A stretch of DNA of 64,000 bases from Phycisphaerae bacterium (lineage in GTDB: Bacteria; Planctomycetota; Phycisphaerae; Phycisphaerales; UBA1924), in NCBI GenBank assembly GCA_022180725.1, contig BQMO01000001.1, positions 124,001 to 188,000 on the forward strand. Direction: 5' to 3'. Position numbers and translations under genes: made by a program. Below, piece after piece: positions 1-64,000 of this stretch; the first letter of the stretch is position 1, and each line of letters begins with the position of its first letter. Below the pieces are notes generated by a model, which was not told the DNA's origin, ran no database searches, and worked only from the letters and a program-made list of their open reading frames with translations.

Positions 1-1
1 C

Positions 2-292
2 ACGCTCGAGATCATCGAGTCCGTCAAACTGTCGTGGAAACGCACGCGCGATTTCGCCTGGCCCCTGGTCGGGCTGGCCATCCTGCTCGCCCTGATCAGC
101 CTCGGCACCTTCGTCCTGCTTGTCGTGCCGCTCTTCCTGCTGGGCATCCCGCTGGCGCTCGCCGCCACCGCCGCCGCGTACGACATGATCTGCCCGCAGG
201 CGTATTCGGGCACCTGCCCGGTGTGCGGCTACGACTGCCGCAACTCCCCCCCGGGCACCTGCCCGGAATGCGGGGCCGCGCTGCCCACCTGA
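2..292 (+). CDS. C-terminal part of a membrane protein with zinc-knuckle tail (partial)
   Basis: The gene starts upstream of the window; 96 residues and the TGA stop are visible. A basic stretch is followed by a long hydrophobic region at about residues 20-60 (probably two membrane helices), then a paired-cysteine motif CPVCGYDCRN..CPECG close to the end, which looks like a small zinc ribbon. A CxxCxYD..CPxCG tail is common on small membrane proteins of planctomycetes (recalled family knowledge). The substrate or partner is not known. Its 3' end overlaps the end of the convergent gene at 229-627, which carries the same type of motif. The function cannot be assigned. Confidence 0.6.
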   Translation, partial: TLEIIESVKLSWKRTRDFAWPLVGLAILLALISLGTFVLLVVPLFLLGIPLALAATAAAYDMICPQAYSGTCPVCGYDCRNSPPGTCPECGAALPT

Positions 293-627
293 TCCACCGT
301 CCGCCCGCACCCTGGGCAGGCCGGCCCCTCGACGCCGCGCAGGTCGTACTGACACGCTCGACACCGCGCGGCATCGTCGGCAAGGATCCACGCAACGACC
401 TCGCGTCCACCCAACGCCAGATACACACCCAGCGCGACCTGGGACGCCGCGGCCACCAGATACCCGCACGTGGCAAAGACGCCGAACCACGTCCACCCGG
501 CATTTGACGCCCCGTGCAGCCATTCGCCCGTCCGGACAATCTGATCGAGCAATCTCGGCGTGCCAAGCCCGGCGAGGATCAGCCCGACACACCGGACGCT
601 CAACGGAAACCACGAACGGTCGTTCAT
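229..627 (-). CDS. Small membrane protein with YDLRG zinc-knuckle motif
   Basis: A 132-residue protein. The start chosen is the ATG at 627 because it overlaps the TGA of the upstream gene (ATGA), a sign of translational coupling. It has a hydrophobic N-terminal segment (about residues 10-25) and a second membrane segment (about 48-75), followed by CRACQYDLRG and, a few residues later, CPGCG, a zinc-ribbon-like pair typical of planctomycete proteins of unknown function. The last ten or so residues after the knuckle overlap the convergent gene ending at 292. The function is unknown. The motif suggests metal binding or a structural knob on the cytoplasmic face. Confidence 0.65.
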   Translation of the reverse strand: MNDRSWFPLSVRCVGLILAGLGTPRLLDQIVRTGEWLHGASNAGWTWFGVFATCGYLVAAASQVALGVYLALGGREVVAWILADDAARCRACQYDLRGVEGPACPGCGRTVDQVGSAAPHSGQVPGGELRQS

Positions 628-920
628 CGCGCCATCCTCCGCGTGAGCCACCCCAGATTCCTTCCCGGAAGGGCCACGAGCGCCACCCCGCATACGCATC
701 CCACCAACGGCATCCACGCCTCGGGCCTCGCCAACGACCACCATCCGCCGTACGGCGAAAAGGAAAAACCATGCCGGATCATGCCGTTGATCGCGCCCAT
801 CCAAAGCAACACGCACGTCAACGCACCCGGCAGCATCACACCGCCCAAGATCAACCCCGCCAGGCGCAGCACGAGCGCGGGGCGTTCGAATCGGAAAGGC
901 ACCGTGTGCGTCGTATCCAT
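624..920 (-). CDS. Small two-helix membrane protein, unknown function
   Basis: A 98-residue protein. The ATG at 920 begins a short polar segment, then a hydrophobic helix at about residues 16-42 and another at about 70-86, ending in a basic tail. The longer frame upstream of 920 is arginine-rich shadow sequence and is not used. It ends in ATGA overlap with the next gene (229-627), so the two are very likely co-translated. No family is recognised. The pairing suggests a two-component membrane assembly, which is inference only. Confidence 0.6.
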   Translation of the reverse strand: MDTTHTVPFRFERPALVLRLAGLILGGVMLPGALTCVLLWMGAINGMIRHGFSFSPYGGWWSLARPEAWMPLVGCVCGVALVALPGRNLGWLTRRMAR

Positions 921-952
921 GAAACGCAGTCTACCAAGGGCCGCGTCGATCT

Positions 953-2473
953 TCAGGCGAGCCAGCGCGGGTCCACGTGCATGCCGGGCGGGAGCGTTGC
1001 CCCCTCGCCGTGCTCTTCCAGCCCTGCCACCGCGTACGCGCAGTAATCCAGCGAGAACGCGCCCGCGGGGCGGTGGTTGCCGGAGCGTCCCAGCCCGCCA
1101 AAGGGCAGACGGGACGAGGCCCCGGCCGTGCCGGTGTTGACGTTCACGCACCCGGCCTGGGCCTCGCGCCGGAACCGTTCCATCGCGGCGGCGTCACGCG
1201 TGAAGAGGCTCGCCGCCAGACCAAACCGCGTCGCGTTGACCTGCGCGAGCGCCTCCTCGAACGAGTCGGCGACGCTGACGCGCAGACACGGGCCGAAAAC
1301 TTCCTCGTCCGCCCCCGCGCCGCCGTCGAGCGTGAACTGCTCCACGCGCATCACCCCGGGCGTCATGTACCACCCGCCCGTCCCGCCGTCGGTGGGCGTC
1401 ATGGGCACGAGGACTTCGCCCCCGGCCTTGGCCAGCCGTGCCTGCGCCGCGAGCACGCCCGCCCGCGCCTCATCCGAGATCATCGGCCCCATGAAGACCG
1501 GGTGAGTGGCCGCCGGGTCGCCCACGATGAGCGCCGACGCCGCCTTGCAGAGCGCGGGGATCACCCGGTCCGCGATCTCGCGGGACACGATCACCCGCCG
1601 CGTGCAGGTGCACCGCTGTCCCGTCGAGATGAACGCGGCCCGTACACACTCGCGCACGGCGAGACCGAGATCGGCATCGGCAAGAATGACCACCGCGTTG
1701 TTCCCGCCCATTTCCAGCGCGAGCAGACGTCCGGGACGGTCGAGGTTCGCCTCCAGGATGCGTCGCCCGACCGGCCAGGAACCGGTAAAGAGCACGCCGT
1801 CGATCCCTTCGCCGCCGGCGAGTTTCGCCGCCACGTCCGCCCCGCCGTGCACAAGATTGATCACGCCCGGCGGGGCACCCTCCGCGTCGAGCGCTTCCTG
1901 CCAGAGCATCGCCAGCGCCTGCCCGCTGGCGGGGGCCTTCTCCGACGGCTTGAACACCGCGGTGTTGCCCATGAGCAACGCGGGCGCCAGGTGCCCGTGC
2001 GGGAGGTGCATGGGAAAGTTGAACGGCCCGAGGACGGCCATCACCCCGTGCGGGCGGAACCAGCACGCGCCACGCCGCGTCCCCGCGGCGGAAACCTCGA
2101 ACCCGGTCACCCTTCGCAACGGACCGTCCGGATCGAGCGTGATATCGATCTTCGTCGCCAGCAACTGGGCCTCGCCAAGAGCATCCCAGGTCACTTTTCC
2201 CGTTTCATCGCGGATGATCGTCGCGAGGTCCCCGGCCCGTGCGGTCGCGAGCGCGGCGAACTTGCGGAGCACGGCGGCCCGACGATCGAGCGGCCAGGCC
2301 GACCACGCGGAAAGGGCGCCCCGCGCCGCGGCGACCGCCGCCGAGGCCGCGTCGAGGGTCGGTGAGCCTTCCCAGACACACACACTCGGCCGGGCGGGGT
2401 TGAAACGCCGATGACCGCGCCCGGGAACTGGCACGCGCACCCCGCCGATCAGGTTCTCCCCGGCAACGCTCAC
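953..2473 (-). CDS. astD: N-succinylglutamate 5-semialdehyde dehydrogenase
   Basis: A 506-residue NAD(P)-dependent aldehyde dehydrogenase of the ALDH superfamily, full length. The segment around residues 149-178 (GPFNFPMHLPHGHLAPALL, then GNTAVFKPSE) is closest to AstD among ALDH families. The catalytic Cys is C288 in STGQRC, the general base Glu is E254 in ALEMGGNN, and FTGS (229-232) lies in the cofactor site. AstD oxidises N-succinylglutamate semialdehyde to N-succinylglutamate in the arginine succinyltransferase pathway. Its start ATG overlaps the stop of astA by four bases, so the two form an operon. astB, astC and astE are not in the window. Confidence 0.88.
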   Translation of the reverse strand: MSVAGENLIGGVRVPVPGRGHRRFNPARPSVCVWEGSPTLDAASAAVAAARGALSAWSAWPLDRRAAVLRKFAALATARAGDLATIIRDETGKVTWDALGEAQLLATKIDITLDPDGPLRRVTGFEVSAAGTRRGACWFRPHGVMAVLGPFNFPMHLPHGHLAPALLMGNTAVFKPSEKAPASGQALAMLWQEALDAEGAPPGVINLVHGGADVAAKLAGGEGIDGVLFTGSWPVGRRILEANLDRPGRLLALEMGGNNAVVILADADLGLAVRECVRAAFISTGQRCTCTRRVIVSREIADRVIPALCKAASALIVGDPAATHPVFMGPMISDEARAGVLAAQARLAKAGGEVLVPMTPTDGGTGGWYMTPGVMRVEQFTLDGGAGADEEVFGPCLRVSVADSFEEALAQVNATRFGLAASLFTRDAAAMERFRREAQAGCVNVNTGTAGASSRLPFGGLGRSGNHRPAGAFSLDYCAYAVAGLEEHGEGATLPPGMHVDPRWLA

Positions 2474-3618
2474 ACCCGCGCCTTTCGCCGAGAACTCGCC
2501 TTCGACGCCGCCGGTGTCGCCGGGTTGGCGCCCAGCGGCGTCAGCCCGATCTCCGCGCCGGGTTTGATGCCCAGGAGCGCGAGCACCGCGCCGGGCACCT
2601 TCGCCGAGTCGCCCGCGAGATCCACCCCCACCTCGGTCGCCCGGAACTCCCCGTCTCGATCAAGGGTCGAGATGATCGCGCGTGTCGCGCCCGCGTCGCG
2701 TGATCCGGCCTTGGCCGCACGCACGCGGCGGGTATCACGCACGAGCGGTACTTCCGCCGCCGTTGCGTCCAGGTGCGGCCCGCCGTCGAACGGATCGACG
2801 AACCCGCGGTTCTTGAACCCCAGCGATTCGAGCAGCCGCACCGCGGGGATGGTCTCTCGCCCGACGACGCCGATCTGGTTCTGCACCTCGAGCGGGAAAA
2901 GGGAGAGGTAAATTTCTTCTCGCGGGAGAAGTTCGGAGATGAAGTTGCGGTTGTGCTGACAGAAGCGGTCGGCCTCGCCGAACCGCACGGGGATGAACTT
3001 GCGGCCGAAGTGATCCCAGAAGATGTTGTCGCCCTCTTCCGTCACGGGGCCCATCATCTCGGCGAGAATGCGGTCGGAGAAGAGTTCGCGGTGAAGGGCA
3101 ATCCAGTGGAATCGCACGAACGACAGCAGCCGTCCGGGGCGCAGCGCGTGCCCGCGGTACGACGGCTGGATGATGAGTCCGCCGATCTCCGTCGGGCCCG
3201 TCTCGTCGCCGAACAACTGCCCAACCTTGTGCGTGCTCCCCCACCCCAGGCGCTGGGACTTGAAGTTCTTCTCGGTGATGCGGAAGGTCCAGTTGGGGTT
3301 GCCCGGCCCGCCCTGGTGGGCGCGAACCTGCGACGTGCCGATCACGCCGCGCGTCTCCGTGTCCTCGATCGTGAACATGAACGCATCGGATTCTTCCTCG
3401 ACCTCCGCCCACCCGGAGATTTTCGACGCCGTGCGCCGCCGGGGACGATCTCGCACATCGACCTTGGCCCCCGCCACGCGCTTGAAGCACCGGGCCGAGT
3501 GGTCGATCTTGCCGTGGATGATCGCTTCGTTGGGCGGCAGGTTGATGAAATACACCATCCGCGCCAACTTCAGCAGCGTCGAGACATCATCAGGCTTGGA
3601 ATGCCTCACCAGAAACAT
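2470..3618 (-). CDS. astA: Arginine N-succinyltransferase
   Basis: A 382-residue protein of the AstA family (GNAT-like fold). It transfers succinate from succinyl-CoA to the alpha-amino group of arginine, the first step of the AST pathway. Family landmarks in order are LPPNEA near residue 27, the FTIEDTETRGVIGTS stretch, an RGHALRPGRLLS-like strand, FWDHFGRKF, LPREEIYLSLFP, and GFVDPFDGGPHLDA near the end of the conserved region. The start at 3618 has a GGGAG ribosome site about six bases upstream; a longer upstream frame is ignored. The C-terminus after DATAAEV runs some 40 residues beyond what the family usually shows. Confidence 0.85.
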   Translation of the reverse strand: MFLVRHSKPDDVSTLLKLARMVYFINLPPNEAIIHGKIDHSARCFKRVAGAKVDVRDRPRRRTASKISGWAEVEEESDAFMFTIEDTETRGVIGTSQVRAHQGGPGNPNWTFRITEKNFKSQRLGWGSTHKVGQLFGDETGPTEIGGLIIQPSYRGHALRPGRLLSFVRFHWIALHRELFSDRILAEMMGPVTEEGDNIFWDHFGRKFIPVRFGEADRFCQHNRNFISELLPREEIYLSLFPLEVQNQIGVVGRETIPAVRLLESLGFKNRGFVDPFDGGPHLDATAAEVPLVRDTRRVRAAKAGSRDAGATRAIISTLDRDGEFRATEVGVDLAGDSAKVPGAVLALLGIKPGAEIGLTPLGANPATPAASKASSRRKARV

Positions 3619-3746
3619 GCACGCTCCCGGCCCGCATCGGAGCCGCTTCACCCAGTCCTTCGCATCGGCTTGTGCTCGGGATCGCATGGTAGGGAGTCGC
3701 CACGGTCCTCGCCCCACGTCCGCATAACGTCGGTACGCTTCTCCCC

Positions 3747-4721
3747 ATGCTCATGAACCTCCTCGCATTCCTCGGCGGGCTGGTCGCGCTGCTCATCGGC
3801 GGACGGCTTCTTGTCGCCGCCTCCGTCGATACCGCCACGCGCCTGCGCGTCTCCCCGCTGGTCGTGGGCCTCACCCTCGTCGCCTGGGGGACCTCCGCCC
3901 CGGAACTGGCGCTCAACATCGTCTCCGCGCTCCGGGGGCGCTCCGATATGGCCACGGGGAACATCGTCGGGGCCAACATCTGCAACATGGCGCTGGTGCT
4001 CGGCGCGGCGGCGCTGCTCCGGCCGCTGGTCGTTCAGGAACGCCTCATCCGGGTCGAGATCTGGCTCAACGCGGGCATCCTGGTCTTCATGGCCGTGCTC
4101 GGGCTCGCGGCCGGTTTTCAACGGTGGGAAGGGGCCGTCATGCTCTTCGTGTTCGGCCTCTACAGCATGTGGACCATCATGGCCGCGCTCCGCGCGTCGG
4201 CGGGCACTGTCGATCCGACGACGAACGTTACCGACCCCGCCGGGAATCCGGCCCCGATGAGCTGGCTGCTGATTGTCGCCTGCTTCGTGGGCGGCTTGAT
4301 CCTGCTCTCCATCGGCGGGTCGTTCGCCAGCGACGGGGCCAGCGGCATCGCCCTGGCGCTCAGCGTCCCCCCCGCCGTCGTCGGCGTCACCGTCGTCTCG
4401 ATCGGCACCACCCTGCCCGAACTCGTGACCTGCGTGCTCGCCGTGCGAAAAGGTCAATCCGACCTCGCCATGGGCAACGCCGTCGGCTCGTGCCTCTTCA
4501 ACGCCGGCGCGATCTTCGGTCTGACAGCCCTCATCGCGCCCCCCGCCGCTGGGCCGACCCTCACCGCCCCGCTCCTCTACATGGCGTTGCTCGCGCTGGT
4601 CCTGATCCCCTTCAGCCGCACCGACCATCGCACCGTTTCGCGACTGGAAGGGATCGTTCTGCTCGGGTCGTACGCGGCGTTCCTCGCGTACGCAGGATGG
4701 CAGGCCCGCGCGATGGGCTAA
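3747..4721 (+). CDS. Na+/Ca2+ exchanger family inner-membrane antiporter (YrbG/CaxA-like)
   Basis: A 324-residue polytopic membrane protein with two homologous halves of about five helices each, as in the Ca2+:cation antiporter family. The two alpha-repeat motifs are clear: GTSAPELALN in the first half and GTTLPELVTC in the second, each followed by a GN.VGS/GAN.CN segment (GNIVGANICN and GNAVGSCLFN) that binds the cation. The hydrophilic linker lies at about residues 150-170. It probably exchanges Na+ for Ca2+ across the inner membrane. No convincing ribosome site precedes the ATG. Its stop overlaps the end of the convergent lpxK by four bases. Confidence 0.88.
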   Translation: MLMNLLAFLGGLVALLIGGRLLVAASVDTATRLRVSPLVVGLTLVAWGTSAPELALNIVSALRGRSDMATGNIVGANICNMALVLGAAALLRPLVVQERLIRVEIWLNAGILVFMAVLGLAAGFQRWEGAVMLFVFGLYSMWTIMAALRASAGTVDPTTNVTDPAGNPAPMSWLLIVACFVGGLILLSIGGSFASDGASGIALALSVPPAVVGVTVVSIGTTLPELVTCVLAVRKGQSDLAMGNAVGSCLFNAGAIFGLTALIAPPAAGPTLTAPLLYMALLALVLIPFSRTDHRTVSRLEGIVLLGSYAAFLAYAGWQARAMG

Positions 4722-5794
4722 CTCATCGTCAGCGCCTCCCGCACCGACCCGAGCACACCCGCCTCGCCCTCCAGAAACTCCAGCCCGAGCCGCGGCACCA
4801 CGACAGGGTTAGGCCAGCCCTCGACAACGCGCGGGCCGAGCTTCGTCCAGTCTTTGCCCGTCGTCAGCATCACCCCGGCCCGCGAGCGCGTCACCTCGCC
4901 GCGAAGCCGCGCCACCGTCTCCGCCGAGTACGGGTCGTGGTCACGCAGGATCTTCGTTCCGACAACCTCGGCTCCGTGCGCCTTCACCGACTCAACGAAC
5001 GGCCCGGGATTTCCGATCGCGCAGACCACGTACGCCCGCACGCCCGCGAGGATCGAGGGCGAGGCTTCACGCACCGTCGATCCTTCGTGCACCGCCACGC
5101 TCGTCCACGCATGCCGCGTGAGCGTCACGACCGCGCGGGGCGCCTGTGACGCGGCCCGCGCGACAAGTTCCCGCCGTACCGACCCGGACACGCGGTCGGC
5201 GTGCGAAAACACCACCACGCCCGCCCGCGCGAGCGACCCGACCGGCTCACGCAGCCACCCCAACGGCAGCATCGCATCCTCCCACGGCGGGCGCGTCGCG
5301 TCGATCATCACGAGGTCGAGGTTCCGCGCAAGGCGTCGGTGCTGAAAACCGTCGTCGAGCACCACCACGTCCACCGCCCCGCCCTCGGAGGTTGCGAAGA
5401 GTTCGAGCAGCCCGAGCACGCGGTCGGGCTGGGCCACGATCGGCATCGTGGGGAACATGGCGCGATAGTCCATCGCCTCGTCGCTGGCCCCGCCGCGCGG
5501 CGCATACCCGCGCATCGCCACGCACGGCACGCGCCCCAGGTCGATCAATCGTCGCAGCAGGTAGGCCACCATGGGCGACTTGCCCGTCCCCCCGACGGAG
5601 AGGTTGCCCACCGAGATCACGGGGCGGTCGAGCGTCACCACGCCGCGGCCTGCATCGAAAAGGCGGTTGCGCCGGGCGATCGCGGCAGCGTAGAGCGGGG
5701 CGAACACCCGCCCGAGCACGGGGGGCAGCGGGCCGGCGCGTCGCGTCGCGGGGGTCATCGTGCCGGGAGCGTATTCGGCGTGAGGTGCGGGCAT
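4718..5794 (-). CDS. lpxK: Tetraacyldisaccharide 4'-kinase (lipid A biosynthesis)
   Basis: A 358-residue LpxK. It phosphorylates the 4' position of the lipid A disaccharide at the inner membrane, so the cell makes a lipid A type outer membrane. The Walker A loop is GGTGKSP (residues 68-74) in SVGNLSVGGTGKSP, and the LpxK signature LDDGFQHRRL follows about 90 residues later. An N-terminal hydrophobic region (LPPVLGRVFAPLYAAAIARRN) is the usual membrane-associating helix. The start at 5794 is chosen because its ATG shares one base with the TGA of the preceding gene (TGATG). The next in-frame ATG, at 5759, is an alternative. Confidence 0.9.
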   Translation of the reverse strand: MPAPHAEYAPGTMTPATRRAGPLPPVLGRVFAPLYAAAIARRNRLFDAGRGVVTLDRPVISVGNLSVGGTGKSPMVAYLLRRLIDLGRVPCVAMRGYAPRGGASDEAMDYRAMFPTMPIVAQPDRVLGLLELFATSEGGAVDVVVLDDGFQHRRLARNLDLVMIDATRPPWEDAMLPLGWLREPVGSLARAGVVVFSHADRVSGSVRRELVARAASQAPRAVVTLTRHAWTSVAVHEGSTVREASPSILAGVRAYVVCAIGNPGPFVESVKAHGAEVVGTKILRDHDPYSAETVARLRGEVTRSRAGVMLTTGKDWTKLGPRVVEGWPNPVVVPRLGLEFLEGEAGVLGSVREALTMS

Positions 5795-6183
5795 CAGGCC
5801 TTGGGCGCGTCGGGCACCGCCGCGGCGTGGGCGTCGCGCAGTTCCCGCCGCAGCGCCTTCATCCCCGCACGATGCAGCCGCCACGTGTTCACCACGTCCA
5901 GCCCCGCCAGCGCCATGACGAGCACCAGCAGGCCCGTCGTGAGCATCCAGGACAGCACAAACTCACGCGGCCCGTGCACCGGGTCGGCCAAGCAGAGGGC
6001 GTACGACATGACCGGCAACGTCAGCATCATCAGCAGCCCGCCCATCGCCCGGATGCGCCGCCGACTCGCCGGCATGTCCGCCTTGGTCACCAACAGCACG
6101 TGCGACGCCACGATCAGCAGCGTGAACCCCGCTACCGGCAGCACCACCCACGTCGGCGCCAGACTCTCCGCGAGCGTCACCAT
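5794..6183 (-). CDS. Small polytopic membrane protein between maf and lpxK
   Basis: A 129-residue protein with three hydrophobic helices (about residues 8-28, 40-62 and 72-97) and a basic, Ala-rich C-terminal tail. The ATG at 6183 is preferred because the protein then starts directly before the first helix; the longer frame upstream overlaps maf. It lies 13 bases after the maf stop and shares one base with the lpxK start, so the three genes are one transcription unit. No family is recognised. The link with lpxK suggests, but does not show, an envelope role. Confidence 0.65.
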   Translation of the reverse strand: MVTLAESLAPTWVVLPVAGFTLLIVASHVLLVTKADMPASRRRIRAMGGLLMMLTLPVMSYALCLADPVHGPREFVLSWMLTTGLLVLVMALAGLDVVNTWRLHRAGMKALRRELRDAHAAAVPDAPKA

Positions 6184-6196
6184 CGGCCGTCGGTCC

Positions 6197-6838
6197 CTAT
6201 CCGGCGCGACGCAGCCACGCCAGTTCCCGCACGACACGCGCCACGGGCAGCCCCATGATCGTCGACGCGTCGCCGGCAAACTCTATCGGCCAACCGGCCT
6301 CCATTCGCTCAGCCAGGTTGTACGCCCCGGCCTTGCCCTGCCACCGCCCCGACGCCGCGTACTCGGCCAGCGCGGCCTCGGGAATCTCCCCGAACGTCAC
6401 CGTCGCCCGCTCCGCGAACATCCGCCGCTCCTGCGTCGTCGTGTCGATCAGCGCTACCCCCGTCACCACGTCGTGCGTTCGACCCACGAATCCACGCAGA
6501 ATGTCCACCGCCTCGTCCGCGTCCCGGGGCGTGCCGATCAGCCGGCCGTCCTGCACGCACGCCGTATCCGCCCCCAGCACTACCCGCCCCGGTCCGGCCC
6601 GTTCGACCATCGACCAGGCCTTCAGGTACGCCAGCGACATCACCCACTGCTCCGGCGTCGCCCGACCGGGCGACAGCGCGCCGTCTTCGAAGGGCGGCGC
6701 CTCGGCCTCGTGTTCGATCCCCGCGCCGCGCAGCAACTCCCGCCGCCGGGGCGAGCGGCTCGCCAACACCAGCCCCGCCGTCCTCTTGGGCACTTCTTCC
6801 GCGATCGGCACGCACGCCTCCAGCATCATGGCCCCCAT
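6197..6838 (-). CDS. maf: Maf family nucleotide pyrophosphatase
   Basis: Up to 213 residues. The Maf fold is recognised from LASRSPRRRELL near the N-terminus (phosphate-binding loop), GADTACV in the middle, GRTHDVVTGVALI, and QGKAGAYN towards the end. Family members hydrolyse non-canonical or modified nucleoside triphosphates (dTTP/UTP or m7GTP, depending on subfamily) and have been linked to septum inhibition. The purine-rich GGAAGG lies directly against the ATG at 6838, so the ATG three codons inside (6829, MMLEAC) may be the true start. It is first in the maf-membrane protein-lpxK unit. Confidence 0.88.
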   Translation of the reverse strand: MGAMMLEACVPIAEEVPKRTAGLVLASRSPRRRELLRGAGIEHEAEAPPFEDGALSPGRATPEQWVMSLAYLKAWSMVERAGPGRVVLGADTACVQDGRLIGTPRDADEAVDILRGFVGRTHDVVTGVALIDTTTQERRMFAERATVTFGEIPEAALAEYAASGRWQGKAGAYNLAERMEAGWPIEFAGDASTIMGLPVARVVRELAWLRRAG

Positions 6839-6950
6839 CCTTCCGAACGCCGCTGAGCCGCTTTCATTACGCCCCCTCCATTCGACCGTTCGACCCGGCT
6901 ACCGTGAATCGCGTAAGTCGCTCCCCGTGCCTGCCGATTTGACAGTTCTC

Positions 6951-7727
6951 ATGCCCCGCGTTCACCTCATCCAAATGGACATCACCTGGGAACAGGCCCA
7001 GGTCAACCACGCGCGGGCTCGTGCGCTGCTCGACGCCGCGAAGGTCGCCCCGGGTGATCTCGTCATCCTCCCGGAGATGTTCGATACCGGGTTTTCCTTC
7101 AACACACCCGTCACCGCTGATACGCACGCCCGAACCCTCGCGTTTCTGCGCGATGCCGCGCGTCGCACGGGGGCGGTCGTCCAGGGTGGGCGAACCAGTC
7201 CTGGCTCGTCGCGTTGCCACAACGTCATGTCCGTCCTGTCGCCCGATTCGGTCGATCCGGTCGTGGAGTACGCCAAGATTCATCTCTTCGGACGAGAGGC
7301 CGACCACCTCGCCCCCGGACACGACGTGGTGACCTACCCCTGGCCAACCTCCGGCCTCACGATCACCCCGGCCATCTGCTACGACCTGCGCTTCCCCGAA
7401 GTCTTCCGCGCCGGACTGCGCGCCGGGGCACACGCCATCGCCCTTGGCGCCTGCTGGCCCAATGTCCGCAAGGAGCACTGGCGAGCGCTCTCCATCGCCC
7501 GTGCTATCGAGAACCAATCCTTCGTCTTTGCCTGCAACCGCGTGGGCCGCGATCCCGACTCACCCGCCGGCCCGGGCCTGCGCTACGACGGCGGCTCGCT
7601 CATCCTTGGCCCGCGCGGCGAGATCATCGCCGAGGCCGGCGCCGACGAAACGGTGCTCTCCGCCGAGATCAACCCAGCGCTGGTGCACGAATGGCGCGCC
7701 GCATTCCCCGCGTGGCGAGAGGCGTAG
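6951..7727 (+). CDS. Omega-amidase / Nit2-like carbon-nitrogen hydrolase
   Basis: A 258-residue nitrilase-superfamily enzyme with the full Glu-Lys-Cys triad: E42 in LPEMFDTGFS, K109 in YAKIHLF and C143 in AICYDLRFPE. The PEMFDTGF context is that of YafV/Nit2 omega-amidases, which hydrolyse alpha-ketoglutaramate or alpha-ketosuccinamate produced by glutamine transaminases, often in methionine salvage. The start at 6951 is an ATG giving MPRVHLIQ; an in-frame GTG eight codons upstream is possible. The gene diverges from maf. Substrate assignment within the superfamily is inference from the motif. Confidence 0.82.
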   Translation: MPRVHLIQMDITWEQAQVNHARARALLDAAKVAPGDLVILPEMFDTGFSFNTPVTADTHARTLAFLRDAARRTGAVVQGGRTSPGSSRCHNVMSVLSPDSVDPVVEYAKIHLFGREADHLAPGHDVVTYPWPTSGLTITPAICYDLRFPEVFRAGLRAGAHAIALGACWPNVRKEHWRALSIARAIENQSFVFACNRVGRDPDSPAGPGLRYDGGSLILGPRGEIIAEAGADETVLSAEINPALVHEWRAAFPAWREA

Positions 7728-7760
7728 CCGCTCGTTCGGCATGAATGCGATCCGTAACGC

Positions 7761-9728
7761 TCAGTTCGCCGCGTCGAGCAGTTCGACGCTCTCGAACTTC
7801 TTGCCCTCGAGCATTTCCAGGCTCGCCCCGCCCCCGGTGGAGACGTGGCTCATCTGATCGGCCAGCCCGAAGGCGTCCACCGCCGCCGCGCTGTCGCCCC
7901 CGCCCACAATGCTCACCGCCCCCGTCTTGGTCGCCTCGGCGATCGCCTTGGCCACCTGACGCGTTCCCTGCGAGAAGGGCGACCACTCGAACACGCCCAT
8001 CGGCCCGTTCCACACGATCGTCTTCGCCTTCCGCAGCACCAGCGCAAACTTCGTCTGCGTCTTGGGGCCGATGTCCAGACCCATATACCCGTCCTTGATC
8101 GTGTCCTCGAACACTTCGATGTCCCCCGTGCTCTCGGCGAACTGCGACGAGCACACGTGATCCACCGGGTACAGAATCTCAACTTTCAACTTCTTGTCCA
8201 GGTCGATGATGCGCTTGGCATCCGCCAGCCGATCCGGCTCCACCTTGCTGTTCCCCACGTTCTTCCCCATCGCCGCGAGGAACGTGTACGCCATCGCCCC
8301 GCCCACGAGGATCGTGTCGGCCTTGGGCAGCAGGTTCTCGATCGCCCCGAGCTTGTCGCTCACCTTCGCCCCGCCCAGCACCACCACGAACGGCTTGCCC
8401 GGGTTCGCCAGCGTCGCCGACAGGAAGCGGATCTCCCGCTCCACCAGGAACCCGCAGACGCGCGGCTTGCCCGCCATCGCCTTGGGCACCGCCACCATGC
8501 TCGCGTCGGGTCGGTGGCATGTCCCGAAGGCGTCGTTCACGTACGCGTCCGCGTACGCCGCCAGTTTCGCCGCGAAGGCCGGGTCGCCCTTCTTCTCGCC
8601 CTTGTGGAACCGCAGGTTCTCCAGCAGCACCACCTCGCCGTCCTTCATGGCGGCCACCGCCGCCGCCGCCGCCGCGTCGGTGCAGTCCTGGCTCGGAAAG
8701 CCCACGGGCTTGCCGAGCAGTTCGCCCAGCCGCGTCGCCGCGACCTTCAGCGAGTACTCGGCCTCGTACCCCTTGCCCTCGGGGCGCCCCATGTGCGAGA
8801 CGAGGATGGCACGCCCGCCACGGTCCATGACGGAGCGGATCGTGGGTACGGCCTCGCGGATGCGCCGATCGTCGGTGATGCGGCCGTCCTCGAGCGGCAC
8901 GTTGAAGTCCACGCGGATCAGCACGCGCTTCCCGGTGGGGTTCAGCGACGCCACCGTCTTTTTGTGGATCGGCGCCCCCGCCATCGGCGCCGCCGCCGTC
9001 ACGGGCAAGGGCTTCACGGCCGGGCCGGTCGTCGGCGACTCGGCGTGCGGAACCGCCATCGAGTGAATCGCGTCAAACGTGGCCGAGGGCGTGACCACCG
9101 GGGCCGTGCCCAGGTCCACCCCGCCCTCGATCATCGACCCGATCCGCGACCGCAACGCCGCGGCCCCGTCGTGGTCCAGCGCGTCTTTCACCTGACGCAA
9201 CTGCGTCGCGATCGACCCGTCGATCAGCCGGTCCCCGATCCGCAGCTTCACCCCGCCGATCATCGCCGCGTCCGTGTACGGATGCACGATCACGTCCTTG
9301 CCCAGCGCCTGCCGGAGCCGCCCCTTCAGCGACGCGAGCGCCGACGCGTCCATCGGTTCGGCCGTGAACACGTCCACCTCGACGCGCCCCAACTTGTCCT
9401 GCACGATCGAGTCGAACGCCGCCACAACCCCGGTGATCGCCGAGATCCGGCCCTTGTCGTTGAGCACCCGCAGGAAACTCAGCGTGAGGTCCGACACGCG
9501 GCCCTTGAAGATGCGCGTCAGCGAGCCGTCGCGCTTCTCCGCGTTGATCGCCCGCGAGGTCAGCAGTTCCGCGAACTTCGCGTCGCCGCGCGCCAGGTCG
9601 AGAATCTCCTCGAGCTCACCCAGCGTCGCCTCGACCGCGGCCCGCCCCCCCTTGCCCTCGGCGAGTTCGTACAGGCTCTTGGCGTACATCCGGGCGACGG
9701 CGTCGGGCTGAGTGTCTACGAGCGGCAT
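7761..9728 (-). CDS. atpH/pgk: Fused ATP synthase delta subunit - phosphoglycerate kinase
   Basis: One uninterrupted 655-residue frame. Residues 1 to about 185 are a complete F1 delta subunit (OSCP): ARMYAKSLYELAE at the start, FLRVLNDKGRI near 85, and the C-terminal MIGGVKLRIGDRLIDGS. Residues about 186-253 form an Ala/Pro/Thr-rich linker. Residues 254-655 are a complete phosphoglycerate kinase: RVDFNVPL, SHMGRPEGK, LLENLRFHKGEKK, DAFGTCHR, LGGAKVSDKL, WNGPMGVFE and GGGDSAAAV. No stop or frameshift separates them. An internal ATG at 8984 (MAGAPIHKK) sits where a stand-alone pgk would begin, but has no purine-rich site in front. The gene is last in the F0 operon, 50 bases after atpF. PGK makes ATP from 1,3-bisphosphoglycerate; delta ties F1 to the b stalk. 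Confidence 0.9.
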   Translation of the reverse strand: MPLVDTQPDAVARMYAKSLYELAEGKGGRAAVEATLGELEEILDLARGDAKFAELLTSRAINAEKRDGSLTRIFKGRVSDLTLSFLRVLNDKGRISAITGVVAAFDSIVQDKLGRVEVDVFTAEPMDASALASLKGRLRQALGKDVIVHPYTDAAMIGGVKLRIGDRLIDGSIATQLRQVKDALDHDGAAALRSRIGSMIEGGVDLGTAPVVTPSATFDAIHSMAVPHAESPTTGPAVKPLPVTAAAPMAGAPIHKKTVASLNPTGKRVLIRVDFNVPLEDGRITDDRRIREAVPTIRSVMDRGGRAILVSHMGRPEGKGYEAEYSLKVAATRLGELLGKPVGFPSQDCTDAAAAAAVAAMKDGEVVLLENLRFHKGEKKGDPAFAAKLAAYADAYVNDAFGTCHRPDASMVAVPKAMAGKPRVCGFLVEREIRFLSATLANPGKPFVVVLGGAKVSDKLGAIENLLPKADTILVGGAMAYTFLAAMGKNVGNSKVEPDRLADAKRIIDLDKKLKVEILYPVDHVCSSQFAESTGDIEVFEDTIKDGYMGLDIGPKTQTKFALVLRKAKTIVWNGPMGVFEWSPFSQGTRQVAKAIAEATKTGAVSIVGGGDSAAAVDAFGLADQMSHVSTGGGASLEMLEGKKFESVELLDAAN

Positions 9729-9778
9729 GGTGTGATCCGGTGAGTAGGCGTGGGGGATTCAGACGTGCGTGCGCGGCC

Positions 9779-10366
9779 TCAGTTCTTCATCGCGGCCAAC
9801 TGCTTGACCGACTCGTCCACCAGGGCCTGCGTGTCGCCCCCGGAGACGTTGCGCTTCAGCACCTTCGAGGCGATCATCGTCGCGAGGTTCGACGCCTCGC
9901 CGTAGATTTCCGCCACCGCGGCGCGCTTCGCCGCCTCGATGTCCTTGCGGGCGCGGTCCCGCAACTGGCTCAGTTCCGCGTCGGCCTGAGCCTTGAGCTG
10001 CGCCGCCAGGGCCGTCTGCTGTTGACGGGCCTGCTCGATCATCTTCTGCGCGTCCGCCCGCGCCTTGGCCAGCGACTGCTGGTATTCCTCGAGCGCGTCC
10101 TTGGCCTGCTTGCGGGCCATCTCCGCCGCCTCGATCTCCTCGCGGATCTTCGCCTCGCGGTCCTGCAGCCCCTTCACGATCATCGGCCAGACCTTGATCG
10201 ACAGAATCGCCAAGACCGCCGCGAATACCACCAGGCTCACCACCATCGGCGCGAGGCCCTGCTGGATCGTCGGCACCACCCCCGCCTTCTCGTGCGTCGT
10301 GTCGCCGGCGAACGCGGCGGCGGGAGCCAGAGAAGCCAGAAGAATCATGACGCGGCTGTATTTCAT
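9779..10366 (-). CDS. atpF: ATP synthase F0 subunit b
   Basis: A 195-residue peripheral stalk subunit. After an N-terminal segment that reads like a cleavable signal peptide (ASLAPAAAFAGD near residues 12-22) comes a short polar stretch, one membrane helix at about residues 41-62 (VVSLVVFAAVLAILSIKVWP), then a long charged alpha-helical region rich in Ala, Glu, Lys and Gln that forms the dimeric stalk, as in all b subunits. A signal peptide in front of the anchoring helix is not the usual design. It sits between atpE and the delta-PGK fusion that should bind its C-terminus. Confidence 0.9.
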   Translation of the reverse strand: MKYSRVMILLASLAPAAAFAGDTTHEKAGVVPTIQQGLAPMVVSLVVFAAVLAILSIKVWPMIVKGLQDREAKIREEIEAAEMARKQAKDALEEYQQSLAKARADAQKMIEQARQQQTALAAQLKAQADAELSQLRDRARKDIEAAKRAAVAEIYGEASNLATMIASKVLKRNVSGGDTQALVDESVKQLAAMKN

Positions 10367-10448
10367 AACCAGTCCTTCGTGTGTCTCGATACTTGAACAC
10401 CATTCCGAAAGGCCCGCCCCGGGCGCTGACCCGCGGCGGGCTGTGTGC

Positions 10449-10745
<297 letters not shown>

Positions 10746-10838
10746 TCACCTTTCTTCAAACTTCCACAAGCCCAAACCCGAGTGCCGGAACGCCCCGGCC
10801 GGCCCGTTATGCACGCCACCGCCATCCGGCGGCCGCCC

Positions 10839-11786
10839 CTAGTGGGCGTGCGCGTGCTCGTGGCCGTGTGCCTCCCCATGCTCGTGGTCATGGTGATGGC
10901 TGAGTTGCGAGATGAACACCGTCGTCAGGAACATGAACACGAACGCCTGGAGGAACGCGACGAACAACTCCAGGAAGTAGATCGCCACCGCCGACACGAT
11001 CGAGATCAGCGAGATCGCCCCGCCCATCACCGTCCCCGCGATCCCATCCCCGATCATCCCCAGCCCGCTCACCGCGAACATGAACAGCACCGCGACCAGG
11101 ATGTGCCCGGCCGTCATGTTCGCGAACAGACGCAGCGCCAGCGCCACCGGCTTGATGATCGTCCCCACGATCTCGATGGGCACCAGCAGCAGCGAGATCG
11201 GAAACTTCGTCCCCGCCGTCAGGTGCCCCAGGTAGCCCCCCAGGCCCAGTTCGCGGATGCCGGCGATGTTGATGACCAGCGCCGCGATCATCGCCAGCGC
11301 CGCCGTTACGAAGATGTTCTGCGTCGCCGTCGCCCCCACCACCCCGCTCAGCACGTGCCCGCCGGCGAAGTGGTCGATCAGGTGCGTCAGGTCCGTCAGC
11401 GGCGTAAGCCCCAGCAGGTTGTTCACCAGGATGAAGAAGAACACCGTCCACAGGAACGGCATGAACCGGTCCGTCCGGTGGCCCAGCAGAGGACGCACCG
11501 TGTTGTCCCGCAGGTAGACACAGATCACCTCGATCATGTGCGCCAGGGCGCCCTTGGTCAGGTAACGGTCATACCCCTGCGATTCCGGCCCGGTCTTGAT
11601 CCGTGACGCCGCGTACCACAGCAGCCCCACCACGATCACGCCCGAGAGAAACAGGTTCCCCACGTGCGCCGACCACAGCCAGACGCCGTGCATGCCGAAA
11701 AGGTCCGTCACCCACTTGGGCGAGTTCACGACGTGGTCGACGGGGTTGCCCTCCGCCAGCGTCAGCGTTGCCAAACCAATGTTCAT
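10839..11786 (-). CDS. atpB: ATP synthase F0 subunit a
   Basis: A 315-residue polytopic subunit forming the proton half-channels. The essential stator Arg is R219 in ALALRLFANMTAGH, and PFLWTVFFFILVNNLLGL (from residue 110) is the typical second conserved helix. The start at 11786 overlaps the stop of the upstream gene (ATGA). The protein ends with an unusual tail: after FISQLS, residues 297-315 contain ten His among 19, mixed with Asp, Glu, Gly and Ala. This looks like a metal-binding or pH-sensitive extension and is not part of the usual subunit. Confidence 0.93.
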   Translation of the reverse strand: MNIGLATLTLAEGNPVDHVVNSPKWVTDLFGMHGVWLWSAHVGNLFLSGVIVVGLLWYAASRIKTGPESQGYDRYLTKGALAHMIEVICVYLRDNTVRPLLGHRTDRFMPFLWTVFFFILVNNLLGLTPLTDLTHLIDHFAGGHVLSGVVGATATQNIFVTAALAMIAALVINIAGIRELGLGGYLGHLTAGTKFPISLLLVPIEIVGTIIKPVALALRLFANMTAGHILVAVLFMFAVSGLGMIGDGIAGTVMGGAISLISIVSAVAIYFLELFVAFLQAFVFMFLTTVFISQLSHHHDHEHGEAHGHEHAHAH

Positions 11787-12253
11787 GTTCGCTCGCTTCC
11801 CGAAAGAGCCGCCCGCAGGGCCAGGGTCCCCCACGCGGCCTCCACCGCCAAGCACAGAATCGCCGCCGTCAACATCGCGGCGAAGAACGCCGCCGTGTCC
11901 GGCTTCATCAGCAGGAAAAGCACCGTGCCCCCCGCCAGCGAGAACAGCAGCCGCGCCGTCCCCGACAGCACCACCGCCGGCCCGAGTTTGCCCACTGTTC
12001 GCACCCCGCCCGGCAGCAGTATCAGCACACTGACGAGGCACCCCAGCGCGACCGGCAGAACACCCATCGTCGTCGAGATCGACGGCCCCAAGGCCCCTTC
12101 CGGCGCCCGCAGCAGCCCCGCGGCAAAGAACCCCCCCGCCGAACCCACCAAACACGCGCACGCGAACGCACCGATCAGCATCGGCAGCCGGGCAATCACC
12201 CGTGGCGTGGGCGTCGATTCGGGCTGTAAAGTTGACTCGGCCATGGTCAGCAT
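11783..12253 (-). CDS. Four-helix membrane protein of the F0 operon (AtpI/AtpR-like position)
   Basis: 156 residues if translation starts at the ATG at 12253; an ATG three codons later (12244, MAEST) is equally possible and neither has a clear ribosome site. Four hydrophobic helices follow a polar N-terminus: about 25-48, 62-80, 92-112 and 118-140. It lies between the AtpI-like gene and atpB and overlaps the atpB start by four bases. In many bacteria this slot holds AtpI or AtpR, which help assemble the c ring or supply Mg2+. Sequence similarity is weak, so the assignment rests on position. Confidence 0.6.
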   Translation of the reverse strand: MLTMAESTLQPESTPTPRVIARLPMLIGAFACACLVGSAGGFFAAGLLRAPEGALGPSISTTMGVLPVALGCLVSVLILLPGGVRTVGKLGPAVVLSGTARLLFSLAGGTVLFLLMKPDTAAFFAAMLTAAILCLAVEAAWGTLALRAALSGSERT

Positions 12254-12329
12254 CAGGGGGCACAAGGGTAGCGGGCGACCGCCACGCTTTCCACGAAATG
12301 AACTGTTTGTTCGCCGGCTGATCGGATCG

Positions 12330-12608
12330 TCAAATGGTCGGCGGGGGGGGCTTCGACGCCTGACGGCGGGCACGACCCGCGGCAAACTCCCGCTCCGCCG
12401 CCTTCGCCTCACGAATGAACCGCACCATCCCCGTCACCAGCCCAAGCCCAAGCCCCACCAATAACGCCACGGGTGACGACTTCGCGAAGTAGTCGATCAC
12501 CCACCCGATCAGCCCTCCCGCCATCACCGACGCGGCGAACGAGAACGCAATCGCCCACGCCCGGCTCATCGACGCGTACGCCCCGGGCTGATTGGGTTTG
12601 CGGTCCAT
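12330..12608 (-). CDS. AtpI/AtpQ-like ATP synthase accessory protein
   Basis: A 92-residue two-helix membrane protein of the ATPase_gene1 type. Hallmarks are the first helix followed by GWVIDYFAKSSP, then a glycine-rich second helix (LLVGLGLGLVTGMVRFIREAKA). Such proteins open ATP synthase operons and are thought to act in assembly or Mg2+ supply. The start at 12608 (MDRKPNQ) is chosen over the ATG at 12620; neither has a strong ribosome site. It is the first gene of the leftward operon, 85 bases before the next gene, and starts 43 bases from the palindrome at 12651-12666. Confidence 0.75.
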   Translation of the reverse strand: MDRKPNQPGAYASMSRAWAIAFSFAASVMAGGLIGWVIDYFAKSSPVALLVGLGLGLVTGMVRFIREAKAAEREFAAGRARRQASKPPPPTI

Positions 12609-12650
12609 GCCGTGCACCATACGCACCGCGCGAACCTGTCGACCAAGGGC

Positions 12651-12666
12651 GACATACCAGTATGTC
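12651..12666. promoter_or_regulatory. Perfect 16-base palindrome in a divergent promoter region
   Basis: GACATAC-CA-GTATGTC is a perfect inverted repeat with a two-base centre. It lies between the divergent starts of the F0 operon (12608) and a lipoprotein gene (12694). Its place and symmetry suit a dimeric repressor or activator site. The regulator is not known. Confidence 0.4.
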
Positions 12667-12693
12667 CACCCCACACCCTCACGCAAAGGAGTA

Positions 12694-13092
12694 ATGAACA
12701 TGGCTCGATGGGTTCACATCGCGGCACCGACGCTCATGGCGTTGTCCATCGTGGGAGGCCTTGGCGGCTGCACCCCCAATCCGGCCAACAGCCGCACGGG
12801 CCTCGACACCGCACGCGTTCAAGAGCATCGGGACCGCATCGCAACCCTCCGGTTGCAACGCGACACGATCATCCGCCAGAGCGGCCTGATGGCCCTCGAC
12901 GAGGCGAATGATCCCGTCCTGCATCGCCTCCGGGCACTGGGGGCGGGGGACGCGCCCGCAACCCGGGACGCCATTCAAGAGCGCGACCAACTCGAAAAGA
13001 GGGCCGTCGATTTGGTCATCGTCCGCGCGCGAGTGGCCGACCTCAACCGCGAGATCGAGCACGTGCAGGACTCGCTGAGCGACCAGAACTGA
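12694..13092 (+). CDS. Lipoprotein with coiled-coil-like body, unknown function
   Basis: A 132-residue protein. The start at 12694 has AAAGGA four bases upstream. Residues 1-26 form a lipoprotein signal (hydrophobic core then LGGC with Cys26 as the lipidation site). The rest is highly charged with many Arg, Glu, Asp and Leu and no further hydrophobic stretch, and the heptad-like spacing suggests a helical bundle or coiled coil. No family is recognised. It is transcribed away from the F0 operon and lies 46 bases before serS, with which it may share a transcript. Confidence 0.7.
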   Translation: MNMARWVHIAAPTLMALSIVGGLGGCTPNPANSRTGLDTARVQEHRDRIATLRLQRDTIIRQSGLMALDEANDPVLHRLRALGAGDAPATRDAIQERDQLEKRAVDLVIVRARVADLNREIEHVQDSLSDQN

Positions 13093-13138
13093 CGCTTTAC
13101 CAAGGCGTTTCGCGGGCGGTGCTTCCTACACTCGCCGC

Positions 13139-14548
13139 ATGATCGACCTGAAAGCCCTCCGCGAGAATCCGGGACGCTTCATCGCCGGCGCCAAGGCCAA
13201 GGGCGTGTCCGTAGACATCGATCGGCTGGTCTCGCTCGACGCCGAGCGTCGCAAACTCCAGGCCCAGGCCGACACCCTCCGCGCCGAGCAGAACCGACTC
13301 GCGAAAGACGTCGGCCCGCAGATCGGGAAACTCAAGGGGCAACTCAAGAGCAAGACCGGCCCCGACGCCGTGGCCCTTCAGGCCGAGATCGACGCCCTCG
13401 CCGCCAAGCCCACCGCCCTCAAGGCCGAACTCCAGGCCCTCGAAGCCCGCGCCGCCGAACTCGACCCCGCCATCGCCGAACTTCTGCTGCAAGTCCCCCT
13501 TCCGCCCGACGCCGACGTGCCCGTCGGTTCATCCAGCGAGGACAATGTCGAGATCAAACGCTGGAACCCGCCGGGATTCGACCCGGCCAAGACCTTCGAG
13601 GCCAACCGCGGCTTCAAGCCCAGGACCCACCTCGACCTCGTCCGCGACCTCCGCCTGTGCGACTTCGAACGCGGCGTCAAGATTGCCGGCTCTCGCTCCT
13701 ACGTCCTCACGGGCGACGGCATGCGCCTGCACCTCGCCGTGCAGCGCTACGCGATCGACTTCATGGCCGAGAAGCACGGGTTCACGCCCATGAGCGTGCC
13801 CACGCTCGTGCGTGAAGAGACCATGGTCGGCACGGGCTTCTTCCCCGCGGGTCGCGAGCAGGCCTACCACGTCGAAGAATCCAAGCGCGGCGGGGGCTAC
13901 GACCTCTTCCTCACCGGCACCGGCGAGGTCGGGCTGATGGGCGTCCACAAGGACGAAATCCTCGACGAAGCCGCGCTGCCCCTGCGGTACGTGACCGTCT
14001 CGACCTGCTACCGGCGCGAGGCCGGCGCCGCGGGCAAGGACACCGCCGGGCTGTACCGGATTCACCAGTTCGACAAGGTGGAGCAGGTGGTGATCTGCCG
14101 CGCCGACGAGGCCGAAAGCCGCGCCTGGCACAAGAAGATGATCGGGTACGTCGAGGAACTCCTCCAAAGCCTCGGCCTGCCCTACCGCCTGCTCCAGTGC
14201 TGCACAGGCGACCTGGGCGTCAAAAACGCCGACATGATCGACATCGAGAGTTGGATGCCAGGCCGCGGCGAAGTCGGCAAAGACGGCGTGCCCACGGGGG
14301 CCTACGGCGAGACCCACTCCGCCAGCCGGCTTTACGACTTCCAATGCCGCCGGCTCAATATGCGCTACCGCCCCGGCGGCGCCGCGGGCAAGGGCGACAC
14401 CGTCTTCTGCCACTCGCTGAACAACACCGTGCTCGCCTCGCCGCGCATCCTCATCCCACTGCTCGAAATCCACCAGAACGCCGACGGAACCATCACAATC
14501 CCCGACGTGCTCAGGCCGTACATGGGCGGGAAGGCGACGATCGGATGA
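13139..14548 (+). CDS. serS: Seryl-tRNA synthetase
   Basis: A 469-residue class II aminoacyl-tRNA synthetase that charges tRNA-Ser. The N-terminal 110 residues form the long antiparallel coiled-coil arm, rich in Lys, Glu, Ala and Gln, that grips the tRNA variable arm. The catalytic domain has motif 2 (CYRREAGAAGKDTAGLYRIH), the serine-site segment TGTGEVGL, SASRLYDFQ, and motif 3 (LNNTVLASPRILIPLLE). The length is slightly above the usual 420-450. Its stop overlaps the next start (ATGA). Confidence 0.95.
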   Translation: MIDLKALRENPGRFIAGAKAKGVSVDIDRLVSLDAERRKLQAQADTLRAEQNRLAKDVGPQIGKLKGQLKSKTGPDAVALQAEIDALAAKPTALKAELQALEARAAELDPAIAELLLQVPLPPDADVPVGSSSEDNVEIKRWNPPGFDPAKTFEANRGFKPRTHLDLVRDLRLCDFERGVKIAGSRSYVLTGDGMRLHLAVQRYAIDFMAEKHGFTPMSVPTLVREETMVGTGFFPAGREQAYHVEESKRGGGYDLFLTGTGEVGLMGVHKDEILDEAALPLRYVTVSTCYRREAGAAGKDTAGLYRIHQFDKVEQVVICRADEAESRAWHKKMIGYVEELLQSLGLPYRLLQCCTGDLGVKNADMIDIESWMPGRGEVGKDGVPTGAYGETHSASRLYDFQCRRLNMRYRPGGAAGKGDTVFCHSLNNTVLASPRILIPLLEIHQNADGTITIPDVLRPYMGGKATIG

Positions 14549-15345
14549 CCCTCGACCAGCAACTCCAGCAGATGCACGGCGGCCTCATGCAGGTCTGGCG
14601 GCACGTCCTGCGCCTCCGCCGATCTGTATCCGCGATGGAAGCCCGCGACCAACTCGCCGCCGCCGGGCGTGTCCCGACGCTCCCCATTGACTTCCGCTCG
14701 CAGTTCGGCGAGGACGTCGCCGCGTGGGACCTGCTCGGCAAGCCCCTCGACGGGTTCTTCATCGAAGTCGGCGCCTTCGACGGCGTGACTTATTCCACCT
14801 CCTACGCGCTCGAAGCCATCGGGTGGAAAGGCCTGCTCGTCGAACCCATCCCCGCGCGGGCCGAGGCCTGCCGACGCAACCGCCCGAACGCCCGCGTCGT
14901 CCACGCCGCCCTGGCCGGGCCGACGGCCCCGAAGGAACTCACGTTCACCGTCGTCGAGGACTCCTACGGCGGAATGCTCTCCTACGCCGAAAGCCTCAGC
15001 CAGGGCCACCACGTCGAGCAGGTCCGCGCCGCGGGCGAGCGGCAATCCAAGGTGCGCGTGCCCGTCACCACGCTCGACGCGCTGCTCTCGGGGCACACGG
15101 GCTCCATCGATCTGGTCTCCATCGACGTCGAGGGCGCCGAACTGGCCCTGCTCGAAGGATTCGACCTGGCCCGCTGGAAGCCGCGCGTCATGATGATCGA
15201 AGACAGCACCTTCGGCCAGAACCCGGCGCTCGATCGGCTGCTCGCACGCCACCCCTACACCCTGGCCGGCTGGGTCGAGTCCAGCCGCGTGTGCGTGCGG
15301 TCCGACGAACGCGACCTTCTCGAGCGTGCCAGGCAGGTGTTATAA
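14545..15345 (+). CDS. FkbM-family SAM-dependent methyltransferase
   Basis: A 266-residue protein. The Rossmann SAM site is FFIEVGAFDGV (residues 71-81), preceded by SQFGEDV, and the FkbM hallmark IDVEGAELALLEGFD appears about 120 residues later. Members methylate hydroxyl groups, often on sugars or lipids; the substrate here is unknown. The first 45 residues are helical and not part of the core fold. The ATG overlaps the serS stop by four bases, so translation is probably coupled, although no functional link to tRNA charging is evident. Confidence 0.82.
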   Translation: MTLDQQLQQMHGGLMQVWRHVLRLRRSVSAMEARDQLAAAGRVPTLPIDFRSQFGEDVAAWDLLGKPLDGFFIEVGAFDGVTYSTSYALEAIGWKGLLVEPIPARAEACRRNRPNARVVHAALAGPTAPKELTFTVVEDSYGGMLSYAESLSQGHHVEQVRAAGERQSKVRVPVTTLDALLSGHTGSIDLVSIDVEGAELALLEGFDLARWKPRVMMIEDSTFGQNPALDRLLARHPYTLAGWVESSRVCVRSDERDLLERARQVL

Positions 15346-15457
15346 CGCCCTCGTCATCACAATCGAACGGTCCGCGGCACGCAATCAACGCCCCTCCGCG
15401 GCGTTGTACCTTTCGACGCTCGGGGGTCAGGCCAGAGCGTCGTGAAGGAGCATCACC

Positions 15458-16252
15458 GTGGGATTTCACCGACTTTGGACCGTCATGACCCTGTGCGTCG
15501 CCTCCGCGGGCGTCGCCTGCGCCCAGTCCGGGCCCAAGCACGCCGAACAGCGTGACCAGGGCCATCGTGAACGTGACCGCGCCGGGCACGTCTGGCGCGA
15601 CGCGGACGCCGATGGCGATCGGTTCTTCGCGCATCAACCGCCGCGCGGCGACCGCCGCGGGCCGATGTTGCCGCCCGAGGCACGCGAACGCTTCCGCGAA
15701 CGCGTCGACCACATGCCGCCCCAGCGCCGCGAGGAACTCCGCGAACGCTTCCGCGAACGCGTCGAGCACATGCCCCCGCAGCGCCGCGAAGAACTCCGCG
15801 AACGCTTCCGCGAGCGCGTCGAGCACATGCCCCCGCAGCGCCGCGAGGAACTCCGCGAACGCTTCCGGGAGCGCATGGGGCCTCGTGCGGATGGACCAGG
15901 CCCGCGCGGCCCGCTCCCGCCGCGTGATGATCGCGCCGGCCCGCGCAAGCAGTTCGACCCACGCGTGCCCATGCCCCGGGGCGAGCAACCCCGACGAGCC
16001 GCCCCGCGACGCGACGACGACCGCGCCCCGCGCGGCGACGCCATGCCCCGACGCAACGACGACCGCGCCCCGCGCGGCCCCTTGCCCCAGCGCGGCCGCG
16101 AGCCGCGATTCGAGCAGGGCGGCCCGGGCATGAACGACGACCGCGGTCCGCGCGGCGACGCCATGCCGCCACGCGACGACGACCGCGCCCCACGCGCCCC
16201 CTTGCCCCAGCGCGGCCGCGAGCTGCGCCCCGACGATCGCCGCCCCGAATAA
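15458..16252 (+). CDS. Secreted Arg/Pro-rich tandem-repeat protein
   Basis: 264 residues starting at a GTG with AAGGAG seven bases upstream. An N-terminal signal peptide ends near ACAQ (about residue 23). The body has nearly three copies of a 19-residue repeat (MPPQRREELRERFRERVEH), encoded by near-identical 57-base units between about 15700 and 15880. A lower-complexity part with DDDRAPRGDAMP and GPLPQRGRE repeats follows. The protein is extremely rich in Arg, Asp, Glu and Pro, with no membrane segment or catalytic motif. Charged heptads suggest alpha-helical periplasmic repeats, in the style of CpxP/Spy-like or metal-sensor repeat proteins, but the function is not known. Confidence 0.7.
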   Translation: MGFHRLWTVMTLCVASAGVACAQSGPKHAEQRDQGHRERDRAGHVWRDADADGDRFFAHQPPRGDRRGPMLPPEARERFRERVDHMPPQRREELRERFRERVEHMPPQRREELRERFRERVEHMPPQRREELRERFRERMGPRADGPGPRGPLPPRDDRAGPRKQFDPRVPMPRGEQPRRAAPRRDDDRAPRGDAMPRRNDDRAPRGPLPQRGREPRFEQGGPGMNDDRGPRGDAMPPRDDDRAPRAPLPQRGRELRPDDRRPE

Positions 16253-16725
16253 GCGGCGATTGTCACGGCTCGGCCAGGCAAGCGGAATGGCTTCGTGAGT
16301 TGAATGGGCGTGCCACTGTCCCAATGGCGTGCCACCGTCCCGACGCTTCGTCGGGGCAGTGCGGGCCACCCGAGACACCAGGCACGTGGCACTGCCCTCG
16401 CCCGACGCAGCGTTGGCCAATGACAGGCCATCGGGCGAGGACAGTGGCACGATCGGGTGGCTATGTGATGAACAGATGGCGGAGTAGTGCCACCTGCCCG
16501 AGACAGATCATCAAGGCAGCACCGAGAAGCCCGCCAAGCCGGGCATCTCGGTGGCACGGATGAAGGCATCTCGGTGCCACCCGCCGCTCGAGACAGGGGC
16601 TCAAACTGATCTCACTTCGCCCGTAGGGCATGCGGAGTTTGCCGGTGACGGCGTACTCGCCGTCACTGGTAGGCCCCCCCCAATTCTCCGGCGTCCCGGA
16701 GGGACGCGCGAGGTACACTCCGCGC
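16253..16725. repeat. Intergenic region with GTGGCAC-type inverted repeats
   Basis: No gene is seen. The stretch holds many short copies of GTGCCAC/GTGGCAC boxes. The clearest structure is a 20-base inverted repeat with two mismatches: arms at 16387-16406 (GTGGCACTGCCCTCGCCCGA) and 16432-16451, loop of 25 bases. The box CGTGCCACCGTCC near 16330 recurs at about 18040, next to the end of the methylase gene, so these boxes frame part of the accessory island. Confidence 0.6.
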
Positions 16726-17663
16726 ATGCCCGCCACATGGTCCAAACTTTGGGCGCATTATGTCTTCTCCACGAAGCGCCGCGAGCATGTGCTATCACCC
16801 GACATCTGCACGCGCCTCTACCCCTTCCTCGGCGGCATCACCCGCGAGTTCAAGTGCACGTCGGTGCAGATCGGCGGCATCAGCGATCATGTCCACATGC
16901 TCGTGCTCATGCGGCCGGATGTGGCTCCATCGTTCCTGATGCAGAAGGTCAAAGGGCGATCATCGACGTGGATGCACGAGACATTCCCGGAACTCTCGCG
17001 GTTCTCGTGGCAGGTTGGCTACGGGGCGTTCTCGGTGAGCGAGTCGATGGTCGAGAAGGTGAAGCAGTACATCCAGAATCAGGAAGCACATCACCGGCGT
17101 GACGATTCTCGCACCGAGTATCTTCGCTTGCTCAGCTCGCACGGCCTGGATCTCGGTGACGAGGGCGAGATCGAGTGACTCGCACGTCAATACGGAGCGC
17201 GGAGGGCTTTGGGAGGCTTTCCAGTCACGGCAAGTACGCAGTCACTGGCAGAGTCTGGCCGTCAACTTGATCGCGTTGCCGCTCGTGAGCCACGGCCGGC
17301 ACCGCCCCCTTTTCGCCCGGAAGGGCGCGCGGAGTTTGCCAGTGACGGGTGCCGCACCCGTCACTGGTGAGCCTCCCCAGACTCCGGCGTCCCAGAGGGA
17401 CGCGCGGATGGTGCGGCATGGCAGTTCACTTTGGTTTCCGGGCGCCTCGCACGTCCCTCTTAGGACGCGGAGGATTCTGGGGGACCTTCCGGTGACGGCC
17501 AGTACGCCGTCACTGGGGGAGTCTCCCACGCGAGCGCGTCCCGGAGGGACGCACGAGTGGCGCGGCATGGCAGTTCACTTGGATTCCGGGCGCCTCGCAC
17601 GTCCCTCCGGGACGAGGAAGGTTTGAGAAGGCCTTCCAGTGACGGCGAGTACGCCGTCACTGG
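16642..17663. repeat. REP-like palindrome array around a RAYT gene
   Basis: Five imperfect palindromes of 28-29 bases with CCAGTGACGG at one end and CCGTCACTGG at the other lie at 16642-16669, 17221-17248, 17339-17367, 17489-17516 and 17636-17663. The copy at 17339 is perfect (14-base arms, one-base centre). A second palindrome, GCGTCCCGGAGGGACGC, lies at 16691-16707, 17387-17403 and 17536-17552, with two related forms near 17459 and 17600. The two kinds alternate. This is the layout of REP/BIME sequences mobilised by the transposase at 16726-17178. Apart from that gene the region codes for nothing convincing. Confidence 0.75.
16726..17178 (+). mobile_element. REP-associated tyrosine transposase (RAYT, IS200/IS605-like TnpA)
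   Basis: A 150-residue Y1 HUH-family single-strand transposase. The HUH pair is H55 and H57 in DHVHMLV, and the catalytic Tyr is Y115 in KQYIQNQEAHH, the expected order and spacing. The core is full length with no frameshift, so it may be active. The ATG at 16726 follows directly after a GCGTCCC palindrome at 16691-16707. A longer frame upstream only translates the REP element. No TnpB partner is present. Palindromes of the same family lie on both sides, so gene plus repeats form a REPtron. Confidence 0.85.
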
Positions 17664-17814
17664 CAAACTCCGCACGCCCTGCCGGGCGAAGAGCGACATC
17701 GCGCGTGCCTTCACGGATCGCACTCGTTCCGAACGTCATGACCGCGAATCCCCGTCGCGCGTGGATTGGCGGGGCTGAAGGGGCACTTGACGCGGGTCCG
17801 GGAATTCTGGGAAA

Positions 17815-17859
17815 GTGACACAGTGACACAGTGACACAGAAACACAGTGACACAGTGAG
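17815..17859. repeat. 9-base tandem repeat GTGACACA(G), left edge of RM island
   Basis: About five copies of the 9-base unit GTGACACAG, one degenerate. An inverted copy of the core (CACTGTGTCAC) lies at 20006-20016, on the other side of the restriction-modification pair. Confidence 0.6.
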
Positions 17860-17919
17860 GAAACAGAGCCGCCCGCACCCGCGTTCCTGCCCTGAAAACG
17901 CGGAATCAGGCAATCTTCG

Positions 17920-18024
17920 CGCGTCGCAGGGCTGTCGACGGTCGTCGTAGGCCTGTCTGCGGTCGTCGTAGGGCTGTCTGCGGTCGTCGTTGACGGCCCC
18001 GCGGTTGTTGTAGGTCGTGCGATG
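17920..18024. repeat. 21-base tandem repeat, four to five decayed copies
   Basis: Units resembling GTCGTCGTAGGCCTGTCTGC plus one base start at about 17920, 17941, 17962, 17983 and 18004; the second and third are near-identical. Read on the minus strand they give the heptad DDRRQ(P/A)Y. No ribosome site or complete gene is found around them, so they are listed as DNA repeats and may be a relic of a repeat protein. Confidence 0.55.
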
Positions 18025-18050
18025 GGGACTGTAGATGGCGTGCCACCGTC

Positions 18051-18959
18051 CTAGCGATTCAGCCACGCGAGAGAACGCCCAATGAGAAGTTCAGTCATTT
18101 TGGCGTGGTGTGTGTTCTTCATGGCGATGGACTCAACCTCAAAGGCGTGGTCCGCCGCCAGTTTCCGCACGTCCGGCGCGTCGTCGTACGTCAAGAGGAC
18201 GTCCCCAGCAACGGTCTCGGCTGTTGCAAAGAGCCTCTCATGGTCCAACTCGTGGTGGACATAGAGTCGTGTTCCGGCCCGCTTGCCATTCGTACCGCCC
18301 GCTGTGTACGGCGGATCTATAAAGAATGCGGCCCGCTTCTTCCGCCCGTGTTCCCGCATGACTTCCATTCCGTCGCCGTGCACAAACGTGAATCTATCTC
18401 GAAGTTCTCCAATCGCGCGGATTCTTGTCGCGAGCGTTTCGGCGTACCAACGGGATTTCAGGCCCTTGCCATTCTCGCCGTGCTTGATGAACGTGGCACC
18501 CGGGGCGAGGATTCCACCGTGGAAGGTTCGGTTCTTGAGTATTGTCCGAAACGCCTGTTCCCGAGTGCCTCCGGTCGTGGCAGCGAGCGCGTCCCTCGCG
18601 TTATCGTGAGTCATCTCAAAGTCGAGGATGCGTTTGGCAAGCCATTCCGCGTCACCGCCGAGGATGGCCTGCCATACCGCGGCAACCTGCTGGTCGAGTT
18701 CGACAAGAACAACGTGCTCCGCTAGGTTCTCAAACGCGGCCGTAAGTCCGACGATCCCGCCACCGGTGAATGGCTCGACCAAAACCGTGGGCTTGCGGTC
18801 GAAGCTTCTGAGCCACTGTCTCACTCGCGGGATGAGCCACGTCTTTCCGCCCGGATACCGGAACGGACTGCGCTGCGGAACCGACGCGACGTTGACGACG
18901 TGCTCGGAAGGAGGCACCTTCCACATGGTCAACTGATGGCTAAGATCAGAACGGAGCAC
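18051..18959 (-). CDS. D12-class adenine-N6 DNA methyltransferase
   Basis: 302 residues if started at the GTG at 18959, which has a strong GGAGG site six bases upstream; an ATG at 18926 is an alternative without such a site. Motifs of the D12/Dam class appear in order: FRYPGGK (33-39), the SAM-binding PFTGGG (63-68), and the catalytic DPPY (215-218). It methylates adenine N6 in a specific sequence. The gene overlaps the 3' end of the NotI-like nuclease gene by 14 bases, forming a type II restriction-modification operon in which it should protect the host. GC content is clearly lower than in neighbouring core genes, consistent with acquisition by transfer. Confidence 0.85.
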   Translation of the reverse strand: MLRSDLSHQLTMWKVPPSEHVVNVASVPQRSPFRYPGGKTWLIPRVRQWLRSFDRKPTVLVEPFTGGGIVGLTAAFENLAEHVVLVELDQQVAAVWQAILGGDAEWLAKRILDFEMTHDNARDALAATTGGTREQAFRTILKNRTFHGGILAPGATFIKHGENGKGLKSRWYAETLATRIRAIGELRDRFTFVHGDGMEVMREHGRKKRAAFFIDPPYTAGGTNGKRAGTRLYVHHELDHERLFATAETVAGDVLLTYDDAPDVRKLAADHAFEVESIAMKNTHHAKMTELLIGRSLAWLNR

Positions 18960-19821
18960 TGATGACCTCCGTGTCGGGGGGATTCTGATTGTCTAACTTC
19001 TCGTCAACCTTATCCTGTAAGACTTCAACAAAGTCGGAGATGTCGCCCGGTTCGGATCGCGTGATCTTCTCTAGGCTTTCGGTGAACTTCGTGAAGATGG
19101 TCTTCCAGCGTTGAAGCGAGTACACATTCTCTGCGGGGTCTTTCACGAGCTCGTATACGAACCAAGCGATGTCTGCCTTCGCTGGCTCTACCACTTCGAG
19201 TTTGGGCAACGTCTCGAAGAAGCCCTTATTGAGGGCGACGGCGGTTTTCTTCTTCCATGCTTGGAAAATGCCGCCCTTGAAGATCAGTTGGGGTGCCAAG
19301 CGCTTACGGGACGAGGACAGGTAGTCGGGTCCCGGGTAGTTCGGTCGCTTGCTCCAGTCCATCTTCTGGCGCGACTTCGGATCCTCCATGAAATGCTCGA
19401 ACGGATTGCGGACATTGCCGGAGATGTAAACGGCCTGCACTTCGAGGGCTCCGAAGTCAGTGACCTGACCTTTGTCGTTGTAGGAGCAAAGCACCACGTC
19501 GATGTTCCCGGCCGATCCGCCGTGCTTGTCTTTCAGGCGAACTTCGGTAAGCGTCGTCCACTTGGTGCCCTTCGGGAAGAAAAAGGCGGCCGCGTCCTCA
19601 GCGATGAGCCACTTCTCTCGGAATCGGACGGGACAAGTGATGACCACATCGGTCCCGTCGAAGATACTGCAAACCCCAAGCGGGTTGTTCGCCTTGTCCT
19701 TGGTGCAGTTGGGCACCTTGTTACCGAACGGACAGAGCGCGTTGTCGCGGCACCGCTTCGCCTCGGGGCTGTGGTTGTCGATCGGGTACCCAAAGACCTC
19801 GGCGAGTGGTTGTTTTGCCAT
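18946..19821 (-). CDS. NotI-family type II restriction endonuclease
   Basis: A 291-residue protein. The N-terminus (LAEVFGYPIDNHSPEA) and four cysteines (C24, C30, C39, C51, including LCPFGNKVPNC) match the family of NotI, whose four cysteines hold an iron atom. A PD-(D/E)XK-type active site with the NotI variant ending is visible: D108 in NIDVV and E127-V-Q129 in ALEVQ. The start at 19821 gives MAKQPLAEVFGYP; the longer upstream frame crosses non-coding DNA and is not used. The methylase follows in overlap. Recognition sequence unknown. Confidence 0.8.
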   Translation of the reverse strand: MAKQPLAEVFGYPIDNHSPEAKRCRDNALCPFGNKVPNCTKDKANNPLGVCSIFDGTDVVITCPVRFREKWLIAEDAAAFFFPKGTKWTTLTEVRLKDKHGGSAGNIDVVLCSYNDKGQVTDFGALEVQAVYISGNVRNPFEHFMEDPKSRQKMDWSKRPNYPGPDYLSSSRKRLAPQLIFKGGIFQAWKKKTAVALNKGFFETLPKLEVVEPAKADIAWFVYELVKDPAENVYSLQRWKTIFTKFTESLEKITRSEPGDISDFVEVLQDKVDEKLDNQNPPDTEVISAPF

Positions 19822-20005
19822 GCAGTCTGACCTTGTGTCGCGGCATGGTATCCGAAAATCGCCGCGAGTACGCACCAGCCCTTTAGGGTTCTGCCGAATC
19901 TCTCCCTCGCTATTCGCTCCCTTCGCGACCCCCGCGTTCAAAACGCGCAGGCTGACGGCACACGCACAGGACCTGAGCTCGCGCTCAGGGTTCTCTTCAC
20001 TCCGC

Positions 20006-20016
20006 CACTGTGTCAC
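20006..20016. repeat. Inverted copy of the 17815 repeat core
   Basis: CACTGTGTCAC is the reverse complement of GTGACACAGTG at 17815-17825. Together they bracket the restriction-modification pair and may mark the ends of the inserted segment. No direct target-site duplication was found by eye. Confidence 0.4.
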
Positions 20017-20048
20017 TCGGCCACTTTGCCACTTCCCTACGCTCCGTC

Positions 20049-20975
20049 ATGCCCGCCTCTCTCATCGATGGCAATGCCCTGTCTCTCTCCTTCCGCGACC
20101 GCATCAAGGCCCGGGCCGCGTCGCTGATCGCGCGGGGCGTGCCCGTGCGGCTTGACGCCGTGCTGGTGGAGTCCGGCGACACGGCCGCGCGGGTCTATGC
20201 CGAGAACCAGGCCCGCACCTGCGCCGCCCTGGGCATCGAGTACAAGTTGCACCGCATCGTGCCGCCGGCGGGGCACGCCGCGACGTACGACGATATCGCG
20301 GGGCGAGTGCTGCTCCTCTCGGCCGACGACACGGTCTCGGCACTCATGCTCCACCTGCCCCTGCCCGACGGGGTTGATCCCTACCGCGTGCAGCGGCTGA
20401 TCGCCCCCGAGAAGGACGTCGAGGGCGTCAACCCCGCGAACATCGGGAACATTGTCTACGGCCGATCCAGTCTGGCCCCCTGCACCGCCCTCGCGGTCGT
20501 CAAGATGATCGAGCACGTCGTCGCCCCACAGGCCGACGGACAGGCCGCCGGCGTCGGCTCCGGGCTGCTGCGCGGCAAGGTCGCGGTCTGCGTCGGCGCG
20601 GGGGACGTCGTGGGCAAGCCCATCGCCGTGCTCCTGATGCGGCACGAGGCCACCGTGATCTCCTGCAACAAGTTCACCCCGAACCTCGCGGTGCTGGCGA
20701 AGTCCGCCGACGTGCTGGTCGCGGCCGCGGGCGTGCCGGCGCTCATCAAGGCCGAGATGGTGAAGCCCGGGGCGATCGTGATCGACGTCGGCGTGAACCG
20801 CGTCAAGACCCCCGAGGGGAAGACCAGGACCGTCGGCGACGTGGACTTCGAGGGCGTGCGGCAGGTGGCCGGGCACCTCAGCCCCGTCCCCGGGGGCGTG
20901 GGGCCGATGACGGTGGCGATGCTCCTGAACAACGTGGTGGAGGCGGCGGAACACCGGCTGGCCCCCGGCCTCTAA
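20049..20975 (+). CDS. folD: FolD-type methylenetetrahydrofolate dehydrogenase / cyclohydrolase with altered active site
   Basis: A 308-residue FolD by length and motifs: IAPEKDVEGVNPANIG, the NADP-binding region GAGDVVGKPIA, and the C-terminal PVPGGVGPMTVAMLLNN. FolD converts 5,10-methylene-THF to 10-formyl-THF. The catalytic Tyr-x3-Lys motif reads Y-A-E-N-Q here, so the Lys needed for the cyclohydrolase step is Gln (codon CAG), and the Gln of the usual VQLPLP is His (LHLPLP). The enzyme may be dehydrogenase-only or use another mechanism. The start at 20049 gives MPASLIDGNAL. It stands alone. Confidence 0.87.
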   Translation: MPASLIDGNALSLSFRDRIKARAASLIARGVPVRLDAVLVESGDTAARVYAENQARTCAALGIEYKLHRIVPPAGHAATYDDIAGRVLLLSADDTVSALMLHLPLPDGVDPYRVQRLIAPEKDVEGVNPANIGNIVYGRSSLAPCTALAVVKMIEHVVAPQADGQAAGVGSGLLRGKVAVCVGAGDVVGKPIAVLLMRHEATVISCNKFTPNLAVLAKSADVLVAAAGVPALIKAEMVKPGAIVIDVGVNRVKTPEGKTRTVGDVDFEGVRQVAGHLSPVPGGVGPMTVAMLLNNVVEAAEHRLAPGL

Positions 20976-21104
20976 CCCGGGCAATCCCCCCCCGCCCCAG
21001 CCGTTCAGCCCCACGGCAGGCGTACACTTCCGCGCCCCCACGACTCGCCCCCCGGGCCGCATGACTCCGTACCGAGCCACGCCCGCCCGACGAAGGAATC
21101 GTCC

Positions 21105-21383
21105 ATGTTCGGCCTCTCCCACTGGGAACTGCTCATCATCCTCGTCATCGCCCTCCTCCTCTTCGGGCGCAAGTTGCCCGAGGTCGGCAAGAGCCTGGGC
21201 AAGGGGATCGTGGAGTTCAAGAAGGGCCTGAAGGGTGTCAGCGACGACATCGACACCGAGTCCCGCCGGGCCGAACTGCCCGCGGAGAAGGCCTACCGCG
21301 CCCCGATCGCCGAGACCGGCGTGGACCCTCGCGTCAGCCAGGCCAGCCCGGTCGAGACGCACCGCCCCGCCGAAGGGCACTGA
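21105..21383 (+). CDS. tatA: Sec-independent translocase protein TatA
   Basis: A 92-residue single-helix protein of the twin-arginine export pore. The short N-terminal helix (WELLIILVIALLLFG) leads into the hinge GRKLPEVGKSLGKG and an amphipathic helix (IVEFKKGLKGV), then a polar, disordered tail. This is the TatA/E pattern rather than TatB, judged by the LFGRKLPEVGKSLG hinge. AAGGAA lies about seven bases before the ATG. A Tat signal is seen on the DUF1552 protein 3 kb away. tatB and tatC are not in the window. Confidence 0.92.
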   Translation: MFGLSHWELLIILVIALLLFGRKLPEVGKSLGKGIVEFKKGLKGVSDDIDTESRRAELPAEKAYRAPIAETGVDPRVSQASPVETHRPAEGH

Positions 21384-21407
21384 TCCGACCTTTTCTGAGA
21401 CATGGGT

Positions 21408-21430
21408 GGCACAGGCGTCCCGCCTGTGTC
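21408..21430. repeat. Palindromic intergenic repeat ACAGGCG-TCC-CGCCTGT
   Basis: A hairpin-forming element downstream of tatA within the wider string GGTGGCACAGGCGTCCCGCC. Repeats of this form are scattered between genes in planctomycete genomes (recalled). It has no T-run, so it is listed as a repeat and not as a terminator. Confidence 0.5.
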
Positions 21431-21470
21431 AGGTCGCATCGCGCGCGTCCAACTCGCGTACATTGCTCCC

Positions 21471-23759
21471 ATGCTCCTCCCCCTGTTTGCTGCCGCCGTG
21501 ATCGGTCAGGCTGCCCCCACCATCACCCTCACGCACGACAACACCTCGATCACTGAGTCGTGCACGATCGTCATCCCTCCCGGCACGATCATCGCCGATG
21601 CGGACGGCAACGGCGTGCTCCACGTCGACGCCGACGACGTCACCATCACGTTCGCCGCGGGGTCGGTCTTGCGCGGGGCCGACGCGGGCGAAGGCCCACG
21701 CCAAACGCCGTGGGACCGTCTTGCGGGCGTGGGCGTCCGCATTTCGGGCCGGTCCAACGTCCGCCTCGTGAACGCCGCCGTCGAGGGCTTCAAGGTCGGC
21801 ATCCACGCCACCAACGCCCCGGGGCTGGCCATCGATCGCGCCAACATCCGTGACATATTCCGCCAGCGCCTCCGCAGCACGCCCATGGCCGAGGACGGCG
21901 CCGACTGGCTCTGGCCCCACGACAACGACAACCGCCAGTGGATGACCAACTACGGCGCGGCCATCGTCGTCGAACGCTCCGACCGCGTCACCCTCTCCAA
22001 CATCACCGTCCGCCGATCGCAGAACGGCCTCATCCTCGACCGTGTCAACCACTCGTCCATCTTCGACAACGACTGTTCCTTCCTCTCCGGCTGGGGGCTG
22101 GCGATGTGGCGCTCCAGCGACAACACGATCTCGCGCAACGCCTTCGACTTCTGCGTCCGCGGGCACAGCGAGGGCGTCTACAACCGCGGGCAGGACTCCG
22201 CCGGCATCCTCGGCTTCGAGCAGTGCTCGCGCAACCTCTTCGCCGAGAACTCCGCGACGCACGGCGGGGACGGGTTCTTCGGCTTCGCCGGCAAGGAGGC
22301 TCTCGGCGAAACCCCGCCGCCGCCCGGCTTTGACTACGCCAATGCGGGCTGCAACGACAACGAGTTCCGCGGCAACGATTTCTCCTTCGCCCCGGCCCAC
22401 GGGCTCGAACTCACCTTCTCCAAGCGGAACATCGTTCGCGCCAACACCTTCATCGAGAACGCCATCTGCGGCCTCTGGGGGGGCTACTCCAACGCCTTCG
22501 TCATCCTCGACAACCACTTCGAGGGCAACGGGGGCATGGCCTACGGCCTCGAGAACGGCGCCATCAACATCGAGCACGGGTCCGACACCCTCATCGCCGC
22601 CAATCACTTCATCAACAACCGCACCGCTATTCATTTCTGGTGGGACCACGACGCGGCCTTGCTCCAGCGCCCGGGCGTGAAGGCCTCGTACAAGGGCGTC
22701 ACCGGGAACACCATCACCGGCAACACCATCGACCTCTCCCCGAACCACCCCTTCGCGTCGCGAATCGGTCAGCCGCCCCGCCTCACGGTCCTGCGGCTGC
22801 GCGACACGCCCGACGCCCAAGGCCCGCACGTGCGCGGCACGTACTACGGCGGCAACACCGTCACGCTGACCGCGCCCAACGCCGTCGAGATCGACGCCAC
22901 GCCCGGTGCCGAGCCGATCACCACGTTCGACAGGTCCCGCGAGGAGTTCGACCTGCCCCCGCTCACGCGTCAGCCCCTGGGCGAACGCACGCCGGTCGGC
23001 GCCCGCAAGCACCTCGCCGGGCGGCGCCACATCATCATGGGCGAATGGGGCCCGTGGGACCACGCCGAGCCGATGGTGCGCCTCGCGTCGTCGGACGCGC
23101 GCACGCGCACGTACGAACTCTTCGGCGGAGCCGGTCCATGGTTCGCCGACGACCTGCGCGAGGGCGGCACCGCCACCTGGGCCGTGCCGCCCAGCGCCGT
23201 CGCCCCGCTCAAACTTGTGGTGACCGCTCAGCGCGACGTGCACCCGTACGCGTGGAAACTACGCACGGAGGGGTTCGAGCGTGTCGTGCGCGGCACGATC
23301 GTCTCGGCGACGTGGAACGCCCGCTTCTTCACCTGGACCGACCAGGCCGACCCGCGCACCAACCTCGCCGCCTGGCGCGCCCTCGCCGACGCGCCCGACG
23401 CGCTCCACGTCCCCGCGCTGGCCGGCCTCGACATCCCCTACGCGCACGGCGGGCCGAAGGACCAGCCCTTCGCCCGCGACGCCCGAGGCACGGCCCCCGG
23501 CGCCGACCGCTTCGGCATGATCGCCACGGCCTCCCTGCGCCTGCCCGCCGGCGCCTGGGCCTTCTCGACCCTCTCCGACGACGGCGTGCGCGTGCTCGTC
23601 AACGGCGCGCCGGTCATCGAAAACTGGACGTGGCACCCGCCCTCGCGCGACACGGGCCGCTTCGTCCAACCCGCCGAGGGCGAGATCACCATCACCGTCG
23701 AACACTTCGAGATCGACGGCTACGCCGTACTCGACCTCGCCATCGACGCCGTGGATTGA
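21471..23759 (+). CDS. Secreted right-handed beta-helix protein with C-terminal PA14-like domain
   Basis: 762 residues with a signal peptide (about residues 1-18, ending near IGQAAP). Residues about 60-430 read as a parallel beta-helix of the NosD/pectate-lyase type: regular rungs with asparagine ladders such as NITVRRSQNGLIL, NRAFDF-type turns and HSEGVYNRGQDSAGI. A middle beta-rich part follows. The last 150 residues resemble a PA14 carbohydrate-binding domain (STLSDDGVRVLVNGAPVIENW). It probably binds or cleaves polysaccharide outside the cytoplasm; a catalytic class cannot be read. An upstream extension would only translate the palindromic repeat, so the ATG at 21471 is used. Confidence 0.75.
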   Translation: MLLPLFAAAVIGQAAPTITLTHDNTSITESCTIVIPPGTIIADADGNGVLHVDADDVTITFAAGSVLRGADAGEGPRQTPWDRLAGVGVRISGRSNVRLVNAAVEGFKVGIHATNAPGLAIDRANIRDIFRQRLRSTPMAEDGADWLWPHDNDNRQWMTNYGAAIVVERSDRVTLSNITVRRSQNGLILDRVNHSSIFDNDCSFLSGWGLAMWRSSDNTISRNAFDFCVRGHSEGVYNRGQDSAGILGFEQCSRNLFAENSATHGGDGFFGFAGKEALGETPPPPGFDYANAGCNDNEFRGNDFSFAPAHGLELTFSKRNIVRANTFIENAICGLWGGYSNAFVILDNHFEGNGGMAYGLENGAINIEHGSDTLIAANHFINNRTAIHFWWDHDAALLQRPGVKASYKGVTGNTITGNTIDLSPNHPFASRIGQPPRLTVLRLRDTPDAQGPHVRGTYYGGNTVTLTAPNAVEIDATPGAEPITTFDRSREEFDLPPLTRQPLGERTPVGARKHLAGRRHIIMGEWGPWDHAEPMVRLASSDARTRTYELFGGAGPWFADDLREGGTATWAVPPSAVAPLKLVVTAQRDVHPYAWKLRTEGFERVVRGTIVSATWNARFFTWTDQADPRTNLAAWRALADAPDALHVPALAGLDIPYAHGGPKDQPFARDARGTAPGADRFGMIATASLRLPAGAWAFSTLSDDGVRVLVNGAPVIENWTWHPPSRDTGRFVQPAEGEITITVEHFEIDGYAVLDLAIDAVD

Positions 23760-23774
23760 ATCAAGGCAGGATCG

Positions 23775-24227
23775 CTACGGGATCGCCGGCTCCACCAGCG
23801 CCGTGAGCATCGCCAGCGATTCCTGCCATCCGAGATAGCACATGGCGGCGGGGATCGCGTCGGGTACGCCCTCCTGCGTAATCGTCAGGTCCGTCAGCAC
23901 CATGCCGCCGACCTCGACCCTCCGAAACGCGATGGCCATGGCCATGGCGCCGGGCAGGTTGGGGTCCTCGAACGAGTCCGTGTACCGCAGCTTCTCGCCG
24001 GGCTTGACCTCGGAATACGTCCCGCCGAACGTGTGCGACTGCCCCGTGTTGAAGTTCGTGAACGACATGCGGTACGAGCCGCCGGGACGAACGTCGATCG
24101 AATGCACCTCGGCGACGAACCCGTGCGGGGCCATCCACTTTACAAGGGCCTTCGGGTCCGTGAACGCGCGATACACGCGCTCCGGCGGACACTTCATCAC
24201 GCGGTGGAGTTGGATGGTGTGCGGCAT
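23775..24227 (-). CDS. SRPBCC (AHSA1-like) family protein
   Basis: A 150-residue protein of the START/Bet v1-like superfamily. The activator-of-Hsp90 type signature is visible at the N-terminus (RVMKCPPERVYRAFTDPKALVKWMAP), followed by DVRPGGSYRMSF and the C-terminal GWQESLAMLTALVE. Such proteins have a hydrophobic ligand pocket; a ligand or partner cannot be told from the sequence. The family is often found beside ArsR-type regulators, but none is seen here. It stands between convergent genes with no operon partner. Confidence 0.85.
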   Translation of the reverse strand: MPHTIQLHRVMKCPPERVYRAFTDPKALVKWMAPHGFVAEVHSIDVRPGGSYRMSFTNFNTGQSHTFGGTYSEVKPGEKLRYTDSFEDPNLPGAMAMAIAFRRVEVGGMVLTDLTITQEGVPDAIPAAMCYLGWQESLAMLTALVEPAIP

Positions 24228-24269
24228 GCGCAGAACATAGGCGCTCCGGACGCCCGATCAGCCCGTGTG

Positions 24270-25619
24270 TCATGTAAGGTCGAGCACACCCGTGCTGTCC
24301 GCGAAACTCTCGCGCCCGCACCCCGCCCGCTCCAGCATCGTCAGATACAAGTTGCACAACGGCGTTTCGCGCGGCGTCCGCACCAGCCGCCCCGTCCGCA
24401 CCGCTCCGCCGCCGCGCCCCGCCAGCAGGATCGGCAGGTCCTCGTGGTTGTGCCGATTCCCGTCGCTGATCCCCCCGCCGAACATCACCAGGGTGTTGTC
24501 CAGCAGCGTCCCCTCACCCTCGGGGGTGGTGGCCAGCGCCCGCACGAACCGAGCGAACCGCTCGACGTGGTACCGGTCGATGCGGCGGATCTTCTCGATC
24601 ATGTCCTCGTTGCCCTGGTGGTGCGACAGGTGATGGTGCCCGTCGCGCACGCCGATCTCGGGGAAGGTCCGGTTGCTCCCGTCCACCGCGAGCATGAGCG
24701 TGCCCACGCGTGTCACGTCGGTCTGAAAGGCCAGCGCGAGCAGGTCGAACATGAGGTCCATGTGCGCACTGGTCGATTCGGGGATGCCCTCGGGCACGGG
24801 CATCGAAGGCGCCTTCAGGGGAGCCGCCTCGGCCCGTGCCCGTTCGATCCGCTGCTCCAGGTCGCGCACGCCGCTCTCGTACTGGTCGAGTTTCCGCCCG
24901 TCCGCCGGGCCCAGCGACGCCCGCAACGACCGGCTCTCGGCGAGCACGAAGTCGAGCACGCTCTGCCGGCGTGAGATGCGCTCGGCGGCGGCCGCCGCCT
25001 GCGTCGCATCACCGAACAGCCGCTCGAACGCCGCCGCGGGGTCCACGATCTTGGGCATGGGCGTCGATTCATCGCGCCACGAAATGTTCGACGAGTACGC
25101 GCACGAATACCCCGAGTCGCAGTTGCCCGCCTGCGGGCCGTGCTCGCACCCCAGTTCCAACGACGCCAACCGCGTCGCCTTCCCAATGTCCATCGCCGCT
25201 ACCTGGTCGATGCTCACCCCGTTGCGGATGTCGTTGCCCGCGGTCTTGCGCGCCTGCTGCCCGGTCAGGAAACTCGCCGACGACCGCGCGTGGTCGCCCG
25301 GCCCGTCCCCGTTCGCCCGCGCCTTGTGCAGCGTCAGCCCCGTGATGACGTTCACGTGCTCACGCACCGCCGCCAGCGGTTCAAGTGTCGGCGAGAGCGT
25401 GAACGCCTCGGGCGTCGCCCCGGCCGCCGGCAGCCACGCGTCGTAGTTCACCCCGTTGGGCATGAAGACAAACGCCAATCGCACCGGCGGCGCACCCGCG
25501 GCCGCGCCGGCCACTCGCGCCGCCGCACGGGCCGCCGGACTCATGCACTCCAGCCATGGCAGCGCCATCGTCACGCCCAGCCCACGCAGCACGGTTCGCC
25601 TGGTCAACCGCCCGTTCAT
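24270..25619 (-). CDS. DUF1552 protein with Tat export signal
   Basis: A 449-residue protein. The N-terminus LTRRTVLRGLGVTMALPWLE is a twin-arginine signal. The rest follows the DUF1552 family found almost only in planctomycetes and relatives: VRLAFVFMPNGVNYDAWLP, HARSSASFLTGQQ, NGVSIDQVAA, LGCEHGPQAGNCDSGYSC and HHHLSHHQGN. The family resembles DUF1501/sulfatase-like exported proteins but no reaction has been assigned to it. The ATG overlaps the stop of the preceding cytochrome gene by four bases, a pairing repeated in many planctomycete genomes. Confidence 0.88.
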   Translation of the reverse strand: MNGRLTRRTVLRGLGVTMALPWLECMSPAARAAARVAGAAAGAPPVRLAFVFMPNGVNYDAWLPAAGATPEAFTLSPTLEPLAAVREHVNVITGLTLHKARANGDGPGDHARSSASFLTGQQARKTAGNDIRNGVSIDQVAAMDIGKATRLASLELGCEHGPQAGNCDSGYSCAYSSNISWRDESTPMPKIVDPAAAFERLFGDATQAAAAAERISRRQSVLDFVLAESRSLRASLGPADGRKLDQYESGVRDLEQRIERARAEAAPLKAPSMPVPEGIPESTSAHMDLMFDLLALAFQTDVTRVGTLMLAVDGSNRTFPEIGVRDGHHHLSHHQGNEDMIEKIRRIDRYHVERFARFVRALATTPEGEGTLLDNTLVMFGGGISDGNRHNHEDLPILLAGRGGGAVRTGRLVRTPRETPLCNLYLTMLERAGCGRESFADSTGVLDLT

Positions 25620-27943
25620 CGCGCCTCCTCCCGGCCCCGGGCCGTGCGGAACGTCTCGCTCGTCACGATCCCCTCGATCATCGCCGTCATCCGATCCCCC
25701 TGCGCCCGCGTGCGCCGGGCAATCTCGCGGACCGCGGGCCGGTCGAACGGCTCGGGCCCCCGTCCGATCGCGTACGTCAGCATCCTCCCCGCCAGCGTCT
25801 CGACGAACTGATCCGCCCTCGCCAAGACGGCCCGCTTGACGCCTGCCACCCCGTCCAGCCGCTCGCCGCCCGGCAACACCCCGCTCGCGTCGATGGCGTG
25901 CCCGTCTTCCTCGTCGCGCCAGCGCCCGATGGCGTCGAAATGCTCAAAACTCAGCCCGAGGGGGTCCAGCCGATTGTGGCACGCCGCGCAACTCGCCACC
26001 GCCGTGTGCGCCGCCAGCCGCTCGCGCACCGTCGCGCCCGGCCCGACATTCGCCGCTTGCTCCAGCGGCGGGATATCCGGCGGCGGGGGCGGCGGGGGCG
26101 TGCCCAGCATCTCGTCCAGCACGAACAGCCCCCGCTTCACCGGGCTGGTCCGCGTCGGGTTGCTCGTGATCGTCAGCACCGCCGCCAGCGTCAGCACGCC
26201 CCCTCGGGGCGACCCCTCGGGAATCGTCACTCGGCGGAACTCATCGCCTCGGACCCCTTCGATCCCATAATGCCGCGCCAGCCGCTCGTTCAGGAACGTG
26301 TCCGGCGCATCGACCAGGTCCAGCACGCTCCGATCCGACCGCAGCACATCGGCGAAGAACCGCTCCGCCTCTTCTCGCATCGCGGTCCGTAACGCCGCGT
26401 CGTACGTTGGGAACGTCCCGGGGTCCATCGCCAGCGTGTCCAGGTTCCGCAGGTGCAGCCACTGCCCCGCGAAGTTCCGCACCAACGCCTCGGCCTTGCC
26501 GTCCGCCAGCATCCGCCGCGCCTGCGCGATCAGCCCCGCCTCCGTCCCCAGTACGCCCGCCCCGGCCGCCTCCAACAAGGCGTCGTCCGGCATGCTCGAC
26601 CACAGAAAGTACGACAGCCGCGACGCCAGTTCGTACCCATCCAGCCGGTACTGTGCCTCGGGGTTGCGCGGGTCCGGATGTGCAACAGTCCGGAACAGGA
26701 ACCGCGGCGAGACCAGCGCCGCCGTCACCGCCGTCCGCACACCTTCCTCGAACCCACGCCCCGTCCGTCGCTCGCGCTCGTACACCGCCATCAACCCCGC
26801 GACGTCCGCGTCGGTCGCCGGCCGGCGGTACGCCCGCGTCGCGAAATCCCGCAGTATCGCCCGCGCCCGCTCGTCCTCATCCGTAATGCCACTCCCCGCG
26901 TCGAATACCCGCGTCCACCCCGCGGGCCGGATCGTGCTCGCCTCCTCCAGCGGCCCGGCCACCGCGATCGATTCGACCCCCATGTTCCGGTCCGCCTGGT
27001 CCTTCACGTAATAGTCATTCGTGAAGTGCGCCGCGATCACCCGCGCTCCCGCGCGCAGCCTCACACGCACCGCAAACTCCTCCGGCGCCCCGCGCGTCCC
27101 CGAGACGTCGAACGCCCCCGCCTCGCGCCGATCAATCCGCACGCTCAGCCGCGCACGCTCGTTCCCCGCCGGCGTCTCCCACGCCTTCACCCGTATCTCA
27201 TACTCCCCCTCCAGCGGCGCCTCGAAGGTCCCCCGCGCCGCCCCATTCGAGAACAGGAACACCCCGCCACGCGGCAGGGGCTGCCCGTTGTCGCCCGACA
27301 GCGGCCTCACCGGGCGCGGGCCCCCGCCGATCTCCACCATCGGCCCCAGCCCCGCCTCCACCGCCCGCTCCGCCGCCGACACGTACGCCTCCACCGCCAA
27401 AGGCGAGGTCGACAGCACGTCCGCGATGTTGTCGAACCCGTACCCGGTGTCGTCACGCGGCAGGCGCTCGGCCACGTCCACCTTCGCCGGATCGACCCCG
27501 AGCAGATCGCGCAGGGTGTTGCGATACTCCGTACGGTTCAGCCGGTGAGGCGTCGCCCACCCGGGGTCCACCGGCGCATCCGCCGGGACATACGCGATGG
27601 CCGCGTCCAGCCACTGCACCGCCAGCGTCCGTTCGTGCTCCCCGGGACGCGGACGCGTCTTGGGGGGCATCTCCCCGGTCACGATCATCTCGCGCACCAG
27701 CCGAAGGTTCACGTGTTCATCGCCCGTGACGCCCCCGAGTGTGTCCAGCCGCAGGTCGCCCTTGGGGTCGTCCCCCGCATGGCACGAAAGACAGTTGGCC
27801 GCGAGAAAGGGGCGAAACTCCAGCACAAATCGCGCGGCGAGTTCCTCGGCCAACGCGTCGCCCAAGGGCGGGTTCAACGCAGCCGCCCCGCGCTCCCCAA
27901 GGGCGAGCGCGGCGATGACCATCGTGACACTCAGCGGGGGCAT
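25616..27943 (-). CDS. Planctomycete c-type cytochrome protein of the PSCyt1/DUF1587-1592-1588-1585 family
   Basis: A 775-residue secreted protein. A hydrophobic leader (about residues 5-21) is followed by the first haem motif C51-LSC-H55 in a PSCyt1-like domain (CLSCHAGDDPKGDLRLD). Next comes HRLNRTEYRNTLRDLLGV (DUF1587), a jelly-roll-like part with ARLSVRIDRREAG, then DUF1592/DUF1588 regions (RLSYFLWSSMPDDALL, FLNERLARHYGI). A second haem motif, CAACH, sits in the DUF1588/DUF1585 end (NRLDPLGLSFEHFDAIGRWR). It lies upstream of and overlaps the DUF1552 gene. The pair probably acts together in the periplasm; the substrate is unknown. The start at 27943 replaces a TTG further upstream. Confidence 0.88.
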   Translation of the reverse strand: MPPLSVTMVIAALALGERGAAALNPPLGDALAEELAARFVLEFRPFLAANCLSCHAGDDPKGDLRLDTLGGVTGDEHVNLRLVREMIVTGEMPPKTRPRPGEHERTLAVQWLDAAIAYVPADAPVDPGWATPHRLNRTEYRNTLRDLLGVDPAKVDVAERLPRDDTGYGFDNIADVLSTSPLAVEAYVSAAERAVEAGLGPMVEIGGGPRPVRPLSGDNGQPLPRGGVFLFSNGAARGTFEAPLEGEYEIRVKAWETPAGNERARLSVRIDRREAGAFDVSGTRGAPEEFAVRVRLRAGARVIAAHFTNDYYVKDQADRNMGVESIAVAGPLEEASTIRPAGWTRVFDAGSGITDEDERARAILRDFATRAYRRPATDADVAGLMAVYERERRTGRGFEEGVRTAVTAALVSPRFLFRTVAHPDPRNPEAQYRLDGYELASRLSYFLWSSMPDDALLEAAGAGVLGTEAGLIAQARRMLADGKAEALVRNFAGQWLHLRNLDTLAMDPGTFPTYDAALRTAMREEAERFFADVLRSDRSVLDLVDAPDTFLNERLARHYGIEGVRGDEFRRVTIPEGSPRGGVLTLAAVLTITSNPTRTSPVKRGLFVLDEMLGTPPPPPPPDIPPLEQAANVGPGATVRERLAAHTAVASCAACHNRLDPLGLSFEHFDAIGRWRDEEDGHAIDASGVLPGGERLDGVAGVKRAVLARADQFVETLAGRMLTYAIGRGPEPFDRPAVREIARRTRAQGDRMTAMIEGIVTSETFRTARGREEAR

Positions 27944-27993
27944 GACGCCAGTATACCGCACGACGCTCAATTCCCAAGCCCGCGCCGACGTGG

Positions 27994-28962
27994 CTACTCG
28001 AACATCCGGCTCAGGGCTTGCTCGTACACACGCTTCGCGATCGCCGGGCCGCCGGGCGACTTCGCGACCGCATCCACCATCACGCCCGCGTTGACCTCGA
28101 GCACCATCTCACGTCCGGCCACCCGCACCACGTCCACGCTGCCGAACGTGAGATTCAGCGCCGCCACGGCCGACATGGCCAGCGCGAGCCGGCCCGCCAT
28201 CGCGCCCGACGCCGCATCCTCGAACCGCACATCGGCGCCCTGCCCGAGGTTGTGCCGCCAGTTCACAAGCACGACCTCGCCCTTCGCCGGCACGCGCGCC
28301 CACGCCGCCGTCGTGCCCTCGTCGGCATTCGCCAAGCATCGCGCCGCCGGACCGCTGGGGCCTTCCGCCTCGGCGCGCGCTTCGACGAGCGACCGCACGG
28401 CTCGCTCGCCGTCGCCCCGCACCGTCAGTCGCTCCTTGGAGTACGCCAGTACGCACGCCCCGTCGAGCATGATCAGCCGCGTCTCTCGCTCGATCGACAG
28501 AAAGCGGCACAGCGCGGCGCTCTGTCCGCGCGCGAAGCACCCCCCCGCCGCGGCCTCCAGTTCCGCCACCGTCCTCGCCCGCGTCACGCCGCGCCCGCCC
28601 GTCCCCGCGTTGTCCTTCACCACCACGTCGCACCCGAAGGCCTCGAATCCCGCCCGGGCCGCCTCCAACCCTCCCACCTCCGGCATGAACTTCGCCAGGT
28701 CCGGGTGCGGCACGAAGCGGTGCTCCACCGCCGCCACGCCCGCGCGCGCCATCGCCTCGCTCGCCGCGGCCTTGTCCCGCAGCACCCCCGCCGTCCCCGC
28801 GCCGTTCAGGTCGAACGTGTACCCGTGCACGTACCGCACCCGGTCCCCGCGCGAAAGCCGCAACACCCACCCGTCGCCCAGCAACTCCACGCGCACCCCG
28901 GCCTTGGCGCCCCAACGCCGAGCCACGTCCACCAGCACGCGCTCCGAGTTGAGTTCACTCAT
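27994..28962 (-). CDS. ATP-grasp protein, RimK/cyanophycin-synthetase-like
   Basis: A 322-residue protein. An ATP-grasp fold is indicated by DKAAASEAMARAGV, VVKDNAGTGGRGV (glycine-rich ATP loop with its Lys) and the C-terminal metal site LEVNAGVMVD. Proteins of this superfamily join a carboxylate to an amine through an acyl phosphate. The order and spacing are closest to the RimK or cyanophycin synthetase ATP-grasp core. The first 60 residues form a separate small domain. Substrates cannot be inferred from the neighbours (cytochrome gene on one side, metF on the other). Confidence 0.7.
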   Translation of the reverse strand: MSELNSERVLVDVARRWGAKAGVRVELLGDGWVLRLSRGDRVRYVHGYTFDLNGAGTAGVLRDKAAASEAMARAGVAAVEHRFVPHPDLAKFMPEVGGLEAARAGFEAFGCDVVVKDNAGTGGRGVTRARTVAELEAAAGGCFARGQSAALCRFLSIERETRLIMLDGACVLAYSKERLTVRGDGERAVRSLVEARAEAEGPSGPAARCLANADEGTTAAWARVPAKGEVVLVNWRHNLGQGADVRFEDAASGAMAGRLALAMSAVAALNLTFGSVDVVRVAGREMVLEVNAGVMVDAVAKSPGGPAIAKRVYEQALSRMFE

Positions 28963-29017
28963 CGCGGGTTCGTCCCCACGCCGCGCCACGCGGCCTCGCA
29001 TGGTACCGCCGCCCCCG

Positions 29018-29932
29018 CTACGCCCGCAGGTCCCGCGAATCGCGCACGCCCAGGTTCGCGTAAATCTCTCGCGTCGCCGTCGAACGGTTGAGCGTGTAAA
29101 AGTGAACCCCCGCCACCTCGTGGTCCAGAAGGTCGCGGCATTGCTCCGTCGCCCAGTGCACGCCCACGCGCTTCACCGCCTCCTCGTCGCCCCCCGTCCG
29201 GTTGATCGCCCGCACCAGCGGCGCGGGGAACCGCGACCCCAGCGCCAGATCGGCCATGCGACGCATCCCCGTCAGGCTCGTCACCGGCATCACCCCCGCG
29301 ATGATCGGCACGCGGATCCCCGCGAGTTCACACCGCGACCGGAAGTCGTAAAAATCGCGATTGTCGAAGAACAACTGCGTCACGATGAAGTCCGCCCCCT
29401 CATCCACTTTCGCCTTCAGGTAGTCCAGTTCCCTCAGGCGGTTGGGAGTCTCGGCGTGCCCCTCCGGGTACCCCGCCACGCCGATGCCGAAGCCACGCCG
29501 ATCAGGGTGCAGCCGGCGCTGGTTGAACTGCGCGATCTGTTTCACCAGGTCCGCCGCGTACCGCAGCCCGCGCCACGGTGATTGCCCGTTCTCCAGCCCC
29601 TTGGGCACGTCGCCCCGCAGCGCCATCAGGTTGCTGATCCCCGCCTGCGCATACCGCGCCAGGATCGCGTCGATCTCCTCGGGCGCGTGACCCACGCACG
29701 TCAGGTGCGGCACGGGGTCCAGCGTCGTTTCCCCACGCAGTTTCACCACCAGGTCGTGCGTCTGTTCACGCGTCGAGCCGCCCGCCCCGTACGTCACCGA
29801 CACGAACGATGGGCACAGCGGCTCCAGCTCGCGAATGCTCGCGAACAGGTCGGCGAACCCGGCGTCGCTCTTGGGAGGGAAGAACTCGAACGAGAACGTC
29901 GCCCCCTGGGTAAATATGTCGCGGATATGCAT
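29018..29932 (-). CDS. metF: 5,10-Methylenetetrahydrofolate reductase
   Basis: A 304-residue TIM-barrel flavoprotein. It reduces 5,10-methylene-THF to 5-methyl-THF for methionine synthesis. Motifs: FSFEFFPPKSDAG at the N-terminus with the catalytic Glu, FVSVTYGAGGSTREQT, DPVPHLTCVGH, LMALRGD, GADFIVTQLFFDN, PIIAGVMPVTSL, and GVHFYTLNRS at the end. The ATG at 29932 has an AGGA element eight bases before it. A good -10 sequence (TATACT on the minus strand, 29972-29977) and an inverted repeat over the -35 position lie just upstream, so the gene is probably regulated on its own. Confidence 0.93.
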   Translation of the reverse strand: MHIRDIFTQGATFSFEFFPPKSDAGFADLFASIRELEPLCPSFVSVTYGAGGSTREQTHDLVVKLRGETTLDPVPHLTCVGHAPEEIDAILARYAQAGISNLMALRGDVPKGLENGQSPWRGLRYAADLVKQIAQFNQRRLHPDRRGFGIGVAGYPEGHAETPNRLRELDYLKAKVDEGADFIVTQLFFDNRDFYDFRSRCELAGIRVPIIAGVMPVTSLTGMRRMADLALGSRFPAPLVRAINRTGGDEEAVKRVGVHWATEQCRDLLDHEVAGVHFYTLNRSTATREIYANLGVRDSRDLRA

Positions 29933-29971
29933 ACGCGCATCCTGCCCAGATTCACACCCCGTCACGTCGTC

Positions 29972-30002
29972 AGTATAGCCTAATATCCGGATGAACGGAT
30001 AT
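29972..30002 (-). promoter_or_regulatory. metF promoter with palindromic operator ATATCCG-N6-CGGATAT
   Basis: On the minus strand a consensus-like -10 (TATACT, 29972-29977) lies about 40 bases before the metF ATG. The inverted repeat at 29983-29989 / 29996-30002 covers the expected -35 region. The position fits a repressor or activator of the methionine pathway; its identity is not known. Confidence 0.5.
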
Positions 30003-30030
30003 AAAACCCGGGGCACTATTCCGCCCCGGG
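30001..30030 (-). terminator. Intrinsic terminator after the 30066-30944 gene
   Basis: Eight-base perfect arms CCCGGGGC/GCCCCGGG (30007-30014 and 30023-30030) with an eight-base loop, followed on the minus strand by TTTTAT. It lies 35 bases past the stop of the gene and touches the metF operator. Confidence 0.75.
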
Positions 30031-30065
30031 GTGGGTGTCACACCATTATCGGCGCCGCCGTGGCC

Positions 30066-30944
30066 CTACTTCTTCCCGGGGATCAGGTCGCCGATGCCCT
30101 TCAGGACGCCCTCGGCACCTTTCTTGACCGTCTCCGCGGCCTCCGCCCCGACCTTCGTCAGCCCCTCGGCAAGTTTCTGGGCCGATTCCCCGGCCTTCCC
30201 GATCACTTCCACTCCGAACTCGCCCAGCCCTTGCAACTGGGCCAGCCCGCCCTTGAGTTCGCCCAGCACGTCCCCGGGGATGATGTTCCCGCCGCGCTCT
30301 ACGGCGGTCGCCAGGATCGCCTTGATCACCACGTTCATCATTTTTCCGATTTCGATCCCGCCCTCGGCCGTGCCCACGTTGTTCAGTTTGATCTCATGGA
30401 TCGGCACCGTCACCGCCGTGGCCCCGCCCCCCAGCCCCAACATGTCGACACGCACCTCGACGTTCGTGATCACGATCTCGCGGACGATGAACTTCTTGCC
30501 GCCCTTGTCCTCGGCGGGCTTGGCCTTGGGGTCCTGGCTCTCGAACCGCTTCAGGTTGTCCAGGATCACCTGGTAGTTCGACCCCTTGCTGCCCCGCTCC
30601 AGGTTCACCTTGATCCCGTCGAGCGTGAGGCGGGGGATCTCCACCACGTCCTTGGTGACCGAGCCGAGGTTCGCCGCGACGCCGCCCGACGCGAGCGCGA
30701 AGAAGTGCGGCCCGGAGAATCCCGCCGGGTTCGCCACGTTCAAGCCCTTCATCGCGAACGTGCCCGACATGACTCCCACGTCGGCGCTCTGGAGCGTGGT
30801 GGGAACGCCCATGGCGTACGTGCCGCCCTTCTCGATCGCCGCCTTGGCGACCGAATCGATGAAGATCACCGTCACAACCAGCACGACCACGACCGCCAGC
30901 ACCAGCACGCCGCCGATGACGCCGAGTTTCTTCCCGAGTTTCAT
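30066..30944 (-). CDS. Membrane-anchored protein of unknown function (AsmA-like appearance)
   Basis: A 292-residue protein. One N-terminal membrane helix (about residues 9-31, valine-rich) anchors a beta-rich body with amphipathic strands (VEIPRLTLDGIKVNLERG, FIVREIVITNVEVRVDML). This reads like the DUF748/AsmA type of envelope proteins, though the match is loose. The last 60 residues are an Ala/Lys/Glu/Gly helix. GGAGG lies seven bases before the ATG. It is a single gene with its own terminator, next to a tRNA. Confidence 0.65.
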   Translation of the reverse strand: MKLGKKLGVIGGVLVLAVVVVLVVTVIFIDSVAKAAIEKGGTYAMGVPTTLQSADVGVMSGTFAMKGLNVANPAGFSGPHFFALASGGVAANLGSVTKDVVEIPRLTLDGIKVNLERGSKGSNYQVILDNLKRFESQDPKAKPAEDKGGKKFIVREIVITNVEVRVDMLGLGGGATAVTVPIHEIKLNNVGTAEGGIEIGKMMNVVIKAILATAVERGGNIIPGDVLGELKGGLAQLQGLGEFGVEVIGKAGESAQKLAEGLTKVGAEAAETVKKGAEGVLKGIGDLIPGKK

Positions 30945-31016
30945 GGAGTGCCTCCTGTGTAGAAAGTATACGGAAAGGCAATGGCCACGCCGCGGCGACC
31001 CCCGCGGGCGCGAAGA

Positions 31017-31087
31017 GCCACTTCAGGGATTTGAACCCTGGACCTATGCTTTACGAAAGCATCGCTCTACCGCTGAGCTAAAGTGGC
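31017..31087 (-). tRNA. tRNA-Thr (anticodon CGU)
   Basis: A complete cloverleaf on the minus strand. Acceptor arms are GCCACTT and AAGTGGC, the D arm is AGCTCAGCGGTAGAGC, the anticodon arm is ATGCT/AGCAT with loop TTCGTAA (anticodon CGT, reading ACG), and the T arm is CAGGG-TTCAAAT-CCCTG. The 3' CCA is not encoded. This tRNA supplements a Thr-GGU/UGU set. Confidence 0.95.
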
Positions 31088-31130
31088 ACGCCGGGGCCAG
31101 ACACGCACCGGGGGCCATAGGGTAGCACGC

Positions 31131-31868
31131 TCAACCCTGCCCGCCAAACTCCCGCAACTTGAAGGCCTTGCGGTGGTTCACGACCTCCGTCCCGTCGGGC
31201 ATGTGCCCGCGCATGTAGTCCATGGCCCAGTTGCTCTCGTGGGTCTTGGCGATCTTCTGGATGTTCGCGCTCCGCCGGCTCGTGAAGTAGAAGAAGTCCT
31301 GCTTGAGCACCGGGTCTTCGTCGATCTCGTGGAACGACGGGAGCACCTCCTCCAGCATCGCCAGCGGGAAGGGAACGAGGTGGCAGATCGGCTCACCCTT
31401 CCTGAAGTACACCTCGGTGTTCCGCCGCATCATCTTCCAGTTCATCGTGAAGGTGTACGGCGCCCAGTCCGTCTCCACGATGCCGTCAAGCGGGGCAATG
31501 TCCCCCTTGGGCCCGTTGGTGGGCCCGCGCACCCATAACCCATACCCCGGGCTGGTCCGGAAGAGCCACGGCAGGCTGAACGTGAGCACGCCGCTCCCGA
31601 AGTGGCTCTTGATGTGCCCCTTGCAGGCTCCCTCCCCCTCAGGAAAGGTCAGGGTAATCGCGTTCATGTCGGCCTTGCCGTTCCAGTTGGCCGAGAAGTT
31701 CAGCGGGCATGTGGCCACCCACCCGGCCTGGTTGGCCATGACCAGCGGCAGGCAGCGGTAGGCGAACTTCTCCGAGGTCTGGTCCATCCAGTCGCGTTTG
31801 CCCCCCGCGGGCTCCAGCCCCCACCCCTCCGTGCTTGCCACCTTGTACGCCTTCAAGAAACACGCCAT
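31131..31868 (-). CDS. DUF6065-like protein, unknown function
   Basis: A 245-residue soluble protein. The start at 31868 has GGAG six bases upstream; the longer frame upstream is not used. Conserved-looking segments are RDWMDQTSEKFAYRCLPL, FGSGVLTFSLPWLFRTSPGY, LWVRGPTNGPKG, GIVETDWAPYTFTMNWK and FRKGEPICHLVPFP. They resemble the uncharacterised DUF6065 family as I recall it. The sequence shows no signal peptide or membrane segment. It has Trp, Phe and Pro-rich turns like a beta-sandwich with a metal or oxygenase-type cupin look, but no clear His/Asp triad. No function is assigned. Confidence 0.6.
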   Translation of the reverse strand: MACFLKAYKVASTEGWGLEPAGGKRDWMDQTSEKFAYRCLPLVMANQAGWVATCPLNFSANWNGKADMNAITLTFPEGEGACKGHIKSHFGSGVLTFSLPWLFRTSPGYGLWVRGPTNGPKGDIAPLDGIVETDWAPYTFTMNWKMMRRNTEVYFRKGEPICHLVPFPLAMLEEVLPSFHEIDEDPVLKQDFFYFTSRRSANIQKIAKTHESNWAMDYMRGHMPDGTEVVNHRKAFKLREFGGQG

Positions 31869-32057
31869 GTCAGGCTCCTCGGCCGCCACACCCGGCCACC
31901 CCATGCTATCGGACCGTTTTCCCCGAACAAGCCGGAACCAACCACCACCCCCCGCGTCGATACTGGTGTGGTCGGACACAGCCCCGGCCCTGGGGTGATA
32001 GGATGACGTTGGCCCGTCTGGCCGCCGTTGGACCCCGAGCTTTCAAGGAATCGACGC

Positions 32058-33095
32058 ATGGCACGCCGCACGACTTCCGTCCTTGCTCTGGCCGCCCTCG
32101 CAATGTTCGCCGCTGATGGTCTGGCCCAGACGGTGACTGTCCCGGTATCGACCCCCCCGGCCACGCGGGTCCGCGCGTCGAGTTCCCCGCAGCGTGACAC
32201 GCTTGTCCGCATGATGCGCCCGGTCGCGGTCGAGTTCAACGAGACGCGCCTCGAGGACGCGATGAAGTACATCGCCGACATCACCCAGGCCGACATGGAG
32301 GTCTTCTGGCAGGACGAACGCAACAGCACCGGGCTGGACAAGGAATCACTGGTCACCCTCAAGGTGGACCGCACCACCGCGCTCACCCTCGTCGAGAAGG
32401 TTCTCGATTCCGCGACGTCCGACTCCACCGGCACCGGCGGCAACACCTGGCAACTCTCCAACTCGGGCGCCTTCCAGGTCGGCCCCAAGGAGCGCCTCAA
32501 CAAGTTTAAGCGCATCGAGATCTACAACGTCATGGACCTCATGCTCGAAGTTCCCGACTACACCAACGCCCCCGAGTTCGACCTTCAGTCCGTGCTCCAA
32601 TCCACCGGGCAGGGCGGCGGCGGCGGCGGACAATCCCCCTTCCGCGAGCAGGGCCAGAACCAGCAGGGTCTTGGCAAGCGCCCCTACGACCAGCGCCTTC
32701 AGGACCTCGTCGACCTCCTCACCACCATCGTCGAACCCGAGCAGTGGGTCGACAACGGCGGCGACGGCGCCTCCATCCGCCCCTTCCAGGGCAACCTCCT
32801 CGTCAACGCCCCCGACTACATCCACCGCCAACTCAACGGGTATCCCTACTGGCCTTCCTCGGCCACCAAGGTCGCGACCGTCAACCAGCGCCGCTACGTC
32901 ACCATCGGCCTTGATACCTCCATCGCCAAGGTCGTCGGGTGGGACAACGTCCCCATCACCGCCGTTGCTGGCGACGGCCGCCTGATCTCCAGCGATCCCA
33001 ACCGCGGCCCCGGAGGCGCCAAGGCCCCGGCTCCGGCCAAGAAACCCGCCAAAGAAGCGGCCAAGCCCGCCCCGGCGAGTTCCGGCCCCAAATAA
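32058..33095 (+). CDS. Secreted planctomycete protein with STN-like domain, unknown function
   Basis: A 345-residue protein with a signal peptide (about residues 1-24, ending GLAQ) and AAGGA about seven bases before the ATG. Residues about 50-110 (VAVEFNETRLEDAMKYIADIT) resemble the short secretin/TonB N-terminal (STN) fold used by secretins and related periplasmic proteins. A Gly/Gln-rich linker (about 190-215) follows, then a second conserved part with DLVDLLTTIVEPEQW and LLVNAPDYIHRQL that is reminiscent of secretin N-domains. The C-terminal tail is Ala/Lys/Pro-rich. No secretin barrel follows, so it may be a free-standing N-domain protein. Confidence 0.6.
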   Translation: MARRTTSVLALAALAMFAADGLAQTVTVPVSTPPATRVRASSSPQRDTLVRMMRPVAVEFNETRLEDAMKYIADITQADMEVFWQDERNSTGLDKESLVTLKVDRTTALTLVEKVLDSATSDSTGTGGNTWQLSNSGAFQVGPKERLNKFKRIEIYNVMDLMLEVPDYTNAPEFDLQSVLQSTGQGGGGGGQSPFREQGQNQQGLGKRPYDQRLQDLVDLLTTIVEPEQWVDNGGDGASIRPFQGNLLVNAPDYIHRQLNGYPYWPSSATKVATVNQRRYVTIGLDTSIAKVVGWDNVPITAVAGDGRLISSDPNRGPGGAKAPAPAKKPAKEAAKPAPASSGPK

Positions 33096-33148
33096 GGTCC
33101 GCGAATTCGGGCTACCCGACTCGCCCATCCGCGTGCGGGTATCCGGGC

Positions 33149-33173
33149 GGAACTTGGCTTCATGCGACGTAAC
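33149..33173 (+). promoter_or_regulatory. Possible ECF-type promoter upstream of the sigma operon
   Basis: GGAACTT (33149-33155), the usual -35 of ECF sigma promoters, is followed by CGTAAC at 33168-33173. The spacing is shorter than the normal 16-17 bases, so support is weak, but the placement, 60 bases before an operon that encodes an ECF sigma factor, would suit self-regulation. Confidence 0.25.
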
Positions 33174-33232
33174 ATTGCATGCTCGAACGTCGTACAACCG
33201 ACGGGTACATGCCGCCCGCTCGGGAGCCTGCC

Positions 33233-34216
33233 ATGCGTCCAAGTCTCTGCGTGATTCTCGCCTCGTCCGCCTTTGCTCACGCCGGCCCGCTTGAACCGGC
33301 GCTGATCGAGCGCGAAGCGCGATGGATTGTCCACATGGACGTTGAGGCGGGCATGTCCTCACGCGTTGGCGAAGTCGTGCGCAACCTGGCCGCCAAAGGT
33401 GAACTACCCGGTCGCGATGAACTGGCCGCCAAACTCGGGTTCGACCCGATGACCACCATGCTGGGAATGACCTTCTACGGGCGGTCGTACGACCAGGACG
33501 ACGGGGTGGCCATTCTCACGACGACTGTGGAGGTCGAGCAGGCCGTGGCTCGGCTCGCGACCTCGGGCCTGGAGGGCTACGCGACCGAATCCTTCGAGGG
33601 CACGCAGATTCATCACTGGACGCAGGACGGGCAGGAGTTTCACGGCGTGGTGATCGCCGGGGCCGTGCCGTCGCAGCGGCGCGTCGTGCTCTCGGGTACG
33701 CGCGAACGTCTGACGCAGGCCTTGCGGGTCATCCGCGCCGAATCGCCCTCGCGCGCGGACGACGCTTCGCGCCTGAACGCCGAGGGGACAACCGTGTACG
33801 TGAGCGCCCGTGAGATCGCGGCGAACGCCATCCCCGCGAAGGCCGCCACGTTCCGCGGGCTGGACGCCGTCACCCTCCGCATGGGGCAGCGCCCCGACGC
33901 GTCGGGGCAGGACGAGATGTACGCCGAGGCGGACCTGACGGCGACCACGCCCCGCCGCGCCCAGCAGGCCCACGACATGCTCAAAGGGCTGCTCTCGACC
34001 GCGGAGATGATGAGCGAGGACAACCCGGAACTCAAACCCCTGGGCGACCTCGTGGCGAGAGTGAGCGTCGAACTTGAGGGTTCGATTGTCAAGGTGCGGG
34101 CAACGCACTCGGCCGCCGACGCCGCCGCCACACTGCGCGAGGCGTTCGCCGCGCGGCGGCTCTTCCAGACCCCCGCCCAGCCGACGTCGCAGGAGAAACC
34201 CCACGGCGTCGAATGA
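33233..34216 (+). CDS. Secreted protein of unknown function upstream of an ECF sigma factor
   Basis: 327 residues. An N-terminal signal sequence (about residues 1-17, cleaved near AHAG) precedes an alpha/beta body without recognised motifs (VHMDVEAGMSSRVGE, GMTFYGRSYDQDDGVAILTTT, FHGVVIAGA). The ATG at 33233 has GGGAG six bases upstream. It ends 22 bases before the likely sigma factor start, so all three genes to 35374 seem to be one unit. It could be the sensed or regulated surface component; this is inference from position. Confidence 0.6.
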   Translation: MRPSLCVILASSAFAHAGPLEPALIEREARWIVHMDVEAGMSSRVGEVVRNLAAKGELPGRDELAAKLGFDPMTTMLGMTFYGRSYDQDDGVAILTTTVEVEQAVARLATSGLEGYATESFEGTQIHHWTQDGQEFHGVVIAGAVPSQRRVVLSGTRERLTQALRVIRAESPSRADDASRLNAEGTTVYVSAREIAANAIPAKAATFRGLDAVTLRMGQRPDASGQDEMYAEADLTATTPRRAQQAHDMLKGLLSTAEMMSEDNPELKPLGDLVARVSVELEGSIVKVRATHSAADAAATLREAFAARRLFQTPAQPTSQEKPHGVE

Positions 34217-34238
34217 ACCCATCGCGTCCTCGGAGGGA

Positions 34239-34877
34239 TTGACCGGCCTCTCCGCCGAGCAGCTCGCCGTGCGCGCGGGGAAGGGGGGCCCCGATGCCCG
34301 CGCGTGCTTTGAGCGCCTCGTGGCGCTCTACACCGAGCGGCTGTTCAACTTCCTGCTCCGGCGTTGCCGCTCACGCGACCAGGCCGAGGACCTCACGCAG
34401 GAAGCGTTTACCCGTGCCTGGGAGCGGATCGGCGCGTACAGCCCTTCGTGGCGATTCTCGACCTGGCTCTTCACCATCGCCACCCGCCAAGCCATTTCAC
34501 GGCACCGCAAGGACCAGCGCGAGCGTCGCGGCGACGTGCCCGAGCGGATCGCACCGGCGCTCGCGGACCACGGCGGCACGATCGATCTCGGCGCCCGGCT
34601 CTGGGCCCTCGCGGCGGAGCGTCTCACCGAAGAACAGCACGCCGCCCTGTGGCTCCGCTACGCCGAGGACCTGCGCATCGACGAGATCGCGCGCGTGATG
34701 AACAAGACCGGCGTCGGGGTGCGGGTCTGCCTCTTCCGCGCGCGTCAGGCCCTCGCCGCCCACGCGACCAACGCCGATCTCGCCCCGCATGCCCATCACG
34801 AAACCCGTTCCGCGCCACGCACGACCGGTGGTTCGCGGGTCGCCTTCGCCGGCGTCGGCCCGGAGGATTCGCCATGA
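34239..34877 (+). CDS. ECF-family RNA polymerase sigma factor
   Basis: About 212 residues. Region 2 is clear (LFNFLLRRCRSRDQAEDLTQ, then EAFTRAWERIGAYSPSWRFSTWLFTIATR), and region 4 follows with LRYAEDLRIDEIARVMNKTGVGVRVCLFRARQAL. No ATG exists in frame before region 2. The TTG at 34239, just behind GGAGGG, is taken as the start; a GTG at 34269 is an alternative. The long upstream frame overlaps the previous gene and is not used. The C-terminal 45 residues are a disordered, His/Arg-rich tail. The stop overlaps the next start (ATGA), so it is coupled to the putative anti-sigma gene. Confidence 0.82.
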   Translation: MTGLSAEQLAVRAGKGGPDARACFERLVALYTERLFNFLLRRCRSRDQAEDLTQEAFTRAWERIGAYSPSWRFSTWLFTIATRQAISRHRKDQRERRGDVPERIAPALADHGGTIDLGARLWALAAERLTEEQHAALWLRYAEDLRIDEIARVMNKTGVGVRVCLFRARQALAAHATNADLAPHAHHETRSAPRTTGGSRVAFAGVGPEDSP

Positions 34878-35374
34878 ATGACTGGTTGTCCGCCCTCTCG
34901 ACCTCCAACTCGCTCGACGACCGCCGCGACCGTCGCGACGTGACGCCCTCGCTCGCGCGGGTCGACGAGGCCCTCTCGCGCCCGGGGTCAATCCCCTGGG
35001 TCGCGCCCTCTTCCAATCTCTCGACGAGGATCGTGCAGCACCTGGGAACGCCGCAGGCCGAGACGATCCCTGGGCCGTGGGTTCGGCTTCGCCCGGTGCT
35101 TGCCCTCGCCGCGGCGGTCGCCCTCGGCGTCTCGGTGTACCTTGTGCTACCCGGTACACCGACCAACAGGCCGAGAGTCGGTCCTACGCCGACAGCCACA
35201 TCAAAGCCGTTCGACCTTGATGCCACGTACTTTACGAACCTTCCCGCCAAAGCCGAGCCGCTGGCGCTGGCCGTGGGCGACCCGCTGGTCGACGAGGCGC
35301 GAAACATGGGCGAGGACACCCGCCGGGCCGCCCAGACGTTGCTGGCGCGATTGCCGTCGCGACTCTCGCGATAA
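34874..35374 (+). CDS. Single-pass membrane protein, probable anti-sigma factor
   Basis: A 166-residue protein. The N-terminal 70 residues are cytoplasmic-looking and charged. One membrane helix follows (about 76-97, VLALAAAVALGVSVYLVLP), then about 70 periplasmic residues. There is no zinc-binding His-x3-Cys-x2-Cys motif, so it is not a ZAS-type anti-sigma. Its ATG overlaps the sigma stop by four bases and the size and topology suit an anti-sigma factor holding the sigma until a signal from outside. The role is inferred from context. Confidence 0.6.
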   Translation: MNDWLSALSTSNSLDDRRDRRDVTPSLARVDEALSRPGSIPWVAPSSNLSTRIVQHLGTPQAETIPGPWVRLRPVLALAAAVALGVSVYLVLPGTPTNRPRVGPTPTATSKPFDLDATYFTNLPAKAEPLALAVGDPLVDEARNMGEDTRRAAQTLLARLPSRLSR

Positions 35375-35419
35375 GCGACATGGTCTTGACACCGCACAGC
35401 GCGCGCCGGTATTCTGCCG

Positions 35420-35632
35420 TCGCCATCGGTGCTTCCGCGGCATGACCGCCGCGGGGCTGAAAAGGGAAGCGTGGTGAAAAGCCACCGCGGACGCGCCGCC
35501 GTATCAGGTGCTGACGCGGGTTCACGGTCGCCGAGATGTTCGGCGACCAGCCACTAGGTTGACCGGCCCACGACGGGTCGGCCAGCCCGGGAAGGCGAAC
35601 CCGCCGAGCCTGGAGCCGGAAGACCTGCCGAC
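35420..35632 (+). promoter_or_regulatory. Cobalamin (B12) riboswitch
   Basis: All main elements of the cobalamin aptamer are present in order: GGTGCT (35428-35433), GAAAAGGGAAGC with a GTGAAAA continuation (about 35459-35480), the CCACC..CGCGGACGCGCC part, AGCCACT (35549-35555), GGGAAGGCGAACCC (35589-35602), and the B12 box GCCGGAAGACCTGCC (about 35615-35629). It controls the four-gene run from 35831. Binding of adenosylcobalamin or a relative is expected to switch expression off. Hairpins between the aptamer and the first start codon (for example around 35668-35684, 35688-35706 and 35803-35818) could form the expression platform. Confidence 0.92.
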
Positions 35633-35830
35633 TGGTTGTGTGGCTGGTTGGCCCTCGCGGGCCTCTCGGGGTCATGCCCCGACAGGCAAAGGGCGCTGGC
35701 GGAGCGCCCGAGCGACTGTCCCCGCCCGACGCCTCCTCCCGCCAATCTCCGCGAGCGCCGCGTTCCTTCGGCTGGGACCTTCCCGCGCGAAACGGGATGC
35801 ACGTCGCCCTCGGCGACAGCGGAGTTGATT

Positions 35831-36658
35831 GTGAGACTGACATTGTGCGTGCGGCTCGGCGCGTTGGCGCTGAGCGCCCCGGCCTGGGCCGGGGGTGGAA
35901 GTCCGTTCGCCTCGGCCATGCTCGGGTACCACCCGGGCCTCGTCCCCGACCCGATGTATACCAACCCGAACGTCGCGATCGGATCGCCCGAACGATTCAC
36001 CGGCGAAGTCTTCAACTTCCCCGGGGCCGTCACTCCCTTCAATCCGGCCTTCGGACCCGACGAGATCGTCTCCGTCGGCGGCGGAGGTCACCTCATCCTC
36101 GGGTTCGATCACGACGTCGTGGACGACCCGAACAACCCCTACGGGTTCGATTTCCTGGTCTTCGGCAACGCCGGATTCATCGACTGGGACTGGCCCAACG
36201 GGCGGACCTCCCCCACCGCCGCGATGTTCGGCGTCGGGGCGCCCGCCGTCGTCCACGTCAGTTACGACGGGTTCGACTGGCGGCCTGTGCTCGGCCAGGT
36301 GGACCGCATGTTCCCCACGCTTGGATACTCCGACCTGACGGACCCCTACGCCCTCACGCCCGGGCAGGTGCTGGCCGATTTCACGAAGCCGGTGAATCCG
36401 GCGGTGTCGCTCGGGGATGCGACGTTTGCGTCGATCATCGCGGCCTACGACGGCTCGGGGGGCGGGGCCGGGTTCGACATCGCGCCGACGGGCTTGGCCG
36501 CGATCCGGTATGTCCGGTTCATGAACCCCGCGGCCGATGCGTCGGCGTTCGAGATCGACGCCCTCGCCGACGTGTCCCCGATTCCGACTCCCGGCGTACT
36601 GGCGCCTCTGGCATTGTTCATCACCGCGTGGCCACGCCGACGCGGACGCGATCGTTGA
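35831..36658 (+). CDS. B12-riboswitch-controlled surface protein with PEP-CTERM-like anchor
   Basis: 275 residues starting at a GTG with GGAG six bases before it. A signal peptide (about residues 1-20, ending PAWA) precedes a beta-rich body with EIVSVGGGGHLILGFDHDVV, DFLVFGNAGFI and PAVVHVSYDGFDWRPV. The C-terminus is a sorting-signal type tail: TPGVLAPLALFITAW then RRRGRDR. The body reminds me of uncharacterised surface proteins of B12 loci in other phyla, which is recollection only. It is the first gene behind the riboswitch and is followed by a propeller, a pseudopilin-like protein and a ferredoxin-like protein. A role in capturing corrinoids outside the cell is a hypothesis. Confidence 0.7.
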   Translation: MRLTLCVRLGALALSAPAWAGGGSPFASAMLGYHPGLVPDPMYTNPNVAIGSPERFTGEVFNFPGAVTPFNPAFGPDEIVSVGGGGHLILGFDHDVVDDPNNPYGFDFLVFGNAGFIDWDWPNGRTSPTAAMFGVGAPAVVHVSYDGFDWRPVLGQVDRMFPTLGYSDLTDPYALTPGQVLADFTKPVNPAVSLGDATFASIIAAYDGSGGGAGFDIAPTGLAAIRYVRFMNPAADASAFEIDALADVSPIPTPGVLAPLALFITAWPRRRGRDR

Positions 36659-36700
36659 GAGAGAGCACGCGATTCTCGCCGAAAGGCGGGGTTCGCGGTT

Positions 36701-38371
36701 GTGAGAGTTCGTGGCGGGACAGGGCGCGTGTTCATCGGCATCATGGTGTTTGCCATGGGCGATGTTGCTGCGCAGCCCGTGGGATCGATGATCCCCACCC
36801 CCGACGTCAGCGACTCGTGGCCGGGACTGGCGGGCGGGTCGGCCCGCCCCGGCTCGGTCATGGCGCCCCCGCCCCGCGCGGATGTTCGCCGGTGGGCCGC
36901 GGCGACGGACGAGACGGGATCACCCATCGCGTTCATCCCGCAGGCCGGGCTGGCGTCCGCGAATGCCTCCTTCGGCAACTTCGTCTTTGCGGTGGGGCGA
37001 GTCTCGCGTCCGGGCGGGCCGATGAACCAATCTCGCCTCTTTGCGTTCGTCCGCAGCACGGGGGCATGTGCCTGGTCTGCCCCGCTCGCCTCGATCGGGC
37101 TGGATTCGATCTCCTCGCCCGCGGTCGATCACCAGCGCGGCACGGTGATCATCGCATCCGCAGCGCAACTTCAGGCCTTTGATGCCGTTGCAGGAACACA
37201 CGCCTGGACCACGGACCTTGCTCGACCCGTGGTGAACGCATGCCCGGCGATCATGCCCGAGGGAATGGGCCGCGATCGGCTGTTCATCACCGACTTCGAT
37301 GGGTATGGCGATTCGGCCTCGCTCTACTGCATCAATATCGACCCGTACGACACGGTGAACAATCCATTCCTGCCCGGCGAAGTCGTCTGGCAGACGCCCA
37401 TCGGCGGCTCGTCCGGCAACTCGCCGGCGTACCTGCCCCGGAGCCTGGGCGGCGTGGGGTTGGTCTATGTCGCCTCGGTCGGTGCCTTCGGCGAGCAGCC
37501 CGGACGGGTCTGGGCCTTCGACGCCGAGGCCGTAACTCCCCCCGAACCGACGTGGGTCTTCGAGAACATCATCCCGGCGGGGTTCTTCGGCGGCGTGGGG
37601 CTGGTGCGTCCTGAAGCGCCGGGCCGGCCGCCGCGGGTTCTCGCGGCGTCGTACGTCTTTTCCGGTGGGCTGAACGCCGCCAACCTTGTGAAACTCGACG
37701 GCGTGACCGGGGCGCTGGCGTGGTCGGTTCCATGCAACCGAACCATCAGCACGCCGATCGTGCTGCCCGGCGGGCGCATCCTTGTCTCGGGCGGCATCCA
37801 GGGCTTCGGCACCGTCCCCTCGCTGCGGCTCTACCAGGACCATGACGATCACGCCGTCGTGCTGTGGGATTCCGCGCTGGCGACGTGGATCGACCTCAAC
37901 CTGAACGGCGTCCTCGACGTGGGCGAGTACCTGCGCCTGGGCGGGTGGACGCAGCAGCCCGCGGTGCTTTCCTTCGCCGGGCGATCGATCATCGCATCGG
38001 GTGTCGTGCCGCTCGGTCAGTTCAACCAACCATCGAGCGATTTGTATTTTCTCGACGCGGATCTTTCGCCGGCCACGTCCGCGTTTATCGTCGGGCATCA
38101 CAGCGGCGCGGGGGGCAGCCCGGCGCCCGCGGGGATAGCGATCTACAGCGTGGGTACGGCGGGGCTGGTGGCGCTGGGACCAACCCCCGCCAGCCTCGAC
38201 GTGAACGCCGACGCCGCGTGCACGATCGACGACCTCTACGCGTGGGAGGACGCGACCGTGCCGGGCGACGTGGACGGCGACGGCGCGCGAACGCCCGCCG
38301 ACCGCGCGGCGCTGCTCGCGACCTTCCGGTGCCTTCACGCCGCGCCGATCGCGCCCGGGGGTGGGCCATGA
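36701..38371 (+). CDS. Secreted PQQ-like beta-propeller protein with dockerin-like C-terminus
   Basis: 556 residues from the GTG at 36701; the ribosome site is weak, so the start is uncertain. A hydrophobic leader ([16 protein letters not shown]) ends near residue 25. The body has propeller-type blades, with recurring [44 protein letters not shown] and VWAFDAEAV segments, as in PQQ-repeat proteins. Near the end, [18 protein letters not shown] and [17 protein letters not shown] form two calcium-loop repeats like a dockerin. The stop overlaps the next gene by four bases. A propeller in a B12-riboswitch operon parallels the cobalamin-binding propeller BtuG of Bacteroidetes, which is a comparison, not evidence of homology. 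Confidence 0.7.
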
Positions 38372-39183
38372 TCCCGCGTCGCGGGTTTACGCTCATCGAA
38401 CTCCTCGTGACGGTCGCCATCATCGCGGTGCTGATGGGTTTGTTGCTGCCGGCGTTGGCCTCGGCCCGTGGCGCCGCCCGGGCCGCGGCCTGCGGCTCGA
38501 ACGGCCGCCAACTGGTCATCGCGTGGACGGCCTACGCCAACGACTACCGCGAACGCGTCATGCCGCTCTCGTACTGGCACGAGGCCGACATCGGTTCGAA
38601 CGAGCCGATCTACTGGTGGGGAACCTACGGGAGCCTCGCGTCGGAGATCGACTACGCGCGAGGATTCATCGGGCCTTATCTCGGCGGCGACCTCTCCCCC
38701 CGGTCGGTGCTCGAATGCCCCGCGCAGCCGTGGGGCACGTACCGGCCGCAGGGCGGGTTCCCCCAGGCCACAAGCACGTACGGGTACAACGGGTACTACC
38801 TCACCCCGAGCAAGACGCCGGGGTGGGCCTCGGCGATCGGGCATCGTCCATGGCGGCGCCTGTTCGATCTCCGCCGCCCGTCGGACCTGTTCGTGTTCGC
38901 CGACACGCTCCTCCCCGTGACACCCGTGCGCAACTGCGCGCTGCTCGACCCGCCGCAACTCTGGAACGGCGGCGCGTGGGAGAACAACCCCTGCCCCACG
39001 ACCGCGTTCCGGCACGGGCGCGCGCGGACCGCGCCCGGGAGCGCCATGACCGCCCGCGCCGACGCGAGCGTCCGTCTTGTCGCGGCCCGTCCTGAATGGC
39101 TGACCCATCCGCGCGAGGGCGTCGGGTCGGTCGGCCTGGTCAACACCGATCACTACGTCCCCGATGCCCAGGAGTGGAACTGA
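38368..39183 (+). CDS. Type II pseudopilin-like protein
   Basis: 271 residues. The N-terminus [28 protein letters not shown] is a prepilin signal: basic leader, GFTLIE cleavage site with Glu at +5, and one hydrophobic helix. The remaining part is a globular domain with Cys, Trp and Tyr-rich segments, of the kind in planctomycete DUF1559-related prepilins, though the usual DUF1559 tail is not clear. Its ATG overlaps the stop of the propeller gene and its TGA touches the start of the next gene. The tight coupling with secreted proteins under a B12 switch is unusual. Confidence 0.75.
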
Positions 39184-39414
39184 ATGTACGTCAATCGATG
39201 TGTGTGTCATAGCCTGTCGTTTTCGCATCTGCTCTTGCTCGCGTCCGAGACCGGGGCTGGGTTTGAACAACTCCGCGCCCTGACGGGCTGCAGCACGGCA
39301 TGCACCATGTGCGAGCCGTATGTCCGCAAGGCGCTGGCGACGAAGGAAACAAACCAGCCGATCATGTCGCCCGAAGAGGCGATGCGCTGGCTGAAACCGA
39401 CGCCATCGGCCTGA
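39184..39414 (+). CDS. BFD-like [2Fe-2S] ferredoxin-type protein
   Basis: 76 residues. Cysteines at 6 and 8 (CVC) and at 36, 40 and 43 (GCSTACTMC) match the Cx1C...CxxC arrangement of bacterioferritin-associated ferredoxin and related [2Fe-2S]-binding domains; the extra Cys is unusual. Residues 44-76 are a helical tail. The ATG follows the TGA of the pseudopilin-like gene directly. It is the only cytosolic-looking member of the B12-controlled run and could supply electrons, for example to a corrinoid reduction step. That role is inference. Confidence 0.75.
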   Translation: MYVNRCVCHSLSFSHLLLLASETGAGFEQLRALTGCSTACTMCEPYVRKALATKETNQPIMSPEEAMRWLKPTPSA

Positions 39415-39449
39415 GAGACCTTCGCCCGTGCGGGCGTATCCACGCCACG

Positions 39450-39475
39450 AAAAAGGCCCGCCGAGAGGGCGGGCC
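39450..39475 (-). terminator. Intrinsic terminator of the rpoB-rpoC unit
   Basis: Arms GGCCCGCC/GGCGGGCC (39455-39462 and 39468-39475) with a five-base loop; on the minus strand five T follow (39450-39454). It lies 27 bases after the rpoC stop. Confidence 0.85.
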
Positions 39476-39501
39476 TGAGGGAACACGCAGCGCATTCGGA
39501 T

Positions 39502-42500
39502 TCAGGATGGCTTCGCGCCGGCCGAGCCGCCGGAGACGACTTCGCGGAGGTTGCCGGGCGTGGCAATCTCGATGGGCGCCTGCCCCAGGATGTCATGCCG
39601 GTTGGCGCCCAGGGCCTCGGCCGCGTGAGCCGCTTCCTCGAGCATCGCCTCGCCGTCCTCGCCCTCGTCCGCGATCGTGACGAGCGGCTTGACCTTGAGT
39701 TCCTGGTACGGACGGAAACCCGTGCCCGCGGGGATGAGGTGCCCCAGCAGCACGTTCTCCTTCAGCCCCACCAGCGTGTCCATCGCGCCGCGGAGCGAGG
39801 CCTCGGTAAGCACCTTGGTCGACTCCTGGAACGACGCGCCCGACAGGAACGACTCGCTCGAAAGGGCCGCCTTCGTGATGCCCAGCAGCAGCGTCCGACC
39901 CGTCGCCGGTCGGGCTCGCTTGGCCTTGGCGGGCTCCTTACCCTCGGCCTCGGCCTTCGCGTTGGCCTCCTTGATGGCATCCCGGTGGACCAGGTCGCCC
40001 ACCTTCAGGTCGGTGCCGCCCGATTCGGAGATGCGGAAGTACTTCTCGGCCTCCCGGTTCTTCTGCTTGAACACCCAGCGGTCCACCACCTCCTGCGGCA
40101 GAAGTTCCGTATCGCCCGGGCTTTCCACCTTCACCTTGCGGAGCATCTGGCTCAGGATCAGTTCGATGTGCTTGTCGTTGATGGTCACACCCTGCGCCCG
40201 GTAGACGTTCTGCACCTCGTCGAGCATGTACGTCCACAGCGCTTCTTCGCCCTTGATCCGCAGGATGTCGTGCGGCACCATGGGCCCTTCGGTCAGCGGA
40301 TCGCCCGCCGTCACGAAGTCGCCCGTGTGCACCAGCAACTGCTTGTCGCTGGGTACGTGGTGATCCTTCTCGATACCCGCTTCGGACGTGACGCGGATCG
40401 TCATCTTGCCCTTGCGCTTGTCGGAGAAGATCTCGACCTTGCCCGAGATCTCCGCCATCACGGCCGGGTCCTTGGGCTTGCGGGCCTCGAAGATCTCCGT
40501 CACGCGCGGCAGGCCGCCGACGATGTCCTGGCTGCCCTTGCTCTGGATGGGCTGGCGGGCGAGGAGGTGACCCGCCTTGATGGGCTGCCCGTCCTCAACC
40601 TCCAGACGCGCCCGCGCGGGCAGGTAGTGGAAGTCGAGGATGTTCCCCGATTCATCCACGACGTTGATCGCCGGGTGCAGGTCGCCCTTGTGCTCGATGA
40701 TGACCTTGGCCTGCTTGCCCTGCCCGGCGTCCTCCAGCCGGTACGTCTCCTTCTCCTGGATATCGACGTACCGCACCAGCCCGTCCTTCTCCGCGAGGAT
40801 GGGCACGCGGTGCGGGTCCCAGCGGACAACCGTCTGCCCCTTCTTCACCTCGGCGCCCGCCCCCGCGTAGAGGTACGAGCCATACGGCACCTTGAACTTC
40901 TCGAGTTCGCGGCCCTTGTCGTCGAGCACGGCGATTTCCGCCGAACGCTTCAGCACGATCAGACAGTCGTGCCCATCGTCGTCCTTCACGGGCACGGCGT
41001 TGCAATCGCGGTGCTCCATGCGTCCGGCGTTGAGGGTGTCGTACTTGGTCTGCTCCGCCGTGCGCTGCCCGACGCCGCCCGTGTGGAACGTCCGCATCGT
41101 GAGCTGCGTGCCCGGCTCGCCGATGGATTGCGCGGCGATAATGCCGACGGCCATGCCCTGCTCCACGAGCGTGCCCGTGGAGAGGTCCATCCCGTAGTCC
41201 AACGCCGAACACCCGAACCGGCTCTCGCTGGTGAGGGGCGAGCGCACCATGACGGCCTCGATGCCCAGGGCCTCGACCTTGGCCGCCATCTCCGCGGTGA
41301 TCATCGTGTTCTCGGGGATGATGACCTCGTCGGTCTTGGGGTTGACCACGGCGTTGACGGCGACACGCCCGATGATCTGGTCGCGCAGGGGCACGTCGAC
41401 CTGCTCGCCCTTATAGAGGGCGCGCTTCATCACGCCGCGCTTGCTCCCGCAGTCGTGCTCGCCGATGATCACGCTCTGCGCGATGTCGCAGAGTTTGCGG
41501 GTGAGGTAGCCCGAGTCGGCGGTCTTGAGGGCCGTGTCGGCCAGGCCCTTGCGGGCGCCGTGCGTGCTCGAGAAGTACTCGAGAATGTTCAGCCCCTCGC
41601 GGAAGTTCGCGCGGATGGGGCTTTCGATGATCTCGCCGCTGGGCTTGGCCATCAGCCCGCGCATGCCCGCCAACTGCTGCATCTGCGTGATGTTGCCGCG
41701 GGCGCCCGAGTCGATCATCAGGTACACCGGGTTGAGGTACCAGAAGCCTTCCTTCGACGTGACGGGGAGTTCTTCCAGTTCATCGTTTCGACGGTCGCCC
41801 TTCAGGGTCGAAACAAGTTCGGCCTGGACGAGTTCGCGGCAGTGCGTCCAGATGTCGATCAACTGGTTGTACCGCTCGCGGGCCGTGATGATGCCGCGGT
41901 CATAACTCTTCTCGACGCGGTCGGCCTTCTTCTGCGATTCGTCGATGAGGGCCTGCTTCTTCTCGGGGATGCGCAGGTCCGTGATGCCGAACGAGAGGCC
42001 CGCCAGCGTGCTCTGCTTGAAGCCCATCTCCTTCAGCCGATCGAGCAGGTCGATCGTCGCCGCGCGACCGGCGATGGCGTAGCAGTCGTCGATCACGCGG
42101 GCGCACCCCTTCTTGCCCAGGGCGCAGTTGTAGAAGGGCATGCCCGGGGCGAGCACGTCGGCGAAGAGGCATCGCCCGGCGGTGGTCAGCAGCCGGTTGT
42201 TCGCCGGCATGGCCTTGGGCGCGTCGCCCTGCTTCTCGACCACCTGGGTGAAGCCGTCGATGCGCACCACGATCTTGTCGTGCGGGCCGATCTTCCGCTG
42301 TTCGAGCGCGAGGATCGCCTCCATCCGGTCCTTGAAGTGCGGAACCTTGGTCAGGTCCTTCTCGTCGGGCTGCATGAACGTGATGAAGTAGACCCCCATC
42401 ACGATGTCCTGCGACGCCGAGATGATCGGCTTGCCGTTTGCCGGCGAGAAGATGTTGTGCGTCGAGAGCATCAGAATATGGGCCTCGGCCTGGGCCTCGA

Positions 42501-43905
42501 CGGAGAGCGGCAGGTGGACGGCCATCTGGTCGCCGTCGAAGTCCGCGTTGAACCCGCCGCACACCAGCGGGTGGATGCGGATGGCGTTGCCTTCCACGAG
42601 CACCGGCTCGAAGGCCTGGATGCCCATGCGGTGGAGCGTGGGCGCGCGGTTCAGCAGCACCGGGTGCTGGTAGATGACCTCTTCGAGAATGTCCCACACC
42701 GCCGCGTCGCGCCGCTCCAGCATGCGCTTGGCGCTCTTGATGGTGTCGGCCAGCCCGTGTTCCTTGAGTTTGCGGATGATGAAGGGCTGGTAGAGTTCCA
42801 GCGCGATCTTCTTGGGCAGGCCGCACTGGTGCAGTTTCAGTTCCGGGCCGACCACGATGACCGAGCGGGCGGAGTAGTCCACGCGCTTGCCGAGCAGGTT
42901 CTCGCGGAACCGCCCCTGCTTGCCCTTGATCATGTCGGTCAGGCTCTTGAGCGGGCGGTTGCTGCTGCCCAGCACCGGGCGGCGGCAGCGGTTGTTGTCG
43001 AACAGCGCGTCCACCGCCTGCTGGAGCATCCGCTTCTCGTTGCGGATGATGACCTCGGGCGCGTTGAGGTCCATCAACTTCTTCAGCCGGTTGTTGCGGT
43101 TGATGATGCGCCGGTACAGGTCGTTCAGGTCGCTGGTCGCGAAGTTGCCCGACTCGAGCAGCACGAGGGGGCGCAGGTCCGGCGGAATGACCGGGACCAC
43201 GTCCATCACCAGCCACGCCGGGTCGTTCTCACTCCCGCGGATCTGCTCGATCAGTTTCAGCCGCTTCGCCAGGTCCTTGATCTTCTGCTTGCTCTTGGTG
43301 GCGTTGAGCTCGTTGCGGATGGTCGTCGCTTCGGCGGTGAGGTCGAGCTTGGCGATGAGTTCGCGGATCGCGTCGGCGCCCATCAGCGCCTTGAAGGCGT
43401 TGCCGTACTTGTCCTGCGCCGAACGGAAGTCGTCCTCCGTCAGCACCTGCTTGAACTTCAGTTCCGTGTCGCCCGCGTCCGTCACCACGTAGTCCTGGTA
43501 GTACACGACCTTCTCCAGGTCGCTGGTCTTCATGCCCAGCAGCGTGCCCAGGCGGCTGGGCATGCTCTTGAAGAACCAGATGTGCACCACCGGGCTGGCC
43601 AGGTTGATGTGCCCCATGCGCTTGCGCCGCACGCGGCTGTGCGTCACCTTCACCCCGCAGCGGTCGCAGATGATGCCCTTGTACTTCGTCCCGCGGTACT
43701 TGCCGCACGCGCACTCGTAGTCGCGCTCCGGCCCGAAGATCCGCTCGCAGAACAGACCGTCCTTCTCCGGGCGGTACGTGCGGTAGTTGATCGTCTCCGG
43801 CTTCTTCACCTCGCCGTACGACCACGCCCGAATGTCGTTCGGCGACGCCAGCGTGATCTTCACCGCGGCGTAATCGTTCACACGGTCATACACGGTCTCG
43901 GCCAT
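39502..43905 (-). CDS. rpoC: RNA polymerase subunit beta'
   Basis: A 1467-residue beta' subunit. The N-terminal zinc ribbon has C65, C67, C80 and C83 ([18 protein letters not shown]). The catalytic Mg motif NADFDGDQM is at 453-461. The bridge-helix and trigger-loop region ([16 protein letters not shown]) and the typical C-terminal beta' segments are all present. The gap of one base after the preceding small gene suggests coupled translation. Confidence 0.98.
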
Positions 43906-43906
43906 G

Positions 43907-44218
43907 TCATGCTCCAGTCACGCCCTGTTCGGGCTTATCCGCGTTGCTCGCACCGGCCTTGGCCCTCGCCGCCGCCAGGATGTCGTCCCGTTCCTTCGCC
44001 AATCGCCGCCTCGCCTCGTCCGCTTCCCGCGAACTCGGCCACCATCCGCGAATCCATCCCCTTCTCATCGCCTCGTTCAGCCCCAACACCGAAAGCCCCA
44101 CTACCGCGCCCTGCACCGCCCCGGCCCAGACGGGCCCGAGGCCGAACGCCCAGTGAACGGCGGCGAAACACAGGGCGAACCACCCCGCGATCACAACAAT
44201 CCACGCAAGCATCCGCAC
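43907..44218 (-). CDS. Small membrane protein between rpoB and rpoC
   Basis: 103 residues from a GTG at 44218, which has GGAGG about eight bases upstream; an ATG at 44212 is also possible. One or two membrane helices (about residues 4-25 and 28-48) are followed by a charged helical tail of Arg, Glu, Ala and Lys. It lies 22 bases after rpoB and one base before rpoC, so it is inside the operon. rpoB and rpoC are normally adjacent. No family is recognised. Confidence 0.65.
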
Positions 44219-44240
44219 GGCTCACGCCTCCATGCCCGGC

Positions 44241-48098
<3,858 letters not shown>

Positions 48099-48227
48099 CG
48101 ATACCTCGCGATGCTGATAGTGCAACCCAACCTTCCGCTGCTCTCTCTCACGGAACGTCGGGTCTTCTCGATTATGAATTCTGAACGCGCGTCGTGCCCA
48201 CAGGTGCCCCGGCCAATCGAACCTGTA

Positions 48228-48256
48228 AGTTTACCCAAACCGTGCCCATATGGCAA
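48228..48256 (-). promoter_or_regulatory. rpoB promoter
   Basis: On the minus strand TTGCCA (48251-48256) and TAAACT (48228-48233) are separated by exactly 17 bases, close to the sigma-70 consensus. It lies between the rplL terminator and rpoB, 130 bases before the start codon. Confidence 0.6.
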
Positions 48257-48307
48257 GTCCCGTGCCAGTCCTTCCAGACCCCGAATCGACAGGTACATGG
48301 AAATCCG

Positions 48308-48341
48308 AAAAAAAGCCCCGGGAGGAACCCCCGGGGCTTTT
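48308..48341 (-). terminator. Intrinsic terminator after rplL
   Basis: Arms AAAAGCCCCGGG (48311-48322) and CCCGGGGCTTTT (48330-48341) with a seven-base loop; a run of seven A on the plus strand (48308-48314) gives the T-tract for the leftward transcript. It separates rplKAJL from rpoBC. Confidence 0.88.
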
Positions 48342-48360
48342 GCGTGTATCTTTCGCTGAC

Positions 48361-48741
48361 TTACGCCAGTTCGACCGTGGCGCCCTGCTCTTCGAGCTGC
48401 TTCTTGAGCTTGTCGGCGTCTTCCTTGCCGAGGCCAGTCTTGACCGGCTTGCCGGGGGCGTCGACGAGGGCCTTGGCCTCCGCCAACCCGAGGCCGGTGG
48501 CCTCGCGGACGACCTTGATGACCTGGATCTTCTTGTCGCCCGCGGCCTTGAGGACCACGTCGAACGAATCCTTCACCGGCGCCGCCGCCGCGCCGCCGCC
48601 GCCGCCCGCCGCCGCCACCATCACCGCGCCGCCGGCCGCGGCTTCGATGCCGTAGGTGTCCTTCATGTACTTGCCGAGCTCGACGGCCTCCTTGAGGGTG
48701 AGGCCCGCCAGCGCGTCGCCGAGTTGTTTCACGTCCGCCAT
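48361..48741 (-). CDS. rplL: Ribosomal protein bL12 (L7/L12)
   Basis: 126 residues. The N-terminal dimerisation helices ([19 protein letters not shown]), an Ala-rich hinge, and the conserved C-terminal domain [21 protein letters not shown], then [18 protein letters not shown], are complete. It forms the ribosomal stalk with L10. It starts at the ATG at 48741. It is last in the rplK-rplA-rplJ-rplL group and is followed by a strong terminator. Confidence 0.97.
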
Positions 48742-48862
48742 GTGCATCCGCCTTTCACATTCCGACGGGATTCATCATCCCGCCACAGTCTCGCCCGAGA
48801 GGGGCCGAACCATTCGGCCTTTACCCCGCTCGTCGCGGGCCAGTCGGGCGTCGATGTCTGAT

Positions 48863-49420
48863 TTACCCAACCTTGGCGATGGCTTCGCCCTTCTCCAGTT
48901 TCGTCTCGATGGACTTCACCAGGCCCGCCACGGTGCTTCCCGGCCCGGCCACCTGCGCCAGCAGGTTCCGCGCCGGGCTGACCACCAGCGTGACGACCTT
49001 CGCGATGCCCTCTTCCCGCGTCGGGAACTTGCTGAGTTCCTCGCACCCGGCCTTGCCCGCGTAGAGCGTGCCGTCGAGGATCGCACCCTTGAGTTCCAAC
49101 TTGGGCATCTTCGCAACCCACGTCATGATCTCGCGGGCCACTTCCACCACGCTGTTCCCCCCGTACGCCAGCGCGTTGGCGCCCTGGAGCAGGTCGGCCA
49201 GGGGGGCGAGGTTCGTTCCCTCGAAGGTCTTGCGGGCCAGGGCGTTCTGCACGACCGTGACCTTGATCTTCTTGGCGGCCAGCCCGTGGCGCATCTTCGT
49301 GGTGTCCACGGCCTTGACCCCGCGGATGCTGATCAGCATCGCGTCGGGAAAGGCGCCCTCCGGCCCGGCGAGGCGGGCCTTGTAGTCCCGCATGATGATG
49401 TTCTTGACCGTCTTCGACAT
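48863..49420 (-). CDS. rplJ: Ribosomal protein uL10
   Basis: 185 residues. It anchors L12 dimers to 23S rRNA. The N-terminal globular domain has VKNIIMRDYKARL, MLISIRGVKAVDTTKMRHGL and VVQNALARKTFEGT; a C-terminal Ala/Lys helix binds L12. The family is usually 165-175 residues, so this form is slightly long. It starts six bases after rplA, with GGAG of the rplA end serving as ribosome site. Confidence 0.95.
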   Translation of the reverse strand: MSKTVKNIIMRDYKARLAGPEGAFPDAMLISIRGVKAVDTTKMRHGLAAKKIKVTVVQNALARKTFEGTNLAPLADLLQGANALAYGGNSVVEVAREIMTWVAKMPKLELKGAILDGTLYAGKAGCEELSKFPTREEGIAKVVTLVVSPARNLLAQVAGPGSTVAGLVKSIETKLEKGEAIAKVG

Positions 49421-49426
49421 GGCTGT

Positions 49427-50128
49427 TTACTCCGCGGCCGTCGCCGAGGTGAACTTGACCTGCACGCCGGGCGTCATCGCGCCGCTGATCGTGACCTTCT
49501 TGACGTAATGCCCCTTCACCGTCGCGGGACGCGTCCGCTCGATGGCGTGCATGAAGAACTCCAGGTTCTCCACCAGCGACGACTCGGGGAACGACATCTT
49601 CCCGATGATCGAGTGGATGTTCCCGGCCTTGTCCGCCCGGTACTCGACCTTGCCCGCCGAGTATTCCTTCACGGCCTTTACAATGTCGGGTGTCACGGTC
49701 CCGGCCTTGGGCGTGGGCATCAGGCCCTTGGGGCCCAGCACCTTGCCCAACTTGCTCACCACGCGCATCATGTCGGGCGAGGCCACCGCGACGTCGAAGT
49801 CGAAGAAGCCCTTCTCGACTTCCGCGACGAGGTCTTCGCCGCCGGCCTTGATGGCCCCGGCCTCGGTGGCCTTGGCGACCATGTCCGACGTGCAGAACGC
49901 GATGACCCGCTTGCTCTTGCCGATGCCCTTGGGCAGGCTGAGGGCCCCGCGGATGTTCTGATCCGCCTGGGCCGGGTCGATGTTCAGGTGCATGCACACG
50001 TTGACCGTCTGGTCGAACTTGGGCGCCTGGAACTTCTTCAACGCCGCCACCGCCTCGCCCGACGGCACCGCGTCCTTGGGCTTGAGCGTCGCGTTCGCCT
50101 TCGCTCGCTTGCTGATTCGCACCGCCAT
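49427..50128 (-). CDS. rplA: Ribosomal protein uL1
   Basis: 233 residues forming the L1 stalk of the large subunit. Motifs are DQTVNVCMHLNIDPAQADQNIRGALSLPKG, split over two strands, LGKVLGPKGLMPTPKAGTVT, and GKVEYRADKAGNIHS. The start at 50128 (MAVRISKR) is chosen over the ATG at 50134 because AGGAG sits six bases before it and would touch the other. Confidence 0.96.
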   Translation of the reverse strand: MAVRISKRAKANATLKPKDAVPSGEAVAALKKFQAPKFDQTVNVCMHLNIDPAQADQNIRGALSLPKGIGKSKRVIAFCTSDMVAKATEAGAIKAGGEDLVAEVEKGFFDFDVAVASPDMMRVVSKLGKVLGPKGLMPTPKAGTVTPDIVKAVKEYSAGKVEYRADKAGNIHSIIGKMSFPESSLVENLEFFMHAIERTRPATVKGHYVKKVTISGAMTPGVQVKFTSATAAE

Positions 50129-50166
50129 GGTCATCTCCTGATCGGGCTTGGATCCCGTCGGCTGGT

Positions 50167-50592
50167 TCAGTTGATCGTCACGCCCATCGACCGGGCCGTC
50201 CCCTCGATGATCCGCATCGCCGCTTCCACCGAGTGGGCGTTCAGGTCGGCCATCTTCTCCTTGGCGATTTTCTCGACCTGCGCCTTGGTCAACTTCCCGA
50301 CCTTGTCCTTGTTGGGCACGCCCGAACCCTTCGGGATGCCGGCGGCCTCGATGATCAGCGCCGATGCGGGCGACCCCTTGATCTCAAACTCGAACGACTT
50401 GTCCGAATACACCGTGACGATGCACCCGACCGTCTTTCCCTTGACGTTCTGGGTCGCCGCGTTGAACTTCTGGATGAACTGCCCGGGGTTGACCCCCTTC
50501 GAGCCCAGCACAGGACCCAAGGGCGGGGCCGGCGTCGCCGCGCCACCCGTGGCCATGATCTTGAATACATTGACAACTTCGCGTTTGGCCAT
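50167..50592 (-). CDS. rplK: Ribosomal protein uL11
   Basis: 141 residues. It binds the GTPase-associated region of 23S rRNA. Conserved features: KIMATGGAATPAPPLGPVLG, NPGQFIQKFNAATQ, and the C-terminal GIPKGSGVPNKDKVGKL and AAMRIIEGTARSMGV. The start at 50592 (MAKREVVN) has GGGAGG about nine bases upstream. nusG and secE, often upstream in other bacteria, are not present between here and the amidohydrolase. Confidence 0.97.
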   Translation of the reverse strand: MAKREVVNVFKIMATGGAATPAPPLGPVLGSKGVNPGQFIQKFNAATQNVKGKTVGCIVTVYSDKSFEFEIKGSPASALIIEAAGIPKGSGVPNKDKVGKLTKAQVEKIAKEKMADLNAHSVEAAMRIIEGTARSMGVTIN

Positions 50593-50753
50593 TTCGTTCA
50601 ACCTCCCACCGCGGTGTTCCTGCCCGCCCCGGCCGGGGTATCGGGCCACCTTGGTAGTCCTCTCGGTCCGACTTGTCGTTCCGTGCCTCTTCAGGCCCGG
50701 CGCGTGGAGGGAAGTCTAGGCCGACCCCTCGGCCCGGGGCAACTCCGACGGCC

Positions 50754-51860
50754 TCAACCCCCAAGCAATCGCGTCGCCGTGCCCCAATAGAGGTCTTCGA
50801 GAACTTCCCGCGGCAGGCCCAGGCCCCGCAGGGCCGGGGCCGACATCGCATCGTGCCGGGCCGGGTCCACCATCATCAGGTCGGGGTCGGCGATCGGGCT
50901 ATCCCCTTCGTCCCGCATCTCCCACAGGGTGCGCAATGCCCAATAGCGGCTGGCGTACAGGTCGAACGCCGCCTCCGGGCCGTCGGCCAGGTCGCCCATC
51001 GGGTGGGCCTTGGGGGCCTCGGCCTTGGGCCGCAGGTGTTCGTCGGTCGTGACAATGTCGCTTCCGAACAGCAGCCTCCCTCGCCACCGTGTAAAAAACT
51101 CGACGACCACTTCGCGAGGGTGTCGGCTCAACTCCCGCACCACCCACTTGGTCGCCGAGGTATCCAGGTACAGGTTCGCGTGCTTTTCCAGCAAGGTAGA
51201 CAGAAAGCCCAGGTCCTCGGGCCACCCGCCCATGTGGGCCGCGATCCACGGCCCCTTGAACCGGTCCAGCATCACACGCAGCCCGCGGTATTGGTCGAGT
51301 TTCGTACCGTACACCTTCGCGTCGGCGTACCGCGTGCGGAACCATGTGTCCGGGTCGGCGACGTGCACCATGAACATCATGCCCAGACGCTCGGCCAGTT
51401 CCGCGTGCCGCACGCGCCACGGGCTGTCGAACTCCACCACCTCATCCCCCGCAGCGCCGGGGAAGAACTCGCGCATGCGCGGAGCGTTCCAGAGTTTCAC
51501 GATGCGGGCGCCGAACCGCTCGTGAAACGCCTGGATATCGTGAAGAAAGCCATCTTTCATCGCCTTCTCGCGGTCGGCGCGGAAGTCGGGGAAGGCGATG
51601 AATCGCACCCGGTCGCCCAGCATCTCGCGCACGATCGGCGCATCGCCCAGCCGCACCATGGTGTTGACAGCCCCGACGCCGAACAAGTCCGCCGCCTCTT
51701 GCCAGATGGGGATCGCCAGTCGACCGTTGATATGGGCATGGGCATCGATGATCGTTCGGGCGAGCTTCGGCAGACGGGCCGCCTCGACGCGATAATCCAC
51801 CCCGTAACGGTTGGCGGCGGAAACGGGGCGGGAGCCTGCGGTGACGAACGACAGAGGCAT
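50754..51860 (-). CDS. Amidohydrolase-family (TIM-barrel) metal hydrolase
   Basis: 368 residues. The barrel metal ligands are seen as H-A-H in IIDAHAHING, a His in FMVHVADPD, a His in IAAHMGGWPED, and the final Asp in LLFGSDIV. This is the ACMSD/amidohydrolase-2 pattern; it could be a decarboxylase or hydrolase and the substrate cannot be told. The start at 51860 (MPLSF) overlaps the 5' end of the divergent glycosyltransferase by 20 bases, so their promoters lie within each other's genes. Confidence 0.78.
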   Translation of the reverse strand: MPLSFVTAGSRPVSAANRYGVDYRVEAARLPKLARTIIDAHAHINGRLAIPIWQEAADLFGVGAVNTMVRLGDAPIVREMLGDRVRFIAFPDFRADREKAMKDGFLHDIQAFHERFGARIVKLWNAPRMREFFPGAAGDEVVEFDSPWRVRHAELAERLGMMFMVHVADPDTWFRTRYADAKVYGTKLDQYRGLRVMLDRFKGPWIAAHMGGWPEDLGFLSTLLEKHANLYLDTSATKWVVRELSRHPREVVVEFFTRWRGRLLFGSDIVTTDEHLRPKAEAPKAHPMGDLADGPEAAFDLYASRYWALRTLWEMRDEGDSPIADPDLMMVDPARHDAMSAPALRGLGLPREVLEDLYWGTATRLLGG

Positions 51861-53043
51861 CACGACGACTGTAGAGCCTGGCGCGCCGGGACGTGCCCCG
51901 GTTACGCGACGGCCGCGCATCGCCCTCGCTCACGACTGGCTCGTCGGGCTGCGCGGCGGGGAGTGGGTGCTCGATGCCATCGTCCGCGCGGTGTCGCCCT
52001 GGGCGGAGATCACGCGGGTCTACGCCATGTTCGACGACCATCGACCCCTCACGCCGGCGATTGACGCCCAGCCCCGCACGGTGTCGCGCATGGGCCGCAT
52101 ACCCGGTGCTGTCGCACTCCGCCGCTGGCTGCTGCCGGGCTATCCGGGGGCGGTCGCCGAGTTGTCGCGCCGGCTCGCCGACGATCATGCGCGCAAGCCG
52201 GTCGATCTGCTGATCTCGACCAGTTCCGCCGCGATCAAGGGTCTGGCCCCGCCGGCGGGCGTGCCCCATCTGTGCTATTGCCACGCGCCGGCGCGATATC
52301 TATGGTCGCGCGAGGAGGAGTACGCCCGGGGAAGCCTCGCCCGGCGGGTTGGACTGCGCCGGTTCGGCCCACGCCTGCGCGCGTGGGACCGGGCCTCCGC
52401 GGCGAACGTGACGCGGTTTTTCGCCAACTCCCGCCACACCGCCGGCGAAGTCCGTCGGTGCTTCGGGCGCGAGGCCGAGGTGCTCCATCCACCCGTGCGA
52501 ACCGAGTTTTTCACGCCTCTCCCCGCGGACGCACCACGCGGCGAGCACATGCTCGTTGTTGCGGCCCTGGAGCCGTATAAGCGCGTCGATCTCGCCATCG
52601 CCGCCGCCGGCGTGCTGAACCGGCCGCTCCGCGTCGTGGGCGATGGAACCCAGCGAGCCTCGCTTCAACGCCAGGCGCGGCGGCTGGGCGCCCCCGTGCA
52701 GTTCCTCGGGCGGGTTTCCGACGAGCGCCTTCGTGAGGAGTACCGCACCGCTCGCGCACTGCTGTTCCCGCAGGTAGAAGATTTCGGCATCGTCGCCGTC
52801 GAGGCCCTCGCGTGCGGACTCCCGGTGGTCGCGCGGGCCCAGGGCGGCGCCCTCGACATCATCACGGACGGCCTGACCGGCGCATTTTTTCTCGGCGAAT
52901 CGCCTCACGCGCTGGCTGGGGCCGTCACTCGTTGCCCACGGAACGCCGACCATGCGTGCCGTACCGCGGGCTGCACGTACAGCGATGCGCGTTTCATCGC
53001 GGAGTTCGCACGCCACGCGCAGAGCACGCTCACGACTTTCTGA
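51841..53043 (+). CDS. GT4-family glycosyltransferase
   Basis: 400 residues from the GTG at 51841, which follows GGGAG by six bases; a TTG at 51811 is less likely because it overlaps the divergent gene more deeply. It has a GT-B fold: ALAHDWLVGLRGGEWVLD at the N-terminus (nucleotide-sugar acceptor side) and, in the second half, VVAALEPYKRVDLAI, VVGDGTQRASLQRQ and the donor-binding FPQVEDFGIVAVEALACGLPVVA with its E-x7-E pair. The C-terminal 45 residues are Cys-rich and atypical. It transfers a sugar in capsule, LPS or exopolysaccharide assembly; donor unknown. Confidence 0.85.
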   Translation: MTNDRGITTTVEPGAPGRAPVTRRPRIALAHDWLVGLRGGEWVLDAIVRAVSPWAEITRVYAMFDDHRPLTPAIDAQPRTVSRMGRIPGAVALRRWLLPGYPGAVAELSRRLADDHARKPVDLLISTSSAAIKGLAPPAGVPHLCYCHAPARYLWSREEEYARGSLARRVGLRRFGPRLRAWDRASAANVTRFFANSRHTAGEVRRCFGREAEVLHPPVRTEFFTPLPADAPRGEHMLVVAALEPYKRVDLAIAAAGVLNRPLRVVGDGTQRASLQRQARRLGAPVQFLGRVSDERLREEYRTARALLFPQVEDFGIVAVEALACGLPVVARAQGGALDIITDGLTGAFFLGESPHALAGAVTRCPRNADHACRTAGCTYSDARFIAEFARHAQSTLTTF

Positions 53044-53122
53044 CCAACGGACGCGTCGCGACTCCACACACACGGCGTTGGTCCCTCGCCAAAGTTTGAT
53101 CGGTAAATGATCGGTATATCAA

Positions 53123-53142
53123 TGTGGATAATCTGTGGATTG
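53123..53142. promoter_or_regulatory. DnaA-box pair upstream of mraZ
   Basis: TGTGGATAA (53123-53131) is an exact match to the consensus DnaA box (TTATCCACA on the minus strand). TGTGGATTG follows at 53134-53142. Both are in the same orientation, eleven bases apart, in an AT-rich stretch of about 110 bases that is striking in this GC-rich window. Confidence 0.55.
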
Positions 53143-53171
53143 TCTGTTGTTTGCCTGTTTTTTGTCAAGTT

Positions 53172-53196
53172 GTGGGGCAATGTGTTGCAAAGTGTA
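53172..53196. promoter_or_regulatory. MraZ-box-like repeats upstream of mraZ
   Basis: Three GTG-start units (GTGGG, GTGTT and GTGTA at 53172, 53182 and 53192), each followed by GCAA, repeat every 10 bases. MraZ binds arrays of GTGGG-like boxes with 10-base spacing upstream of its own gene in several bacteria, so this is a good candidate for autoregulation. The boxes are not all perfect. Confidence 0.6.
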
Positions 53197-53331
53197 GCAA
53201 ATTGGTTATGATCCGCACCATTCCGGGGCGACCAGGAGTGATTCGAGTCTTGGGGCCATGATGGCCCGGCACCCGCGTGGAGACGCGACGCATGACAAAC
53301 GGGCAAGAACCTCGAGGGGCGGCGGCGAGTC

Positions 53332-53817
53332 ATGATCTTCACGGGGTACTCCGAACTCACGATCGACGCGAAGCAGCGCCTGGCCGTGCCGTCGAAGTTC
53401 CGGGCCATGATGGAGGCCGGCGGAGGCGCGTCGGTCCTGTACTGCGTGCCATGGCAGGGCGGGGGGCTGATGCTCTTTCCCGAGGCGATGTTCGAAGCCT
53501 TTGCGAGCAAGGCCGAGGGAACGTTGACCCCGGGCGAGGACGAGCAGGAGTTCGAGACGACGTTCTTCGGCCTGACCGAGCGCCTGGAGTTGGACTCGGC
53601 GGGTCGGGTGACGATCCCCCGACAGCACCTGGAACTGACGCGCCTGCCCACCGAGGTCGTCATGGTGGGGGCACGGACACGGTTGGAAGTGCTGGATCGG
53701 GCGGTGTGGAAGGCGGGGATGGCGGGCCGGTTCGAGCGCCAGGCGCTCCTGGCGAGGAAACTGCGGGGCAGCGCCCGCCCCGAGGATGGGGCGACCGGGG
53801 CGAGGATGAACGCGTGA
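53332..53817 (+). CDS. mraZ: Transcriptional regulator MraZ
   Basis: 161 residues. Two AbrB-like half-domains are visible: ELTIDAKQRLAVPSKFR and RLELDSAGRVTIPRQHLE, the twin motifs that form the DNA-binding ring. MraZ controls the division and cell wall gene cluster in most bacteria. The downstream partner rsmH (mraW) is missing: the next gene is on the opposite strand and 445 bases away, so mraZ is alone here. The upstream region carries MraZ-box-like and DnaA-box-like sequences. Confidence 0.92.
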   Translation: MIFTGYSELTIDAKQRLAVPSKFRAMMEAGGGASVLYCVPWQGGGLMLFPEAMFEAFASKAEGTLTPGEDEQEFETTFFGLTERLELDSAGRVTIPRQHLELTRLPTEVVMVGARTRLEVLDRAVWKAGMAGRFERQALLARKLRGSARPEDGATGARMNA

Positions 53818-54091
53818 GCTGGGGCCGAGGCCGGCCCTGACACGCACACCCACCGTCGCGGGAGACCGCGGCGAGACGGGGTTCTGGGCCACGGACGGCC
53901 CGCGGGCGCACGACGCGCCCGTTCAGACCGTCGAGCGCCGGGCCGACGCCGCAGGGACGCGGCACACGGCCCGGACGCTGGATCAGACCGGCCCGCACGC
54001 CGCACGGACGCGGCGTGCCGCGCCGGCCTCGGGACGCGGGGATTCGTGCTCCTCCCCGACCGGCCCGACCAGCGGCAGGCTCGCGCTTCGT

Positions 54092-54128
54092 CGTGCCCGT
54101 GAACGCGAGTGCACGGGCACGCTTGTTT
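54092..54128 (+). terminator. Terminator-like hairpin downstream of mraZ
   Basis: Perfect ten-base arms CGTGCCCGTG/CACGGGCACG (54092-54101 and 54112-54121) with a ten-base loop, followed by CTTGTTTC. Confidence 0.55.
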
Positions 54129-54143
54129 CGTCCCCCACCACCA

Positions 54144-54178
54144 CCGCCCGGGCGTTCACGCGCTCGGGCGGTTTCCTT
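54144..54178 (+). terminator. Second terminator-like hairpin
   Basis: Arms CCGCCCGGGCG/CGCTCGGGCGG (54144-54154 and 54161-54171) with one mismatch and a six-base loop, then TTTCCTTG. It lies in tandem with the hairpin at 54092. Confidence 0.5.
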
Positions 54179-54199
54179 GAGGTTCGGACGGCGCGCACG

Positions 54200-54231
54200 A
54201 AAAAGGCCCCGGCGTAAACGACGCCGGGGCC
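54200..54231 (-). terminator. Intrinsic terminator of the giant surface protein gene
   Basis: Eleven-base perfect arms GGCCCCGGCGT/ACGCCGGGGCC (54205-54215 and 54221-54231), five-base loop, followed on the minus strand by five T (54200-54204). It lies 32 bases past the gene end. Confidence 0.88.
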
Positions 54232-54262
54232 GTGGGATTGAATCTGTCTGCGTACGTTGAGG

Positions 54263-57200
54263 TCAGAACGGGCTGATGATCCGATCCAGCAGCGACTTCA
54301 CGTTCTGCTTCCCGAGGAAGAAGTCGGTCCGCGTCACGGTATCGAACGACGAGGAGAGGTCGCGGTTGAGGTTGGGAAGGGTGTAGGCACGGCCCGGGCC
54401 GGGGCGGTTTTCGACCGCGTCCGCCGCCGTCGGGTCGAACGCCGTCACCCCGTTCCCGTTGTTCGCCGAGATGCGCAGCCCGACCAACTCGCCCACGCGG
54501 CGCGCCACCGCGCCGGTGAGCGACTGCACGAACGCGTCCATATCGACCTGGCTGGGCGTCAGCCCCAGCAGCGCGAACGACGGCACGAAGACCACGGCCT
54601 CGTCCTCGACATTCGCGTTGAACGGATCGGAGTGCTGCGCGAACCCGTACGGCTGGGTCGTCTGCAGTTGCTGGCTGAGGAACGAGAAGTTGAAAGACGA
54701 GAACGGATCGAACAGCGGGGTGATCGGATCGACCTTCGAGGAGAGGAAGGCCGTCGAGAACTGCTCGCCCTCGAAGTCCGCCGGATTGGTCGAGAAGCGG
54801 ACGTCCAGCCCCGGCCCGGTCGTCGCGCCCTGGAAGAGCGAGTTGAGCGAGTTGGTGAGCTGCCCGAGGATGTAGGTCTGCACCGGCTGGCCGTTCGGCG
54901 CCGCCCCGGCGAAGCCCAGCGTGCTCGCGAGGAACGGCGCCAAGGTCGTGGCCACGCCGCCGACCTCGAGCCAGTTGACGCTCCCGCCGTTGGTCTCGAT
55001 GAAGACGTTCTGGCGGGACTTGGTGATCTCGCCCGGCGTGCCGCCCAGGGTGATGTCGATGCGGTAGTCGGTGTTGAACACGCCCTGGAGGTACACCGCC
55101 AGGGACGCGCCGGCGCCCGGCACGTCGGTCCGATCGGGCGAGACGAACTCGATGTAGAAATCGCCCGAGGCATCGAACCCGTACTTCGTCACGCCGTTGT
55201 CCGCCAGCACCGTGTTGGGCTTCCCGCCGTTGGGCGTGAAGTCCGTCGGGCTGAAGACCAACGTAGCATCGTCGAGCGTGCCCGAGTTGGACGTGTCGAA
55301 CAGGGCGAACTGGACCGCCCCGCGGTTGTCGATAAAGAGGCGCTGGCTGGCGCGGTCGCCGCTCGGCGGAGACGCGCTGCCCAGGTCGGCCCCCAGTTCG
55401 TTCAGCTTCACCGTGATCTTCATCCGCGTGCCGGGGCTGATGGGCTGGCGGTTGTTGAGGTGGAAGATGTCGACGTCGGCCTCGACCTTCGAGGGCACGC
55501 CGAACGACCCGGGCCGCCCGATTGCACTGTCGATGCGGTACGACACGGCCCCTGCGCCGGTGCGGGTCGAGGTAAGGCCGCGTCCGTCCACGCCCGTCAC
55601 CACGTCGTCCGCCGTGTTCGGGGCGTTATCCGCGCCGCGGCTGTGCGTGAAGGTGAAGGTATCGATGACGATCTGGGCCGGGTCGTCGCTGGTGCCGAAG
55701 ACCCCGTCCACGCCGGCGAAGGCGATGGGCGCCGGCGCGGGCACGAGGCTGTCCCCGTCGCCCGAGTCGGTGGTCGAGGTGAAGCCCGAGTTCCCGTCGT
55801 CCGCCACCTCGAGCGTGAAGTGATACCCGCCGATGCCGCTGGGCGGGATCGGGATGTTCGGGATGGTCGAGGTGGCCGCCACGGTCGCCGCGTTGCCGAC
55901 GGCGATGGTGTAGGTCCCGGTCTGGCGGATGAGGTACGCCGAGGGGAAGGTGACGTCCGAGACGCTGGCCGCGGGCACGGGCAGCGACGTCGCCGTCGCG
56001 TTGTCGATCAGCGTGCTGAGCGCCACGCCGCTGGGCCCGAAGATGGTGAGCCCGGCCAGTTGTGCCGGGCCTTGCAGGGCGCCGAGGCGGAGAATCTGCC
56101 CGGCCTGGAGGGTGAGGCTGTAGAGATCCACGTCGCTCGCGAAGGAGAAGTAGTTGGTCGAGACATCAGGGTGATCCCCGATGAACCCGCGCACGGTGTA
56201 GACCTTGTTCGGGTCGGGCAGGCCGTCGGGCGTGTAGTTGTTGTCGAGGATGCGGTTGAGGTCGGCGGGCGCGTAGAAGTCGACGCGCTGGGCCGCGTTG
56301 CCGTTGTTGAAGGCCGATCCGGCGGTGAACTTGTCGCCCACGTCGCCGACGATCGCCTCGTCGGAGTAGTTCTCGCCGGCCTGGGCAAAGCCGTCGGCAT
56401 TGCCGTCGATCGTCTGCCCGCTGAGCTTCGCGCGGAACTTGGTCTGATCGAGCACAAAGCGGTAGATGCCCGGCCCGGGGCGGCCGCTGACCTGCGGCAG
56501 GTTCGCGTCGCTCACCGCCCGGGCGAACTGCACGACGCCGGCGTTGGTCGCCACGTCGTACGACACGGTGTAGTCCAGCCCCGGCGCGAGGCGCTGGAGC
56601 ACGTCGCCCGAGCCGCGCACCTCGTAGACCTGCAGCGCCGGCGCGAAGCTCGACGCGTCGATGGGCTGGTTGAACATCAGGCTCGCGCGCCACTGACCGG
56701 CGTCGGCTCCGGTGATGATTTCCTTCACCTGCACCGGCGCCGGGGGCAGGTTGAGCGCCTCACGGGCGAAGTTGCCCGACGAGCCGGTGAACGTCGCCCC
56801 GCCGATGCGCACGAGCGTGATCGTGCCCGTCGAGGCGATGCGGTACGACTCGCTCCCGCGCGTCGACCCGAGCTGGTTGCCGGTGATCGTGACCGTCCCG
56901 ATCGAGGATCGCCCGGACGCGATGGTGTCGTCGGTGCTGCCGAAGAACCCGTCGGCCCCGCGGGCGTACCCCGCGACCACGTTCGATTCGCGGAAGTGCC
57001 CGTTCACCGTCACCGTGCCGATGAAGCCCGTCGAGAGCGTGTCGGCGTTCAGGCCCGTGCCGCCGAAGGCGGCGTCCTGGCCCAGGTCCAGCCCGGCGAC
57101 GATCGACGTCGCGAAGGCCTCGCCGCCGATGGTCACCGTCGTGAGGTTGTTGCCCGCGTTGACAATCGAGCGGCTCGCGCTCGCGGCGGAGAAGGCGCCG

Positions 57201-60200
57201 AGGTTGCCGCCGACGCGCACCTGCGCCCGGTCCATCGCGCCCGACACGGCGATGCTCGTCGCGTTGCGGTCGACGCTGAAGGGCGCCCGGGCCGTCCCGG
57301 TGATCACGCCCGTGCCCAGGTTCAGCAGTTTGACGCTGGCTTCGCCCGTGGTGATCGAGTTGTCGGCCCCGAAGTTACCGTTGACGCGGAACGTCGTCAC
57401 GGCGCGACCGCCCACGTGCCCGCCCGCCAGCGAGGCGAACGTCCACGTGCCCACGTCGCCGCCGATGATGAACTGGCCCGTGCTGTTCACCGCGCCGAAG
57501 GTCGCCGTGGTCACGGCGCCGTCGACGACCACGTTGGAGTTGCCCGTGAGCGCGGCGTTGAGGGCGAGCGTGCCCAGCGAGGCATCGTCGCCCGTCACGA
57601 CGCTGAAGTTGGCGATGGTGCCCGTGCTCGACGACACGGTGAGGTTCGAGGCCGAGGTCGTGTTCCGCAGGGTCAGCCGGCCCGTCGAGGTGTTGAAGAA
57701 GGCCGTGCCCGGGCCGGCGAGGGTCAGCGTGACCGTCGCGCCGGAGTAGGAGAACGATTGCGAGCCGGAGAACTGCGTGCCCGGCGTACCCGTGCCGCTG
57801 TCGAGCAGCGAGTTCACCCCGCCCGTGCTCTTGGCGAAGCGCGTGTCGTTGCTGACCGAGGACGAGAGCGTATCGCCGTAGACCGAGACGCCCGAACTGA
57901 CCGAGCCCAGCGAGAGCGTGCCGATGGTGGACAGCCCGATGGCCGTCACATCGTCGCTCGTGTTGTAGAGGCCGTCGGCCCCGGCGTTCATGCCGGCCGA
58001 GAAGGTCGATCGGCGGATATTCCCGCCGACCGTGACGCGTGTGATCGACCCGCTCTTGATGATGTCCGCGTCGCCGTTCACCCCGCCCGGGCGATTGTCG
58101 GCCCCGAGGGCCACCAACCCGCTGATGAACGACGCGTCCGCGACGCTGCCGGTGATGGCGATGGTGTCGATCAGGTCACCCGCGGCGAAGAAGGAACCCT
58201 TCCCGGTCGAGAGCGTGTCGTTGGCAACCCCGCCCGTGATCGAGATGGACGTAATCACGCGGCCCGCGACGAACGAGGACTCGAAGACCGAACCGTTCGT
58301 CACGACGACCGCGACGATGTTGAACCCGGCGCTGATGCGCGGACCCTGGTAGCCCGTGCCCTCTTCCACGCCCGCCGGCACCTGGTTCCGCCGCGCGTCG
58401 TACGACGTGTTCCCGTCCATCGCGGGGTTGATGCCGATGTCCCCGAAGACCCCGTCGGCCCCCGCCACCACACGCAGGAGCGTGAGTTCGTAGTCCGCGT
58501 GCACGTTCCCGTACAGGTTGCCGTTGGTGATGATCAGGCTGGTGATGTTCCCGTCGTACGCGGCGATGGTGTTGCCCGGCAGCAACGACCCGTTGTTGAT
58601 CGCCACCGACGCGATCCCGCCGGTGTAGGAAAGGATGTCCCCGTCGAAGTCCCCGTTGATGATCACGCTCGCGATGCTGCGGAAGGCGATGATCGAGCCT
58701 TCGCCCACGAGGTTGTTCCCGGGCTTGTTGGTCGCCCCGCCCAGAGTGATGACGCCCGTGATGGCCTCGCCCACGCGCAGGTCCGCGTACAACTGACCGT
58801 TCGGCGCGCTCGCCGTCGCCAGGTTGCCGCGCACCAGGATCACGCCGCGGTCGTCCCGGCTGCCCAGGTGCCGTCCCGCGGTGATCGTGGCCAGGTTGCC
58901 CGAGATGTCGGCCTGAATGGCCACGTCGCGGCTGGCCTGCAGCAGGGTGACGTTCCCGCGCGTCGTGGTCGTGGTGATGAGGCCCTTGAGGTCGCCGTTG
59001 GTCACGCGCACCGTGCCGATCGGCCCGCTCGCCGAGATGTTCCCGTAGATGCCCAGGACCGCCGTGATCGTTCCGATCGCGCCGTCGGGTCCGGTGACCT
59101 CGATCCGCCCGTTGTTGATCAGCCCGTTCACGGTGAACGTCGTCAACGCGCCCGAGACGCTCACGGTGCTCGACTGCATGTTCCGTGCGATCGTCACCAT
59201 CGGGAGCGACCCCACGTTGATGTCCGACCCGCGCAGGTCGTTGGTCACCACCAGCGCCTTGAGTTCGTTGTCCACGTCGATCGCCGACCGCGTGATGTTC
59301 ACCGCGGTGATGTTCTCCGTCACCTTGCCCAGGAGGTCCACCACCAGGTCGGAGATGTCCTGCACGGCCACCAGGCGGCGCAGGTCGCGCCCGCCCAGGA
59401 TGCGGTTCAGCCGCACTTCGTTCTCCGTGCCCAGCAGCGTCGAGTTGCGGTAGCCCAGGGCCGTCACGATCCCGATGTTCTGCGACATCACCAGTTCCGA
59501 CGCGTCGAAGTAGCCCCCGGTGAGGGTGAGCGTGTCGAGCACGCGCCCGCGCACGCGCGAGCGGAACAGGTCCGTGTTGGTCAGGGTAATGCGCTGAATG
59601 TCGCCGGTCGCCAGGTCTTCTTCCGTGAAGTTGAACGAGGCCCAGAACCCGTCCAGGTTCTGCGACGCGATGAACGCGTCGCGCACCGTCGCGTTGGAGA
59701 GGATGATCCGGTCGATCCCGTCGCCCGGCACGCCGGGCAGGTCCGGATCGACGGCATTGCCCGCCGTCACCACGCCGGAGAACCTCACCCCGCTCGCCTG
59801 GAGCGAGGTAATTTCGGTGATGTCGTCGAGCGCAAAGATGCCCGCGGACGCCATCGGCCCGGTCGGCGTCGCCAGCCCGTCCCCGATCTCGATCCGGGTG
59901 ATGTTCGCCGCGAGGATCGTGCCCACGATGCCGTGGAACTGGCCCAGCGGCGTGATGCGGTCCGCGTTCGCCGTGAGCAGCACCAGCGTTGACGTACCCC
60001 CACCCAGCAGCACGTCGCCTACCGCGCCCTCCACGCGCACCTGCTGCACGTCGCCCCCGGCCACGAACAGCCCGTTGAGCCACCAGTCCAGCGGCCCGCC
60101 CAGGTCGTCCATGTACGCGTTGTTCTGGCTGAAATCGTCGTCGTTCAACGGGCGAAGCGCGTTCCCGTTGTAGTCGTTGTCCATCAGGCCCGCGGGCACG

Positions 60201-63200
60201 AAGCCCGCCGGGTCCAGCGGCACGCTGTAGTTCAGCGGCCCGAGCGCCGGGAACTGCGTGTAGCCAAGATTGCCGCGGATGTCGAGGCGGTTGAGCGACG
60301 TGACCACCGCGGCGACGATGTCTCCGCCCGGGGTCTGGTTGATGATCTGATCCAGGGCGCCCGCGTCGATGCGCAGGATGTCGACCTCGATGCCGCCGGT
60401 GATGATGATGCTCGAGGCCGCGGTCGATCCGGTCACGTTGATGTGCCCGATGCCGACCACGCCGTTGCCCTGCCCGCCCGAGCCGGGCGCGGGCTGGATG
60501 CGCAGGATGCCCGCGATGCCGAGGTTGACGTTGATCTGCCCGATGGCCACGCCCTGCGACCCGTCGATCGGGAAGACGCGGACGGTGCCCACCTGCACGC
60601 CCGGGGCCGCGCCCTCGACGAAGATGCGGATGCGCGCCCCGCCGTCGTCCACGAGGTCGAGCGGCTGGTCGCCGATGATCGGCAGGATCGCGTCCACGGT
60701 GTTCACCGTGTCCAGGCGCATGAGGTCCACGAAGCGAACGTCCGACCCGGCGCCGGTGATGAACTGCACGCCGCGCTGCCCGAGGTACACGCCCGAACGC
60801 GGATCGCCGTCGTTGTACGCGTCCTGGCTGGTCAGGAAGGCGCCGATGGTCGACCCCGGGCTGGTGCGCACGATCAGCGTGTCGCCGCCGATGTGGAAGC
60901 CTGTGCGGAAGTACCCGATGTCGCCCCGTCCGCCGGCGGTGCCGGTGGTGATGAGCACCGGCCTCTGCAGGCCCACGCGGGCACGCGGGTCGGTCTCGTC
61001 CTGGTCCATCCCGATCCCGCCGCGGATGTCGATCGTCCCGATGCTCCCGCCGACCGAAAGATCGAGGAAGTTGACGTCGCCCTCGCCCGGACCGCCGCCG
61101 ACCAACGGGTTCAGGCCCGTCACCATCGAAACCAGGTCGCCCCCGATGCGGAAGACGATGCTCGACACCGAGGCCGGGTACCCGATGTCCGATCCCGCGG
61201 TGATGTTGTAGAGCGTGCCGGGGATGGTGAACGTGCCGCCCTGGAAGGTCAGCGACGCGTCGGCGTCGATGTTGGTGTTGTACGTGCTCAGCGGCAACGC
61301 ATCGGCCCCGTCGTCGCCGACGAAGCCCGTGCCCACGCGCACCGCGCCCATGTTCCCCGAGAGCACGGTGATCGAGTTGCCCTCGCCGCTCGCGGCGTCC
61401 GTGAAGCCCGACCCCCCGCCCGTGCGGTACGCGCCAAAGGTCATCGGCGCCAACCCGGTGATGTTCACCGTATACGACGAGTTGCCCGCGCCGTCTTCAA
61501 CACCGTTCGGATCGGTAATGACGAGGTAGTACACCCCCGCCGCCGTCGGCTTCCATCGCAACTGCGAGACCGTGAACCGCCCGCTCGTGGCGGGGAGTTT
61601 CGGCGCCGCCAGGGTGCGGCCTTCCTGATCGACGATGCGGAAGTACGGCGAGATCCGCGTGACGTCGTTGATCCCCTCGACCACCAGTTCCTGCGTGCCG
61701 TCCACCGCGAACGCGAAGACGTCGTTGGTGTCCTCGCCGTTGAACGGGTCCTGCCCGGAGAGTTCCCCGCTGATCCGCACGCCGGTGGAGAGCGAGCCGA
61801 TCCATTCGGCCCCCATGATCGTGTCGTTGCGGTAGAACGACGGGCCGAAGATCACCGGCTGATCCGCCCCGCGGAACGTGTCCTGCGGCGAGCGGGCTAC
61901 GTACAACCCGTTGCGCAGCAGCGTGCGGATGATCTCCAGGTCCGCCGTGTCCGTGGAGACCCCGAACACGAACTCCTTCTCGTAGTAGTGCGCGATGTCG
62001 CGCGAGGGACGCGTGATCGGCGAGTTGATGTCGCCCACGACGAGGATGTCCGCCATGCCGCGGCCCGCCGCCGCCACTTCGCCCAGCGTCCGCCCGACGA
62101 TGACCTGCGACCCCGTCTTGTTGTTCTGGTCCACGCGCGTGTTGGGCGCGGGGTTGAAGTCCGGGTCGGGCGACCACTGCCCGAGGTCCGACCCCACCAT
62201 GAGGCGTCCCAGGTCGCCCTCGACCGTCAGCGAGCCGACCATGTACCCCACGTCAAAACGCTCGATCGCCCCGAATACGCGCGACGAGCCGTGCAGAATC
62301 CCGTGCACCAGAATGCTCGAGATCGACCCGTTCTCGACGAAGATGCCCTGGTTTGCGTTCGTGAACCCGGTGATCACCGGATTCTGCTGAAGGTTTGCGT
62401 ACGGATTGCCGTTGATCGGCCTGATGAATGGCGAGCCGATGACAACCGACCCCGGCCCGGGCGGGAGTCCCGTGACCACCACGTTGCCCTGGTTGACCCG
62501 GTACGCGTACCCGAACCCGGCCGACTCGAAATCGTTGTAAATACCGACCACGTCGTCGGCCAGGAAGAACGCGAACCCGCCCTCGACCAGTTCCGCGTCC
62601 GGCGGGTCTTCCTCACCCGTGACCGTCTCGATCGTCCCGCCCCAGACCGACACGCTCGTCCGCATGTCGCTGTTGAGCACCCGGATCCGCCCGATCCCGT
62701 AGTTGTAATCGGCGATCCCGTTGTCATCCATGTCGATCAGCGGCAAAGAGGTTCCGTCCGCGCCCAGGGCTTCGAGCGTCCGCCGCATGTCGCGACCGTA
62801 AAGGTCCTCGACCACGATCTGGGCGCCCACCGGCCCGGTCAGCACGATGCCCGCCCCGAACACCAGGCCGTTGACGAGCGCGGCGTTGTTCCCCGCGGGT
62901 ACGGTGTAGGTCATGTCGTCGATAAGGAAGGCCGGGTTCCCGCCTACGAACGACGTCACCTCGAATCGCACCGTATCGAACGTCGAGTTGTTGGCGTCCT
63001 GCAGATCGATCGTGAGTTGTCCAAGGCCGAGGGCCGGATTGAAAACCGTCCCCGCCGGACCGGCCGTGAACATGGCCTGCAGCGCCGGGCCGGTGATCGC
63101 CGCGACCTGCACGTTGTTGCGGAACAGCCGGACGATGAAGTTGGCCGGGAGCAGGCCCGTGTTGTCCAGGACGTTCTCAGGCTGAACCAGCATGGAGAAT

Positions 63201-63712
63201 CCCGTGGCCTGCACTTTGCGCGTGGGGTTGTCCGGGTCGTTGTAGAACTCGAAGGCGAAGAACTCGCCCGCGTTGTTCGGGGCCGCGCGGAGCCACCGGT
63301 TCTGCGCCTGCGCGTCGTTGGGCTGAATCACGTAATCACCCGGCGGCGTGATGTTGTGCGACGTGCGGATCGCCGAGTCAGCGAACAGCCGCCCACTGCC
63401 TACCACGCCGGGCGCCTCGTCGTCGAACGGCTCCGCGATGATGGTGTCCGTCGCCGTCCCGCGCGTCGCGGACGTGGCGATGTGCGGCAGGACATAGGCA
63501 AAGTACGCCGACACCTGCCCGATGCCCGTGTTCGGGTTCACCGCGTCCGCCGTCACCGTCAGGGAGAACAGCAACTGCCGCGCCTCGAGCGGCTCGGCTC
63601 CCACCGGTTCGGCCAGCCCCGCCCACGACGCCAGCCTCGACGCCAGCGACGCCTTCCGTGGCGCAGTGTTCGTGCTTCGACGAGCATCCCGACGGCTCTT
63701 GGTCAGACCCAT
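54263..63712 (-). CDS. Giant LEPR-type surface protein with beta-solenoid repeats and degenerate metzincin-like end
   Basis: 3149 residues. The N-terminus is Arg-rich, then has PLEARQLLFS, the planctomycete LEPR-xLL export motif. Two pre-peptidase-C-terminal-like domains lie near residues 650-760 and 2520-2610 (DVDLYSLTLQAGQILRLGA). Between them hundreds of short strands (TNGNLYGNV, VTNGSVFESSF, ITNSDL-type) make a right-handed solenoid or adhesin-like body, with repeated GADGxFG..DD loops that may bind calcium. Near residue 3080 AVARRVGELVGLR looks like a zinc-protease HExxHxxGL site whose His residues are gone. AGGAG precedes the ATG at 63712. It is a single-gene unit. Confidence 0.85.
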   Translation of the reverse strand: MGLTKSRRDARRSTNTAPRKASLASRLASWAGLAEPVGAEPLEARQLLFSLTVTADAVNPNTGIGQVSAYFAYVLPHIATSATRGTATDTIIAEPFDDEAPGVVGSGRLFADSAIRTSHNITPPGDYVIQPNDAQAQNRWLRAAPNNAGEFFAFEFYNDPDNPTRKVQATGFSMLVQPENVLDNTGLLPANFIVRLFRNNVQVAAITGPALQAMFTAGPAGTVFNPALGLGQLTIDLQDANNSTFDTVRFEVTSFVGGNPAFLIDDMTYTVPAGNNAALVNGLVFGAGIVLTGPVGAQIVVEDLYGRDMRRTLEALGADGTSLPLIDMDDNGIADYNYGIGRIRVLNSDMRTSVSVWGGTIETVTGEEDPPDAELVEGGFAFFLADDVVGIYNDFESAGFGYAYRVNQGNVVVTGLPPGPGSVVIGSPFIRPINGNPYANLQQNPVITGFTNANQGIFVENGSISSILVHGILHGSSRVFGAIERFDVGYMVGSLTVEGDLGRLMVGSDLGQWSPDPDFNPAPNTRVDQNNKTGSQVIVGRTLGEVAAAGRGMADILVVGDINSPITRPSRDIAHYYEKEFVFGVSTDTADLEIIRTLLRNGLYVARSPQDTFRGADQPVIFGPSFYRNDTIMGAEWIGSLSTGVRISGELSGQDPFNGEDTNDVFAFAVDGTQELVVEGINDVTRISPYFRIVDQEGRTLAAPKLPATSGRFTVSQLRWKPTAAGVYYLVITDPNGVEDGAGNSSYTVNITGLAPMTFGAYRTGGGSGFTDAASGEGNSITVLSGNMGAVRVGTGFVGDDGADALPLSTYNTNIDADASLTFQGGTFTIPGTLYNITAGSDIGYPASVSSIVFRIGGDLVSMVTGLNPLVGGGPGEGDVNFLDLSVGGSIGTIDIRGGIGMDQDETDPRARVGLQRPVLITTGTAGGRGDIGYFRTGFHIGGDTLIVRTSPGSTIGAFLTSQDAYNDGDPRSGVYLGQRGVQFITGAGSDVRFVDLMRLDTVNTVDAILPIIGDQPLDLVDDGGARIRIFVEGAAPGVQVGTVRVFPIDGSQGVAIGQINVNLGIAGILRIQPAPGSGGQGNGVVGIGHINVTGSTAASSIIITGGIEVDILRIDAGALDQIINQTPGGDIVAAVVTSLNRLDIRGNLGYTQFPALGPLNYSVPLDPAGFVPAGLMDNDYNGNALRPLNDDDFSQNNAYMDDLGGPLDWWLNGLFVAGGDVQQVRVEGAVGDVLLGGGTSTLVLLTANADRITPLGQFHGIVGTILAANITRIEIGDGLATPTGPMASAGIFALDDITEITSLQASGVRFSGVVTAGNAVDPDLPGVPGDGIDRIILSNATVRDAFIASQNLDGFWASFNFTEEDLATGDIQRITLTNTDLFRSRVRGRVLDTLTLTGGYFDASELVMSQNIGIVTALGYRNSTLLGTENEVRLNRILGGRDLRRLVAVQDISDLVVDLLGKVTENITAVNITRSAIDVDNELKALVVTNDLRGSDINVGSLPMVTIARNMQSSTVSVSGALTTFTVNGLINNGRIEVTGPDGAIGTITAVLGIYGNISASGPIGTVRVTNGDLKGLITTTTTRGNVTLLQASRDVAIQADISGNLATITAGRHLGSRDDRGVILVRGNLATASAPNGQLYADLRVGEAITGVITLGGATNKPGNNLVGEGSIIAFRSIASVIINGDFDGDILSYTGGIASVAINNGSLLPGNTIAAYDGNITSLIITNGNLYGNVHADYELTLLRVVAGADGVFGDIGINPAMDGNTSYDARRNQVPAGVEEGTGYQGPRISAGFNIVAVVVTNGSVFESSFVAGRVITSISITGGVANDTLSTGKGSFFAAGDLIDTIAITGSVADASFISGLVALGADNRPGGVNGDADIIKSGSITRVTVGGNIRRSTFSAGMNAGADGLYNTSDDVTAIGLSTIGTLSLGSVSSGVSVYGDTLSSSVSNDTRFAKSTGGVNSLLDSGTGTPGTQFSGSQSFSYSGATVTLTLAGPGTAFFNTSTGRLTLRNTTSASNLTVSSSTGTIANFSVVTGDDASLGTLALNAALTGNSNVVVDGAVTTATFGAVNSTGQFIIGGDVGTWTFASLAGGHVGGRAVTTFRVNGNFGADNSITTGEASVKLLNLGTGVITGTARAPFSVDRNATSIAVSGAMDRAQVRVGGNLGAFSAASASRSIVNAGNNLTTVTIGGEAFATSIVAGLDLGQDAAFGGTGLNADTLSTGFIGTVTVNGHFRESNVVAGYARGADGFFGSTDDTIASGRSSIGTVTITGNQLGSTRGSESYRIASTGTITLVRIGGATFTGSSGNFAREALNLPPAPVQVKEIITGADAGQWRASLMFNQPIDASSFAPALQVYEVRGSGDVLQRLAPGLDYTVSYDVATNAGVVQFARAVSDANLPQVSGRPGPGIYRFVLDQTKFRAKLSGQTIDGNADGFAQAGENYSDEAIVGDVGDKFTAGSAFNNGNAAQRVDFYAPADLNRILDNNYTPDGLPDPNKVYTVRGFIGDHPDVSTNYFSFASDVDLYSLTLQAGQILRLGALQGPAQLAGLTIFGPSGVALSTLIDNATATSLPVPAASVSDVTFPSAYLIRQTGTYTIAVGNAATVAATSTIPNIPIPPSGIGGYHFTLEVADDGNSGFTSTTDSGDGDSLVPAPAPIAFAGVDGVFGTSDDPAQIVIDTFTFTHSRGADNAPNTADDVVTGVDGRGLTSTRTGAGAVSYRIDSAIGRPGSFGVPSKVEADVDIFHLNNRQPISPGTRMKITVKLNELGADLGSASPPSGDRASQRLFIDNRGAVQFALFDTSNSGTLDDATLVFSPTDFTPNGGKPNTVLADNGVTKYGFDASGDFYIEFVSPDRTDVPGAGASLAVYLQGVFNTDYRIDITLGGTPGEITKSRQNVFIETNGGSVNWLEVGGVATTLAPFLASTLGFAGAAPNGQPVQTYILGQLTNSLNSLFQGATTGPGLDVRFSTNPADFEGEQFSTAFLSSKVDPITPLFDPFSSFNFSFLSQQLQTTQPYGFAQHSDPFNANVEDEAVVFVPSFALLGLTPSQVDMDAFVQSLTGAVARRVGELVGLRISANNGNGVTAFDPTAADAVENRPGPGRAYTLPNLNRDLSSSFDTVTRTDFFLGKQNVKSLLDRIISPF

Positions 63713-63942
63713 ATCGACTCCTGAATCCTTCACGCGAGCGTGCGCGCCCCGGCGCACTCGCGAACTGCCGCATTTCTTCAGCCCATTCGCTGCCTTGCCC
63801 GCCGCCTCGGCCGCGCCGACACGCCCCCGCGCATCGCCGCGCCCCGATCGCCCTTCGCGACCGCCTTCCGGCGTCGCGTCGAGTCGCGCAAGGCTCGCCC
63901 GGGGTCGGCCACTCAGCCAACCCCACGGACCTTCCGACCCAT

Positions 63943-63971
63943 AGCCTACCGAACTCCGGCCCGACTTACAA
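63943..63971 (-). promoter_or_regulatory. Possible promoter of the giant surface protein gene
   Basis: On the minus strand TTGTAA (63966-63971) and TAGGCT (63943-63948) are 17 bases apart, 230 bases before the start codon. The match to consensus is modest. The remaining DNA from 63758 to 64000 contains no gene. Confidence 0.3.
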
Positions 63972-64000
63972 GCCGGGTGGCCCTTCGATACGCCTCTTTC

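What the first reader, a model, noticed from the sequence alone, without database searches (positions are those of the whole stretch)
7761..9728. ATP synthase delta subunit fused in frame to phosphoglycerate kinase
One continuous 655-codon frame encodes a complete delta/OSCP domain, a 65-70 residue Ala/Pro/Thr-rich linker, and a complete PGK with all catalytic motifs. The gene sits exactly where atpH belongs, after atpF. If made as one chain, up to one PGK would be tethered to the top of each ATP synthase, linking glycolytic or gluconeogenic ATP turnover to the F1 motor. I know of no described enzyme of this kind, but I cannot search.
Basis: partly seen in the sequence, partly recalled or inferred. 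Interest (0 to 1): 0.93.

Follow-up and report, generated by a model that had tools for sequence, protein, structure and literature searches.

The report
ATP synthase delta–phosphoglycerate kinase fusion
In some uncultured Planctomycetota bacteria one gene encodes, in a single unbroken frame, both an ATP synthase subunit (delta) and the genome's only detected copy of the sugar-burning enzyme phosphoglycerate kinase, so the cell's two classic ways of making ATP would likely be physically tied together.

Summary
Confirmed. Window 9728..7761 (minus strand) is one 655-codon frame: complete OSCP/delta domain, ~70-residue linker rich in Ala and Pro, complete phosphoglycerate kinase (PGK). It follows ATPase_gene1-atpB-atpE-atpF and holds the only PGK and only delta found in a 94.9%-complete assembly; the same holds for G229, a second fused genome. 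Fifteen fused protein clusters (this one plus 14) were found, so it is no assembly error. In 101 of 149 family genomes whose PGK locus was checked, atpH and pgk are separate neighbours; 2 are fused. One clade of all 15 fusions is rejected (AU p 6e-115), so fusion most simply arose at least twice. Unfused pgk genes start about 18 codons before the RVDF motif; in all 15 fusions the residue there is Thr or Ile, which no start codon encodes, and 7 have no Met within 45 residues before RVDF. Separate PGK from another internal start is weakened, not excluded. Chain integrity, assembly into F1Fo and nucleotide coupling are inferred. Closest precedent: Mycoplasma mobile's F1-like gliding motor, which binds PGK non-covalently. 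No covalent delta-PGK was found in the papers searched. New variant of a known kind, highly testable.

The parts
7761..9728 (-). delta-PGK fused gene, 655 codons, ATG start, stop included
9177..9698 (-). OSCP/delta domain (residues 11-184)
   Evidence: Pfam PF00213 E 7e-40; only OSCP in the assembly
8970..9176 (-). linker, residues 185-253; residues 202-250 predicted disordered
   Evidence: AlphaFold2 pLDDT < 50 for 202-250; GC3 0.96
8982..8984 (-). in-frame ATG (codon 249), candidate internal start; no Shine-Dalgarno-like 4-mer upstream
7800..8948 (-). phosphoglycerate kinase domain (residues 261-643), only PGK in the assembly
   Evidence: Foldseek best match 1vpe, TM 0.90 by target length
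9779..10366 (-). atpF (ATP synthase b), directly upstream
   Evidence: Pfam PF00430
10449..10742 (-). atpE (ATP synthase c)
   Evidence: Pfam PF00137
10839..12263 (-). frame holding atpB (ATP synthase a); the domain is in its later part, so the true start is probably internal
   Evidence: Pfam PF00119 at residues 205-452 of the listed frame
12330..12701 (-). ATPase_gene1 protein at the head of the operon
   Evidence: Pfam PF09527

Best explanation
The gene encodes in one unbroken frame a complete ATP synthase delta subunit joined to the genome's only detected phosphoglycerate kinase (PGK), and the chain is likely made intact and predicted to hang one PGK on a flexible tether from the top of each ATP synthase, where it would share a local ADP/ATP pool with F1. 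Shown: the frame, both complete domains, one copy of each in the two fused genomes searched, recurrence in 15 protein clusters, conserved atpH-pgk adjacency in unfused relatives, and loss of the ancestral pgk start position in all 15 fusions. Predicted: two folded domains with about 50 disordered residues between them. Inferred: at least two fusion events; delta keeps its peripheral-stalk role (it is the only delta found and its gene follows atpF), so PGK is placed beside alpha3beta3, one per complex; a 49-residue disordered stretch would keep it within roughly 4 nm rms (my estimate, 0.4 nm persistence length). Least certain: that this proximity matters for ATP turnover rather than merely being tolerated.
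For: Uninterrupted frame and full domains. Only PGK and only OSCP found in G000 and in G229, so both functions very likely rest on this chain. Fourteen other fused clusters. Of 147 unfused family genomes examined, 145 could be scored and all 145 have a start codon 14-24 codons before the RVDF motif (ATG 123, GTG/TTG only 22); in the GTG/TTG rows printed it is 18 codons before the motif, 19 in one; the 2 unscored rows visibly read MPKK there. In the fusions the residue 18 before RVDF is Thr in 13 and Ile in 2 of 15, which ATG, GTG or TTG cannot encode. Seven of 15 have no Met within 45 residues before RVDFNVP. In 5 of 5 same-genus unfused genomes with the locus, atpH ends after 202-207 codons in TAG or TGA and pgk starts MPKK or MSKK further on; the window reads through both sites. 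PGK signature stretches align with 1vpe. Model: mean pLDDT 84.8, residues 202-250 under 50. Precedent for PGK held on an F1-like motor: Mycoplasma mobile.
Against: No protein-level data. GTG/TTG starts in the linker, or ATG starts in 8 of 15, could still give some free PGK. The Ala/Pro-rich linker could be cleaved. The linker is less conserved than the domains in all six pairs compared (43-83% identity against 81-90% in delta and 85-92% in PGK). Only 2 of 149 family genomes checked by frame are fused, so the tether is dispensable for the family. The linker is not simply a lengthened spacer: the nearest unfused relative, G264, has a longer atpH-pgk distance (408 nt against 261). Relative placement of the two domains is not determined (pTM 0.61). 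From general knowledge, ATP diffuses fast over bacterial distances, which limits the gain from tethering.
Confidence: 0.6

Rival explanations
1. Tolerated chimera: stop loss between two co-transcribed neighbours joined them; the chain is made and both domains work, but the tether has no selected function.
For: atpH-pgk adjacency is the commonest state in the family (101 of 149 genomes, median gap 92 nt) and the gap is a multiple of three in 36 of 101, about chance, so fusion needs few changes. The linker is less conserved than the domains. Only 2 of 149 genomes checked by frame are fused.
Against: One clade of all fusions is rejected, so most simply two or more origins. The 13 clusters P0004-P0016 comprise P0007 and twelve that are 56-82% identical to it, so the fusion has lasted through much divergence. 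Linker lengths are similar in all 15 (68-81 residues by the count), whereas unfused gaps range from 12 to 446 nt.
Confidence: 0.25
2. Two products: the frame is open but internal initiation in the linker, or proteolysis of it, yields delta and PGK as separate proteins.
For: In-frame ATG at codon 249 of the window and codon 234 of G229, besides several GTG/TTG codons; Met 23-40 residues before the PGK core in 8 of 15 fusions; GTG/TTG serve as pgk starts in 22 of 145 scored unfused relatives. Thermotoga makes both free PGK and PGK-TIM (PMC7729029, passages seen).
Against: The ancestral start position is Thr or Ile in 15 of 15, and no Met lies within 45 residues in 7 of 15. Neither ATG has a Shine-Dalgarno-like 4-mer, against 83 of 125 unfused pgk ATG starts (shuffled expectation 0.205); but the window's own atpH and atpE starts have none either.
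Confidence: 0.13
3. Sequencing or assembly artefact joining two genes.
For: The window's assembly is a draft (30 contigs) and many relatives are metagenome-assembled.
Against: Fourteen other fused clusters from several sources and the window protein on 9 contigs, one of the 14 being the fusion of genome G229. In the window the relatives' stop and start sites are replaced by in-frame coding sequence, not by a lost base.
Confidence: 0.01

Closest known systems
Mycoplasma mobile twin motor / G1-ATPase with PGK (PMC11864180, PMC8406192; passages seen)
   Same: A glycolytic PGK, expected by the authors to be the cell's working one, is physically built into an F1-type rotary ATPase; its weak density is explained by flexibility.
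   Different: Non-covalent, through an N-terminal extension of the beta-like subunit; a gliding motor whose gene cluster lacks a peripheral-stalk homologue, several PGK per dimer. Here PGK is covalent, on delta, encoded behind the Fo genes of an ordinary ATP synthase.
Thermotoga PGK-TIM fusion (PMC7729029; passages seen)
   Same: PGK covalently fused to another protein, about 70 kDa.
   Different: The partner is a glycolytic enzyme after PGK, and free PGK is also made; here the partner is an ATP synthase subunit before PGK.
b-delta (AtpFH) fusions of mycobacterial ATP synthase (recalled; NCBIfam lists 'F0F1 ATP synthase subunit B/delta')
   Same: Delta made as part of a longer chain that still serves the peripheral stalk.
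   Different: Fusion is between two stalk subunits, at the N-terminus of delta; no metabolic enzyme.
GAPDH-PGK module associated with membrane ATPases, e.g. the synaptic-vesicle proton ATPase (PMC5473427; passages seen)
   Same: PGK placed next to an ion-pumping ATPase for local ATP supply.
   Different: Non-covalent association in eukaryotes feeding ATP-consuming pumps.

Membership tests
ATP synthase delta/OSCP | Full-length OSCP domain above curated cut-offs | tested here: met
   Pfam 137 bits against cut-off 22.3, profile 1-172 of 172; TIGR01145 96 bits against 57.5; the other NCBIfam delta models listed score below their own cut-offs
ATP synthase delta/OSCP | Encoded among ATP synthase genes, single copy | tested here: met
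   Follows atpB-atpE-atpF; only OSCP match in the genome
ATP synthase delta/OSCP | Sits in the peripheral stalk of an assembled F1Fo | not testable with these tools
   No protein-level data
Phosphoglycerate kinase | Full-length PGK domain and fold | tested here: met
   503 bits, profile 3-379 of 379; Foldseek to 1vpe E 2.8e-45
Phosphoglycerate kinase | Catalytic and substrate-binding signature residues kept | tested here: met
   DFNVP, SHxGRP, GGAKVSDK, WNGPMGVFE, GGGDSAAA, STGGGASLE aligned to 1vpe; mostly invariant among the 21 sequences of A1. Roles of the motifs are recalled
Phosphoglycerate kinase | PGK activity | not testable with these tools
   Needs assay
Mycoplasma mobile G1-ATPase PGK | PGK bound through an extended beta-subunit N-terminus | not tested
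   The beta-like frame (L244) was seen, not compared for an extension
Thermotoga PGK-TIM fusion | TIM domain C-terminal to PGK | tested here: not met
   No TIM family in the Pfam scan; the PGK/TIM NCBIfam model matches only at positions 2-391 of 645, 517 bits against cut-off 883

The most novel reading that the evidence does not exclude
ATP synthases with a built-in phosphoglycerate kinase: a covalent bridge between substrate-level and chemiosmotic ATP synthesis that evolved at least twice in one Phycisphaerales family, in species where it is the only PGK, so that the whole PGK step of central carbon metabolism is stationed on the ATP synthase and exchanges ADP/ATP with F1 locally.
Probability: 0.4. 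Interest if true: 0.93.

Novelty: new variant of a known kind. Interest (0 to 1): 0.82.

Why it matters
Whether glycolytic enzymes work physically next to rotary ATPases rests largely on non-covalent associations (general knowledge; examples in PMC5473427, passages seen). A 2021 paper on the Mycoplasma mobile motor suggested that PGK was recruited to it because PGK was already working in close proximity to F1Fo-ATPase (PMC8406192, passage seen). A natural covalent delta-PGK carrying the only detected PGK, most simply evolved at least twice, gives that idea a direct test: purify the synthase and see whether PGK comes with it, and whether splitting the chain changes nucleotide exchange or growth. 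It would also be a natural design for attaching an enzyme to the stator of F1Fo.

Tried and rejected
Artefact: rejected on other assemblies. Second PGK or delta elsewhere in the genome: not found (69, 70 for G229). Three separate origins (starred branches force 3 changes): not kept, because holding P0004-P0016 together gave a likelihood better by 23 (p-AU 0.892), so at least two is claimed; but P0015-P0016 are unstably placed, beside unfused G056/G071/G206 in the PGK tree and beside unfused G212/G213/G255 and others in the joint tree. The groups tested were named after seeing trees; the joint tree used 90 of 117 rows with both proteins, thinned by hand, and two rows with short PGK were dropped from the PGK tree. 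A lengthened tether as a sign of selection: not kept, since the nearest unfused relative G264 has a longer spacer. Shine-Dalgarno absence as proof against internal initiation: not kept. Fusions elsewhere: a phylum sample of 392 genomes with PF00213 listed no other frame near 650 aa, but the list was cut. RNA fold around codon 249: not unusual (z 0.24). An archaeal fusion survey, PMC11237513: no delta-PGK in the two passages seen. Literature: seven searches aimed at such a fusion or at a PGK-ATP synthase link and three for precedents brought up no delta-PGK fusion; three of the seven had no hits, the others were judged from listings apart from the papers named here; open-licence full texts only.

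Full report
Observation. The minus-strand frame 9728..7761 is 655 codons with no stop. hmmscan gives OSCP/delta at residues 11-184 and PGK at 261-643, both over essentially the full profiles. The gene follows ATPase_gene1, atpB, atpE and atpF. The window's own assembly has one PGK match and one OSCP match, both in this frame. The F1 genes lie elsewhere: gamma on contig 6, alpha-like and beta-like frames on contigs 9 and 3 (these two subunit names are my reading of the sequences).

Recurrence. A search of about 5.8 billion proteins lists 15 fused clusters including this one among its best 120; searching from another fused protein adds none to its best 120. A search with the delta part of P0006 alone, among proteins of about 360-1140 residues, lists 15 proteins in all: 14 delta-PGK fusions and one delta-YggE fusion (the window's own protein is not in that list). 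Of 163 genomes of the same family, only G000 and G229 gave a full-length match without a stop. It has one PGK and one OSCP match, also behind atpB-atpE-atpF.

Origin. The PGK locus was checked by reading frame in 149 family genomes: 2 are fused, 101 have atpH and pgk adjacent on one strand within 500 nt (median gap 92, range 12-446), 42 show no delta in the fetched upstream stretch, 2 are further apart, and 2 had too little sequence. The other 14 of 163 were not in this count. The gap is a multiple of three in 36 of 101, close to chance. On a delta+PGK tree of 90 rows the window protein and P0003 sit inside the window's genus among unfused species. Holding all 15 fusions as one clade is rejected (log-likelihood 149 worse, p-AU 6e-115); holding P0002-P0014 together is rejected (p 1.5e-8); holding P0004-P0016 together is not, though P0015-P0016 are unstably placed. 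So most simply at least two fusion events; one event with many later splits is less parsimonious. In the five same-genus unfused genomes with the locus (a sixth, G261, 76% complete, had no match) atpH ends after 202-207 codons in TAG or TGA and pgk starts MPKK or MSKK. The window reads through both sites. Its distance from codon 184 to the RVDF motif is 261 nt, against 151, 153, 153 and 201 nt in four relatives and 408 nt in G264, the nearest one, so the linker is not simply a lengthened spacer.

One chain or two. Of 147 unfused family genomes examined, 145 could be scored, and all 145 have a start codon 14-24 codons before RVDF: ATG in 123, GTG or TTG only in 22. In the GTG/TTG rows printed it stands 18 codons before the motif (19 in one), and the 2 unscored rows read MPKK at their start. 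In the fusions the residue 18 before RVDF is Thr in 13 and Ile in 2 of 15, so that start is gone. Seven of 15 have no Met within 45 residues before RVDFNVP, six none from residue 186 on; the other eight have one 23-40 residues before it. GTG or TTG codons in the linker can be seen in the window and in G229 and cannot be judged elsewhere without DNA. The ATG at codon 249 of the window and codon 234 of G229 lack Shine-Dalgarno-like 4-mers, while 83 of 125 unfused pgk ATG starts have one against 0.205 expected by shuffling. That is weak evidence, since the window's own atpH and atpE starts also lack one. Linker GC3 is coding-like (0.96 in the window, 0.90 in G229), and the linker is less conserved than the domains (43-83% against 81-92% over six pairs).

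Structure. AlphaFold2 on 33 sequences gives mean pLDDT 84.8 and pTM 0.61, with residues 202-250 under 50: two folded domains, relative placement not determined. The 50 Foldseek rows shown are all PGK, best 1vpe; the delta half rests on sequence, with OSCP/delta chains of solved ATP synthases among the matches.

Function. Because delta and PGK are each single-copy here, the chain very likely serves both roles. Delta's place on top of F1 (established knowledge of F-type ATP synthases) would put PGK beside the catalytic hexamer, one per complex. Whether this changes nucleotide exchange is untested. The nearest precedent is the Mycoplasma mobile gliding motor, where PGK is bound to the F1-like ATPase by an N-terminal extension of beta (PMC11864180, passages); an earlier paper on it proposed that PGK was recruited because it worked close to F1Fo-ATPase (PMC8406192, passages). 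PGK-TIM fusions (PMC7729029) and GAPDH-PGK modules beside membrane ATPases (PMC5473427) are further relatives in kind (passages). Seven literature searches aimed at this brought up no delta-PGK fusion, in open-licence papers only and mostly judged from listings.

Noticed in passing
G000 contigs 3, 6, 9 (L244, L241, L243): The F1 genes of this genome appear scattered: gamma, alpha-like and beta-like frames lie on separate contigs, away from the Fo+delta operon in the window.
   Followed up: partly
P0161 (439 aa): A different delta fusion: an OSCP domain with a YggE/SIMPL (PF04402) domain in one metagenomic protein.
   Followed up: no
G220 contigs 44 and 284 (L137, L142): One family genome (4% contamination) shows two PGK loci, each next to an atpH; may be a second organism.
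   Followed up: no
window 11786-12412, minus strand: A 209-residue frame between the ATPase_gene1 protein and atpB with no Pfam match; G229 has a 208-residue frame without a Pfam match just upstream of atpB too. An AtpI-like protein would be expected there (recalled).
   Followed up: no
L037, L042: Records titled Leptolyngbya sp. PLA1 and Cyanobacteria bacterium CYA encode atpH-pgk loci resembling those of Phycisphaerales; the organism names look wrong.
   Followed up: no
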